Assembly: GCA_017395105.1 (NCBI GenBank)
Contig: JAFPWD010000046.1
Location: 1 to 39,491, forward strand
DNA from: Clostridia bacterium
Lineage (GTDB): Bacteria > Bacillota > Clostridia > Christensenellales > CAG-138
DNA: 39,491 nucleotides
Reading direction: 5' to 3'
Part shown: positions 1 to 39,491 of the stretch, in pieces
Position numbering within the stretch: the first letter of the stretch is position 1
Layout of the letters: each line of letters begins with the position of its first letter
The notes under the pieces: generated by a model
Databases searched by the model: none
The model's input: only the letters and a program-made list of their open reading frames with translations
Told to the model about the DNA's origin: nothing
Made by a program: the position numbers and the translations under genes

Positions 1-131
1 GCCTGCGGCAGATGAAATCGCTTTGCGATGAAATGCGCCTGCGGCGCGTGGACGGATTTTATTTCACCTTCGGCAGAGCCGAAGATTTCGCCACGGGCGC
101 AAGCCCGTGATCTCACCGCGCCGAAGGGCGC
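1..131. repeat. Array of short hairpins upstream of the four-helix-bundle gene
   Basis: Five complete small stem-loops follow one another: ATCGC/GCGAT at 17-29, GCGCC/GGCGC at 35-47, TTCGG/CCGAA at 69-83, ACGGGC/GCCCGT at 93-108 and GCGCC/GGCGC at 118-131. A further hairpin is cut by the window edge. The linkers on the left read GATGAAAT. Those on the right read as its reverse complement (ATTTCACC, GATTTCGCC, GATTTCATT), so the array as a whole can also fold back on itself. It ends about 60 bp before the start of the four-helix-bundle gene. It is too irregular for a CRISPR. It resembles palindromic repeats often seen beside free-standing IVS-type genes, but that association is from memory. 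Confidence 0.7.
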
Positions 132-189
132 GATTTCATTATTGAAAAACGTTTGCTTTTCCGCTATACTCTATATTGAGGTGATATTG

Positions 190-552
190 ATGGCAACAAA
201 CAAACTTCTTGATCTAACAATGGATTTTGCGGTGAATATGATCAACTTCTGCGATTCCGTAAAGGGGCATCGCTCGCTTGTGAATCAGCTTGAACGCTCC
301 GCAACAAGCATTGGCGCTAATGTTCGCGAGGCTAATTACGCTCAAAGCAGAGCGGATTTCATCGCCAAGTTTCAAATAGCACTCAAGGAATGCTATGAAA
401 CGGAATATTGGCTTGAATTGTTCGTGCGAGCGGGAATCGCGGATGAAACGGCGGTTAAAAACCTGTTGCACGATTGCGGAAGCATACGCCGCCTGCTCAT
501 CTCCTCCCTCAACACCGCCAAGGCCAAGCATTCCGAACAATGCTCCCAATAA
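190..552 (+). CDS. Four-helix-bundle protein (23S rRNA intervening-sequence / S23 family)
   Basis: A 120-residue protein of the small alpha-helical family first described from open frames inside 23S rRNA intervening sequences, and related in fold to the Avd protein of diversity-generating retroelements. Family hallmarks are the N-terminal LLDLTMDFAVNMINFCDS helix, the central RSATSIGANVREANYAQSRADF segment, here split as RSATSIGANVREAN and ADFIAKFQIALKE, and the ETEYWLELF helix. The start at 190 is preferred over an upstream in-frame ATG at 28 because GAGGTGAT lies a few bases before it and the family begins here. The molecular role of stand-alone members is unknown; nucleic-acid binding is likely from the Avd comparison. 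The gene sits immediately after a hairpin array and before an unrelated membrane gene. Confidence 0.85.
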   Translation: MATNKLLDLTMDFAVNMINFCDSVKGHRSLVNQLERSATSIGANVREANYAQSRADFIAKFQIALKECYETEYWLELFVRAGIADETAVKNLLHDCGSIRRLLISSLNTAKAKHSEQCSQ

Positions 553-570
553 GCTGAAGGAGCGATACCA

Positions 571-978
571 ATGATCTTAACAATAGTGTTTCAAGCGTTT
601 CTCCTCCTCTGGTTCCTCGGCTGCACCGTTTCCTATCGCACGCGCCGCTTCATTCTTGTGGAAGGCGTTGGCGTAAAGAGCGCAGAGTTTTTCATGCTGA
701 TCGTTTACGCGCTTGCGCTCGTTCTCTTCCACGCCTTTTCATGGGGCAGGTGGGTGCTTCTCGGGGTGCTTGCCGCATGGCTTATCGTGCAGTTCTTCTG
801 CCATTGGCGCTATACAATCTTCGGCGCGAGTGAGAAAAAGCTTCGGGGTTACAACGAATGTTTTCGCGGCACTCTGCGCATCTTCAAAGCGAGCGAAACG
901 CGGCTCGTTCCCGATCTTTACCATATTGTACTGCACGCGCTTATAATTGTGAACATTGTTTCCTGTATTATAAAATGA
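571..978 (+). CDS. Small integral membrane protein, unknown function
   Basis: A 135-residue protein that I cannot name. It has a hydrophobic N-terminus (about 1-20), a strongly hydrophobic pair around 41-76, then a polar, basic and aromatic stretch (YNECFRGTLRIFKASETRLVPD) and a final hydrophobic helix at about 118-134. This gives three or four membrane segments. The start has a GAAGGAGCG ribosome binding site six to eight bases upstream. It begins 18 bp after the four-helix-bundle gene. Its stop overlaps the start of the acetyltransferase gene (ATGA at 975-978), so the last two genes are almost certainly translationally coupled. The conserved-looking cytoplasmic loop suggests a real family, but no function can be given. 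Confidence 0.75.
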   Translation: MILTIVFQAFLLLWFLGCTVSYRTRRFILVEGVGVKSAEFFMLIVYALALVLFHAFSWGRWVLLGVLAAWLIVQFFCHWRYTIFGASEKKLRGYNECFRGTLRIFKASETRLVPDLYHIVLHALIIVNIVSCIIK

Positions 979-1499
979 ACGATAAACCGAACCGCAATAA
1001 AAGAAAAACCTTCCCAAAAACGCTTCCGCTTCACGGCGGGGCGGTGCTTTCGCGCTTCAATTTCAAAAAGCTGAATGAATATCTGCACATCGAGATAACG
1101 AACGAGCAAAGCAAAATGATCGAGAGTCAGCCGATACGAACGCTTTTTCGCAAGCTGCCGTCGCTCGGCTGCGGCAAGCTGTATCTGATCGAGCTGGGCG
1201 GCAAGGTGCGCGGCTATATCGGGCTTTGGGCGAATCCGAGGATAGGGAAATTCAATATTGCGCCGCTGATAATCGATAAAAACGCGCAGGGGCGTGGGCT
1301 TGGCAGAGCCGCGCTTGAGGGCGCTTTGAAAATGCTTTTTGACTCGGGCGCTTCCCGCGTTGCGCTTGCCGTGCATCCCGAAAATGCGAACGCGATACGC
1401 CTATATGAAAGCTTGGGCTTTAAGTTCACCGGCGGAAAATGGGGGAACGATCGCGTGATGCGGATGGAATTCGGGAATGAGACTTGCCTTCGGCAATGA
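975..1499 (+). CDS. GNAT-family N-acetyltransferase
   Basis: A 174-residue GCN5-related acetyltransferase predicted to use acetyl-CoA; the acceptor is unknown. The acetyl-CoA pyrophosphate-binding motif A is clear at about residues 100-111 (DKNAQGRGLGRA, the Q-x-x-G-x-G pattern). It is followed by the usual NANAIRLYESLGF motif at about 137-149. The N-terminal 60 residues are basic and atypical. The start at 975 overlaps the preceding stop as ATGA and is preferred over an earlier in-frame start at 858 that would lie deep inside the membrane gene. The last codons (ETCLRQ) run into the first hairpin (1484-1496) of the repeat array that follows, so the native C-terminus may have been altered by repeat insertion. 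Confidence 0.85.
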   Translation: MNDKPNRNKRKTFPKTLPLHGGAVLSRFNFKKLNEYLHIEITNEQSKMIESQPIRTLFRKLPSLGCGKLYLIELGGKVRGYIGLWANPRIGKFNIAPLIIDKNAQGRGLGRAALEGALKMLFDSGASRVALAVHPENANAIRLYESLGFKFTGGKWGNDRVMRMEFGNETCLRQ

Positions 1500-1584
1500 T
1501 GAGCGCTTTCAGCGCATGATGCTCGCCTGCGGCGAATGAGGCGTGCCTTTCGGCACATTGCGGTCGAAACGCCGAGCGGCGTTT
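1484..1584. repeat. Second hairpin array at the 3' end of the GNAT gene
   Basis: Five stem-loops in 100 bp: TTGCC/GGCAA (1484-1496), GCGC/GCGC (1503-1515), TCGCC/GGCGA (1523-1535), GTGCC/GGCAC (1543-1556) and AAACGCC/GGCGTTT (1567-1584). The first linkers are of the ATGATG type. The last hairpin is followed by CTATTTT and could serve as the transcription terminator for the 0.2-1.5 kb genes. The construction is like the array at 1-131, though the linker sequence differs. Confidence 0.7.
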
Positions 1585-1610
1585 CTATTTTGTATAACGC
1601 TTTGTTATGT

Positions 1611-1703
1611 CACCCCGCCGCACTTCCGCCTCGCTGCGTAAATCGAAAAATGCGAAGCAAGCCGAAGCATTTTTCGCAAGGGAAAAGCTTCCGCGCGGCG
1701 GGA
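1611..1703. repeat. Nested inverted repeat (MITE-like)
   Basis: An outer inverted repeat CCCGCCGC (1614-1621) / GCGGCGGG (1695-1702) encloses an inner nine-base perfect repeat GAAAAATGC (1645-1653) / GCATTTTTC (1667-1675). The whole 90 bp block can fold into one long interrupted stem. No coding potential is evident. It is part of the 568 bp gene-free stretch 1500-2067, which is otherwise filled with other palindromic repeats. Confidence 0.55.
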
Positions 1704-1785
1704 TGAAAGGAGCTTGCTTGATTGTAGGCCGCATCGAAGACAAAGCCGAGTATTCGCTTGAAACCTCGTAAATCGACTGCCAAAA

Positions 1786-1864
1786 GCACTCTCCTTGAGG
1801 AGAGGGGGGACCGCCGAAGGCGGTGGGTGAGGTGGACACCTGCACAAATCCCGAAAGGGATTTG
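1786..1864 (-). repeat. Dispersed repeat, copy A (minus orientation)
   Basis: Read on the minus strand it starts AAATCCC-tttc-GGGATTT, continues GTGCAGGTGTCCACCTCA and ends in the palindrome CTCTCC..GGAGAG. The same order of parts recurs at 27240-27332 on the plus strand. A partial copy lies close by in inverted orientation at 1950-2015. It looks like a non-autonomous, intergenic palindromic element. Confidence 0.7.
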
Positions 1865-1949
1865 AATCAAATTATAAAAAGCGAGATTGCTTTGCAAACA
1901 CTTGCAGGAACTAAAAGGATAGAACGCCGTGCGCGGCGTTCATGAGGTC

Positions 1950-2015
1950 TCCACCTCATCCGTCTTCGCGCCGCGCTGCGCCGCCTCAGCCACCTTCCCC
2001 TCAATGGGAAGGCTT
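1950..2015 (+). repeat. Dispersed repeat, copy B
   Basis: Begins TCCACCTCATCCGTCTTCGC, continues through CGCCGCCTCAGCCACC and ends with the near-palindrome CTTCCCCTCAATGGGAAGG. It matches copy C at 27267-27332 almost base for base. With copy A it forms an inverted pair (GGTGAGGTGGA at 1826-1836 against TCCACCTCATC at 1950-1960). Confidence 0.75.
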
Positions 2016-2067
2016 TCGGTGAACGGCAAAAACTAAAAAGAGAAACGGCTTGCGCTTCTCCTTCGCA

Positions 2068-2280
2068 TCACATATTCACTTCCGTTTTTTCCGTTCGGCA
2101 AACGAGATAATCAAGGCTAACGCCATAGTATTCGGCCAAAATTATAAGCAATCTCAACGGAATTTCGCGCTCGCCGCGCTCATATTTGGAATAGAGCGAC
2201 TGATCGCACATAAGCATTTCGGCAACCTGCTGCTGTGTCAGGTCGCTGTCCTCTCGCAGATCGCGTATCCGCAGCTTCAT
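2068..2280 (-). CDS. XRE-family helix-turn-helix regulator
   Basis: A 70-residue protein that is almost entirely one Cro/C1-type HTH domain, so it probably acts as a dimeric DNA-binding repressor. The HTH spans about residues 6-61. LTQQQVAEML forms helices 2-3, followed by SLYSKYERGEREIP and then the family-typical LAEYYGVSLDYLV. The start at 2280 is chosen because GAGGTGATGACT precedes it; an in-frame ATG six bases earlier overlaps this ribosome binding site. It lies 20 bp after another XRE gene (2301-2519) and is probably co-transcribed from the minus-strand promoter at 2547-2575. It is a paralogue of the 2670-2882 protein: both begin with RIRDLRED, then have DLTQ, and end in RTEK.E.N. Confidence 0.85.
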   Translation of the reverse strand: MKLRIRDLREDSDLTQQQVAEMLMCDQSLYSKYERGEREIPLRLLIILAEYYGVSLDYLVCRTEKTEVNM

Positions 2281-2300
2281 AGTCATCACCTCAGAGAAAA

Positions 2301-2519
2301 TCAATCGGTGCTATGCTCGTTTTCGCGCCTGAACTCCGCAATATCCTCCAGCTTGCAGTTCAGTATGCGGCAAAGAAGATCGAGCGTATAGGTGTTCACG
2401 TTTTCATTTTTGCGCAGACGGTCAAGCTGTCCCGTACTGAAATTGAACTCCTTTATAAGCCTGTATTGAGATATCCCCTTTGCCTTCATGGTTGCCCATA
2501 ACCTGTCAAAAACTATCAT
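2301..2519 (-). CDS. XRE-family helix-turn-helix regulator (YozG/Cro-like type)
   Basis: A 72-residue single-domain HTH protein of a different subtype from its two neighbours. It has the DRLWATMKAKGISQYRLIKE start, TGQLDRLRKNENVNTYTLD recognition region and LCRILNCKLEDIAEF end that typify the compact clostridial XRE proteins with an N-terminal beta strand. The start at 2519 has a strong AAGGAGG ribosome binding site. An upstream extension of the frame to 2627 would run across the promoter and is rejected. It is first in a two-gene minus-strand unit with 2068-2280. The promoter is TTGTCA-17-TACATT at 2547-2575. Confidence 0.85.
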   Translation of the reverse strand: MIVFDRLWATMKAKGISQYRLIKEFNFSTGQLDRLRKNENVNTYTLDLLCRILNCKLEDIAEFRRENEHSTD

Positions 2520-2546
2520 ACATTGCCTCCTTTTCGCTATGGATAC

Positions 2547-2575
2547 AATGTACTGCCATGCCGCACTATTGACAA
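2547..2575 (-). promoter_or_regulatory. SigA-type promoter for the 2301-2519/2068-2280 XRE unit
   Basis: Minus-strand TTGTCA (2575-2570), 17 bp spacer, TACATT (2552-2547), about 30 bp before the start codon at 2519. Its -35 overlaps that of a plus-strand promoter at 2569-2597. Confidence 0.65.
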
Positions 2576-2597
2576 TTGCCCATATACGGGCTATAAT
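2569..2597 (+). promoter_or_regulatory. Consensus SigA promoter pointing away from the XRE unit
   Basis: TTGACA (2569-2574), a 17 bp spacer and TATAAT (2592-2597): a perfect consensus match. Transcription would start near 2604 and run antisense through the 3' end of the XRE gene at 2670-2882. Only a weak 32-codon frame (2614-2712, basic peptide MREIIIKKRWKKRK at its start) follows. Confidence 0.7.
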
Positions 2598-2669
2598 AGA
2601 GTGCACGGAATAAATGCGCGAAATCATTATTAAAAAGAGGTGGAAGAAAAGAAAAGGGATAGCGGCGGG

Positions 2670-2882
2670 CTATGTGTTCAGCTCCGGTTTTTCGGTTCGC
2701 AATAGGATATAGTCAACGCTGACATTATAAAAATCCGCAAGCTTAACGAGCATTTCATCGGTAAGCGGCTGGGTTTCGGTTTCGATATAGCTGTATTTGC
2801 GCTGGGTAATGCCTATGCGCGCGGCAAGCTCGGCTTGGGTAAGGTCGGCATCCTCGCGAAGATCCCTTATTCTGCTCTTCAT
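2670..2882 (-). CDS. XRE-family helix-turn-helix regulator
   Basis: A 70-residue HTH protein paralogous to the 2068-2280 product: MKSRIRDLREDADLTQ at the start, VSVDYILLRTEKPELN at the end. HTH helices fall at about residues 15-50 (AELAARIGITQRKYSYIE). The start at 2882 follows GGGAGGTG by seven bases; a GTG two codons earlier overlaps that site. It is divergent from the membrane protein at 3031. The intervening 148 bp holds a consensus plus-strand promoter with an inverted repeat between its -35 and -10, plus two further AGATA-type half-sites, so control of the divergent gene by one of these regulators is likely. Confidence 0.85.
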   Translation of the reverse strand: MKSRIRDLREDADLTQAELAARIGITQRKYSYIETETQPLTDEMLVKLADFYNVSVDYILLRTEKPELNT

Positions 2883-2947
2883 AGGCACACCTCCCTTGAA
2901 AGATAAATTCCTAATTTAATAAATATAGCATAGATACAATCCGTCTA

Positions 2948-2976
2948 TTGACTTTTAGATAAATTCTATCTATAAT
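2948..2976 (+). promoter_or_regulatory. Promoter with built-in operator upstream of the 3031 gene
   Basis: TTGACT (2948-2953), 17 bp spacer, TATAAT (2971-2976). The spacer contains the inverted repeat TAGATA-aattc-TATCTA (2956-2972). A related AGATAAATTC occurs at about 2901-2910. A repressor bound at the palindrome would block polymerase directly. The neighbouring XRE proteins are the obvious candidates (inference). Confidence 0.7.
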
Positions 2977-3030
2977 AATTATGCGTAGGATCATACGCAA
3001 TGATACACTTTACATCAAAAAGGGGGAAAT

Positions 3031-3945
3031 ATGGATAATCAGCGATTGATTCAGTATCTTAAAAATGTTCTTGAACTAGAAAAACAGGTCTATCTGCAGA
3101 AACAGGCACTTTATCAGCTTGATAGACGGATAAATGATTTGGGACACGCGGGAAATGTGAAGGAACCCTATCATCATAGTTTGGACTTTGAGGACATTGC
3201 GAAGAAGGCTGCATTTTTGTTAATTGGGGCGATTCCATTAGGCTCTGTTATTGCTATTATTGCATTATGCTTTGGTCGGATAGACTCCTACAAGTGGATA
3301 CTGCCGATTGCGGGCGCTATTGCAGTACTGGGATTATTGATAGTAGCGATATGGACAGTGATCGATAAAAAAAGTAATGATAGGTATAATGCGAGAAATA
3401 TTGCTGAATATAACGCCGCCAAACACGCAGATGCCGTTCGCGTAAACAAAGAGCTTGCTCAGAAAAAGGTGCTTCAGCTAGAGCGCTCCATTCTGTACGG
3501 GCGCTATCAGAAAACGCAGGAAACGCTCCGCAGATTCTACGATGTAGGCGTTATATACGGAAAATATAGGTATGATTTTGCGGCAGTTGCTTCATTTCTT
3601 GACTATTTTCAAAGCGGGCGATGCTCCACATTGGGCGAGAATCGAGGCGGCGACGGCGCGTATAATCTTTATGAATCCGAACTTCGCCAAAACGTTATCA
3701 TAAACAAGCTCGATCAGGTGCTTTCAAAGCTCGATCAGATACGCGATAATCAGTATTCGCTTGCCTGCGCTATTCAGGAGGGCAATCGTATGTCGCAGAG
3801 GCTTGTGCAAGCCACCGAGCGGCTTGCGGCGGCAGGGGAGCAGACAGCGCGAAACAGCGAGATCGCCGCATACAATTCGCAGCAGTCCGCAAACGAGCTG
3901 AACCAAATAAAATGGCTTCAGCTTTACGGAATGACCTTGCGATAA
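3031..3945 (+). CDS. Coiled-coil membrane protein of unknown function
   Basis: A 304-residue protein with no name I can assign. Residues 8-38 are a coiled coil (KNVLELEKQVYLQKQALYQL). Two membrane helices lie at about 60-81 and 89-111. They are followed by a long helical, probably cytoplasmic, region with the motif YFQSGRC..L..., then GAYNLYESELRQNVIINKL and D..L.KLDQIRDNQ (about 190-245), and a Q/A/E-rich helix to the end. I recall the SGRC / GAYN.YE / NQ pattern from uncharacterised clostridial proteins that often sit by XRE genes. The GGGGGAAAT ribosome binding site is good. It is transcribed from the operator-bearing promoter at 2948, ends at a strong terminator, and is more A+T rich than its surroundings. 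Confidence 0.7.
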   Translation: MDNQRLIQYLKNVLELEKQVYLQKQALYQLDRRINDLGHAGNVKEPYHHSLDFEDIAKKAAFLLIGAIPLGSVIAIIALCFGRIDSYKWILPIAGAIAVLGLLIVAIWTVIDKKSNDRYNARNIAEYNAAKHADAVRVNKELAQKKVLQLERSILYGRYQKTQETLRRFYDVGVIYGKYRYDFAAVASFLDYFQSGRCSTLGENRGGDGAYNLYESELRQNVIINKLDQVLSKLDQIRDNQYSLACAIQEGNRMSQRLVQATERLAAAGEQTARNSEIAAYNSQQSANELNQIKWLQLYGMTLR

Positions 3946-3969
3946 CAGGAACGGCCGACTTTCGGCTTC

Positions 3970-3993
3970 GGGGGCTTTTGCCCCCCTTTTTTT
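3970..3993 (+). terminator. Rho-independent terminator after the coiled-coil gene
   Basis: GGGGGC-TTTT-GCCCCC stem followed by a run of seven T, 25 bp downstream of the stop at 3945. Confidence 0.9.
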
Positions 3994-4039
3994 AACCGAA
4001 AACAGCGCCGTCTTTCTTCCTCAATTTCATTTTTTCATG

Positions 4040-4068
4040 TTGAAAACCCATTGAATTCGTGTTAAAAT
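4040..4068 (+). promoter_or_regulatory. SigA-type promoter for the TrkA-C membrane gene
   Basis: TTGAAA (4040-4045), 17 bp spacer, TAAAAT (4063-4068). The bases before the -35 (TTTTTCATG) match those before the promoter at 23080. Confidence 0.6.
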
Positions 4069-4146
4069 ATATACGGCAAACTCCGCTTTATGCGCCAAAT
4101 TCAAGAACGGAGGCAGGCTGCGGCGAAGAGCCGCCCGAGACGGAAT

Positions 4147-4854
4147 ATGAATATTTACGCTGCCGCTTCGCTTTTTGCGGTGCTGATACTTCTATACATC
4201 ATCATTTCGGAAGTGTTCACCCTGCTCTTCCGCCTGATCGGTCTGCCCGAGGAAAAGGCGCGGTTTCAGGTGGTTTCGCTGCTCACGGGCTCGGGCTTCA
4301 CCACGCGCGAAAGCGAAATGATCATCTCAACGAGGCGCAGAAGGCGGCTTGCGAGGGTAACGATGCTTTTCGGCTACGTTTTCAATATCTCGGTCGTTTC
4401 GGCGTTTATCAACGTGTTTATGTCGCTCAAGATAACGCAGGTGGGGCAGTACGTTCTGGGACTTCTGATCCCGGTCGGCATGGTGGCGCTTTTGATAATC
4501 ATTCTGCGCATCCCCGCCGTGCGCTCGTTCGGAAGTGCGCTCGTTTTAAAGGCGGTCGGCAATATAACGCATACAAAAACTGCGAACACCGTTATGATAA
4601 TCGATCATATCGGAAACGGCACGATAGCACAGGTACATGTTCGCGAGGTGCCGGAGGCGCTTTCGGGCAAAAAGCTTTTTGAATCGCGCATCAAGGAGGA
4701 GCACAATATCCTGATCATGCTCATTGAGGATAAGCACGGCAGGGTGGAGCCTCCGCATAAGGACACGGTTTTTAACTTGGGCGAGAAGCTGACCGTTTTC
4801 GGTGATTATCAGAATATCTGCCGCGTGTTCGAGGCAAAGGAACATTTTGAATAA
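4147..4854 (+). CDS. Membrane protein with C-terminal TrkA-C (RCK_C) domain
   Basis: A 235-residue protein. Transmembrane helices lie at about 5-28, 71-92 and 100-120. A C-terminal domain at about 155-230 (VREVPEALSGKKLFESRI..HNILIML..., GEKLTVFGD) matches the TrkA-C fold that binds small ligands in K+ and other transporters. Between TM1 and TM2 is a loop, SLLTGSGFTTRESE, followed by an Arg-rich stretch. There is no RCK_N (NAD-binding) domain and the membrane part is too small for a full Trk/Ktr subunit, so it may be a sensor or an accessory subunit. Start: ATG 4147 directly precedes TM1 but has a weak ribosome site. A good AACGGAGG at about 4107 is followed only by non-ATG codons, and an in-frame ATG lies at 4090. 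The LRR gene starts 28 bp downstream. Confidence 0.7.
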   Translation: MNIYAAASLFAVLILLYIIISEVFTLLFRLIGLPEEKARFQVVSLLTGSGFTTRESEMIISTRRRRRLARVTMLFGYVFNISVVSAFINVFMSLKITQVGQYVLGLLIPVGMVALLIIILRIPAVRSFGSALVLKAVGNITHTKTANTVMIIDHIGNGTIAQVHVREVPEALSGKKLFESRIKEEHNILIMLIEDKHGRVEPPHKDTVFNLGEKLTVFGDYQNICRVFEAKEHFE

Positions 4855-4882
4855 AAATCATTTGGTTTTCGGAGGAGTTAAA

Positions 4883-6487
4883 ATGAAAAAGCGTATTATC
4901 TCATTGGCCGCAGCGCTCGTTATGGCGCTCACTGCGCTGCCCGCGCTTGCGCTAGAGCAGGCTTCGGTCGAGCCCTGCTGGAACGTTCCGAGCGGATACA
5001 ATGCTGCGGATTACAACAAGATCGCTTCCTTTTTGGAGCAGACCGATGAGAGCGGCGTTAAGAACGGCGCGAAGCTCTCGGATAGCTACGATCCGAATAA
5101 CCCCAACTCCTGGGGCAGCACCTTCGGCTACGATCTGAACGGCAATTACACGCTCGTTCCGCGCGTGCTTTGGCGCACCGTCAGCGGAACCAAGCGCATG
5201 GATTCCGTTCGCCTCGAGAACAGCCGCCTTGTGGGCAACCTCGATCTTTCGGGGTGCACCGCGCTTAAATATTTATATTGTAATGTAAATAATATCGCTT
5301 CGCTTAACGTTTCGGGCTGCACTGCGCTTCAAACCGTTTATGCAAGCGGAAATGAGTTCACCTCGGTGAACGTTTCGGGCTGCACTCAGCTAACGAGCCT
5401 TTCGGTTGCGGACAGCAGGCTGACCGGCCTTTCGGTTTCGGGGCTTACGCGCCTAAAGTCGCTCTCCTGCGCGGGCAACGAGATCGCTTCGCTGAACGTT
5501 TCCTATATGAGCGCGCTTGAAACGCTGAACTGTATGCACAACGGCATGACCAATCTGAATGTTACGGGCTGCGCCGTGCTCGATTCGCTCTTTTGTGACG
5601 ACAATGCGCTGACCTCGCTCGATCTGACGGGCTGTAATTACCTCAGGCTGCTCGGCTGCTCGAAGAATGCGCTGACCGCGCTCGATTGCTCAAGCAAAAA
5701 CCGCCTGCAGGAGGTGGAGTGCAGCGATAATATGATCGCGAATCTGAACCTAACCGGCTGCACCGCGCTCAAGATGCTCTACTGCGGCAAAAACCGCATT
5801 TCGTCGCTGAACTTCACGGCAAGCGGGCTGAAAATTCTTCATTGTCAGGAGAACCTGCTTACCGCGCTGAACACCTCGGGCTATTCCCAGCTTGAGGAGC
5901 TCGTTTGCGGCGACAACAGGATCGCGAGCCTGAATCTTTCATCAAACAGGCAGCTTTGGAAGCTTTACTGCGAGAACAACGCGCTGACCGCGCTTTCGCT
6001 CAATAACAACACCGCGCTGACCAATCTGAAAACGCATGGCAACGCGCTGACCGCGCTTTCGCTCTCCGCGATCTCTGCGCTTCCCATGAACACGCTGAAC
6101 ACGCAGGGCGGCGGCTATATCGGCTATGATCATTTCGTAACAGCCGGAGTGCGCACGAGCATGGTTTTCGCCGTACCCGCGCCCGGAAACCGCTTCGAGG
6201 GCTGGTACACCTCCTCGGGCAGCCTCGTTTCAACCGCCTTGGAATACAATCTGGATTATCAGAACGCGCCCACTGCGCTGACCGCACGCTTTACGGCGGC
6301 GGGGCTGATCGGCGACGTGGACGGAAACGGGGCGGTGAACATTGCGGATGCCGTGCTCGCGCTTCGCTATGCGATGGGGCTTATCGGCAGCCTGCCCTGC
6401 CCCGAGAACGGCGATTTGGACGGCACGGACAGCATAACGGTTGCGGATGCGCTGGCGATCATGCGCCTTGCGATGGGCATAGCGTAA
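4883..6487 (+). CDS. Secreted leucine-rich-repeat protein with InlB-like repeat and type I dockerin
   Basis: 534 residues. There is a signal peptide (1-24, ending LPALALEQ) and an N-terminal module at 39-78 (GVKNGAKL ... SWG) that recurs in the anti-sigma-type protein at 34864-37236. About a dozen short LRRs of the form L.C..N.L..LNVSGC.AL follow (about 100-425). Next comes a bacterial InlB-B-like repeat (APGNRFEGWYTSSGSLVS) and a C-terminal type I dockerin (475-534) with two calcium-binding F-hand segments, DVDGNGAVNIADAVLALRY and DLDGTDSITVADALAIMRL. The dockerin predicts calcium-dependent docking to a cohesin on the cell surface or a scaffoldin. No cohesin lies in this window. The LRRs suggest protein or glycan binding. 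GGAGGAG lies eight bases before the start at 4883. Confidence 0.9.
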   Translation: MKKRIISLAAALVMALTALPALALEQASVEPCWNVPSGYNAADYNKIASFLEQTDESGVKNGAKLSDSYDPNNPNSWGSTFGYDLNGNYTLVPRVLWRTVSGTKRMDSVRLENSRLVGNLDLSGCTALKYLYCNVNNIASLNVSGCTALQTVYASGNEFTSVNVSGCTQLTSLSVADSRLTGLSVSGLTRLKSLSCAGNEIASLNVSYMSALETLNCMHNGMTNLNVTGCAVLDSLFCDDNALTSLDLTGCNYLRLLGCSKNALTALDCSSKNRLQEVECSDNMIANLNLTGCTALKMLYCGKNRISSLNFTASGLKILHCQENLLTALNTSGYSQLEELVCGDNRIASLNLSSNRQLWKLYCENNALTALSLNNNTALTNLKTHGNALTALSLSAISALPMNTLNTQGGGYIGYDHFVTAGVRTSMVFAVPAPGNRFEGWYTSSGSLVSTALEYNLDYQNAPTALTARFTAAGLIGDVDGNGAVNIADAVLALRYAMGLIGSLPCPENGDLDGTDSITVADALAIMRLAMGIA

Positions 6488-6530
6488 AATAAAAAAACTC
6501 CCTTAACAGTGCAAATTGAACAATGCCTCA

Positions 6531-6556
6531 AGCCCGGTTCACGCCGGGCTTCGGTT
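6531..6556 (+). terminator. Terminator after the LRR/dockerin gene
   Basis: AGCCCGG (6531-6537) and CCGGGCT (6544-6550) form a seven-base stem followed by TCGGTTTT. The U-run is short. Confidence 0.65.
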
Positions 6557-6595
6557 TTGGTATATGTATGTGCGCATATATTTCAAGGCAGGGCG

Positions 6596-6624
6596 TTGAC
6601 AATAAAAGACGAAAAATGTATACT
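6596..6624 (+). promoter_or_regulatory. SigA-type promoter with leader hairpin
   Basis: TTGACA (6596-6601), 17 bp spacer, TATACT (6619-6624). The 90 nt leader contains a nine-base stem AAACGCGCC (6647-6655) / GGCGCGTTT (6666-6674) without a following U-run. Confidence 0.75.
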
Positions 6625-6718
6625 GAATCGGCTAAAAAATGCAGGCAAACGCGCCTCATTTGCGGGGCGCGTTTTGCGGTGAACAAACCTTATAATTATC
6701 AAATCATGGGAGAAAAAG

Positions 6719-7573
6719 ATGAAACCGGTATTCGGAGTGGATATCACCACGGACAGGCGAAACGATTGGAATAATTCGGATGAGTTTATCGCCCGAAAGG
6801 TATGCCCCGAAACGGAGCTGCTGCTGGAAAACGCCGGTAAAGCCGCTCGCGGCATCGAGAAAAAAAGCGTGCTGCCGTGGTATGCTTTGGTATTGAAATT
6901 TCTTATGGGCGCGGCGGCGCTGTTCGGGCTTTATGGCTTCATAAACATCGGGCTCGATAACGGCTTCGGTGAATTCTCGCAAAAGGATCTGCCGTGGCTC
7001 ATTCTCTTTATCGCCGGCGGCGCATTGTGGCTCGCGCTCTTTATCTATGGCAGAGTGCGGGATAAAAAAGTGAACGCTTCAAACGAAGCGGCGGAGGCAA
7101 ATGCGGAGCAAAAGCGCGCGCTTTCCGCTGCAAGAGCGGAGCTCGGCGTATCAGAGGATGCCGAAGCTGTGGACGTTTTTCTTTTGGCATACAAGCTTAA
7201 AAACGGCAAGCTCAGGATTGACGGCGATCCATTTTGGCTGAACGGCGAGGTATATGCCTACCGCAAGGACGATGCGCTGATGCTTTGGGGTGGTGAAAAG
7301 GTTTGGGCATTTCCGATCGAGAATATGAAGGGCATAAAAACTGTTCGCGCTTCGATAACTGCGCTGTGCTGGAATAAAAAGGAAAAGCATAAGGAGGGCA
7401 GATTCGCGCAGTATAAGCTCGTTCCGAACAATTACGGCCTTCGCATGAGATTTTATCATATCCTCGAGCTCGAGCATGGGGGAGAGAACTATGGAATCTA
7501 CTTCCCCTGCTGGGAGCTGCCCGTTTTTGAAAAGCTGACGGGGCTTAACGCAGAGGAAGCGAGCAAGGAATAA
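6719..7573 (+). CDS. Two-TM membrane protein with C-terminal soluble domain, unknown function
   Basis: A 284-residue protein I do not recognise. An acidic/polar N-terminus (1-50) precedes two membrane helices at about 51-78 and 91-113, then an Ala/Glu/Lys-rich helical linker (118-142). The remaining soluble domain of about 140 residues carries short beta-type segments (KLRIDGDPFWLNGEVYAYRK, VWAFPIEN, YGLRMRFYHILELEH, YGIYFPCWELP). That pattern of short strands ending in a helix is reminiscent of bacterial PH-like domains, a structural guess only. The ribosome binding site GGGAGAAAAAG and the consensus promoter at 6596 support expression as a single-gene unit ended by the terminator at 7586-7625. 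Confidence 0.75.
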   Translation: MKPVFGVDITTDRRNDWNNSDEFIARKVCPETELLLENAGKAARGIEKKSVLPWYALVLKFLMGAAALFGLYGFINIGLDNGFGEFSQKDLPWLILFIAGGALWLALFIYGRVRDKKVNASNEAAEANAEQKRALSAARAELGVSEDAEAVDVFLLAYKLKNGKLRIDGDPFWLNGEVYAYRKDDALMLWGGEKVWAFPIENMKGIKTVRASITALCWNKKEKHKEGRFAQYKLVPNNYGLRMRFYHILELEHGGENYGIYFPCWELPVFEKLTGLNAEEASKE

Positions 7574-7585
7574 TACGATAAAAAG

Positions 7586-7625
7586 GGAACGCAGGAGCGC
7601 GGGGAGCGCAAAGGCGTTCCTTTTT
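7586..7625 (+). terminator. Rho-independent terminator
   Basis: GGAACGC (7586-7592) pairs with GCGTTCC (7614-7620), followed by five T. An additional GAGCGC/GGAGCGC stretch lies in the loop. Confidence 0.8.
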
Positions 7626-7696
7626 CTTGCTGAAACGGTTGAAGCGGCGTAAAGGCATGATTATATAAAAGTTATGATCGATTTTGAAAAAAGCTA

Positions 7697-7746
7697 TTGA
7701 TTCCGATTGCGGCTATATGATACAATATATGTGTCAATTTTTGACA
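7697..7746 (+). promoter_or_regulatory. Promoter and operator-like palindrome upstream of the NhaC-type gene
   Basis: TTGATT (7697-7702), 18 bp spacer and TACAAT (7721-7726). Around the expected start point is a perfect inverted repeat TGTCAA-ttt-TTGACA (7732-7746), well placed for repression. The binding protein is unknown. Confidence 0.6.
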
Positions 7747-7778
7747 AATACACAAATAGTCCGAGAGGAGATTTTTCG

Positions 7779-9398
7779 ATGACGAAAAGAACCCGAAGAT
7801 GGATGCTTGCCGCGATAGCTTTGATAGTTATCATGGCTGCGGTAAGCATGATCGCACTTGCCGAGGGCGAGGAAGCTCCGGCATCACCGTTCTATAAAAC
7901 CTTCTGGTCGCTTCTGCCGCCGATAATCGCAATCGCGCTGGCGCTCATCACAAAAGAGGTCTACACGTCGCTTTTCGTCGGCATCATAGTCGGCGGATTA
8001 CTGTATGCAAATTTCAATCTTGAAGTAACCCTCACGCACGCATTCAACAACGGCATAGTCGCTTCCCTCTCGGAAGCCTACAACGTGGGTATCCTCGTGT
8101 TCCTCGTCATACTCGGCGTGATCGTTATGATGATGAACAAGGCGGGCGGCTCCGCTGCCTTCGGCAGATGGGCTTCCTCAAAGATAAAATCGAGAACGGG
8201 CGCACAGCTCGCCACCGTCGCGCTCGGTTCGCTCATCTTCATCGACGACTATTTCAACTGCCTCACCGTTGGCTCGGTCATGCGCCCCGTTACGGATAAG
8301 AGCAGGATCAGTCGCGCAAAGCTTGCCTATCTTATCGATGCCACCGCCGCGCCGATCTGTATCATTGCGCCTATCTCGTCATGGGCGGCCGCCGTTTCAT
8401 CGTGCGTAAAGAATGTAAACGGTCTGGAGGTGTTCATAAAGGCGATACCCTTCAATTTCTACGCGATACTCACTCTGATAATGATGATCTTCCTTGCGAT
8501 CACCAAGCTGGACTACGGTCCGATGGCGAAGCATGAGAAGAACGCGCAGGAAAAGGGCGATCTCTTCTCGGGCATGAAGGCGCTTGCAGAGGAGGCGAAT
8601 GAAAACGCCAACCCCAAGGGCAAGGTTATCGATCTTGTGCTTCCCATCGTGCTGCTCATCATCTGCTGTGTAATCGGCATGATCTACTCCGGCGGCTTCT
8701 TCGAGGGTAAGGACTTCATCTCGTCATTCTCCGATTCGGATGCCTCCGTCGGTCTTATGCTCGGCTCGGCGGTAACGCTGATAATCACCTTCATCTACTA
8801 CCTCTGCCGCCGCGTGCTCTCCTTCAAGGATCTGACCGGCTGCATTCCCGAGGGCTTCAAGTCCATGGTTCCCGCGATCCTCATTCTGACCTTTGCATGG
8901 AGCCTCAAGGCGATGACCGACAGTCTTGGCGCTGCGGCATACGTTGAAGGTATAGTTCAAACCTCGGCGGAAGGCTTCCAGATCTTCCTGCCCGTGATAA
9001 TCTTCCTTATTGCCTGCGGTCTTTCGTTCGCAACCGGCACCAGCTGGGGCACCTTCGGCATACTTATCCCGATCACGCTCAGCGTGTTCCCGCTGACAGC
9101 TCCCCTCGGCGTGGTCTGTGTCAGCGCGTGCATGGCGGGCGCGGTTTGCGGCGATCACTGCTCCCCGATATCCGATACCACCATCATGGCGAGCGCGGGC
9201 GCACAATGCGACCACGTTGCGCACGTTTCAACGCAGCTCCCGTATGCGCTGACAGTGGCGGGCGTAAGTGCGGTCACGTATCTGTTGACCGGCGTGTTCA
9301 ACCTTATCCCCGGCTTCCCCCTGATTCTCGCTCTCCCCATCGGCATAATTCTGATGATCTGCACGCTGCTCATCATAAGGCTTTTCAAAAAGCCCTAA
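7779..9398 (+). CDS. NhaC-family Na+/H+ antiporter-like transporter
   Basis: 539 residues with about eleven or twelve membrane segments. Family signatures are present in order: FIDDYFNCLTVG in the middle of the first half, FATGTSWGTFGILIPI and GDHCSPISDTTIMASAGA in the second half. NhaC-type proteins exchange Na+ for H+, or in some members exchange organic substrates such as malate/lactate. The substrate here cannot be told. Unusually, the first 30 residues (basic start, hydrophobic core, ALAEGEE) look like a cleavable signal peptide before the first antiporter helix. The start at 7779 has a GAGAGGAG site; an earlier in-frame start at 7707 falls inside the promoter region and is rejected. It stands alone between a promoter/operator and a hairpin. 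Confidence 0.9.
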   Translation: MTKRTRRWMLAAIALIVIMAAVSMIALAEGEEAPASPFYKTFWSLLPPIIAIALALITKEVYTSLFVGIIVGGLLYANFNLEVTLTHAFNNGIVASLSEAYNVGILVFLVILGVIVMMMNKAGGSAAFGRWASSKIKSRTGAQLATVALGSLIFIDDYFNCLTVGSVMRPVTDKSRISRAKLAYLIDATAAPICIIAPISSWAAAVSSCVKNVNGLEVFIKAIPFNFYAILTLIMMIFLAITKLDYGPMAKHEKNAQEKGDLFSGMKALAEEANENANPKGKVIDLVLPIVLLIICCVIGMIYSGGFFEGKDFISSFSDSDASVGLMLGSAVTLIITFIYYLCRRVLSFKDLTGCIPEGFKSMVPAILILTFAWSLKAMTDSLGAAAYVEGIVQTSAEGFQIFLPVIIFLIACGLSFATGTSWGTFGILIPITLSVFPLTAPLGVVCVSACMAGAVCGDHCSPISDTTIMASAGAQCDHVAHVSTQLPYALTVAGVSAVTYLLTGVFNLIPGFPLILALPIGIILMICTLLIIRLFKKP

Positions 9399-9446
9399 AA
9401 GAGCCGAGGCCGTCAAGACCTTGATTGAGAATCCACATTACCTCCC

Positions 9447-9478
9447 AAGCCCCCGTTCGCAGCGCCGAGCGGGGGCTT
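9447..9478. terminator. Hairpin after the NhaC-type gene
   Basis: AAGCCCCCG (9447-9455) pairs perfectly with CGGGGGCTT (9470-9478). There is no long U-run on the plus strand, so it may act as an imperfect terminator or an mRNA-end stabiliser. Confidence 0.6.
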
Positions 9479-9483
9479 AAAAC

Positions 9484-9576
9484 TCAAATATACTTTATAA
9501 ATAAGGCAAATTTCGCTTGCCTTAAATGCCTTGCGGTACTATAATAGAAGCGGACTTTGTTTCCGTTTATTCTTTT
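9484..9576 (+). promoter_or_regulatory. nifJ-type promoter/leader cassette, copy 1
   Basis: The same ordered parts as the nifJ promoter at 10923-11016: the 14-mer TCAAATATACTTTA (9484-9497), -35 TTGCCT (9517-9522), 17 bp, -10 TATAAT (9540-9545). An identical 31-base leader (9546-9576) follows, beginning AGAAGCGGACTTTG. An inverted repeat AAGGCAA/TTGCCTT (9503-9523) overlaps this copy's -35 and is absent from copy 2. No protein-coding gene follows it on the plus strand; it points at the structured segment 9583-9740. Confidence 0.75.
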
Positions 9577-9740
9577 TGATAGTGATTGAAAGCATTGCGA
9601 ATTAGTCCCCGAACAGGGTACCTTGCAGTGCGAAGGGAGCAATCAATAATGATTCGGTGCCCCCTTAGGGGGCGACTGCTGGTAAAAAAAGCCCCTTATA
9701 GGGGCAGAGCAAACCACCGGTGAACCGATGGTTATGATTT
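9552..9740 (+). ncRNA. Candidate structured RNA / palindrome-rich segment
   Basis: Downstream of the copy-1 promoter the sequence can form nested stems: TGATTG (9583-9588)/CAATCA (9640-9645), GCATTGC (9592-9598)/GCAGTGC (9625-9631, one G-U), and CCC/GGG around CGAACA. Next come the palindromes GCCCCCTTAGGGGGC (9659-9673), GCCCCTTATAGGGGC (9691-9705) and AACCACCGGT/ACCGATGGTT (9712-9733). I do not recognise a known riboswitch, T-box, 6S, SRP or tmRNA core. It could be a small RNA from the 9517 promoter or the remains of a palindromic mobile element. This segment fills the 349 bp gene-free stretch 9399-9747. Confidence 0.4.
9684..9705 (-). terminator. Terminator for the Abi_2 gene
   Basis: On the minus strand GCCCCTATAAGGGGC is followed by seven T (9690-9684), about 40 bp beyond the stop of the Abi_2 gene. 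Confidence 0.8.
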
Positions 9741-9747
9741 GGGAAAA

Positions 9748-10719
9748 TCAGCTATGATTGTCATCCGATTTATTTAACTGTTTATCTGTATTTCCATCTT
9801 TTTTATTGGGAATCATAATAGCTGAAGCAGCATTGAGCACTTCGCACCAGTTTTCTGGGAACCCGATAGACGATAATTCAATCATGTCATATCGAGATAT
9901 GAGTTCATCAAGTTTTCTAATAAAATCCGTTACATCATTTCTGCCGCGAAGAATATAACATAATGAGATAAGAATAGGAAAAAGCCTGTGGCTTCCGTTG
10001 TATTGGGCAAATCGCTTCGGCAGTTTAGGCAGGGATTTGAGCTGATAATCATATAGCCTACCGTAGTGGGCGCATATGTTTCTTAACTCAACAAGAGAAG
10101 CAAACCAACTTCGAACATAGGAATAATCCGTTGAGTAATGCTTGGCGATCGCCTTTTGGTCATCGCTGGACATAGATGAATAAAGCGTTGAAAGTGTGCC
10201 AAAACTTATTAGTTCAACAGCAACCCAAATTGGAAATTGACCGCCGTATTTACTATTGTGATGAATCACTATAGGTCGTGAACTCTGCTTCGCCACTTCG
10301 TTGTTTAACGAATCTATAAACTGATCGTAATATCGCTTATTGCTGAATCTTGATATATGATTATTGAAATTGCAATCATCCAAATAGCCAGCCGGACCAT
10401 ATTGTGATGCTAACCGATAGGCGATTTTTACTCGAAATTCGATCTCGACCGTTTCAATGATGCCCGATAGAAGATTTCTAAGCTGCGAGTCGAAAAGATA
10501 AATGGAATGCAGTTTGTTAAAACTGAAATTACTGATGTATCTGTCGGTTTTGGTATCGATCATGCCTATACCGTATCCTGAAAGCCTATAGTAGCCGACC
10601 GAAGCAAGTATTTCTTCGGCAAATGATTCGCTTTCGATTATAAGACCATGCTTGTCTCGTAAATGCTTGATCTGATCGGAATAGGTGAGCATTGGTTTTA
10701 GAGGAACTGCTGATTTCAT
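9748..10719 (-). CDS. Abi_2 (AbiD/AbiF-like) HEPN abortive-infection protein
   Basis: A 323-residue member of the Abi_2 family, phage-resistance proteins of the HEPN RNase superfamily. It shows the family N-terminus (TYSDQIKHLRDKHGLII, YYRLSGY at 43-49), a central helix pair (YLFDSQLRNLLSGIIETVEI at 74-93), PIWVAVELISFGTLSTLYSSM (163-183) and the catalytic R-X4-H motif RNICAH (213-218). It therefore probably cleaves RNA when released from control. The start at 10719 has GAGGTG seven bases upstream; a longer in-frame start at 10773 would lie within the leader RNA. A minus-strand consensus promoter and an attenuator-like hairpin with a U-run precede the start. Composition is clearly more A+T rich than nifJ next door, consistent with acquisition. 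Some Abi_2 proteins are reported to pair with RNA antitoxins. Confidence 0.9.
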   Translation of the reverse strand: MKSAVPLKPMLTYSDQIKHLRDKHGLIIESESFAEEILASVGYYRLSGYGIGMIDTKTDRYISNFSFNKLHSIYLFDSQLRNLLSGIIETVEIEFRVKIAYRLASQYGPAGYLDDCNFNNHISRFSNKRYYDQFIDSLNNEVAKQSSRPIVIHHNSKYGGQFPIWVAVELISFGTLSTLYSSMSSDDQKAIAKHYSTDYSYVRSWFASLVELRNICAHYGRLYDYQLKSLPKLPKRFAQYNGSHRLFPILISLCYILRGRNDVTDFIRKLDELISRYDMIELSSIGFPENWCEVLNAASAIMIPNKKDGNTDKQLNKSDDNHS

Positions 10720-10733
10720 AATGACACCTCGGA

Positions 10734-10795
10734 TAAAAAATGTCCCACCGTGGTTCGCAGTATGCTCTCGCATCTTATGCGTGGTGGGCTCTCTC
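10734..10795 (-). ncRNA. Candidate leader RNA (possible RNA antitoxin) of the Abi_2 gene
   Basis: Minus-strand transcription from the 10802-10830 promoter would begin near 10795 with GAGAGAGAG. It then folds: outer stem CCCACC (10788-10783)/GGTGGG (10749-10744), with inner hairpins CGCAT-AAG-ATGCG and GCA-TAC-TGC, then ACA and six U ending near 10734. The U-run after a GC stem is an intrinsic terminator, so most transcripts would be a short RNA of about 60 nt and only read-through would reach the Abi_2 start 15 nt later. That is the layout of RNA-antitoxin/toxin loci. Alternatively it is a simple attenuator. Confidence 0.5.
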
Positions 10796-10801
10796 TCTGT
10801 T

Positions 10802-10830
10802 ATTATATCCTATAATGAAAAGGATTGCAA
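10802..10830 (-). promoter_or_regulatory. SigA-type promoter for the Abi_2 leader and gene
   Basis: Minus-strand TTGCAA (10830-10825), exactly 17 bp, TATAAT (10807-10802). The predicted start is about 75 nt before the Abi_2 start codon. Confidence 0.75.
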
Positions 10831-10922
10831 CTGAAAAATCAGAAAAATTTAATATATTTCAGAAATGGGTGAACTGTTTTTGTTCTAATTTAACACGTCG
10901 GTGTTTGTAAAAACCTTCAGCT

Positions 10923-14577
<3,655 letters not shown>

Positions 14578-14604
14578 ACCTGCATGAACTGAGTTGATAA
14601 CCCG

Positions 14605-14640
14605 AGCGGCGGCTCCGTGAAAGCGGAGCCGCCGCTTTTG
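14605..14640 (+). terminator. nifJ terminator (hairpin family member 1)
   Basis: A 13-base stem AGCGGCGGCTCCG/CGGAGCCGCCGCT with loop TGAAAG (14618-14623), followed by TTTTGTGT. It is the first of four related hairpins (also 15260, 16956, 17964). Confidence 0.9.
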
Positions 14641-14791
14641 TGTCAAGAAACACACGACACAATATGAATTATGTCATTTGCATTAACTTTTTGTATTTCT
14701 AAGACCTTGCTGTTGACACGGAACCGTATGGTATGATATCTTTTATACAACACACAAAATAGTGTACTTTATTGAAAATCGGAGGTGCTTT

Positions 14792-15247
14792 ATGTTTAAG
14801 AAGACTTTTTTGCTTGTGTTGGCTGCCGCCGTTCTGTTATCCGTTTTTGCCTGCCGACAGAAGGTGCAGACGGAAACAAAAACGCCGGGTAACGGGAGCG
14901 AAAGCTCTGCCGCTCCGACTGCTATACCGAGCGAAACGCCCGTTACCGTTTTACCCACGGAAGCTCCGAATGTGCTTGTGCCGGCGGTTATGATTGAAGG
15001 AACGGTTTATTATTTCAACGGCAGCTTCATTGAGAAGCCGGAGGAGAAGCCCCTCGGATGCATCAGTTCCATCGTTCCGATAACCGAGTATCCGGAAAAG
15101 AACGATCAGGCGAATCTCGATATACTGATGGATGCACCTTATGTGATGCTTGAAGATGGCGTGGCGCTGCCGATGGAGGTCGTCGAAGCGCTGCCGATGG
15201 AGGACGGATGGGGAGTATTCGTAACTGCCGATAAACTATCCAAATAA
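14792..15247 (+). CDS. Small secreted lipoprotein, unknown function
   Basis: 151 residues. A type II-like signal (MFKKTFLLVLAAAVLLSVFA) is followed by Cys21 as the likely lipidation site; the -2 Phe is atypical. A Thr/Pro/Ser/Glu-rich linker (25-62) leads to a compact domain of about 85 residues: VMIEGTVYYFNG, then GCISSIVPITEYPEKNDQAN and a C-terminal DGWGVFVT. A V.I.G..Y...G ... I.S.V...E.P..N.Q.N pattern is something I recall from small, unnamed clostridial extracellular proteins. GGAGGTG lies five bases before the start at 14792; the frame is open from 14762 but lacks a ribosome site there. A TTGACA at 14713 with a weaker TATCTT -10 lies upstream. Confidence 0.75.
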   Translation: MFKKTFLLVLAAAVLLSVFACRQKVQTETKTPGNGSESSAAPTAIPSETPVTVLPTEAPNVLVPAVMIEGTVYYFNGSFIEKPEEKPLGCISSIVPITEYPEKNDQANLDILMDAPYVMLEDGVALPMEVVEALPMEDGWGVFVTADKLSK

Positions 15248-15259
15248 AGTGCATAACCG

Positions 15260-15294
15260 AGCGGAGGCTCCGTGAAAGCGGAGCCGCTGCTTTT
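15260..15294 (+). terminator. Terminator (hairpin family member 2)
   Basis: GCGGAGGCTCCG (15261-15272), loop TGAAAG, CGGAGCCGCTGC (15279-15290), then TTTT. The sequence is the nifJ terminator with a few substitutions that leave one mismatch. Confidence 0.85.
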
Positions 15295-15356
15295 ATAATT
15301 CCACAAAAGAACGATGTGGTTGAATAAAAAACTTTTTAAACAATCTCAAAAAAGGG

Positions 15357-15402
15357 TTGACAAACAGAAGAGCGTATGTTAGACTATGAAACATAGTATA
15401 CT
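15357..15402 (+). promoter_or_regulatory. Promoter with palindromes at the start point
   Basis: TTGACA (15357-15362), 17 bp, TAGACT (15380-15385). It is overlapped or followed by CTATG-aaa-CATAG (15384-15396) and AGTATACT (15395-15402), which could be operator sites for the two-gene unit that follows. Confidence 0.6.
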
Positions 15403-15435
15403 ATACACGAAAAATGATGAAAGAGAGGTCGGCTT

Positions 15436-16404
15436 ATGAAAAGACGAATAGCAATGTTTTTGGCACTGCTGATGTTGGTTGCTGCAACAGTTCCTGCATC
15501 GTTTGCTGCATCTTCGGAAGGATATCGGATTACTAAACCTCATGAGTATGCAATAAAGCCGGGTACAAGCGAATGGCGAAGCATGGACAACGTTTTGGAT
15601 AGAAGGGCTGCTTGCCATGTTCCCGAAGACGAACTGAAGATGATGACCACGGAAGCCTTGGTCAAGACGGTGCTTGAGTATCCCTTGCTGGTAGATATGT
15701 GTGCATATAACTCAATCGACGAAGGAATTGAAGCTGTGTCAGAATATTTTGGAGGAATAAAGGAACTTGCTGAAAGAAAAGATGCATTAAAATACTTGGA
15801 AGAGTATATTGTGCAGCAAGCAGACCAAACAGATGGTGCAAACCTTTTATGCTTTTTTGCAGATACGTTGATTAGATATATCACAAAGGAATATGCTCAA
15901 CACGAACGTGCTTCATTCCCTCCAATATATACACCTAAAAAAACTCCGGTTCCGAACTCGATTATTCATTATAATTTGACATGGGCTTCCTTTGGAACAA
16001 ATGCGCTTATAGAACAGGATATTGCAAATTTGATGCTGCAGATTTATACATCCGCATCTATTGTTGCTCAACCATCTCCGAAGTATAATTGCCATTCATA
16101 TGCATGGCACAGTCAATCGACTGCGACAAACAAATATTGGATTGACTATCCAGATGTATATTTGAATGACGGTAGTTATTCAATGGTTACCGTCCCTACA
16201 TTTGGAACAAGAGTTACATACTTTACGAATACGTATGGCTATTATACTCATTCCGGCATTATTTGGACACCAGTTGTAGTTATAAATAAAAAGGTTACAT
16301 CAAAGTGGGGGAAGAGCGCGCTGTTCACGCATAATGTTGACGATTGCCCCTATTATACTAATGGAAGCAATACTTCTGTAAAATACTGGGATCGAAATCC
16401 GTAA
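15436..16404 (+). CDS. Secreted protein with predicted cysteine-peptidase/amidase-like C-terminal domain
   Basis: 322 residues with a signal peptide (1-24, ending ASFA). An N-terminal helical module (about 68-125, TTEALVKTVLEYPLLVDMCA) is, to my recollection, recurrent in secreted clostridial proteins. The C-terminal region contains KYNCHSYAWHS (Cys219), THSGII (His272) and SKWG (289-292) followed by His299. Spacing and context resemble the Cys/His/polar triad of NlpC/P60-CHAP-type peptidases or amidases. This is a motif-level inference. The gene is distinctly A+T rich compared with its surroundings, suggesting acquisition. GAGAGG precedes the start. The next gene follows after 35 bp with its own ribosome site and is probably co-expressed. 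Confidence 0.75.
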   Translation: MKRRIAMFLALLMLVAATVPASFAASSEGYRITKPHEYAIKPGTSEWRSMDNVLDRRAACHVPEDELKMMTTEALVKTVLEYPLLVDMCAYNSIDEGIEAVSEYFGGIKELAERKDALKYLEEYIVQQADQTDGANLLCFFADTLIRYITKEYAQHERASFPPIYTPKKTPVPNSIIHYNLTWASFGTNALIEQDIANLMLQIYTSASIVAQPSPKYNCHSYAWHSQSTATNKYWIDYPDVYLNDGSYSMVTVPTFGTRVTYFTNTYGYYTHSGIIWTPVVVINKKVTSKWGKSALFTHNVDDCPYYTNGSNTSVKYWDRNP

Positions 16405-16439
16405 AACCGAGAAGAAGTATATAAAAAGGAGATGAGATT

Positions 16440-16913
16440 ATGAACAGAAGAATCATTGTATCAGTTAGCTTACTTGTGCTTTCCGTGCTTGTGTGCGCCT
16501 TGCTTATCATCCCCAAAGCAGTCAGCACAGCGCATGCCGATTCGCAGGAGCGTATATCGGAAACCGTTAAGTTTAAAAGCGGTTGGTATTGCGGAAAATC
16601 TGTCGATCAGGGCATAAAAAGCGTGGGAATAGATACGATTCAGCAGAAATTTGTGCTCCACTTTACTCAGCCATACGATTCGCTTTTTTTAAGCGGCTGC
16701 TATACCGTTGAGGGCGATAGGCTCAAGGCATTCAACAGGCAGGATGAATTGGTCTGCACCTTCAAAATTGAAAAGGACGGCACGCTCGTGCTTCTTGAAG
16801 CCGAATCGCCCTACTTTGAAAAGAAGCCCTCGCCGTTCTTTGCCGAATTTGAGGACGGCACCGTGTTTAGCTTTAGCAGAGCACTGGAGCCGGATATGAA
16901 TTTCGGCTTCTAA
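16440..16913 (+). CDS. Exported or N-terminally anchored small protein, unknown function
   Basis: 157 residues with a hydrophobic N-terminal helix (5-27) ending near AHADSQ, which could be a signal peptide or an anchor. The remainder is a soluble domain of about 120 residues with two cysteines (CGK at about 51, SGCYT at about 86) and alternating short strands (KFVLHFTQPYDSLFLSGCY, DELVCTFKIEKDGTLVLLE). No family is recognised. It lies 35 bp behind the predicted cysteine peptidase. In that position it might be an inhibitor or partner of the upstream enzyme, which is speculative. The AAAGGAGAT site supports the start. The unit ends at the third member of the local hairpin family. Confidence 0.65.
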   Translation: MNRRIIVSVSLLVLSVLVCALLIIPKAVSTAHADSQERISETVKFKSGWYCGKSVDQGIKSVGIDTIQQKFVLHFTQPYDSLFLSGCYTVEGDRLKAFNRQDELVCTFKIEKDGTLVLLEAESPYFEKKPSPFFAEFEDGTVFSFSRALEPDMNFGF

Positions 16914-16955
16914 AACAGCGGGTATATCAAGCGACACGATATGAATGATACCGAG

Positions 16956-16988
16956 CGGCGGCTCCGTGAAAACGGAGCTGCCGTTTTT
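16956..16988 (+). terminator. Terminator (hairpin family member 3)
   Basis: CGGCGGCTCCG (16956-16966), loop TGAAAA, CGGAGCTGCCG (16973-16983), then five T. Just upstream, CGACACGATATGAATGAT (16932-16949) nearly repeats bases 14655-14672. Confidence 0.9.
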
Positions 16989-17062
16989 GTGTGTAAAAAG
17001 GCGGTCAAGAAAGTGGGAATATGGCAAAACTATTAACTCTTCGTACCGGCGGAGCGAAGCTA

Positions 17063-17092
17063 TTGACAGTATATATATGCAAAGTGTATACT
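17063..17092 (+). promoter_or_regulatory. Promoter upstream of the 17197 membrane gene
   Basis: TTGACA (17063-17068), 18 bp, TATACT (17087-17092), with inverted AGTATA/TATACT halves bracketing the spacer. Confidence 0.6.
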
Positions 17093-17196
17093 TGCTACGA
17101 AACGCAGTAGACCACTTGGAATATCACTACTTCGATGGTGATGCTGCTCCCCATATTGAGCCCTATCTATAACGCTTCGTGCGAGGAGGAAATTGT

Positions 17197-17925
17197 ATGA
17201 GTTTTAAACGAATCATAATCATCATTGAGCTTTGTGTTCTTTTGGTCCTGGCGGCTCTTACGGCGGTCTTCGGGTTTAACAGGGGCGTGTGGGATAGATC
17301 GACTTTCTTTACAAAGTATACTGATGACGACCTTAGACACGATGAAGGCTGGTATATTCCCAATAAAACCTATGCAGGCAGGGCTTCTTCCACGGTCAGA
17401 GTATTGACGGAGCCAATGCAATTCAAAATTGATCTCTGCTCCGAAAATGATGAAAAGGTGCAGCTTATAGTCGAAACTTCCGGCAGCGATTCGCTCATAA
17501 CGGTCAGACTGTTTTCCGAGGACGGCGTTACGGTCATAAGCGACTCATACAGCTTACGCGAGCGGAAATGGAGCTCCACATACGAGTGGGATCACAAAAT
17601 CGATGATTATGTTCAAAATAATGCAAGCTTTAAACTCGGTATCTCCGATAAGGCGATCCTCGATATGGTTATGGGCAACACGCAAACCAGGCTGTCGGTA
17701 CATATTAAGGCATTTCTGATCGGGCTGTTGTTTTTGGCTCTGGGCTTCGCAGTCAACTTTATAACGGAAGCAATAATTAAGCTTGATAAATTCCTTCTTG
17801 GACTTTTCTATGACAACTCAAAGAATCTGCGGATAAGCGAAGTGGGAAAAGACCTTCTGATTCTGCCGGGGATCATACTGTTTACCGTGGGTGTCATTTT
17901 CTGCACATTCGTTCTGCTTACATAA
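17197..17925 (+). CDS. Three-TM membrane protein with extracytoplasmic domain, unknown function
   Basis: 242 residues. One membrane helix lies at about 5-27, followed by a region of about 140 residues (DEGWYIPNKTYAG, FKIDLCSENDEKVQLIVET, WSSTYEWDHKIDD) likely to be outside the cell. Two helices at about 169-192 and 218-241 follow, with a short basic/polar loop (DNSKNLRISEVGKD) between them. No family is recognised. GAGGAGG precedes the start at 17197; an in-frame start six codons earlier lacks a ribosome site. It forms a single-gene unit between the promoter at 17063 and a hairpin at 17964, the last of the four genes (14.8-17.9 kb) separated by related terminators. Confidence 0.7.
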   Translation: MSFKRIIIIIELCVLLVLAALTAVFGFNRGVWDRSTFFTKYTDDDLRHDEGWYIPNKTYAGRASSTVRVLTEPMQFKIDLCSENDEKVQLIVETSGSDSLITVRLFSEDGVTVISDSYSLRERKWSSTYEWDHKIDDYVQNNASFKLGISDKAILDMVMGNTQTRLSVHIKAFLIGLLFLALGFAVNFITEAIIKLDKFLLGLFYDNSKNLRISEVGKDLLILPGIILFTVGVIFCTFVLLT

Positions 17926-17963
17926 GCCGATGCTTTTGAAGGCAGGAATCAAACCGCAATAAT

Positions 17964-17998
17964 GCGGCGGCTCCGTGAAAACGAAGCCGTCGCTTTTT
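17964..17998 (+). terminator. Terminator (hairpin family member 4)
   Basis: GCGGCGGCTCCG (17964-17975), loop TGAAAA, CGAAGCCGTCGC (17982-17993), then five T. This is the most diverged member. Confidence 0.85.
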
Positions 17999-18106
17999 CC
18001 ATACGCAAAGTTCTTTTCCGTTTTTTGCATTACTGCTCAATCCGGATGGAAGGAGGAAGATATATCCCGCTTAGACCCCTTTTTGCCTAAAATGCGTAAT
18101 CTTCTC

Positions 18107-18295
18107 TTACTTCATCTGATAGCTTCCGCAGAGGCTCTCGTCCTCGGGGTTGCCGGTGCAGGTATGGTTGTGGTCGTGGTGGGTGCAGGGCTTCACCTCG
18201 ATGCGGGAAAGCTCGCAGTAATTGCCCTGATCGTTGTGGCGGCAGCTTCGTACGCTGCAGCCGATGGTCTGATTTCCGATTCTGTCCTTGCTCAT
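18107..18295 (-). CDS. DUF1540 cysteine-rich small protein
   Basis: A 62-residue protein with the DUF1540 pattern: an N-terminal IGCSVRSCRHNDQGNYCEL, a middle IEVKPC and a C-terminal LCGSYQ. Six cysteines and several histidines suggest a metal-binding knuckle. Such proteins are common in Clostridia and Bacilli, sometimes spore-associated, but their biochemical role is not established. The start at 18295 has an AAGGAGA site ten bases upstream. It is monocistronic and divergent from the ddl-murF unit, with about 280 bp between the two start codons. That interval holds the ddl promoter, and I see no clear minus-strand promoter in it. Confidence 0.85.
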   Translation of the reverse strand: MSKDRIGNQTIGCSVRSCRHNDQGNYCELSRIEVKPCTHHDHNHTCTGNPEDESLCGSYQMK

Positions 18296-18428
18296 TTCGG
18301 GTTCTCCTTTTCGTGTTGCTTGGGTTTGTTATTGATTTGCGCGACTCTTGCCGCACGGTAAGATTTTGCCCAAATAAGCGGCGGCTTATACGATGCACGC
18401 CGAAAAATAATAAAATATTGTTTTTTAC

Positions 18429-18456
18429 TTGAAAAAAACGGCTTTTGTGCTATAAT
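18429..18456 (+). promoter_or_regulatory. SigA-type promoter for ddl-murF
   Basis: TTGAAA (18429-18434), 16 bp, TATAAT (18451-18456). The leader to the ddl start is about 110 nt, with no obvious regulatory fold. Confidence 0.6.
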
Positions 18457-18575
18457 TTATAATGATTTATTATGCGGCTCACGCTTTGGCAAAATGCGCT
18501 GCGGAGCCGAATAGAATAGAAAACGGCGCGGGTGAAACCGTTTGCGCGTTTAAAACTGAAAGGGGTAAGGTAAAT

Positions 18576-19619
18576 ATGAAGATAGTTGTTATCTGCGGCG
18601 GAAGATCGAACGAGAGGGACGTTTCGCTCTCAACGGGCAGCATGGTTGCCAAGGCGCTTCGCGCTTCGGGGCATGAAGTGGTGCTTGCCGATGCCTGTTT
18701 GGGCGTGGAGCTCGACTGCCCGCCCGCCGAGGCGTTTTCAAAAAATATTCCGATACCCGAGTATAAAATAACCTCCACCGCGCCGGATGTGCGCCCGTTT
18801 TTTGAAAGAAAAGAAGGCTTTTTCGGCAAGAACGTTCTCGAGCTCTGCCGCGAGGCGGACATCGTTTTCAACGCGCTGCACGGCGACGAGGGCGAAAACG
18901 GCAAGCTTCAGGCGGCATTCGATATGATGAATATTCGCTACACCGGCGCGGGCTCGCAGGGCAGCCTGCTTGCGATGAATAAGAGCATTTCCAAGCTCGT
19001 TTTTCGCGAGCACGATATCCCAACGCCCGAGGACGTGATACTGCACGGCGAGAGCGCGGACGAGGCGGTTAAAAAATGCGCATGGCTCGGCTTCCCCTGC
19101 GTTGTGAAGCCCGCAAGCCTCGGCTCAAGCGTTGGCGTTTCGATCGCCTACGATGAACGCGATTTCCGCGCCTCGATAGAGGCGGCCTCCGCCTATGAGG
19201 ACACGATCATCGTTGAAAGATACATTCGCGGCAGGGAGTTTTCGGTCGGCATCGTGGGGGACAGGGTGCTCCCCGCAATAGAAATCATACCCAAAGAGGG
19301 TTTCTACGATTATAAAAATAAATATCAGCCCGGCGCAACGATGGAAATTTGCCCCGCGGAAATAAATCCGCAGCTCAAAAAGGAGCTTGAGCGCTGCACC
19401 CGCGCCGTGTTTAGGGCACTCGGCCTCGGCGCGTATGCGAGGGTGGATTTCATGGTGGACGACAACGGCGTTTACTGCCTTGAGGCGAACACCACGCCCG
19501 GCATGACACCCACAAGCCTGCTTCCGCAGGAGGCCGCCGCAGTCGGAATGGAGTTTCCCGCGCTGCTTGAAAACATAATCGCGGAGAGCATGAAGCTTGA
19601 GCGCAAGCAGAACGAATAA
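18576..19619 (+). CDS. ddl: D-alanine--D-alanine ligase
   Basis: 347 residues of the ATP-grasp ligase that makes D-Ala-D-Ala from two D-alanines and ATP for peptidoglycan. The N-terminal CGGRSNERDVSLSTGS loop, GDEGENG (103-109), KPASLGSSVGVS (178-189) for ATP/Ala binding, RVDFMVDD and the C-terminal LEANTTPGMTPTSLLP motif are all intact. The start at 18576 is preferred over an open frame extending to 18462 because the family begins MKIVVICGG and an AGGGGTAAGG site lies upstream. murF begins 27 bp after the stop, so the dipeptide and the enzyme that adds it to UDP-MurNAc-tripeptide are made together. Confidence 0.97.
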   Translation: MKIVVICGGRSNERDVSLSTGSMVAKALRASGHEVVLADACLGVELDCPPAEAFSKNIPIPEYKITSTAPDVRPFFERKEGFFGKNVLELCREADIVFNALHGDEGENGKLQAAFDMMNIRYTGAGSQGSLLAMNKSISKLVFREHDIPTPEDVILHGESADEAVKKCAWLGFPCVVKPASLGSSVGVSIAYDERDFRASIEAASAYEDTIIVERYIRGREFSVGIVGDRVLPAIEIIPKEGFYDYKNKYQPGATMEICPAEINPQLKKELERCTRAVFRALGLGAYARVDFMVDDNGVYCLEANTTPGMTPTSLLPQEAAAVGMEFPALLENIIAESMKLERKQNE

Positions 19620-19646
19620 TAAGCGAATACAGAAGGAAATAAGAAT

Positions 19647-20999
19647 ATGATCGAACTGACCTTGAAGGAAGCCGCAAATGCGGCGGGCGGAAAGCTCGTG
19701 AACTGCGAAGGGATCGATGCAGATGCCGCGCTCGTATCCTCGATCACTCTGGACAGCCGAAGGATAGAGCGGGGAAGCCTTTTCGTTGCGATAAAGGGCG
19801 AAAGGGTGGACGGACACGACTATATCAAAATGGCAGCGGAAAAGGGCGCACTCTGCGCAATAAGCGAGCAGGATGTTCCGTATCCGCATATCCGCGTTGA
19901 GAGCAGCCTTGCGGCGATGCAGGGCATTGCGGCGCATCTTCGCGAAAAGAGCGGCGTTACCGTGATCGCGGTCGTGGGCAGCGTTGGCAAAACCACCACG
20001 CGCCAAATGCTCACCTGCGTTATGGAGCAGAAGTTCGAGCATGTTCTTAGCACCGAGGGCAATTTCAACAACGAATTCGGTCTGCCGCAGATGCTCTTCA
20101 GGCTTGAAAACCACCACGAGCTTGCGGTTTTAGAGCTTGGCATAAGCACCTTCGGCGAGATGGAAAGGCTTGGAAGAGTTGCAAAGCCCAACTACGCCGT
20201 GTACACGAATATCGGCAATATGCACCTTGAAAACCTCGGCGATCGTGACGGCGTTTTAAAGGCCAAGACCGAGCTTATTCCCTATATGAAGGAGGGCGGC
20301 AAGCTCTTTTTGAACGGTGCGGACGATAAGCTGAGAGGCTTTGATTCGCCCATTCCCGCCGTGTATTTCGGAGTGGACGAGTGCTACTCCGTGCATGCCG
20401 AGGACGTGGAGCAGATCGGGCTTGAGCGCACCGAATTTACGCTCATCTACCGCGAAAAGGCGCTGCGCGTTTCGCTGCCCGCAGTCGGAAGCCACATGGT
20501 GCTCGATGCGATAGCCGCCGCAACGGTCGCGCTTGAATTCGGGCTCACCGCCGAGCAGGTCAAATCGGGGCTTGAGAATTATTCGCCCGTGGGGCATCGC
20601 GGCAGGGTGGAAAAGCTTGCCGAGATAACGCTTGTGGACGATTGCTACAACGCGGGCCCCGACTCGATGCGCGCTTCGATTTCCGCGCTAAAGGGCGAAA
20701 GGCGCATCGCGCTTCTTGGCGATATGCTCGAGCTTGGCGAAAATGAAGAGGCGCTTCATGAAAGTCTCGGCGAATTCTGCAAAGAAAACCTTGAAGCGCT
20801 GTTCACCGTGGGCAGGCTCGGCGAGAAGACTGCAGAGGGCGCGAAAAAGGCGGGCATGAAGGAGGTTTTTCACGTTGCGAAGGAGGATGCCGCAGAAGCG
20901 CTCAAAGCCTATGTCAAGAGCGGCGACGTTCTGCTCGTTAAGGCCTCAAGGGGAATGCACCTTGAGGACGTGGTGGAAAAGATAATGGAGTGGAAATAA
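19647..20999 (+). CDS. murF: UDP-N-acetylmuramoyl-tripeptide--D-alanyl-D-alanine ligase
   Basis: 450 residues, the normal length for MurF, the last cytoplasmic Mur ligase, which joins D-Ala-D-Ala to UDP-MurNAc-tripeptide. The N-terminal substrate domain has the SSITLDSRRIERGSLFVAIKG signature of MurE/MurF (here read as two parts, ITLDSRRI and GSLFVAIKGER). The central domain has the P-loop GSVGKTTT (111-118) and EGNFNNEFGLP. The C-terminal domain carries DDCYNAGPDSM and GDMLELGE. AGAAGGAAAT precedes the start. It is the second gene of the unit with ddl, and its last codons overlap the start of a small membrane protein gene. Confidence 0.97.
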   Translation: MIELTLKEAANAAGGKLVNCEGIDADAALVSSITLDSRRIERGSLFVAIKGERVDGHDYIKMAAEKGALCAISEQDVPYPHIRVESSLAAMQGIAAHLREKSGVTVIAVVGSVGKTTTRQMLTCVMEQKFEHVLSTEGNFNNEFGLPQMLFRLENHHELAVLELGISTFGEMERLGRVAKPNYAVYTNIGNMHLENLGDRDGVLKAKTELIPYMKEGGKLFLNGADDKLRGFDSPIPAVYFGVDECYSVHAEDVEQIGLERTEFTLIYREKALRVSLPAVGSHMVLDAIAAATVALEFGLTAEQVKSGLENYSPVGHRGRVEKLAEITLVDDCYNAGPDSMRASISALKGERRIALLGDMLELGENEEALHESLGEFCKENLEALFTVGRLGEKTAEGAKKAGMKEVFHVAKEDAAEALKAYVKSGDVLLVKASRGMHLEDVVEKIMEWK

Positions 21000-21193
21000 A
21001 GGATGTTTTAAGACTGATACTGTATGTGGCTATACTCGTTATGGCCGTGTGCAATCTCATCAGCTACAGAAAGAAAATGAATAATAATGATATGGTAAAA
21101 AACGCCAAGCGCGATGGCTTTTTTATCGTTTCAAGTGTAATGCTGATAATAATAAGCGTGGTTTTGCTGCTGTCATTGGTCATTCCGGAATAG
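20990..21193 (+). CDS. Small two-TM membrane protein coupled to murF
   Basis: A 67-residue hydrophobic protein with one helix at about 8-24, a basic loop (YRKKMNNNDMVKNAKRDG) and a second helix at about 43-64. It starts with GTG at 20990, ten bases inside murF, which suggests translational coupling; no strong ribosome site is visible. The positive loop predicts both termini outside, or a hairpin topology with a cytoplasmic loop. Function is unknown. Linkage to murF hints at the cell envelope, but operon position alone does not show it. Transcription ends at the bidirectional terminator 21242-21265. Confidence 0.65.
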   Translation: MEIKDVLRLILYVAILVMAVCNLISYRKKMNNNDMVKNAKRDGFFIVSSVMLIIISVVLLLSLVIPE

Positions 21194-21241
21194 TGCGTTC
21201 GCATTCTAATTGAAACGAGTTTTGAAAATAAACATAATTAT

Positions 21242-21265
21242 AAAAGGCGGTCGAATCCGCCTTTT
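21242..21265. terminator. Bidirectional terminator between ddl-murF and degV-type gene
   Basis: AAAAGGCGG (21242-21250)/CCGCCTTTT (21257-21265), with A and T runs on the two sides, between convergent genes. Confidence 0.85.
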
Positions 21266-21303
21266 AATTTTGCAGTATTGCTGTTTTTATAATCCGTTTC
21301 GGC

Positions 21304-22197
21304 TCAATATGCCCTAACGCCCTTTTTCCCCTCGAAGAACAGCGCGATAGTGCCGGGGCCGACGTAGGAGCCGGTAACGGGCTCATACCGCTCCACCATG
21401 AATTGCTTGGGCTTGAAGATGGAGCAGAGCTTTTCCTTGAGCGCAAGCGCATCCTCCCTGCAGTCGGTATACGCGATGCAAACAAGCTGCTCCTTTGCGC
21501 GGTCGATAAGCTCGGTGTATTTTTTTATAAGCACCTCGATGCCGCGCGCTCTGCCCTTCGCCTTGTCGCAAACCACAAGATGCCCCGCCTCGTCGCCCTT
21601 GAGTATGGGGCGAACGCCGAGCAGCTTGCCGAGAAGCGCCTTGGGTGCGGAAACGCGGCCGCCCTTGTGCAGGAACATAAGATCATCGAGAATGACCACC
21701 TGATACAGCTCGTCGCGATCCTCAAGCAGCTTATCGTAGGTTTCCTCGATGCTCATGCCCGCATCGCGGTACTCTATCGCGTGAACGACCGCCTTGCCCT
21801 CGCCAAGAGAAGCGGCAAGCGTGTCGAAGGTGAGTATCTTGCGTTCGGGGTAGTGCTCTCTAAGCTGCTCCGCCGCCACCTCGGAGGCGTGGTAGGAGCC
21901 GCTGATGCCGGAGCTTATGCCAACGAAGAGGATATCCTCGCCGTTTTGCAGCATGGGCTCGAACGCTTCGATATACTTCTGCGGCGTGACCTGAGAGGTG
22001 ATGACCTTTTCGCCCTCGCAGAGCTTCTTATAGAAATAGTCGCCCGCTTCGCCCTGAAACGGCTCGGTATCCATGCAGCTTCGCTCCTCGCCCTCGAAAT
22101 GGTAGGTGAGGGGAAGAACCTCGATATCGTGCTCGCGAAGCAGCGGAGACGGCAGATTTGCCGAGGTGTCGGTAACTATCGTAAAGGTATGCTTCAT
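21304..22197 (-). CDS. DegV-family fatty-acid-binding protein
   Basis: 297 residues. DegV/FakB-type proteins bind a fatty acid and, in FakAB systems, present it to the FakA kinase for phosphorylation and phospholipid synthesis. The N-terminal IVTDTSANLPSPLL, the middle TSQVTPQKYIEAFEPML and GISSGISGSYHASEVA, and KGGRVSAPKALLGKLLGVRPIL are characteristic. No fakA lies in the window. The start at 22197 begins the conserved domain. Two upstream in-frame ATGs exist (six and about twenty codons earlier), the ribosome site is weak for all, and the exact start is uncertain. A minus-strand promoter TTGACA-17-TAACTT lies at 22238-22266. Confidence 0.9.
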   Translation of the reverse strand: MKHTFTIVTDTSANLPSPLLREHDIEVLPLTYHFEGEERSCMDTEPFQGEAGDYFYKKLCEGEKVITSQVTPQKYIEAFEPMLQNGEDILFVGISSGISGSYHASEVAAEQLREHYPERKILTFDTLAASLGEGKAVVHAIEYRDAGMSIEETYDKLLEDRDELYQVVILDDLMFLHKGGRVSAPKALLGKLLGVRPILKGDEAGHLVVCDKAKGRARGIEVLIKKYTELIDRAKEQLVCIAYTDCREDALALKEKLCSIFKPKQFMVERYEPVTGSYVGPGTIALFFEGKKGVRAY

Positions 22198-22237
22198 ATT
22201 AATCCAATCCATTTTTATGTATTTGGCGCTACCCTTA

Positions 22238-22266
22238 AAGTTATCACTATTATTGGGAAATGTCAA
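22238..22266 (-). promoter_or_regulatory. SigA-type promoter for the DegV gene
   Basis: Minus-strand TTGACA (22266-22261), 17 bp, TAACTT (22243-22238). Confidence 0.6.
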
Positions 22267-22288
22267 GGGTTTTCACAAAAGAAAAACG

Positions 22289-22317
22289 AAAAAAGGAAGC
22301 GGCGGAAAACCGCCGCT
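22289..22317 (-). terminator. Rubrerythrin terminator
   Basis: Minus-strand AGCGGCGG-TTTT-CCGCCGCT (22317-22298) followed by TTCC and six T. Confidence 0.85.
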
Positions 22318-22349
22318 CCATCGGGGGGATAGCTTTTAGCTCTATTGGC

Positions 22350-22892
22350 TCAATAGTTTTCGCACTTGATCTCGAAATAGCTCTGCGGATGTGCGCAAAC
22401 GGGACATACCTCGGGAGCCTTGGTGCCTACCACGATATGACCGCAGTTGCGGCATTCCCAAACCTGAACGCCCGCGCGCTCGAAAACTTCCTTGGTTTCA
22501 ACATTGTGCAGAAGCTTGCGGTAGCGCTCCTCATGCGTTTTCTCGATAGCCGCAACGCCGCGGAATTTCCTTGCAAGATCGTGGAAGCCCTCTTCCTCGG
22601 CCTCGCGCGCCATGCGGTCGTACATATCGGTCCACTCATAGTTCTCTCCGTTTGCGGCGGCAGCGAGGTTCTCCTCAACCGTGCCGAGCTCGCCAAGCTC
22701 CTTGAACCAAAGCTTTGCATGCTCCTTCTCGTTGTCCGCAGTTTTGAGGAAAAGCTCCGCTATCTGCTCGTAGCCCGCCTTCTTCGCAACGGATGCGAAA
22801 TAGGTATACTTGTTTCTCGCCTGGGATTCGCCTGCGAAGGCTTCCCAAAGGTTCTTCTCGGTTTTCGTGCCCTTGTAGGGATTGTTTGCCAT
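22350..22892 (-). CDS. rbr: Rubrerythrin
   Basis: A 180-residue non-haem di-iron protein that reduces hydrogen peroxide in anaerobes. The ferritin-like domain supplies the iron ligands in ESQARNKY (Glu22), EKEH (Glu55, His58) and EKTH (Glu117, His120), with an additional glutamate in the 97-101 region. The C-terminal rubredoxin-like domain has C147-x2-C150 and C163-x2-C166 (CRNCGH, CPVC). The start at 22892 has AAGGAGGATACTACA upstream and matches the family N-terminus; a longer open frame to 23018 crosses the promoter. It is a single-gene unit from the minus-strand promoter at 22986-23014 to the terminator at 22289. Confidence 0.96.
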
Positions 22893-22985
22893 TGTAGTAT
22901 CCTCCTTAAATTTATTATACTTTACTATTATTTCATACAGCGCGGAAAGAAATACGCTGTTTGCCGCGCCGCTTTTACCATATAA

Positions 22986-23014
22986 ACTATAACATAATAA
23001 ACGGAGCAGGTCAA
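22986..23014 (-). promoter_or_regulatory. SigA-type promoter for rubrerythrin
   Basis: Minus-strand TTGACC (23014-23009), 17 bp, TATAGT (22991-22986). A second TATAAT (22919-22914) closer to the gene lacks a good -35. Confidence 0.6.
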
Positions 23015-23079
23015 GCACGATATTTCATGGAATTAGGATGATTTTTCAGAAACAGCGGGTTTTTATGGAGTTTTTCATG

Positions 23080-23125
23080 TTGAAGAGAAAACGTGCTCAT
23101 GCTATAATTTCAATAAATATTGAAA
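23080..23125 (+). promoter_or_regulatory. Promoter and palindrome upstream of the sigma remnant
   Basis: TTGAAG (23080-23085), 17 bp, TATAAT (23103-23108), overlapped by the perfect inverted repeat TTTCAATA-aa-TATTGAAA (23108-23125). The leader that follows is similar in order and sequence to that of the intact sigma gene at 23840. Confidence 0.6.
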
Positions 23126-23190
23126 TAACTGCGGGAGTTTTTTCGCTTCCCTTCGACTAACGGGCAGAAAACATAAAGCGAGGTGATCCT

Positions 23191-23289
23191 ATGGACACGG
23201 GTGCAGCAAGCTACGAGCGCTATCTTCAAGGCGACGATGGCGAAAGCTGGCGCTTTATGGGCGAGGTCGGCGAAAGCACGCCCGCTTGA
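23191..23289 (+). pseudogene. Truncated ECF sigma-factor remnant
   Basis: A 32-codon frame whose first 18 residues, MDTGAASYERYLQGDDGE, match the start of the complete sigma factor at 23840 (MDNGANLYERFLGGDSGA). It then diverges and stops at 23287. The leader also matches: AACTGCGGGA, TTCG, CCTTC/CC, ACTAA, AGAA, ACA and AGCGAGG occur in the same order before both starts. It is therefore a paralogous sigma locus that lost almost all of its coding sequence by deletion. The alternative is a short leader peptide that keeps the translation signals. The GAGGTGATCCT ribosome site is still good. The membrane gene at 23314 follows directly, in the place where a sigma partner would be. Confidence 0.65.
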
Positions 23290-23313
23290 TGAAAGGAGCA
23301 TGACGGAACTGCT

Positions 23314-23679
23314 ATGAAGCATAAATTTCTTAAAACCTATATCTGGCTGCTAATCATACCGCTCGCCTATCTGCCTTATCGAATACTGAACGCGAAGGTG
23401 CTTGTGGAAAAATACGGCTGCGGCTGTCCGCGGGTGACGATGGGCGAAAACGGAGAGCTTATCGAGATACAAAACAGCTTCAACGCAAACACCATCACGG
23501 CGAACGTCGGCGGCATACTTGCACTCATCTCGCTTGCGCTTATAATGATATTCTACATATTATGCTTCAAGCCCAAGGGCTTGAAGGGCTGGGCGCTGTT
23601 CGCCATGAGCACGGCCGTCTGCGCCTTGATACTGTTTGCGCTTGCAAGTCTCTTTTACTATTCGCAGCAATGGGACTGA
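23314..23679 (+). CDS. Three-TM membrane protein, unknown function
   Basis: 121 residues with hydrophobic helices at about 8-25, 63-85 and 93-115. Between the first two is an extracytoplasmic-looking stretch of about 35 residues with a CGCP pair (YGCGCPRVTMGENGELIEI). No family is recognised. The start at 23314 has only a modest site (GACGGA). It follows the sigma remnant by 24 bp and may be what remains of a sigma/partner operon. A GC-rich hairpin (23700-23725) without a clear U-run ends the unit. Confidence 0.65.
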   Translation: MKHKFLKTYIWLLIIPLAYLPYRILNAKVLVEKYGCGCPRVTMGENGELIEIQNSFNANTITANVGGILALISLALIMIFYILCFKPKGLKGWALFAMSTAVCALILFALASLFYYSQQWD

Positions 23680-23699
23680 TGCTTGGCGAAACATAAACG

Positions 23700-23725
23700 A
23701 ACGCCGCGAGTTTTTCCGCGGCGTT
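23700..23725. terminator. Hairpin between the two sigma loci
   Basis: AACGCCGCG (23700-23708)/CGCGGCGTT (23717-23725). There is a T-run in the loop but none after the stem, so termination is uncertain. Confidence 0.5.
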
Positions 23726-23730
23726 CTGCA

Positions 23731-23759
23731 TTGTCCGATCCGGTGAGCTGTGTTATAAT
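23731..23759 (+). promoter_or_regulatory. SigA-type promoter for the sigma gene at 23840
   Basis: TTGTCC (23731-23736), 17 bp, TATAAT (23754-23759), with an 80 nt leader resembling that at 23109-23190. Confidence 0.65.
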
Positions 23760-23839
23760 TTAAAATATTCGGGGAAACTGCGGGAATTATTCGGGCTATC
23801 CGCAACTAATAGATAGAAGAACACACAGCGAGGGCTTCT

Positions 23840-24400
23840 ATGGACAACGGAGCAAATCTCTATGAGCGCTTTCTTGGGGGCGACAGCGGCGCGTTCGAGA
23901 TGCTTGTGGACGAGTATAAATACGGCTTGACGCTCTATCTCAATTCCATCGTGGGCAATATCTTCACCGCCGAGGAGCTGATGGAGGAGAGCTTCTTTCG
24001 GCTTATCGACAAGCGCCCGCACTTTTCCGGAAAAAGCAGCTTCAAAACCTTTCTCTATGCGATAGGCCGCAACGCCGCCGCCGAGTATTTGCGAAAGAAC
24101 CGCCGCCGCTCGCCGCATCCGATCGAGGCGCACGAAAACGAGCTTGTCGAGCTTGGGAGCGTTGAAGCGGCGGTGATAAGGGACGAGTGGCATAGGGCCG
24201 TGCGCCGCGCCATGGATAAGCTGAACGGCGAGCAGAAGCAGGCGGTGTATCTGACCTATTTTGAGGAAATGACGACGGATGAGGCGGCAAGGATCATGAA
24301 AAAGAGCCGCCATGCCGTGGAAAACCTTGTGTACCGCGCGAAAAAGGCGCTGAAAACCGAGCTTGAAAGGGAGGGCTTCAACGATGAAAACCGGCTATGA
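23840..24400 (+). CDS. ECF-type sigma-70 family RNA polymerase sigma factor
   Basis: 186 residues with only sigma region 2 (about 10-88: FEMLVDEYKYGLTLYLNSI, ELMEESFFRLIDK, FKTFLYAIGRN) and region 4 (about 118-172: MDKLNGEQKQAVYLTYFEEM, TTDEAARIMKKSRHAVENLV, YRAKKAL). That is the layout of group 4 (ECF) sigma factors. It directs RNA polymerase to a small regulon, probably in response to an envelope signal relayed by the membrane protein whose gene overlaps its 3' end (24384). Its -35/-10 region is SigA-like rather than ECF-like, unlike the two pairs at 34-38 kb. It is not closely similar to those two sigma factors. Confidence 0.92.
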   Translation: MDNGANLYERFLGGDSGAFEMLVDEYKYGLTLYLNSIVGNIFTAEELMEESFFRLIDKRPHFSGKSSFKTFLYAIGRNAAAEYLRKNRRRSPHPIEAHENELVELGSVEAAVIRDEWHRAVRRAMDKLNGEQKQAVYLTYFEEMTTDEAARIMKKSRHAVENLVYRAKKALKTELEREGFNDENRL

Positions 24401-25010
24401 TATAACAAAAAGTCTTTATGAGCGCAGCGTGGAGCGGCGAAGAAGGCTGAAGATCGTTTCGATAGTTATCGCGGCGATCCTCGGCGCGCTGCTGCTGTTT
24501 GTCGGCTCGATAGCCGCCTGCATAAGCTGCCACGCCCCGGTTTATCACAGCTTCACCAAAAAGGTCGGCTCGCTCGATGAGATAAAAAACGAGCTCGATC
24601 CGAGGCTTGCTATCGTGTATCCGAAGCTTGAGGAGCTCGGTCTTGGGGACTATTCCTTCACGGAATTTTCGCTTAATATGGACGGACGGGATCGCTCGGC
24701 AAAGCCGATAGGCTACAACATTTATCGCGTTATCCCGATAGAGCCGCGCGAGGACTACCATTGCGAGTTCTCGATAAGCTGCAGAAAGATCGAAGGCTGG
24801 TCGGCGGAGGATAGGCTATACGAGGACGAATATGAGTACACTCGCGTTAGCTCGAAGCAGATAAAGGTCGACCACAAGGGCTATCGCTACACTTTTTCGG
24901 TGGATTATTCAACGGGCAGGCTTATGAGCATGGAGGATCAGCTCAATGGCAGGCAGGAGATAGCGGAGCTGCTTCGAACCATAGTCAAGCAAGTGCTTGG
25001 GATAGAATGA
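24384..25010 (+). CDS. Single-TM membrane protein, probable anti-sigma/sigma-regulating partner
   Basis: 208 residues. A short, very basic cytoplasmic N-terminus (SLYERSVERRRRLK) is followed by one membrane helix (about 25-47) and an extracytoplasmic domain of about 160 residues (DEIKNELDPRLAIVYPKLEELGL, EDYHCEFSISCRK, YTFSVDYSTGRLMSME). No catalytic motif or named domain is seen. The gene starts 17 bp inside the sigma gene, with GGGAGG upstream. That coupling is the usual sign of an anti-sigma factor, although the cytoplasmic part is shorter than a typical zinc anti-sigma domain. An earlier in-frame start at 24363 is possible. Confidence 0.7.
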   Translation: MKTGYDITKSLYERSVERRRRLKIVSIVIAAILGALLLFVGSIAACISCHAPVYHSFTKKVGSLDEIKNELDPRLAIVYPKLEELGLGDYSFTEFSLNMDGRDRSAKPIGYNIYRVIPIEPREDYHCEFSISCRKIEGWSAEDRLYEDEYEYTRVSSKQIKVDHKGYRYTFSVDYSTGRLMSMEDQLNGRQEIAELLRTIVKQVLGIE

Positions 25011-25050
25011 CAGTGAATGGTGAAAAGTGAATAATGAATAGTTCATGAAT

Positions 25051-25078
25051 AAAGCCTTCCGCGCGAGCGGAAGGCTTT
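25051..25078. terminator. Bidirectional terminator between convergent genes
   Basis: A perfect 12-base stem AAAGCCTTCCGC/GCGGAAGGCTTT with loop GCGA, A-rich and T-rich at opposite ends. Confidence 0.85.
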
Positions 25079-25100
25079 AACGCATTATTTAGTTTCAGGC

Positions 25101-27191
25101 TCAGTTCTCGTCGGGGATAAGTCCCTTACGGGTAAGGTCGATCTTGCCGTCGGGCTTGATGTCGATAACGCGAACGAGTATCTCATCGCCGATGGAAACG
25201 ACGTCCTCAACCTTCTCAACGCGCTTGTTGGCGAGCTTACTGATATGCACAAGGCCCTTCTTGCCGGGCTTAAGCTCGACCTGTGCGCCGATGGGCAGGA
25301 TGTTTACGACCTTGCCGAGGATAACGTCGCCCACCTCGATATCGCGAACGATATTATCGATGATCTGCCTGGCTTTTTCAGCAGCAGCAGCATCGGTGCT
25401 GGCGATGAATACGCGGCCGTCGTCCTCGATGTCGATCTTAACGCCGGTTTCGGCGATGATGCCGTTGATGGTCTTGCCGCCGCTGCCGATGACCTCGCGG
25501 ATCTTATCGGGATGGATGCTGAACTGCATGATGCGCGGCGCAAAGGGCGAAAGCTCCTCGCGGGGCTCGCTGATGGCTTCCATCATCTTGTCGAGAATGT
25601 AGAGCCTGCCCTGACGCGCCTGCTCGAGCGCACGGGTGAGGATCTGCTCGTCGATACCCTTGATCTTGATATCCATCTGGATGGCGGTGATGCCGTCGGT
25701 GGTGCCGGCAACCTTGAAGTCCATATCGCCCATGAAGTCCTCAAGACCCTGGATATCGGTAAGGATGGCGATATTGCCGGTCTCGTCGTCCTTGATAAGA
25801 CCCATGGCGCAGCCCGCTACGGGCGCCTTGATCGGAACGCCCGCATCCATAAGGGCGAGGGTGCTGCCGCAGATGGAGGCCTGGGAGGTGGAGCCGTTTG
25901 AGGAAACTACCTCGGAAACGAGGCGGATAGCATAGGGAAATTCGGTTTCATCGGGGATAACGGGCAGAAGCGCACGCTCCGCGAGTGCGCCGTGGCCGAT
26001 CTCACGCCTGCCGGGGCTGCCGAGGCGCTTAACTTCGCCTGTGGAGTACGGCGGCATGTTGTAGTGGTGGATATAGCGCTTGAAAACCTCGTCGCCAATG
26101 CCGTCGATGGTCTGCCCGTCGCCAAGGGTGCCGAGCGCGGCGATGGTCATGACCTGAGTCTGACCGCGGGTGAAAACGGCGCTGCCGTGGGTGCGGGGCA
26201 GGATGCCGACCTCGCTCCAGATATGGCGAATGTCGGTATGCTTGCGGCCGTCGGGACGGATACCGCGATTGATGATCTTATCGCGGAGAATTTCCTTCAT
26301 CAGGTTGTAGAGGATGCCGTCGATATCCGCAGCGGAATCGGGGTATTCCTCGGCAAAATGCTCGATGGTCTCGGCCTTGACCTGCGCGGTGCGCTCCTCG
26401 CGCTCGTGGCGGTCGAAGGTGTCGAGCTGCCATTCAACCTTTTCGCGGGCGTAGGCGATGACCTTCTCCTTGAGCTCCTCATCGGGAGTGTGGATAACGG
26501 GGATGAGCTTCTCCTTGCCCACCTCGGCCTGGATCTCGCTTATCCACGCAACGATCTTCTTGATGTATTCATGACCGAGCAGGATCGCGTCGAGCATTTC
26601 CTTTTCGGTAACTTCATCGGCACCTGCCTCAACCATCATAACGGCATCCTTGGTGCCCGCAACGGTCAGAGCAAGGCGGCTCTTTGCGCGCTGCTCGGCA
26701 TCGGGGTTGATGATGTACTCGCCGTCCACATAGCCAACGGCAACCGCGCCGATGGGGCCCGCAAAGGGCGCTTCGCTGATGGAAAGCGCGATGGATGCGC
26801 CGTTCATGGCGAGAATGTCGGGCTGAATGTCGTTTTCAACGCTCATCGCGGTGGCAACCACCTGAACGTCGTTATAGAAGCCCTTGGGGAAGAGGGGACG
26901 GATGGGGCGGTCGATAAGGCGGCTGGTGAGGATCGCCTTTTCCGAGGGACGGCCTTCGCGCTTGATGAAGCCGCCGGGGATCTTGCCCGCCGCGTACATC
27001 TTTTCTTCGTAGTCGCAGCTGAGGGGGAGGAAATCCGCGCCGTCGCGCGCCTGCTTTGCAACGGTGGCGCACACGAGAAGCGCGGTGTAGCCGCAGCGGA
27101 TCAGGATCGAACCGCCCGCCTGCTCGGCGTACTTGCCCGTTTCAACGGTGATAGTGCGCCCCGCAAGCTCGAATGAGAAAGTCTTTTGCAT
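25101..27191 (-). CDS. pnp: Polynucleotide phosphorylase
   Basis: A 696-residue 3'-5' phosphorolytic exoribonuclease and degradosome component; length and domain order are standard. There are two RNase PH-like domains separated by an all-alpha linker (about 1-210 and 310-540, with [17 protein letters not shown] and the acidic catalytic segment [10 protein letters not shown]). A KH domain lies at about 555-615 ([20 protein letters not shown]), and a C-terminal S1 domain at about 620-690 ([28 protein letters not shown]). The start at 27191 has AAAGGATAAAAATATA upstream. It lies downstream of rpsO in the classic order, but 347 bp with a dispersed repeat and a terminator hairpin now separate the two genes. 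Confidence 0.98.
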
Positions 27192-27239
27192 TATATTTTT
27201 ATCCTTTCGATTACTTCCGAATAGTAGTGAGATCAGTTC

Positions 27240-27332
27240 AAATCCCTTATGGGATTTGTGCAGGTGTCCACCTCATCCGTCTTCGCGGCGCTTTGCGCCG
27301 CCTCAGCCACCTTCCCCTCAAGGGGAAGGCTT
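27240..27332 (+). repeat. Dispersed repeat, copy C, in the rpsO-pnp gap
   Basis: AAATCCC-ttat-GGGATTT (27240-27257), then GTGCAGGTG, TCCACCTCATCCGTCTTCGC and the palindromic CTTCCCCTCAAGGGGAAGG ending at about 27330. It matches copy B (1950-2015) nearly throughout and copy A (1786-1864) in reverse orientation. It lies about 50 bp upstream of the pnp start. The rest of the 347 bp gap (27333-27490) shows no coding signal. Confidence 0.8.
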
Positions 27333-27489
27333 GAAAAGCCGGCCGAAGTGTTTTTCTTTGGAGCCTCTCCGGCAAGGCGTGGGAACAGATTAGGCCGTTC
27401 TGCCGCTCTTTTGCTGTTAAGCGGCTCAAATGAACGGAAAAATCCGCTCCCGAAAACCAAACCGATGGGGATGGGGGATATTTCACCTT

Positions 27490-27523
27490 TTAAAAGAAAG
27501 GCGGGCACTCCAATCCCGCCTTT
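27490..27523 (-). terminator. rpsO terminator
   Basis: Minus-strand AAAGGCGGG (27523-27515)/CCCGCCTTT (27505-27497) followed by CTTTTAAAAGG, 16 bp after the rpsO stop. Confidence 0.8.
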
Positions 27524-27538
27524 CGATTTTGGGTAAAA

Positions 27539-27802
27539 TTACTTTCTGATGCCGAGGGAAGCGATGATCGCCCTGTAACGCTCGATGTCAACTTCCTTGA
27601 GGTAGTTCAAAAGACCGCGGCGCTTACCGACCATCTTCAGAAGACCGCGACGGGAGTGGTTGTCCTTCTGATGAGTCTTGAGGTGCTCGGTGAGGTGCGC
27701 GATGCGTGCGCTGAGAAGCGCGATCTGAACCTCGGGGGAACCGGTGTCGCCCTCGTGGAGAGCGTACTTTTCAATGATTTCATTCTTGAATTCTTTTTCC
27801 AT
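27539..27802 (-). CDS. rpsO: 30S ribosomal protein S15
   Basis: 87 residues, the usual size for S15, which binds the central domain of 16S rRNA. Characteristic segments are [38 protein letters not shown] and [10 protein letters not shown]. The start at 27802 has GGAGG ten bases upstream; an open extension to 27931 is leader sequence. The transcript starts from TTTACA-17-TAAAAT (27938-27966), giving a 120-130 nt leader. S15 represses its own translation through leader structures in many bacteria, and the GCCCGAAAAGGGC hairpin in this leader could take part (inference). Confidence 0.97.
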
Positions 27803-27937
27803 TTTGAAAAAACCTCCATTATTTGAATTCCCGAATCTCTGCGTAAGCGCCGGAGTTCTCGCAAAACGAAGGGATCGGAGCGCCCTTTTCGGGCGGAAGT
27901 ATCTGCCGATAAAGCTATCCGCATAATACAACGCCTT

Positions 27938-27966
27938 ATTTTAGCACAGTAAAGCGCCGTTGTAAA
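27938..27966 (-). promoter_or_regulatory. SigA-type promoter for rpsO
   Basis: Minus-strand TTTACA (27966-27961), 17 bp, TAAAAT (27943-27938). The leader runs about 130 nt to the start. Confidence 0.7.
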
Positions 27967-28027
27967 GTGTTTTTCAAGAATATAGAACGGGTTTTATGCT
28001 TGACGTTAAATATATTTACTGCAACAA

Positions 28028-28057
28028 TTGGTGTCCATGAGCATTTGATGATATAAT
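28028..28057 (+). promoter_or_regulatory. Possible promoter for the 28095 gene
   Basis: TATAAT at 28052-28057 with a weak -35 (TTGGTG, 28028-28033) at an 18 bp spacing. Confidence 0.45.
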
Positions 28058-28094
28058 TAAACCTATCTTTTGGAAAGTAAGATGGGTATTCTGC

Positions 28095-28574
28095 GTGGCT
28101 GAAAACATTTCATTCAGACTAATCAAAAAAATTGATTTGCACAGGGATGATTCTATTCTGTTCGGAGCATCTGAGATGTGGAACGATGCTAATTCTGATT
28201 TTTCATGCGTAGAAGTGCCGGATGAATTTCTATACAGATTCTTTCCCGAAACCGCTACTATAAAAACATTTGCCTGCTCACTCGCGATGCCGCTTCAAGG
28301 TATCGACCACTGCGGCGTAACGCTTATACCGCCGGAGTCGGCTGAGGAGCTTTTGAACGCGATCATTTCAAGAAAAAATAACCCGAGTTCGCTTGAAACT
28401 GAGGAGATAATATGTCTGCTTCAAGATACCGCGCTAAAAAATGCCGCACATGAACTTGCCACAGAGATAAAAGCGGTGCAGAGCATTCCGCTTGAGTACA
28501 GTACGGATGAGCTTGAAGCCATGCTTGGAAAATCGGTGCAGGAAAAACTCTTCGTTATCTGCTTTGGTTTATAG
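28095..28574 (+). CDS. Hypothetical soluble protein
   Basis: 159 residues, mixed alpha/beta, no signal peptide or membrane segment and no recognised domain. Notable parts are FRLIKKIDLHRDDSILFGAS, DHCGVTLIPPESAEELLNAI and a C-terminal helical region (NAAHELATEIKAV) ending EKLFVICFGL. It starts with GTG at 28095 and the ribosome binding site is poor, so the true start may differ. It is followed after 29 bp by a lipoprotein gene and may share its transcript. Confidence 0.55.
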   Translation: MAENISFRLIKKIDLHRDDSILFGASEMWNDANSDFSCVEVPDEFLYRFFPETATIKTFACSLAMPLQGIDHCGVTLIPPESAEELLNAIISRKNNPSSLETEEIICLLQDTALKNAAHELATEIKAVQSIPLEYSTDELEAMLGKSVQEKLFVICFGL

Positions 28575-28603
28575 GGCTATTAAAAATCTTGAGAGGACAA
28601 CCG

Positions 28604-29008
28604 ATGAAAAGACTCGCCTCAATAATACTCGCCCTTCTTACCGCCATTATGCTTTTTTCCGGCTGCGCGGGCGGCGGGGAAAAGCGCATAGGAGATATAG
28701 TCGATTTTCCAGACGAGCGGCCAGTTTCGCTCACAGCTTACAGCGACGATCCAACGGTTGGCTCCAAGGAAACGATCGATGCCGAAGTGATAAAAAAGAT
28801 AGTGGAATTATATAAAAACAGGAGCTATGTGCGCACCGATACCCCCGCACCGGGCTCCAATGCGGCGGTCGAATTCAAATACGGGGACGGCGCGATGCTC
28901 AAGCTTTCCGTGAACGCGATAACGGGCAAGGACGGAAAAATCTATGCTCCGAGCTCACCGGCAGACGGGCTTGCCGCGTTCATAGAGAAACTGATAAAGG
29001 CAAGCTGA
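28604..29008 (+). CDS. Small lipoprotein, unknown function
   Basis: 134 residues. A basic start and hydrophobic core end in LFSGC, a good lipobox with Cys21 as the lipidation site. The exported part of about 110 residues includes VSLTAYSDDPTVGSKETI, a helix (DAEVIKKIVELYKN) and strand-rich VEFKYGDGAMLKLSVNA. No family is recognised. The start at 28604 has GAGAGGAC upstream; the frame is open from 28589 but without a ribosome site. A strong terminator follows at 29040. Confidence 0.75.
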   Translation: MKRLASIILALLTAIMLFSGCAGGGEKRIGDIVDFPDERPVSLTAYSDDPTVGSKETIDAEVIKKIVELYKNRSYVRTDTPAPGSNAAVEFKYGDGAMLKLSVNAITGKDGKIYAPSSPADGLAAFIEKLIKAS

Positions 29009-29039
29009 AACGAAACACAAGGAACAAACAAGGCTTTTC

Positions 29040-29078
29040 GACCATCCCGCAATTTTGTCACGGGATGGTCTTTATTTT
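29040..29078 (+). terminator. Rho-independent terminator
   Basis: GACCATCCCG (29040-29049) pairs with CGGGATGGTC (29061-29070), followed by TTTATTTT. Confidence 0.9.
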
Positions 29079-29138
29079 GCCCTTGCGTTTTTCGCCGTTT
29101 ATGATAAAATACAGCGTGAAAGCAAAAGGAGTGTATGT

Positions 29139-29933
29139 ATGAACGAAAATAATATGATCTTGAATCAAGATTTGGACAGCATGGAGAAAAAAGCCATTGC
29201 CGTGCTTGCGCCCCTCGGCGCGCTGACCATAGATATGCAGGAGGCGATAAGGCGCGGAAACGCGGAGCTGATCTTCACGGATGAACGCGCCGTTTTCCTT
29301 CGCCACAGCTGCGGCGTGTTCATGCTTTGGTGTGCGGACGTTCCCTCGGGCGAGCGCGCGCTTGACGAGCAAAGAAAACGCCTTGCGCAAGGTGCGGAGG
29401 ACGAATACCTCGGAATGTTTCTTTGCGTTGCGCATGGCGAGGCGGCGAAGCAGGCCGTTTTAGGCAAAACAAAGCTCGTCACAGAAACCCCGTGCATTCA
29501 GTTCTGCCGGCTTTCAAAGGAAAAGCTGCCGATGAAGAATATCGGCAGGATACGGCAGCTCGATATGGGCGATCTTGAAGTGGTGAACGCGCATTACGAT
29601 ATGGGCGAAGGTCACAACGAGCGCGCGATAAGCGCGGGGCTTGTGTACGGCTTGGAAATTGACGGAAAGCTCGCGGGCTTTATCGGAATGCACCCCGAGG
29701 GCAGCGTTGGAATGCTCGAGGTGTTCCCCGAATACAGGCGAATGGGGCTCGGCACCGAACTTGAAAGCTTTATGCACAACCTGCATATCGAAAGGGGATG
29801 GATACCCTACGGCCACGTTTACACCGATAATGCCGCATCGCTTGAGATGCAGGCAAAATTCGGCCTTGAAAGATCGGACGACTTTATTTGGTGGACTTTT
29901 CCGCCCGAGGACGAGTCGGAAGCGGATAAATAA
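29139..29933 (+). CDS. GNAT-family (FR47-like) N-acetyltransferase
   Basis: 264 residues in two parts. The N-terminal half (about 1-130) of unknown role has FLRHSCGVFMLWCADV and a Cys-rich CIQFCRL. The C-terminal GNAT domain (about 135-255) has GLEIDGKLAGFIGMHPEGSV, the acetyl-CoA loop VFPEYRRMGLGTELE (R-R-M-G-L-G) and VYTDNAASLEMQAKFGLE. The acceptor is unknown. The start at 29139 has AAAGGAGTGTATGT upstream; an open frame back to 29055 lies in terminator sequence. The LURP-one-like gene follows after 31 bp and is probably in the same transcript. Confidence 0.88.
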   Translation: MNENNMILNQDLDSMEKKAIAVLAPLGALTIDMQEAIRRGNAELIFTDERAVFLRHSCGVFMLWCADVPSGERALDEQRKRLAQGAEDEYLGMFLCVAHGEAAKQAVLGKTKLVTETPCIQFCRLSKEKLPMKNIGRIRQLDMGDLEVVNAHYDMGEGHNERAISAGLVYGLEIDGKLAGFIGMHPEGSVGMLEVFPEYRRMGLGTELESFMHNLHIERGWIPYGHVYTDNAASLEMQAKFGLERSDDFIWWTFPPEDESEADK

Positions 29934-29964
29934 ATCATAAAGAAAAACCTTTAAGGAGGCAGAT

Positions 29965-30564
29965 ATGGGAGTATTTTCAAAATATCACAGGTTTCGCGAG
30001 GCGGGTCAGGATGCAAATGTGAACAACCTTGAGCGCTACGGCGAGCCCGCAAAATCGCTCTTCACCTCGACCAAGGTCTTCACCCTGCATCATCGTATCA
30101 CCATCACCGACGAGAATGAAAACGAGGTCTACACCGCGCAAACGAAATTCCCCTCCCTGCACGATCGAACCGATATTTTCGATGCTCATGGCAAGCATAT
30201 TGCGCATATCTCGAAAAAGTTTTGGTCGCTGCACGAGCGCCGTTTTGTGAAAATGGACGACGGGATACAGTTTCAGCTTTCAAATGAGATTTGGCATATT
30301 GTGAAGGATATCACCAATATCGAGGGGCTGGATTGGCAGCTCCGCGGCAACGTGATAGGGCTGAATTTCGAGCTTTGCGATAACGACGGCTCGATCATCG
30401 CCGTGATCGGCCAGAAAATGTTCTCGCTGCACGATAAATACTGCATCGACATCTACCGCCCCGAGTGCGAGCCCTATGTAGTTGCGATACTTGTTGCGCT
30501 GCAGCACATGATGAGGGACAGGCAGAACTCTTCGTCCGCTTCGTTCTCCTCGAGCAGCGACTGA
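29965..30564 (+). CDS. LURP-one-related (YxjI/DUF567-type) protein
   Basis: 199 residues with the beta-strand pattern of the LURP-one-related/YxjI family, a Tubby-like fold: VFTLHHRITITDENENEVYT, a middle KFWSLHERRFVKMDDG and the last-third motif GQKMFSLHDKYCIDIY. The three SLH(D/E) elements repeat the same strand-turn unit. No enzymatic activity is established for the family; membrane-lipid or stress roles are only suggested by the fold. There is a Ser-rich tail (SSSASFSSSS). AAGGAGG lies seven bases before the start. It is followed by a hairpin and the zinc-ribbon gene. Confidence 0.85.
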   Translation: MGVFSKYHRFREAGQDANVNNLERYGEPAKSLFTSTKVFTLHHRITITDENENEVYTAQTKFPSLHDRTDIFDAHGKHIAHISKKFWSLHERRFVKMDDGIQFQLSNEIWHIVKDITNIEGLDWQLRGNVIGLNFELCDNDGSIIAVIGQKMFSLHDKYCIDIYRPECEPYVVAILVALQHMMRDRQNSSSASFSSSSD

Positions 30565-30596
30565 TAAGCGAAGGAAGAATCGAAAAACAGCAAAAA

Positions 30597-30622
30597 AGCG
30601 CCGGGCGGCATCGTTCGGCGCT
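30597..30622 (+). other. Intergenic hairpin between the LURP-one-like and zinc-ribbon genes
   Basis: AGCGCCG (30597-30603)/CGGCGCT (30616-30622) with only GTTTGG after it, 15 bp before the next start. It is more likely an mRNA-processing or partial-termination hairpin than a strong terminator. Confidence 0.4.
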
Positions 30623-30636
30623 GTTTGGAAGGAAAA

Positions 30637-31575
30637 ATGGCAAAGATAGAACTTATTTCGCTTGAATGTCCGTCCTGCGGCGGCACGATGCAATATGAAA
30701 AGGGGCAGCAGAAGGCGGAATGCCCGTATTGCGGCAAGGCGGTCATAGTGAGCGAGGAGCAGAAGCCGCAGGCGCATTATGCGCAGCCCCAACCGGCGCA
30801 GCAGCCGAAGAAAAGCCGCAGATCGGTGATGGGAACGCTTTCCACGATCGGCGCGATCATACTCGCTGTGCTCGCCGCGATCGGCATAAAAAGAATGAAC
30901 GAGGTCACCGCCGATCCGTTTGAATTTGTGCGCATGGAATTCTCGGGCATAAGCGGCAGCGGCATGGCGCGGCTCGTGAATTCAAGCGAGGGCGAGCTGA
31001 AAAACATTCGCTTTTCACTCGATCGTCCGCGCGGGCTTTCAAACGGCGAAAGCGTTTTTGTAACTGCGGAAAAGCTCGGCGGCTACCATTGGACGCAGAG
31101 CAGAAAAGGCTTCACGGTTTCGGGGCTTGATGAAGCGCTCTCTTCGCTTTCTGGGCTGAATGACGATGTGTTCGCGCAGTTTTATGAAGCATCGGGAATT
31201 CAGCTTGAAAAGGCGTGGAAGGGCGTGGGCAGCGGAGGCGTACCCGTGGAATGGAGCGCGGAAAAGCATAAGCTCTATCTGCTCGTTTCGGACGGCAGCG
31301 CCAGAAATGATAATCTGCTTTACGATACCTATAAAACCACCGTGCGCTTTCCAAACGGAGAGGAAAGGGAGTTTTATCAGGCGGTGTGCTATAAAAACGT
31401 TCTTAAAAAAGCGGACGGCTCGATAAGCGCCGATTATTCCTCGGCGAGCATGGAGAACTGGCAGCTCGGTTATAACCTCGGTTTCGCCCCCTCCGATGCC
31501 TTCTACGGCTGGGAGAGCCTTCGCGAGATGGAGCTTGAATTCGAGGGAATGCAGGGGTATAGGATAGCCGATTAA
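30637..31575 (+). CDS. Zinc-ribbon, single-TM protein with extracytoplasmic domain
   Basis: 312 residues. An N-terminal zinc ribbon has C11-x2-C14 and C29-x2-C32 (CPSCGG, CPYCGK). A polar Gln/Pro/Lys linker (42-63), one membrane helix (66-84) and a large C-terminal domain of about 220 residues follow. Parts of the latter read like a beta sandwich (LKNIRFSLDRPRGLSNGESV, GFTVSGLDEALSSLSGLNDD, KTTVRFPNGEEREFYQAVCY). Such zinc-ribbon/TM/exported-domain proteins are common and uncharacterised in Clostridia. The ribosome site GGAAGGAAAA precedes the start at 30637. A terminator follows at 31596. Confidence 0.8.
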   Translation: MAKIELISLECPSCGGTMQYEKGQQKAECPYCGKAVIVSEEQKPQAHYAQPQPAQQPKKSRRSVMGTLSTIGAIILAVLAAIGIKRMNEVTADPFEFVRMEFSGISGSGMARLVNSSEGELKNIRFSLDRPRGLSNGESVFVTAEKLGGYHWTQSRKGFTVSGLDEALSSLSGLNDDVFAQFYEASGIQLEKAWKGVGSGGVPVEWSAEKHKLYLLVSDGSARNDNLLYDTYKTTVRFPNGEEREFYQAVCYKNVLKKADGSISADYSSASMENWQLGYNLGFAPSDAFYGWESLREMELEFEGMQGYRIAD

Positions 31576-31595
31576 AACTATAACGCAAAACGCAA

Positions 31596-31628
31596 AAACC
31601 GCTTCGGGATACGGAGCGGTTTATTATT
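31596..31628 (+). terminator. Terminator after the zinc-ribbon gene
   Basis: AAACCGCT (31596-31603)/AGCGGTTT (31615-31622) followed by ATTATT. The A-rich 5' side might also help end the converging PHP transcript. Confidence 0.75.
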
Positions 31629-31661
31629 GGAAATACAGTCTCTTCGGATGATAAAACAGCA

Positions 31662-32363
31662 TTACAGCTCGATATTTACCACCTTATCGAGCACGCCCGC
31701 TTCACGGCAGGCATTGAGCGCAAGCTCGAAATCGCCCACGCGATCCGCAGAATGTGCATCGCTGCCGATGATAAGCCCCGCGCCTGATTTAGCTATGGTT
31801 TGAAGCTGCTCCTTTGAAAGCGTTACCCTTGCGGAATTCACCTCAAGCAGTATCCCGAGCTGGCGTGCGCACTCAGCCATATAGGGGATATCCACCGCAA
31901 GATAAAGATTTGGGTGCGAGATGATGTCCGCCTTGCCCGCTTCCGCCGCCGCCATGATGCACTCGGCGTTGCGCCTCGGGGTGCTCTTGCCGCCGAAGCT
32001 CTCCGAAAGGATATGAAAGCCGAAGCGGTTATGCGGGAAGATGCCCTTGTGGAAGCCGAGGATAATTACGTCGTATTCGCTCCTGTCCTTAGGAATATCG
32101 CTCTTTCCAAAGCCCGTTATATTGCATTCAAGCCCGGTTTTGACCTCGATCTTCCCTTCAAATTCCTTTTTAAGCGAACGAAGCTCCGCTTTGAGCCTTT
32201 CAAGCTTTTTTCCGCGAACGCCGAAATAGATATTGCCGCCCGCGTGCTCGCTTACGGCGATCTTCTTTATGCCAAGCTCGAGCGCACGAAGCACGTTTTC
32301 GCGCGGCGTGCCCGTGCCGTGACTGTATTTGGTGTGGGTATGCAAATCGCTGATTATCCTCAA
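31662..32363 (-). CDS. PHP-domain metal-dependent phosphoesterase
   Basis: 233 residues forming a single PHP (polymerase and histidinol phosphatase) domain with its metal ligands in order: DLHTHTKYSHGTGT (Asp6, His8, His10, His15), SEHA, GLECN, ISHP, NSAR and the C-terminal GSDAHS. This favours the YcdX/histidinol-phosphatase-like branch. The exact substrate cannot be told, and no histidine genes are near. The start at 32363 is an ATG directly after GAGGTCGGTC. The minus-strand promoter TTGTCG-17-TATAAT lies at 32438-32466, and the 70 nt leader contains a GC-rich hairpin (32401-32431). Confidence 0.9.
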   Translation of the reverse strand: MRIISDLHTHTKYSHGTGTPRENVLRALELGIKKIAVSEHAGGNIYFGVRGKKLERLKAELRSLKKEFEGKIEVKTGLECNITGFGKSDIPKDRSEYDVIILGFHKGIFPHNRFGFHILSESFGGKSTPRRNAECIMAAAEAGKADIISHPNLYLAVDIPYMAECARQLGILLEVNSARVTLSKEQLQTIAKSGAGLIIGSDAHSADRVGDFELALNACREAGVLDKVVNIEL

Positions 32364-32400
32364 TGACCGACCTCCGAGCTTTGCGCTTTGGCGAATATAG

Positions 32401-32466
32401 AGCGGCGAACGCCCGAAAGGGGAGCGCCGCTGTTTACATTATACAGCATTCGGTCGGTCACGACAA
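32401..32466 (-). promoter_or_regulatory. Promoter and leader hairpin of the PHP gene
   Basis: Minus-strand TTGTCG (32466-32461), 17 bp, TATAAT (32443-32438). The leader then forms AGCGGCG/CGCCGCT (32401-32431) with an inner CCC/GGG. The remaining sequence to 32600 has no gene. This and the terminator at 32601 account for the 305 bp gap 32364-32668. Confidence 0.6.
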
Positions 32467-32600
32467 GATTAACCTCGTTTTCACCCGCCATGCCATCGCC
32501 GACATCGAGGATGGTCAAACCGAAGCCGCCCTCGACGGCGAGATCGTGGACAATTCCGAAAAATAGGCTTTATCCAAACGAAATCAAAAAAACGCAATGA

Positions 32601-32643
32601 AAAGGGGCTGCTGAAAGCAATCATCCCGCTTTGCGGCAGCCCC
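32601..32643 (-). terminator. Terminator of the second sigma/anti-sigma unit
   Basis: Minus-strand GGGGCTGC (32643-32636)/GCAGCCCC (32611-32604) followed by TTTTC. A smaller GCGG/CCGC pairing lies inside the loop. Confidence 0.75.
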
Positions 32644-32668
32644 CTAAAACAATCGCGTGTACCGCTTT

Positions 32669-34126
32669 TCAATCGTTTATAAGGCACAGGAAGCCGACGA
32701 ACCATTCTTCCGCGTTCTTTACGAGCAGAACGATCTGCTCGGTTTCGCCTGTTTCATCGGCAAAAGCGCCGGTTTCGTCGTAAACGCTCATATCGAGCTT
32801 CACTCTGTAAGCCGATCGAGCACCGTCAATTCCGACATACTTTTCAAGCGACTTAGCGAAAACCATATCGTCCGTCAGCTCATACGGGTGCATTTGCTTA
32901 ACGGTTACCGAGGAAATATTGCGAACTCCCACTCTGCTGCCCTCCGCAAGCGCGGCAATGGCTTCGTAGCCCGCGCGTTCCTCCGGCGCTATAAGCTTTG
33001 CAAGATCGTCAAAGCGTTCTTCATCAATGCACCTGAAGAAGTCGATAACAAGCTCTTCTTTTTCATCGGCAGCAATATGCCAGGTTTGCGGCGTTTCCGT
33101 GGGCTCGGGCGCGTCATCGCGATTTACGGCAGGCGTGATGATATAGGCGAATTCGGGCGAAGCGGGGAAGTTCAAAAGCTGATCGCGGGTGAGCAGGCAG
33201 CGAAGCCTCATATTGGGGTAAATTCTGCACTCAGGTTCGATATAAACGGAGCTTAACGACGAGTCAAGCGGGTGCCCGTAAGCTTTGTATTCCTCCACGA
33301 TAAGTCCGAGGCTTTTGAGCCGCTGCACCTCGGCTTCATTCCTTGCTTGAGATAGTTTGCTGTAATATTTGCGCTCCGCCTTGCCGTAATCGTACAAAAA
33401 CTGCTCTTGGCCGGTGCTTGTAAGATGATTGCGGAACGCCGATGAGAACACAGAATCTTTAACATCGCGCGTAGGATAACCGCTGTGGAATGAGCTTAGA
33501 GAAGGATGATACCGTGCAAGGAATTCATCGTAGCGATCGGCATTTTCCTGAACAAATTGCTCGTAAAGCTCATTGTAGCGCATTACCGCGGGATCGTTTT
33601 GAAACTCGGCATAGAGCCCATCGCTTTCCTCGGAGTGCTTATCCGAAAGATAAGAGTAAAGAAAATAGCCCTGTATGTCGATATCCACGGCGAAAATGCA
33701 GTTTTGATACTGCTCATCCGCAAGCAGCTCGGTTAGGCCGCCGTAAAGGGTAACGGTCCCGGGCTTATGCACCATGTCATCTATGCCGCAAGCATCGCCG
33801 CTGCCGTAGATTATGCGCATATTGCTTATATCGGGCGTTGGAACGGGGGTGAAGCTTGCATCCGGCGTGGTCTGCGCGGTTTTCGTAGCCTCGGGGGAGG
33901 CGGTGACCTTTGACACCTGTCCGCGCTCGGTCATGGGCTTAATAAGCAGAATCGCGGCGGCGGCGAAGATCAGCGTGAAGCAGGCGGCTGCCGCCCAGGT
34001 CGAAGCGGGGCTTCTGCGCTTTTCAAAGGTGTGGTTCGCGGCCTCGCTCAAAATGCGCGAGTCGATGGAGCCGCGAACCATTTCGGCGTATTCCGTCTTA
34101 TTCATGGTTTTATTATCCGTTTTCAT
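32669..34126 (-). CDS. Anti-sigma-type membrane protein A with NTF2-like C-terminal region
   Basis: 485 residues. The cytoplasmic N-terminus (1-43) and membrane helix (44-63, TWAAAACFTLIFAAAAILLI) align without gaps to anti-sigma protein B at 34864-37236 over the first 65 residues or so (SRILSEA, FEKR, STW.AAACF, AAAAILLIKP). A Thr/Pro/Ala linker (70-98) leads to an external region of about 390 residues with no similarity to B. One helical segment (DADRYDEFLARYHPSLSSF region) precedes a C-terminal domain at about 365-485 (ELVIDFFRCIDEERFDDLAK ... VLLVKNAEEWFVGFLCL) that reads like an NTF2/SnoaL-type fold. The start overlaps the sigma stop as ATGA. Role inferred: holds the partner sigma factor until an external signal is sensed. 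Confidence 0.8.
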   Translation of the reverse strand: MKTDNKTMNKTEYAEMVRGSIDSRILSEAANHTFEKRRSPASTWAAAACFTLIFAAAAILLIKPMTERGQVSKVTASPEATKTAQTTPDASFTPVPTPDISNMRIIYGSGDACGIDDMVHKPGTVTLYGGLTELLADEQYQNCIFAVDIDIQGYFLYSYLSDKHSEESDGLYAEFQNDPAVMRYNELYEQFVQENADRYDEFLARYHPSLSSFHSGYPTRDVKDSVFSSAFRNHLTSTGQEQFLYDYGKAERKYYSKLSQARNEAEVQRLKSLGLIVEEYKAYGHPLDSSLSSVYIEPECRIYPNMRLRCLLTRDQLLNFPASPEFAYIITPAVNRDDAPEPTETPQTWHIAADEKEELVIDFFRCIDEERFDDLAKLIAPEERAGYEAIAALAEGSRVGVRNISSVTVKQMHPYELTDDMVFAKSLEKYVGIDGARSAYRVKLDMSVYDETGAFADETGETEQIVLLVKNAEEWFVGFLCLIND

Positions 34127-34680
34127 ACCAAATTCTCCTTTACAAGATATTTGCGAAGCTTTTCGCGCAGCCTGTGAAGCCTTCTTGAAACGCTTGCCGC
34201 GCTTTGCCCCGTTTCCTCGGCAAGCATTGAAACGGGATCGCCGAGTATGCAGCGGCGAACGAACAGCGCACGGTCGTCTGCCGAGAGCGAACCGAGCCAG
34301 CGCTCGATCTCCTTGGCGGTCTCTCGCGCTTCCACCTCCGCTTCAACGCTTTTCGGGGAGGGCAGGCAGTCCGCAAACTCCGAGAGCGCAAGGTCGTATT
34401 CGCCCCCGCCGCGCCTTTCGGCGGAGGAGGAACGAAGCTTCAACAGCGCATAATTGCGCACAAGAGTGATAAGATATGCGCGGAGCGAAACGATCGGCTC
34501 GCTTGGGAAGCTTTCCCAGAGCTTGTGCAGACCGTCCTGAACACATTCCTCCGCATCCTCGCGTGAGCCGAGTATGCCTCTTGCAACGCTGTTCATAAGC
34601 TTGCCGTAGCTCTTTGAGCATTCCTCGATCGCGCGCTCGTCGCGGCGGCGAAAAAGCTCGATGATGCTTTTATCGTCCAT
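34123..34680 (-). CDS. ECF-type RNA polymerase sigma factor A
   Basis: 185 residues: region 2 at about 10-90 (SKSYGKLMNSVARGILGSRE, ECVQDGLHKLWESFP, LRAYLITLVRNYALLKL) and region 4 at about 125-178 (WLGSLSADDRALFVRRCILG, SMLAEETGQSAASVSRRLHR). It is a paralogue of sigma B at 37233-37793, with which it shares IIELFRRRDERAIEECSKSY and VEAEVEAR exactly. The start at 34680 has AAAGGAGAGTCCTGT; an open frame to 34791 would run across the promoter. It is followed by its anti-sigma gene with an ATGA overlap. The upstream GGAATATCC element (34748-34756) is shared with sigma B, which suggests transcription by ECF polymerase. Confidence 0.92.
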   Translation of the reverse strand: MDDKSIIELFRRRDERAIEECSKSYGKLMNSVARGILGSREDAEECVQDGLHKLWESFPSEPIVSLRAYLITLVRNYALLKLRSSSAERRGGGEYDLALSEFADCLPSPKSVEAEVEARETAKEIERWLGSLSADDRALFVRRCILGDPVSMLAEETGQSAASVSRRLHRLREKLRKYLVKENLV

Positions 34681-34730
34681 ACAGGACTCTCCTTTCGACA
34701 GAATACCGGTATTTTTGCCTTCACCTATTA

Positions 34731-34756
34731 GGATACATTTTTTATGCGGATATTCC
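34731..34756 (-). promoter_or_regulatory. Putative ECF-type autoregulated promoter of sigma A
   Basis: Minus-strand GGAATATCC (34756-34748), a run of A (GCATAAAAAAT), then TATCCT with 15 bp between GGAATA and TATC. The matching element before sigma B has GGAATATCC and CGTCTT at the same spacing. Confidence 0.55.
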
Positions 34757-34800
34757 AATAGCAGAAAAATATATTGATAAGCTTTCCCCAAAATGCTTCA

Positions 34801-34830
34801 GCGCCCGTGAACGGAACCGAACACGGGCGC
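34801..34830 (-). terminator. Hairpin after anti-sigma B
   Basis: A nine-base perfect stem GCGCCCGTG (34801-34809)/CACGGGCGC (34822-34830). On the minus strand it is followed by TGAAGCATTTTGG, so the U-run is weak and some read-through into the sigma A region is possible. Confidence 0.65.
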
Positions 34831-34863
34831 AGCACCTATGTTTTGTTTTAAATCAGGCTGAGA

Positions 34864-37236
34864 TCAGCTGAAAGGCCGCTCGCATTTCCAAGCTCCATCG
34901 GCATCGGCGATAGTGAAGTTGAAATCAAGCAGCAGCCAGCCGGGATGCGCTCCGTCATCGGCGGCAAGGATGTACGAAGCTCTATTGCATGATATGAAGG
35001 CATGCGGGTGGCTTGGGCGCACAAAGAGCTGGTATGAGAAGGGGTGGAGCTCGGGGTGGTCGTCAAAGTAGGTATCCCCATCCACAGGCGAAACATAATC
35101 GACCTCCGCCTCAATGCAGCGCCAGGGATTATTATCGGAACAGCCCGTGAGCAGCGCAGCCTTGCTCTTTGCTATAAATTCGGCGATTTTATCGTAGTCG
35201 GCAGAGGTGCCGTCGAGCGTATAGCCCGCTTCCTCAAGCATCTCTCGTGTTACGGTGAAGACGGGGGCTTCGGGCATGACCTCGTATACGAGAGCTTCCC
35301 ACTCTTCCTCGGATAAATCCTCGTAGTTGGCCGGTCTGCCGTAAGAACCGCTGCGGAGCACGGCGGTGCGGACTTCCTTTTCAAAATCGGAAAAGTACAC
35401 GGCGAGCTGTATCGGATCGGATTCGTTTTCGGAAGTATCGAAATATATGTGGCGGTTGTGGTACCTGCTGCTTGCTCTCCAATCGTCCTTTTGAAAGTTG
35501 AAACCGTAGAGCCTGTTGACAAGCTCGGCATACTCCCATGCTTTCTCAAAATACCATGGATCGGTCACAAGCTCGCTCTGATCGCTGGACGCAAATCTTG
35601 CGGTGCCGGTGAAATCGCTAATGTCGCTGCCGGTTTCACCGTTATAGGATATTTCAAAAGATTCCACGTTAGAGATAAGGTCGCCTTCGGCATCGAACCA
35701 GCCGATGAATTCATAGCCGTTCTCAGGAGAGGCATATACACCGATGGTGGTTGCGCCGTTATACATATCGATGATTACTTTTCCTTGACCTTGGGCTGTC
35801 AGATCGATGGTAAACTCGGAAGCAATACCTTTGCTGCCGTTGTGCTCATAGCGGCAATGCCCGCTTGAATCTATAAAGAGTTGAGCGATGCTTCCAATGT
35901 TGCCGCTGAGCACGGTTTCGTTCGTACTCTCGCATATACTCGCTTCACTGAGGGCGGGGCAGTTATTGATCCTGAGGCTCTCGAAAACAAATGGATAGAA
36001 GTGAATGATTTCCAGTTTATCAAATCCATCCAGATTCAGTTCGCCTGTAAGCAGGATCGATTCAGCTTCGGTTTCACCGTCAGGCTCAGCGGAAGGCTCA
36101 TTTCTGGCATCAAGCCACAGGAAGGTCAAACTGCCGTTTTCGTCCCATGTCAGCCAGGCATTGTATTCGTAATGCTCCTCGTTTCCCCAGAAATCAACCT
36201 TTTCAGGGTTGTAATTCTCAAAGCACTTCTCGCCGTTCTTAACGCCGTTTTCATCCTTTAGCTCGAAGAACGCAAGCAGGGTGTCGTATTCCTCGCGGTT
36301 GTAGGGTATGGGCGCTTGGCTCGGCGCGGGGGTGGGCGTTTCGCCCGAAGCCTCGTTCAAAAGCGCGAAGCGAACGCTTTCGGCGATTTGAGTGAGCTGC
36401 TCGTTTGTAACGGCATTCTCGCCGAATTCCGTCACGATGCCAACAAGGAATTCCGTGTCGTAGGATATGAGCGCGGGAAGCGCAAGCGTGCGCCTGTTTT
36501 CAAGGTCCGCAAGCTTCTCTGCGTACCGTGCGCGCCCGATATAGGCTTCGCCGTTTTTGCCCGAGCCGACCTTCGCGGTCTCCTCGTCGTTGAAGCGGAA
36601 AGCGCCTTCGCCCATCGTTATTACGGCAAATGCCTGATCGAGCCCGGGGTATTCCGCAGAAGTTGCCGCAAGGCCGATCGAGCCGACGCATTCGCCCTTT
36701 TCGTTATACACGCTCATAATATCGTTGCCGGGGCGCGAAGCGATGCAGTAGGAAACGAATTCCTCGGCGGGGTAGTATCCAAGACCCTCGAACAGGCCGT
36801 TTCGGACCGTCCAGCCCTTGGGAAGCAGCAGCTTTGCGCCGAGAGCGCGGCTCGCTTCGCCCATAAAATACGGGTTTCCTTTCGGGAACTCCAGCACGAG
36901 CGCATCGTAGTTTTCGAGCACGTCGGCGCCGTAGTTGGGGAATTCATTTCCTTCGCTGAAAATGAGCTTTTCCGCAGGTGCCGCTGTGGGGCTCGCCGTG
37001 GGCTCGGAGCTGTTTGCGGGGATCACCACCGGCCTTTCGCGCAGGGGCTTTATCAGAAGTATTGCTGCTGCGGCAAAGAACAGCGCGAAGCAGGCGGCGG
37101 CGATCCATGTGGAAACGGGAGTTTTGCGCTTTTCAAAGCGGAAGCTCTCCGCTTCGCTTAAAAAGCGCGCATCGGTCATGCTCATGACCTTTTCAACGTA
37201 ATCACGCTTATCGTTTTTCTTAATATCCGTGCTCAT
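34864..37236 (-). CDS. Anti-sigma-type membrane protein B with multidomain external region including an LRR/InlB-like module
   Basis: 790 residues. The N-terminal anti-sigma segment (1-43) and TM helix (44-63) match anti-sigma A. After a Ser/Pro/Thr linker come three external parts. The first, about 90-293 (DALVLEFPKGNPYFMGEASR, AKLLLPKGWTVR, VGIVTEFGE), is unrecognised. The second, about 311-555, opens with Y312-G351, which aligns gap-free with residues 39-78 of the secreted LRR/dockerin protein (17 of 40 identical, sharing GVKNG and WG). It continues with an LRR-like GELNLDGFDKLEIIHFYPF and ends in an InlB-like repeat (ENGYEFIGWFDAEGDLIS). The third, about 565-790 (WEYAELVNRLYGFNFQKDDW), is also unrecognised. 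The start overlaps the sigma B stop (ATGA at 37233-37236). It is unusually large for an anti-sigma factor. Confidence 0.8.
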   Translation of the reverse strand: MSTDIKKNDKRDYVEKVMSMTDARFLSEAESFRFEKRKTPVSTWIAAACFALFFAAAAILLIKPLRERPVVIPANSSEPTASPTAAPAEKLIFSEGNEFPNYGADVLENYDALVLEFPKGNPYFMGEASRALGAKLLLPKGWTVRNGLFEGLGYYPAEEFVSYCIASRPGNDIMSVYNEKGECVGSIGLAATSAEYPGLDQAFAVITMGEGAFRFNDEETAKVGSGKNGEAYIGRARYAEKLADLENRRTLALPALISYDTEFLVGIVTEFGENAVTNEQLTQIAESVRFALLNEASGETPTPAPSQAPIPYNREEYDTLLAFFELKDENGVKNGEKCFENYNPEKVDFWGNEEHYEYNAWLTWDENGSLTFLWLDARNEPSAEPDGETEAESILLTGELNLDGFDKLEIIHFYPFVFESLRINNCPALSEASICESTNETVLSGNIGSIAQLFIDSSGHCRYEHNGSKGIASEFTIDLTAQGQGKVIIDMYNGATTIGVYASPENGYEFIGWFDAEGDLISNVESFEISYNGETGSDISDFTGTARFASSDQSELVTDPWYFEKAWEYAELVNRLYGFNFQKDDWRASSRYHNRHIYFDTSENESDPIQLAVYFSDFEKEVRTAVLRSGSYGRPANYEDLSEEEWEALVYEVMPEAPVFTVTREMLEEAGYTLDGTSADYDKIAEFIAKSKAALLTGCSDNNPWRCIEAEVDYVSPVDGDTYFDDHPELHPFSYQLFVRPSHPHAFISCNRASYILAADDGAHPGWLLLDFNFTIADADGAWKCERPFS

Positions 37237-37793
37237 ACGATGTAGTTCTCCTTTCTAAGATGCTTGCGAAGCTTTTCGCGCAGGGTGTAAAGCCTTTTTG
37301 AAACGGCGTTCGGGCGCATTCCCGAGGCTTCCGCAAGGTCGGCGATCGAATCGCCTATGCGGTAGCGGCGAACGAACAGCACCCTGTCCTCGGCGGGAAG
37401 CTCCGTCAGCCAGCGGTCGATCGCCCTTGCAAGAGCGCGCGCCTCCACCTCGGCTTCAACGCTGCTGGGGGAGGGAATGCAGCCCTCCAGCTCCGAAAGC
37501 GCTATGCTGTACTCGCCGCCGCCGCGCTTTTCGCTTGCTGAAGCGCGAAGCCTCTGTATGGCGGTGTTTCGCGTAAGGGTAACAAGATATGCCTTGAGCG
37601 AGCCTATCTGCTCACGCGGAAAGCCTTCCCAAAGCTTGTGAAGCGCATCCTGCACGCATTCCTCCGAATCCTCATGAGAGCCTACAACATTGTAGGCAAC
37701 GCGGTGAAGAAGCTTCCCGTAGCTTTTTGAGCATTCCTCGATCGCCCGCTCGTCGCGGCGGCGGAAAAGCTCGATGATGGCGTTCTGTTCCAT
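37233..37793 (-). CDS. ECF-type RNA polymerase sigma factor B
   Basis: 186 residues with ECF regions 2 (about 10-90: SKSYGKLLHRVAYNVVGSHE, ECVQDALHKLWEGFP, LKAYLVTLTRNTAIQRL) and 4 (about 125-180: LPAEDRVLFVRRYRIGDSIA, DLAEASGMRPNAVSKRLYTL). It is paralogous to sigma A 2.5 kb downstream, so the region is a tandem duplication of a sigma/anti-sigma pair in which the external sensor parts have since been exchanged or diverged. The start at 37793 has AAAGGAGAACGCAA upstream. The promoter region carries GGAATATCC (37865-37873) and GCGTCTT (37847-37853), an ECF-like arrangement. Confidence 0.92.
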   Translation of the reverse strand: MEQNAIIELFRRRDERAIEECSKSYGKLLHRVAYNVVGSHEDSEECVQDALHKLWEGFPREQIGSLKAYLVTLTRNTAIQRLRASASEKRGGGEYSIALSELEGCIPSPSSVEAEVEARALARAIDRWLTELPAEDRVLFVRRYRIGDSIADLAEASGMRPNAVSKRLYTLREKLRKHLRKENYIV

Positions 37794-37846
37794 TTGCGTT
37801 CTCCTTTCAGAGTGATAACAAAGGTCTTCTTGAGATCTCACACATA

Positions 37847-37873
37847 AAGACGCTTTTTTTGCATGGATATTCC
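37847..37873 (-). promoter_or_regulatory. Putative ECF-type autoregulated promoter of sigma B
   Basis: Minus-strand GGAATATCC (37873-37865), an A-run, then CGTCTT, with 15 bp between GGAATA and CGTC. The GGAATA/CGTC pair is typical of ECF promoters. Confidence 0.6.
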
Positions 37874-37894
37874 AAAGAAAAACAATATATTATT

Positions 37895-37924
37895 AAAGAA
37901 GAAACCCGCGCTCAAGCACGGGTT
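37895..37924 (-). terminator. Terminator of the BMP-family gene
   Basis: Minus-strand AACCCG (37924-37919)/CGGGTT (37908-37903) followed by TCTTCTTT, 20 bp after the stop at 37945. Confidence 0.75.
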
Positions 37925-37944
37925 CCGATAATAAAGCTTTAAGC

Positions 37945-39198
37945 TCAGTTGTTGTTCAGCTCGGTGATGCCGTCGATGCGGATATCGAACAGAGGAGCGG
38001 AGATCTTCTCGGACTCATGGAAGTAGCCGTCCCAGATAAGCTCGGTGCCCTCAAAGCCGCGGCTCTTGTCGTAGCTGGTCAGGTGCTCGCCGTTTACGGT
38101 GAAGCTGTTGCAGTCGAAGATGTGGAGCTTGCCGCTCTTGATATCCTCGATAGCCTTTTCAACGGCTTCCTTGGTGCCGGGAGCGCAGCTTGCGCCGAGA
38201 GCGGAGATCTGAACCGCATCGGCCTTGTAGCCTTCGCACCAATCCTGCTTCATTTCCTTGCCATCCATCGCGGTCTTGACGGCGTAGGTGTAGTAAGCGC
38301 CCCAGTTGTTCTGCGGGGAGGTGAGCGCGGCATCGGGAGCAACGCTCAGCATATCGATGTTGTAGCCAACGCTGTAAACCTCGCTGCCGGACTTGAGCTT
38401 AGCCTGAACCGCGGTGGGAGCGCCGTTGGAGTCCGCATGCTGACCGATGATAACGCAGCCGCGAGCCATAAGAACGTTTGCCGCCTCGGATTCCTTGAGG
38501 ATATGGAACCATTCGCCGGTGTACTGAACGTCCATGTGAGCCTCGGGAACGATGGAGCGGATGCCGAGGAAGAACGCGGTGTAGCCGGAAACAACTTCAG
38601 CATAGGGGTATGCGCCAACGTAGCCGATATGGGGATCGGTGACCTTGCCCTCGTCCATGAGCTGCTTGAGCTTCATGCCGGCAACGATGCCGGAAACGTA
38701 GCGGGCTTCATAGATGGAGGTGAAGTAGTTGAAAATATTCTTCAGATCGCTCTGCTTTGCGGCGGTCTGACCGGTCGCATGGCAGAAGAGCACGTCGGGG
38801 TTTTCCTTGGCGGCCTGGATCATGTAGCTTTCATGACCGAAGGAGTTTGCGAAGATGATCTTGCAGCCCTGCTCAACGAGGTCGATCGCGGCATCGTAGC
38901 ACTTCTGATCCTCGGGAACGTTGTACTTGTAGATGATCTGATCGTCCTTGAGACCGTTTGCCTTCTTGGCGGCCTCGATGCCCTCGATGTGGGCGTAGGT
39001 ATAGCCTTCGTTCTCGTCGCCGATGAGAATGACGCCGACCTTGAAATCGGCTGCGGCGGGATTGGCGCTCTGCTCGGGATTGGCGCTCTGATCGGGAGCG
39101 GGAGTGGCAGTGCCCTGATTCTTATCGCTGCAGGCGAGCATGGAAGCGGCGCCGAGCGCAAGCGCGAGTGTCAGAAGGAGTGCGATGAATCTTTTCAT
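37945..39198 (-). CDS. BMP-family (PnrA-like) ABC transporter substrate-binding lipoprotein
   Basis: 417 residues. A lipoprotein signal (MKRFIALLLTLALALGAASM) leads to Cys23 (LAC), then a Pro/Asn/Ala/Gln linker with the short repeat SANPEQSANP. The basic-membrane-protein domain follows: VGVILIGDENEGYTYAHIEG, IIFANSFGHES, GYVGAYPYAEVVSGYTAFFLG and QHADSNGAP. BMP proteins bind purine nucleosides or related ligands outside the membrane and deliver them to an ABC permease. The permease and ATPase genes are not in this window. The start at 39198 follows GGAGGATATGTACCAAA; the open frame to 39426 crosses the promoter (39254-39282). The leader has a small hairpin (39228-39244). Confidence 0.93.
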   Translation of the reverse strand: MKRFIALLLTLALALGAASMLACSDKNQGTATPAPDQSANPEQSANPAAADFKVGVILIGDENEGYTYAHIEGIEAAKKANGLKDDQIIYKYNVPEDQKCYDAAIDLVEQGCKIIFANSFGHESYMIQAAKENPDVLFCHATGQTAAKQSDLKNIFNYFTSIYEARYVSGIVAGMKLKQLMDEGKVTDPHIGYVGAYPYAEVVSGYTAFFLGIRSIVPEAHMDVQYTGEWFHILKESEAANVLMARGCVIIGQHADSNGAPTAVQAKLKSGSEVYSVGYNIDMLSVAPDAALTSPQNNWGAYYTYAVKTAMDGKEMKQDWCEGYKADAVQISALGASCAPGTKEAVEKAIEDIKSGKLHIFDCNSFTVNGEHLTSYDKSRGFEGTELIWDGYFHESEKISAPLFDIRIDGITELNNN

Positions 39199-39253
39199 TT
39201 TGGTACATATCCTCCAAAAAATAATCTGTTCGCCAAAAACGAACACAAAAGGC

Positions 39254-39282
39254 ATTATACATGCTTTTTTCGTGAAAATCAA
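39254..39282 (-). promoter_or_regulatory. SigA-type promoter for the BMP gene
   Basis: Minus-strand TTGATT (39282-39277), 17 bp, TATAAT (39259-39254). Confidence 0.7.
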
Positions 39283-39387
39283 TAGGTTAAAAGCTGAAAA
39301 ACGTGATAAAATCAGAATATAGACAAGCGGAAAAGAGCGCAGAGAAAACAAAAGGGGCTGTTGCATTAAGCCCCAATAAAACAAGAC

Positions 39388-39433
39388 CGGGCGATCCGCA
39401 AGGGTTGCCCGGTTTGCTGCTTTCATGTATAAT
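39388..39433 (+). promoter_or_regulatory. Hairpin and SigA-type promoter at the right edge
   Basis: CCGGGC/GCCCGG hairpin (39388-39411), whose 3' arm overlaps the -35 TTGCCC (39405-39410). After 17 bp comes TATAAT (39428-39433). The promoter points to the start codon at 39477. Confidence 0.55.
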
Positions 39434-39476
39434 TAGTTTAGCGAAAAAAACAGACAGAAAGCAGGGATATTGTACA

Positions 39477-39491
39477 ATGAAAGCACGCGGA
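39477..39491 (+). CDS. Start of a gene cut by the window edge
   Basis: ATG at 39477 followed by four codons (MKARG) up to the window end. It is supported only by the promoter at 39405-39433 and a weak CAGGGAT site. The product cannot be told. Confidence 0.4.

What the first reader, a model, noticed from the sequence alone, without database searches (positions are those of the whole stretch)
9748..10830. Abi_2/HEPN RNase gene preceded by a compact hairpin RNA with its own terminator: possible RNA-antitoxin system
Seen: a consensus minus-strand promoter (TTGCAA-17-TATAAT), about 60 nt that fold into a CCCACC/GGTGGG stem enclosing two small hairpins, six U, then only 15 nt to the start of a protein with an intact R-X4-H motif (RNICAH). 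Known: Abi_2/AbiF proteins are HEPN RNases, and I recall recent work linking AbiF-type proteins to structured RNA antitoxins and to the ancestry of Cas13. Inferred: the short RNA is made in excess and neutralises the protein, with attenuated read-through setting toxin level. The 3' side GGTGGGACA loosely recalls the GGGGACTA end of Cas13a repeats, which may be chance.
Basis: partly seen in the sequence, partly recalled or inferred. Interest (0 to 1): 0.78.

Follow-up and report, generated by a model that had tools for sequence, protein, structure and literature searches.

The report
AbiF toxin with hairpin RNA antitoxin
This bacterial locus makes a probable RNA-cutting toxin together with a small folded RNA that probably holds it in check, a known kind of anti-virus module here in a form that the RNA database misses, and some phages were found to carry the same kind of RNA without the toxin.

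Summary
Observation right; interpretation largely right. The minus-strand gene (323 aa, ATG at 10719) is an Abi_2/HEPN protein, alignable over residues 4-291 with PbAbiF (PDB 8vz6) and 34% identical to AbiF of two C. difficile phages. The 62-nt leader (10735-10796) is real: a covariance model trained without it finds it at E 1.7e-16, and homologous leaders show compensatory changes, mostly in P1 and P3. It has the abiF-RNA architecture, but its loop carries an extra GNRA-capped helix (P3). Rfam RF03085 misses it and missed 20 of 20 close relatives scanned. On a tree of RNA-bearing homologues the window falls in a set of 28 rows, all with long loops. Most likely mechanism, by homology to tested systems: the RNA silences AbiF, and its outer stem plus U-run stops most transcription before the gene. 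Neither step is shown here. The cassette sits in a predicted promoter region uninterrupted in relatives, beside an IS200-like remnant. Unexpectedly, abiF RNAs often stand alone: 56 of 67 assessable exact-pattern matches in viral contigs show no toxin gene within 1.5 kb downstream, and cultured Bacillus phages carry one. They may be decoys.

The parts
10802..10830 (-). sigma-70-type promoter TTGCAA-17-TATAAT
   Evidence: 10 of 12; -10 box 13 nt before P1, the modal spacing in homologues
10735..10796 (-). abiF-like leader RNA, about 62 nt, with an extra helix (proposed antitoxin and attenuator)
   Evidence: held-out covariance model R1 71.7 bits, E 1.7e-16; fold z -4.87
10783..10788 (-). P1 5' arm CCCACC (partner 10744-10749)
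   Evidence: all 6 pairs show changes on both sides among 67 distinct model matches in other loci
10779..10781 (-). P2 5' arm CGC (partner 10756-10758)
   Evidence: 98.4% of cells paired; only one of 3 pairs has a two-sided change
10762..10773 (-). P3 AUGC-GAGA-GCAU, the extra GNRA-capped helix
   Evidence: all 3 modelled P3 pairs show two-sided changes, but P3 columns are filled in only 22 to 25 of 67 rows and 5 of 18 rows do not pair in this register; loops listed
10750..10755 (-). single-stranded J2/1 AACCAC
   Evidence: GACCAC, GACCAG and GACCAA are the commonest forms, 61 of 127 unique leaders
10744..10749 (-). P1 3' arm GGUGGG
10735..10740 (-). U6 tract; with P1 a probable terminator
   Evidence: at least 5 T in the 10 nt after P1 in 127 of 127 unique descriptor-positive leaders, T being part of the descriptor score
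10725..10730 (-). ribosome-binding site GAGGTG
   Evidence: sequence
9748..10719 (-). abiF-like gene (Abi_2/HEPN, 323 aa)
   Evidence: Pfam PF07751 E 1.7e-50; PADLOC AbiD 5.4e-95; PDB 8vz6 5.4e-29 over residues 4-291
10066..10083 (-). RNICAH (R-X4-H) catalytic motif, residues 213-218
   Evidence: invariant R, N, C, A, H in alignment A6 of 63 proteins
9599..9743 (+). IS200-like right-end remnant holding the gene's downstream terminator hairpin (9691-9705, minus strand)
   Evidence: repeat found at contig ends in relatives; a copy about 79% identical follows a Y1_Tnp gene, Pfam E 4.5e-38; hairpin
9545..9576 (+). left copy of the 32-nt direct repeat flanking the cassette
   Evidence: one copy at this site in relatives
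10985..11016 (+). right copy of the 32-nt direct repeat, upstream of the pyruvate:ferredoxin oxidoreductase gene

Best explanation
An AbiF-type toxin-antitoxin module acquired by one strain. One promoter makes a 62-nt RNA. Its outer stem P1 followed by U6 terminates most transcripts, so the free RNA accumulates; it folds as P1-P2-P3 and binds an AbiF homodimer through P2, the ACCAC linker and P1, blocking the HEPN RNase. Read-through and translation from the GAGGTG site supply a little toxin. If phage infection stops host transcription, the RNA decays, AbiF is freed and cuts RNA, and the cell stops growing. Shown here: the gene family, the intact motif, the conserved covarying RNA with a conserved promoter box, its place before the gene, and acquisition within the genus. 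Inferred from homologues tested by others: toxicity, binding, neutralisation and attenuation. Inferred only: which RNA parts touch the protein, and phage triggering by loss of RNA.
For: (protein; 8vz6 match over residues 4-291); 34% to Abi proteins of phages phiC2 and phiCDKH02; held-out model finds the leader at E 1.7e-16; next best place in 39.5 kb, both strands, is E 1.1; covariation, controls far lower on most measures; 61 of 98 loci given have a model match at E <= 0.01, 60 of the 61 ending 3 to 77 nt before the chosen Abi start, the other (L145) 381 nt before; 41 of 96 more loci, 42 matches, 38 of them next to the start. Link to Rfam: L009 and L011 match RF03085 and R1 at the same place; promoter box, median 25 nt to the gene, RNA type clustered on the protein tree. 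PMC12373285 and PMC12737573 passages: RNA neutralises AbiF; RCd22 stops at a terminator.
Against: No transcript, toxicity or binding data for this locus. The window RNA does not match RF03085, not even at E <= 10. P1 encloses a 34-nt structured loop, so the simple terminator scan (loops 3-8) does not list it. RCd22 has two motifs and a separate terminator; here there is one motif and P1 would have to be the terminator. 37 of 98 and 55 of 96 loci gave no model match at E <= 0.01. Of the 39 unique closest homologue leaders, three (L105, L126, L136) have neither a model match nor the descriptor, so even some close AbiF genes lack a leader of this kind. Two of five covariation measures on the training alignment are weak: pairs with two-sided change 14 of 500 shuffles, further pair types 173 of 500.
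Confidence: 0.85

Rival explanations
1. The leader is only a cis-acting attenuator or riboswitch-like switch for the gene and does not act on the protein in trans.
For: P1 plus U-run stands right before the gene; L. lactis abiD1 has a regulated structured leader and a short premature transcript (as told in PMC12373285, passage).
Against: Unpaired positions (ACCAC, loop) are conserved beyond what termination needs; RNA type tracks the protein tree; RCd22 works in trans (PMC12373285 abstract); the RNA occurs without the gene.
Confidence: 0.1
2. A decaying or non-functional acquired cassette: the protein is not made or not active and the RNA persists by inertia.
For: Strain-specific copy beside an IS remnant; long end branch 0.77.
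Against: Reading frame intact and invariant residues kept; promoter and all three helices intact.
Confidence: 0.04
3. An ordinary intrinsic terminator or untranslated leader that folds by chance.
For: G+C-rich stem plus U-run.
Against: Held-out model E 1.7e-16; covariation score 0.358 against 0.114 shuffled and at most 0.073 slid.
Confidence: 0.01

Closest known systems
C. difficile AbiF_Cd / RCd22 (Saunier et al. 2025, PMC12373285: abstract, section 7, part 1 of section 13, passages)
   Same: Abi_2/AbiD/F HEPN toxin (the copies in phages phiC2 and phiCDKH02 are 34% identical to the window protein), structured RNA upstream on the same strand, one promoter, termination before the gene, RNQCAH motif.
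   Different: RCd22 has two RF03085 motifs and a separate terminator; the window has one motif with an extra helix P3, and P1 itself nearly abuts the U-run (3 nt between).
Prevotellaceae PbAbiF with its ncRNA, PDB 8vz6 (Zilberzwige-Tal et al., paper not seen; known through PMC12373285 and PMC12737573 passages)
   Same: Protein alignable over residues 4-291; ncRNA bound to a HEPN homodimer.
   Different: The RNA sequence of 8vz6 was not available here, so the RNAs were not compared.
Rfam RF03085 abiF RNA
   Same: P1, P2, linker and position before Abi_2 genes; leaders L009 and L011 match both models.
   Different: The 11-nt loop is replaced by a 20-nt loop with P3; no match at the gathering threshold.
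Type III toxin-antitoxin systems (ToxIN and kin, as described in PMC12373285 passages)
   Same: RNA antitoxin from the same promoter as an RNase toxin, split by a terminator.
   Different: Different toxin and RNA structures; here no tandem repeats.
Phage pseudo-ToxI (PMC3475682, abstract) and RNA anti-CRISPRs (PMC10651486, search listing)
   Same: Phage copies of a host defence RNA without the host effector: the model for the solitary abiF RNAs.
   Different: Those target ToxN and Cas proteins; I found no test of this for abiF RNAs.

Membership tests
AbiF (AbiD/F) toxin family | Abi_2 domain | tested here: met
   PF07751 172.3 bits, cut-off 25.6
AbiF (AbiD/F) toxin family | intact HEPN R-X4-H | tested here: met
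   RNICAH; R213, N214, C216, A217 and H218 invariant in 63 proteins
AbiF (AbiD/F) toxin family | homology to a structurally proven AbiF | tested here: met
   8vz6 E 5.4e-29, residues 4-291
AbiF (AbiD/F) toxin family | toxicity by RNase activity | not testable with these tools
   needs expression in a laboratory strain
Rfam RF03085 abiF RNA | match at gathering score 37 | tested here: not met
   no match in the window, none at E <= 10; 0 of 20 close relatives
abiF-type RNA in the wider sense | P1/P2/linker architecture just upstream of Abi_2, continuous with RF03085 members | tested here: met
   held-out hit; L009 and L011 match both models
Type III toxin-antitoxin system | RNA upstream of the toxin gene under one promoter, with a terminator between | tested here: met
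   anatomy only; termination itself not shown
Type III toxin-antitoxin system | RNA binds and neutralises the protein | not testable with these tools
   needs expression and binding assays
Type III toxin-antitoxin system | tandem antitoxin repeats (classical ToxI) | tested here: not met
   one motif in the leader
Cas13-related RNA-guided system | CRISPR array or spacer-repeat units | tested here: not met
   only three two-copy direct repeats in 9300-11200, no array; one RNA unit

The most novel reading that the evidence does not exclude
The abiF RNA is also a free-standing arms-race element. Phages and some bacteria carry solitary abiF RNAs without the toxin, often among phage tRNA genes. In phages they act as RNA decoys that occupy and silence host AbiF (an RNA anti-AbiF, analogous to pseudo-ToxI and RNA anti-CRISPRs). 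In bacterial chromosomes they may protect against incoming AbiF elements. The extra-helix RNA of the window's set of proteins would then mark an antitoxin specificity group that decoys must match; that last point is speculation.
Probability: 0.45. Interest if true: 0.8.

Novelty: new variant of a known kind. Interest (0 to 1): 0.55.

Why it matters
AbiF and its RNA are the reported ancestors of Cas13 systems (PMC12737573 and PMC12165695, passages), so the range of antitoxin RNA shapes shows what a pre-CRISPR guide could look like. The standard RNA library missed the RNA in the window and in all 20 close relatives scanned, so such toxins would be annotated without their antitoxin. If the solitary phage RNAs are decoys, they are a counter-defence readable by sequence, testable at once with laboratory phages of Bacillus subtilis such as SBSphiJ.

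Tried and rejected
Rfam at the gathering threshold and at E <= 10 on the window: nothing useful. The search for related loci with the single protein: no relative in genome contigs or viral contigs; the alignment query worked (each kept the best 80, of 528 and of 162 confirmed stretches). A second R1 match in the own genome (C25:56161, 26 bits, E 0.007) has no Abi gene; by eye it is an ordinary terminator. A first mixed alignment (A2) was misregistered in P1 and not used; A3 was inspected only. Seven descriptor rows, mostly misplaced helices, were removed by eye before the counts. The loop class 'AUAAG+P3' lumps CUCGG loops of a separate group (L250, L254-L256) with the window's type. The tree holds only descriptor-positive loci, so homologues without the RNA are not on it. 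Cas13a-repeat likeness: not tested. Remnant explanation for solitary RNAs: true for 2 of 58 (L312, L333), not shown for the rest.

Full report
What is there. On the minus strand a TTGCAA-17-TATAAT promoter (10830-10802), a 62-nt leader (10796-10735), GAGGTG and an ATG at 10719 open a 323-aa gene ending at 9748. The protein is Abi_2 (Pfam E 1.7e-50; PADLOC AbiD 5.4e-95). The one PDB sequence it matches at E <= 1 is 8vz6 (5.4e-29, residues 4-291), which is PbAbiF according to PMC12737573 (passage). RNICAH is intact and its R, N, C, A and H are invariant in 63 proteins.

Is the RNA real? Alone it folds far better than shuffles (z -4.87, 0 of 200). Leaders of many, not all, homologues show the same shape by eye. 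I built a covariance model, R1, from 18 leaders without the window. It finds the window leader at 71.7 bits, E 1.7e-16; the next place in the window has E 1.1. On the training alignment 92.6% of cells pair and the covariation score is 0.370 against 0.136 shuffled and at most 0.097 slid; two other measures are weak (pairs with two-sided change 7 against 4.5, reached by 14 of 500 shuffles; further pair types 13 against 11.8, reached by 173 of 500). On 67 distinct R1 matches from other loci (E <= 1; aligned to the model and so leaning towards it; two, L027 and L074, do not lie at leaders) 98.0% of cells pair, 10 of 12 pairs change on both sides, and the score is 0.358 against 0.114 shuffled and at most 0.073 slid. 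P2 varies little, and P3 is present in only 22 to 25 of those rows.

How regular is it? R1 matched 61 of 98 loci at E <= 0.01 (98 of 138 loci then held were given; 17 training loci and 23 near-duplicates, fragments, weak matches or the window itself were not). Sixty of the 61 end 3 to 77 nt before the chosen Abi start; L145 lies 381 nt before it. R1 matched 41 of 96 later loci, 42 matches, 38 next to the start; the exceptions are L166, L251 (start choice), a second copy in L172 and an opposite-strand one in L231. A model-free descriptor gave 163 of 233 Abi loci at or above the 98th percentile of 120 shuffled leaders. After seven rows were removed by eye, 127 unique leaders remained. Of these 115 have a TATAAT-like box upstream of P1 (35.2 expected), most often 13 nt before P1 as in the window. 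The median distance from P1 to the start codon is 25 nt; the window has 24. Against this: among the 39 unique closest leaders, L105, L126 and L136 have no such RNA by either test (L128 also failed the descriptor and was not given to R1, but shows the RNA by eye with an extra base in P1).

What kind of RNA? It shares P1, P2, the ACCAC linker and position with Rfam abiF RNA (RF03085). Two intermediate leaders, L009 and L011, match both RF03085 and R1. But the window does not match RF03085, nor did any of 20 close relatives. The usual 11-nt loop (64 of 127 unique leaders) is replaced by AUAAG-P3-ACU. Of the 16 rows with AUAAG or CUCGG loops of this kind, window included and L002 and L137 being one genome, 12 end in a GNRA tetraloop, one in UUCG, and three do not (L113, L133, L188). 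In a quick tree of 126 descriptor-positive proteins the window lies in a set of 28 rows (SH-aLRT 95, no bootstrap), all with long loops. The short-loop label needs 13 changes on the tree against 42.4 when shuffled. Long loops also occur elsewhere in the tree, so they arose or were lost more than once. The published AbiF covariance models of Zilberzwige-Tal et al., mentioned in PMC12804078 (passage), may already cover this type; I could not check.

How it works. In C. difficile AbiF_Cd is toxic, its RNA RCd22 binds and neutralises it in trans, and most transcripts stop before the gene (PMC12373285: abstract, section 7, part 1 of section 13 and passages). The copies of that protein in phages phiC2 and phiCDKH02 are 34% identical to the window protein. 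The window locus has every part needed for the same logic in a leaner form: one motif whose P1 is 3 nt from U6. I infer RNA antitoxin plus attenuator. Phage triggering is inference by analogy with type III systems.

Where it came from. None of the 10 other same-genus genomes searched has the protein at E <= 0.001. In the same-genus genome G008 the flanks at 9576 and 10979 meet and share 37 nt, one copy of the sequence doubled in the window. The cassette thus interrupts the predicted promoter region of a pyruvate:ferredoxin oxidoreductase gene and is flanked by a 32-nt perfect repeat inside a longer imperfect one. At 9599-9743 lies a repeat that in relatives ends contigs. A related copy follows a Y1_Tnp gene, so I read it as an IS200-like end. 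The own genome is 68% complete, so further copies cannot be excluded.

The unexpected part, in bacteria. R1 run on 381 genomes of the class, with filters that lose weak matches, gave 16 places in 15 genomes at E <= 1e-4. Eight, the window among them, have an Abi ORF on the RNA's strand within the 3-kb locus; eight have none by profile or downstream by tblastn. By eye those eight keep P1 and P2 and mostly a U-run; four (L260, L261, L263, L266) have AUAAG or UUA loops like the extra-helix types. One (G660, L273/L281) lies among phage replication genes and one (L274/L282) precedes a RhuM-family gene.

In viral contigs. Exact-pattern scans of IMG/VR gave 3 stretches for the window's extra-helix type and 76 for the short-loop type, 79 RNA places. 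Nine have Abi directly downstream, 58 do not, and 12 are too near an end. Of the 58, two carry Abi fragments (L312, L333) and 56 show no trace within 1.5 kb by tblastn with the Abi proteins collected here. All 58 are of the short-loop type: of the three extra-helix stretches one has Abi and two could not be assessed. P1 pairs perfectly over at least 6 bp in 35 of 47 unique cases against 3.9 with shuffled partners, maximum 8 in 200 shuffles, which speaks for a maintained fold. Fifteen of 58 lie within 100 nt of a tRNA gene, all on the same strand; 4.3 are expected for random positions in the same loci. Against a simple stand-alone gene: only 21 of 58 have a TATAAT-like box (9.9 expected) and only 21 of 51 with a P1 have 5 or more T in the 10 nt after it, so many would have to be cut from longer transcripts. 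Some IMG/VR contigs may be host DNA.

In cultured phages. A 46-nt query from one such contig (L340) matched 94 of 50,697 phage records at E <= 10, 31 of them over at least 80% of the query: 30 Bacillus phage records, some of them GenBank/RefSeq duplicates, and one 'Bacteriophage sp.' from human faeces. Six Bacillus phages examined (phiNIT1, SBSphiJ, Grass, 010DV004, BvP, SBSphiJ5) and Bacillus phage P59, where the RNA sits inside a tRNA array, match R1 at E 5e-6 to 0.0016 over 28 kb. In the six, P1 is shorter and no U-run follows (by eye). None of the seven matches RF03085 at its gathering score. Enterococcus, Staphylococcus and Sulfurimonas phages share the core letters but gave no R1 match. 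No Bacillus phage is among the 84 phage records with a relative of the window protein at E <= 1e-5. P59 infects Cytobacillus oceanisediminis, a species whose plasmids carry relatives of this gene.

Is that known? Solitary phage abiF RNA has been noted in cyanophage S-CREM1 and called probably functional without a mechanism in the passages I saw (PMC9964418). In the lists returned by full-text searches (several cut to the best rows) I saw no paper that proposes it as an anti-AbiF decoy; most subscription papers are outside that library. The precedents are pseudo-ToxI (PMC3475682, abstract) and RNA anti-CRISPRs (PMC10651486, search listing). Decoy function is inferred, not shown.

Verdict. It is a new variant of a known kind, with a testable lead on phage-borne antitoxin RNAs.

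Noticed in passing
window 9577-10978: The cassette is a strain-specific insertion in the predicted promoter region of the pyruvate:ferredoxin oxidoreductase gene; relatives have the site uninterrupted.
   Followed up: yes
window 9545-9576 and 10985-11016: 32-nt perfect direct repeats inside longer imperfect ones flank the insertion; the left copy is nearly identical to the uninterrupted site of relatives, the right copy is diverged upstream of the repeat.
   Followed up: partly
window 9599-9743: IS200-like right end without transposase, whose hairpin probably terminates the abi gene.
   Followed up: partly
L260, L261, L263, L265, L266, L271, L273, L274: Solitary abiF RNAs without Abi gene in bacterial genomes; L273/L281 lies among phage genes, L274/L282 precedes a RhuM-family gene.
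   Followed up: partly
L286-L361, 58 places: abiF RNAs without an Abi gene in viral contigs, two of them (L312, L333) with Abi fragments; 15 of 58 within 100 nt of tRNA genes.
   Followed up: partly
L362-L366, L370, L371: Cultured Bacillus phages, SBSphiJ among them, carry an abiF RNA among tRNA genes; no feature is annotated at the match in these records. In P59 a skipping-rope RNA lies right beside it.
   Followed up: partly
L231:4373-4434 (-): Viral contig with one abiF gene and, on the opposite strand, a second extra-helix RNA (64.6 bits) followed by a start codon but no Abi frame seen by eye.
   Followed up: partly
L172:930-982 and 1415-1467: Two abiF RNAs before one Abi gene; the upstream one looks like a relic of a lost copy.
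   Followed up: partly
window 4802-6487: Leucine-rich-repeat protein with a weak InlB B-repeat match just under its cut-off.
   Followed up: no
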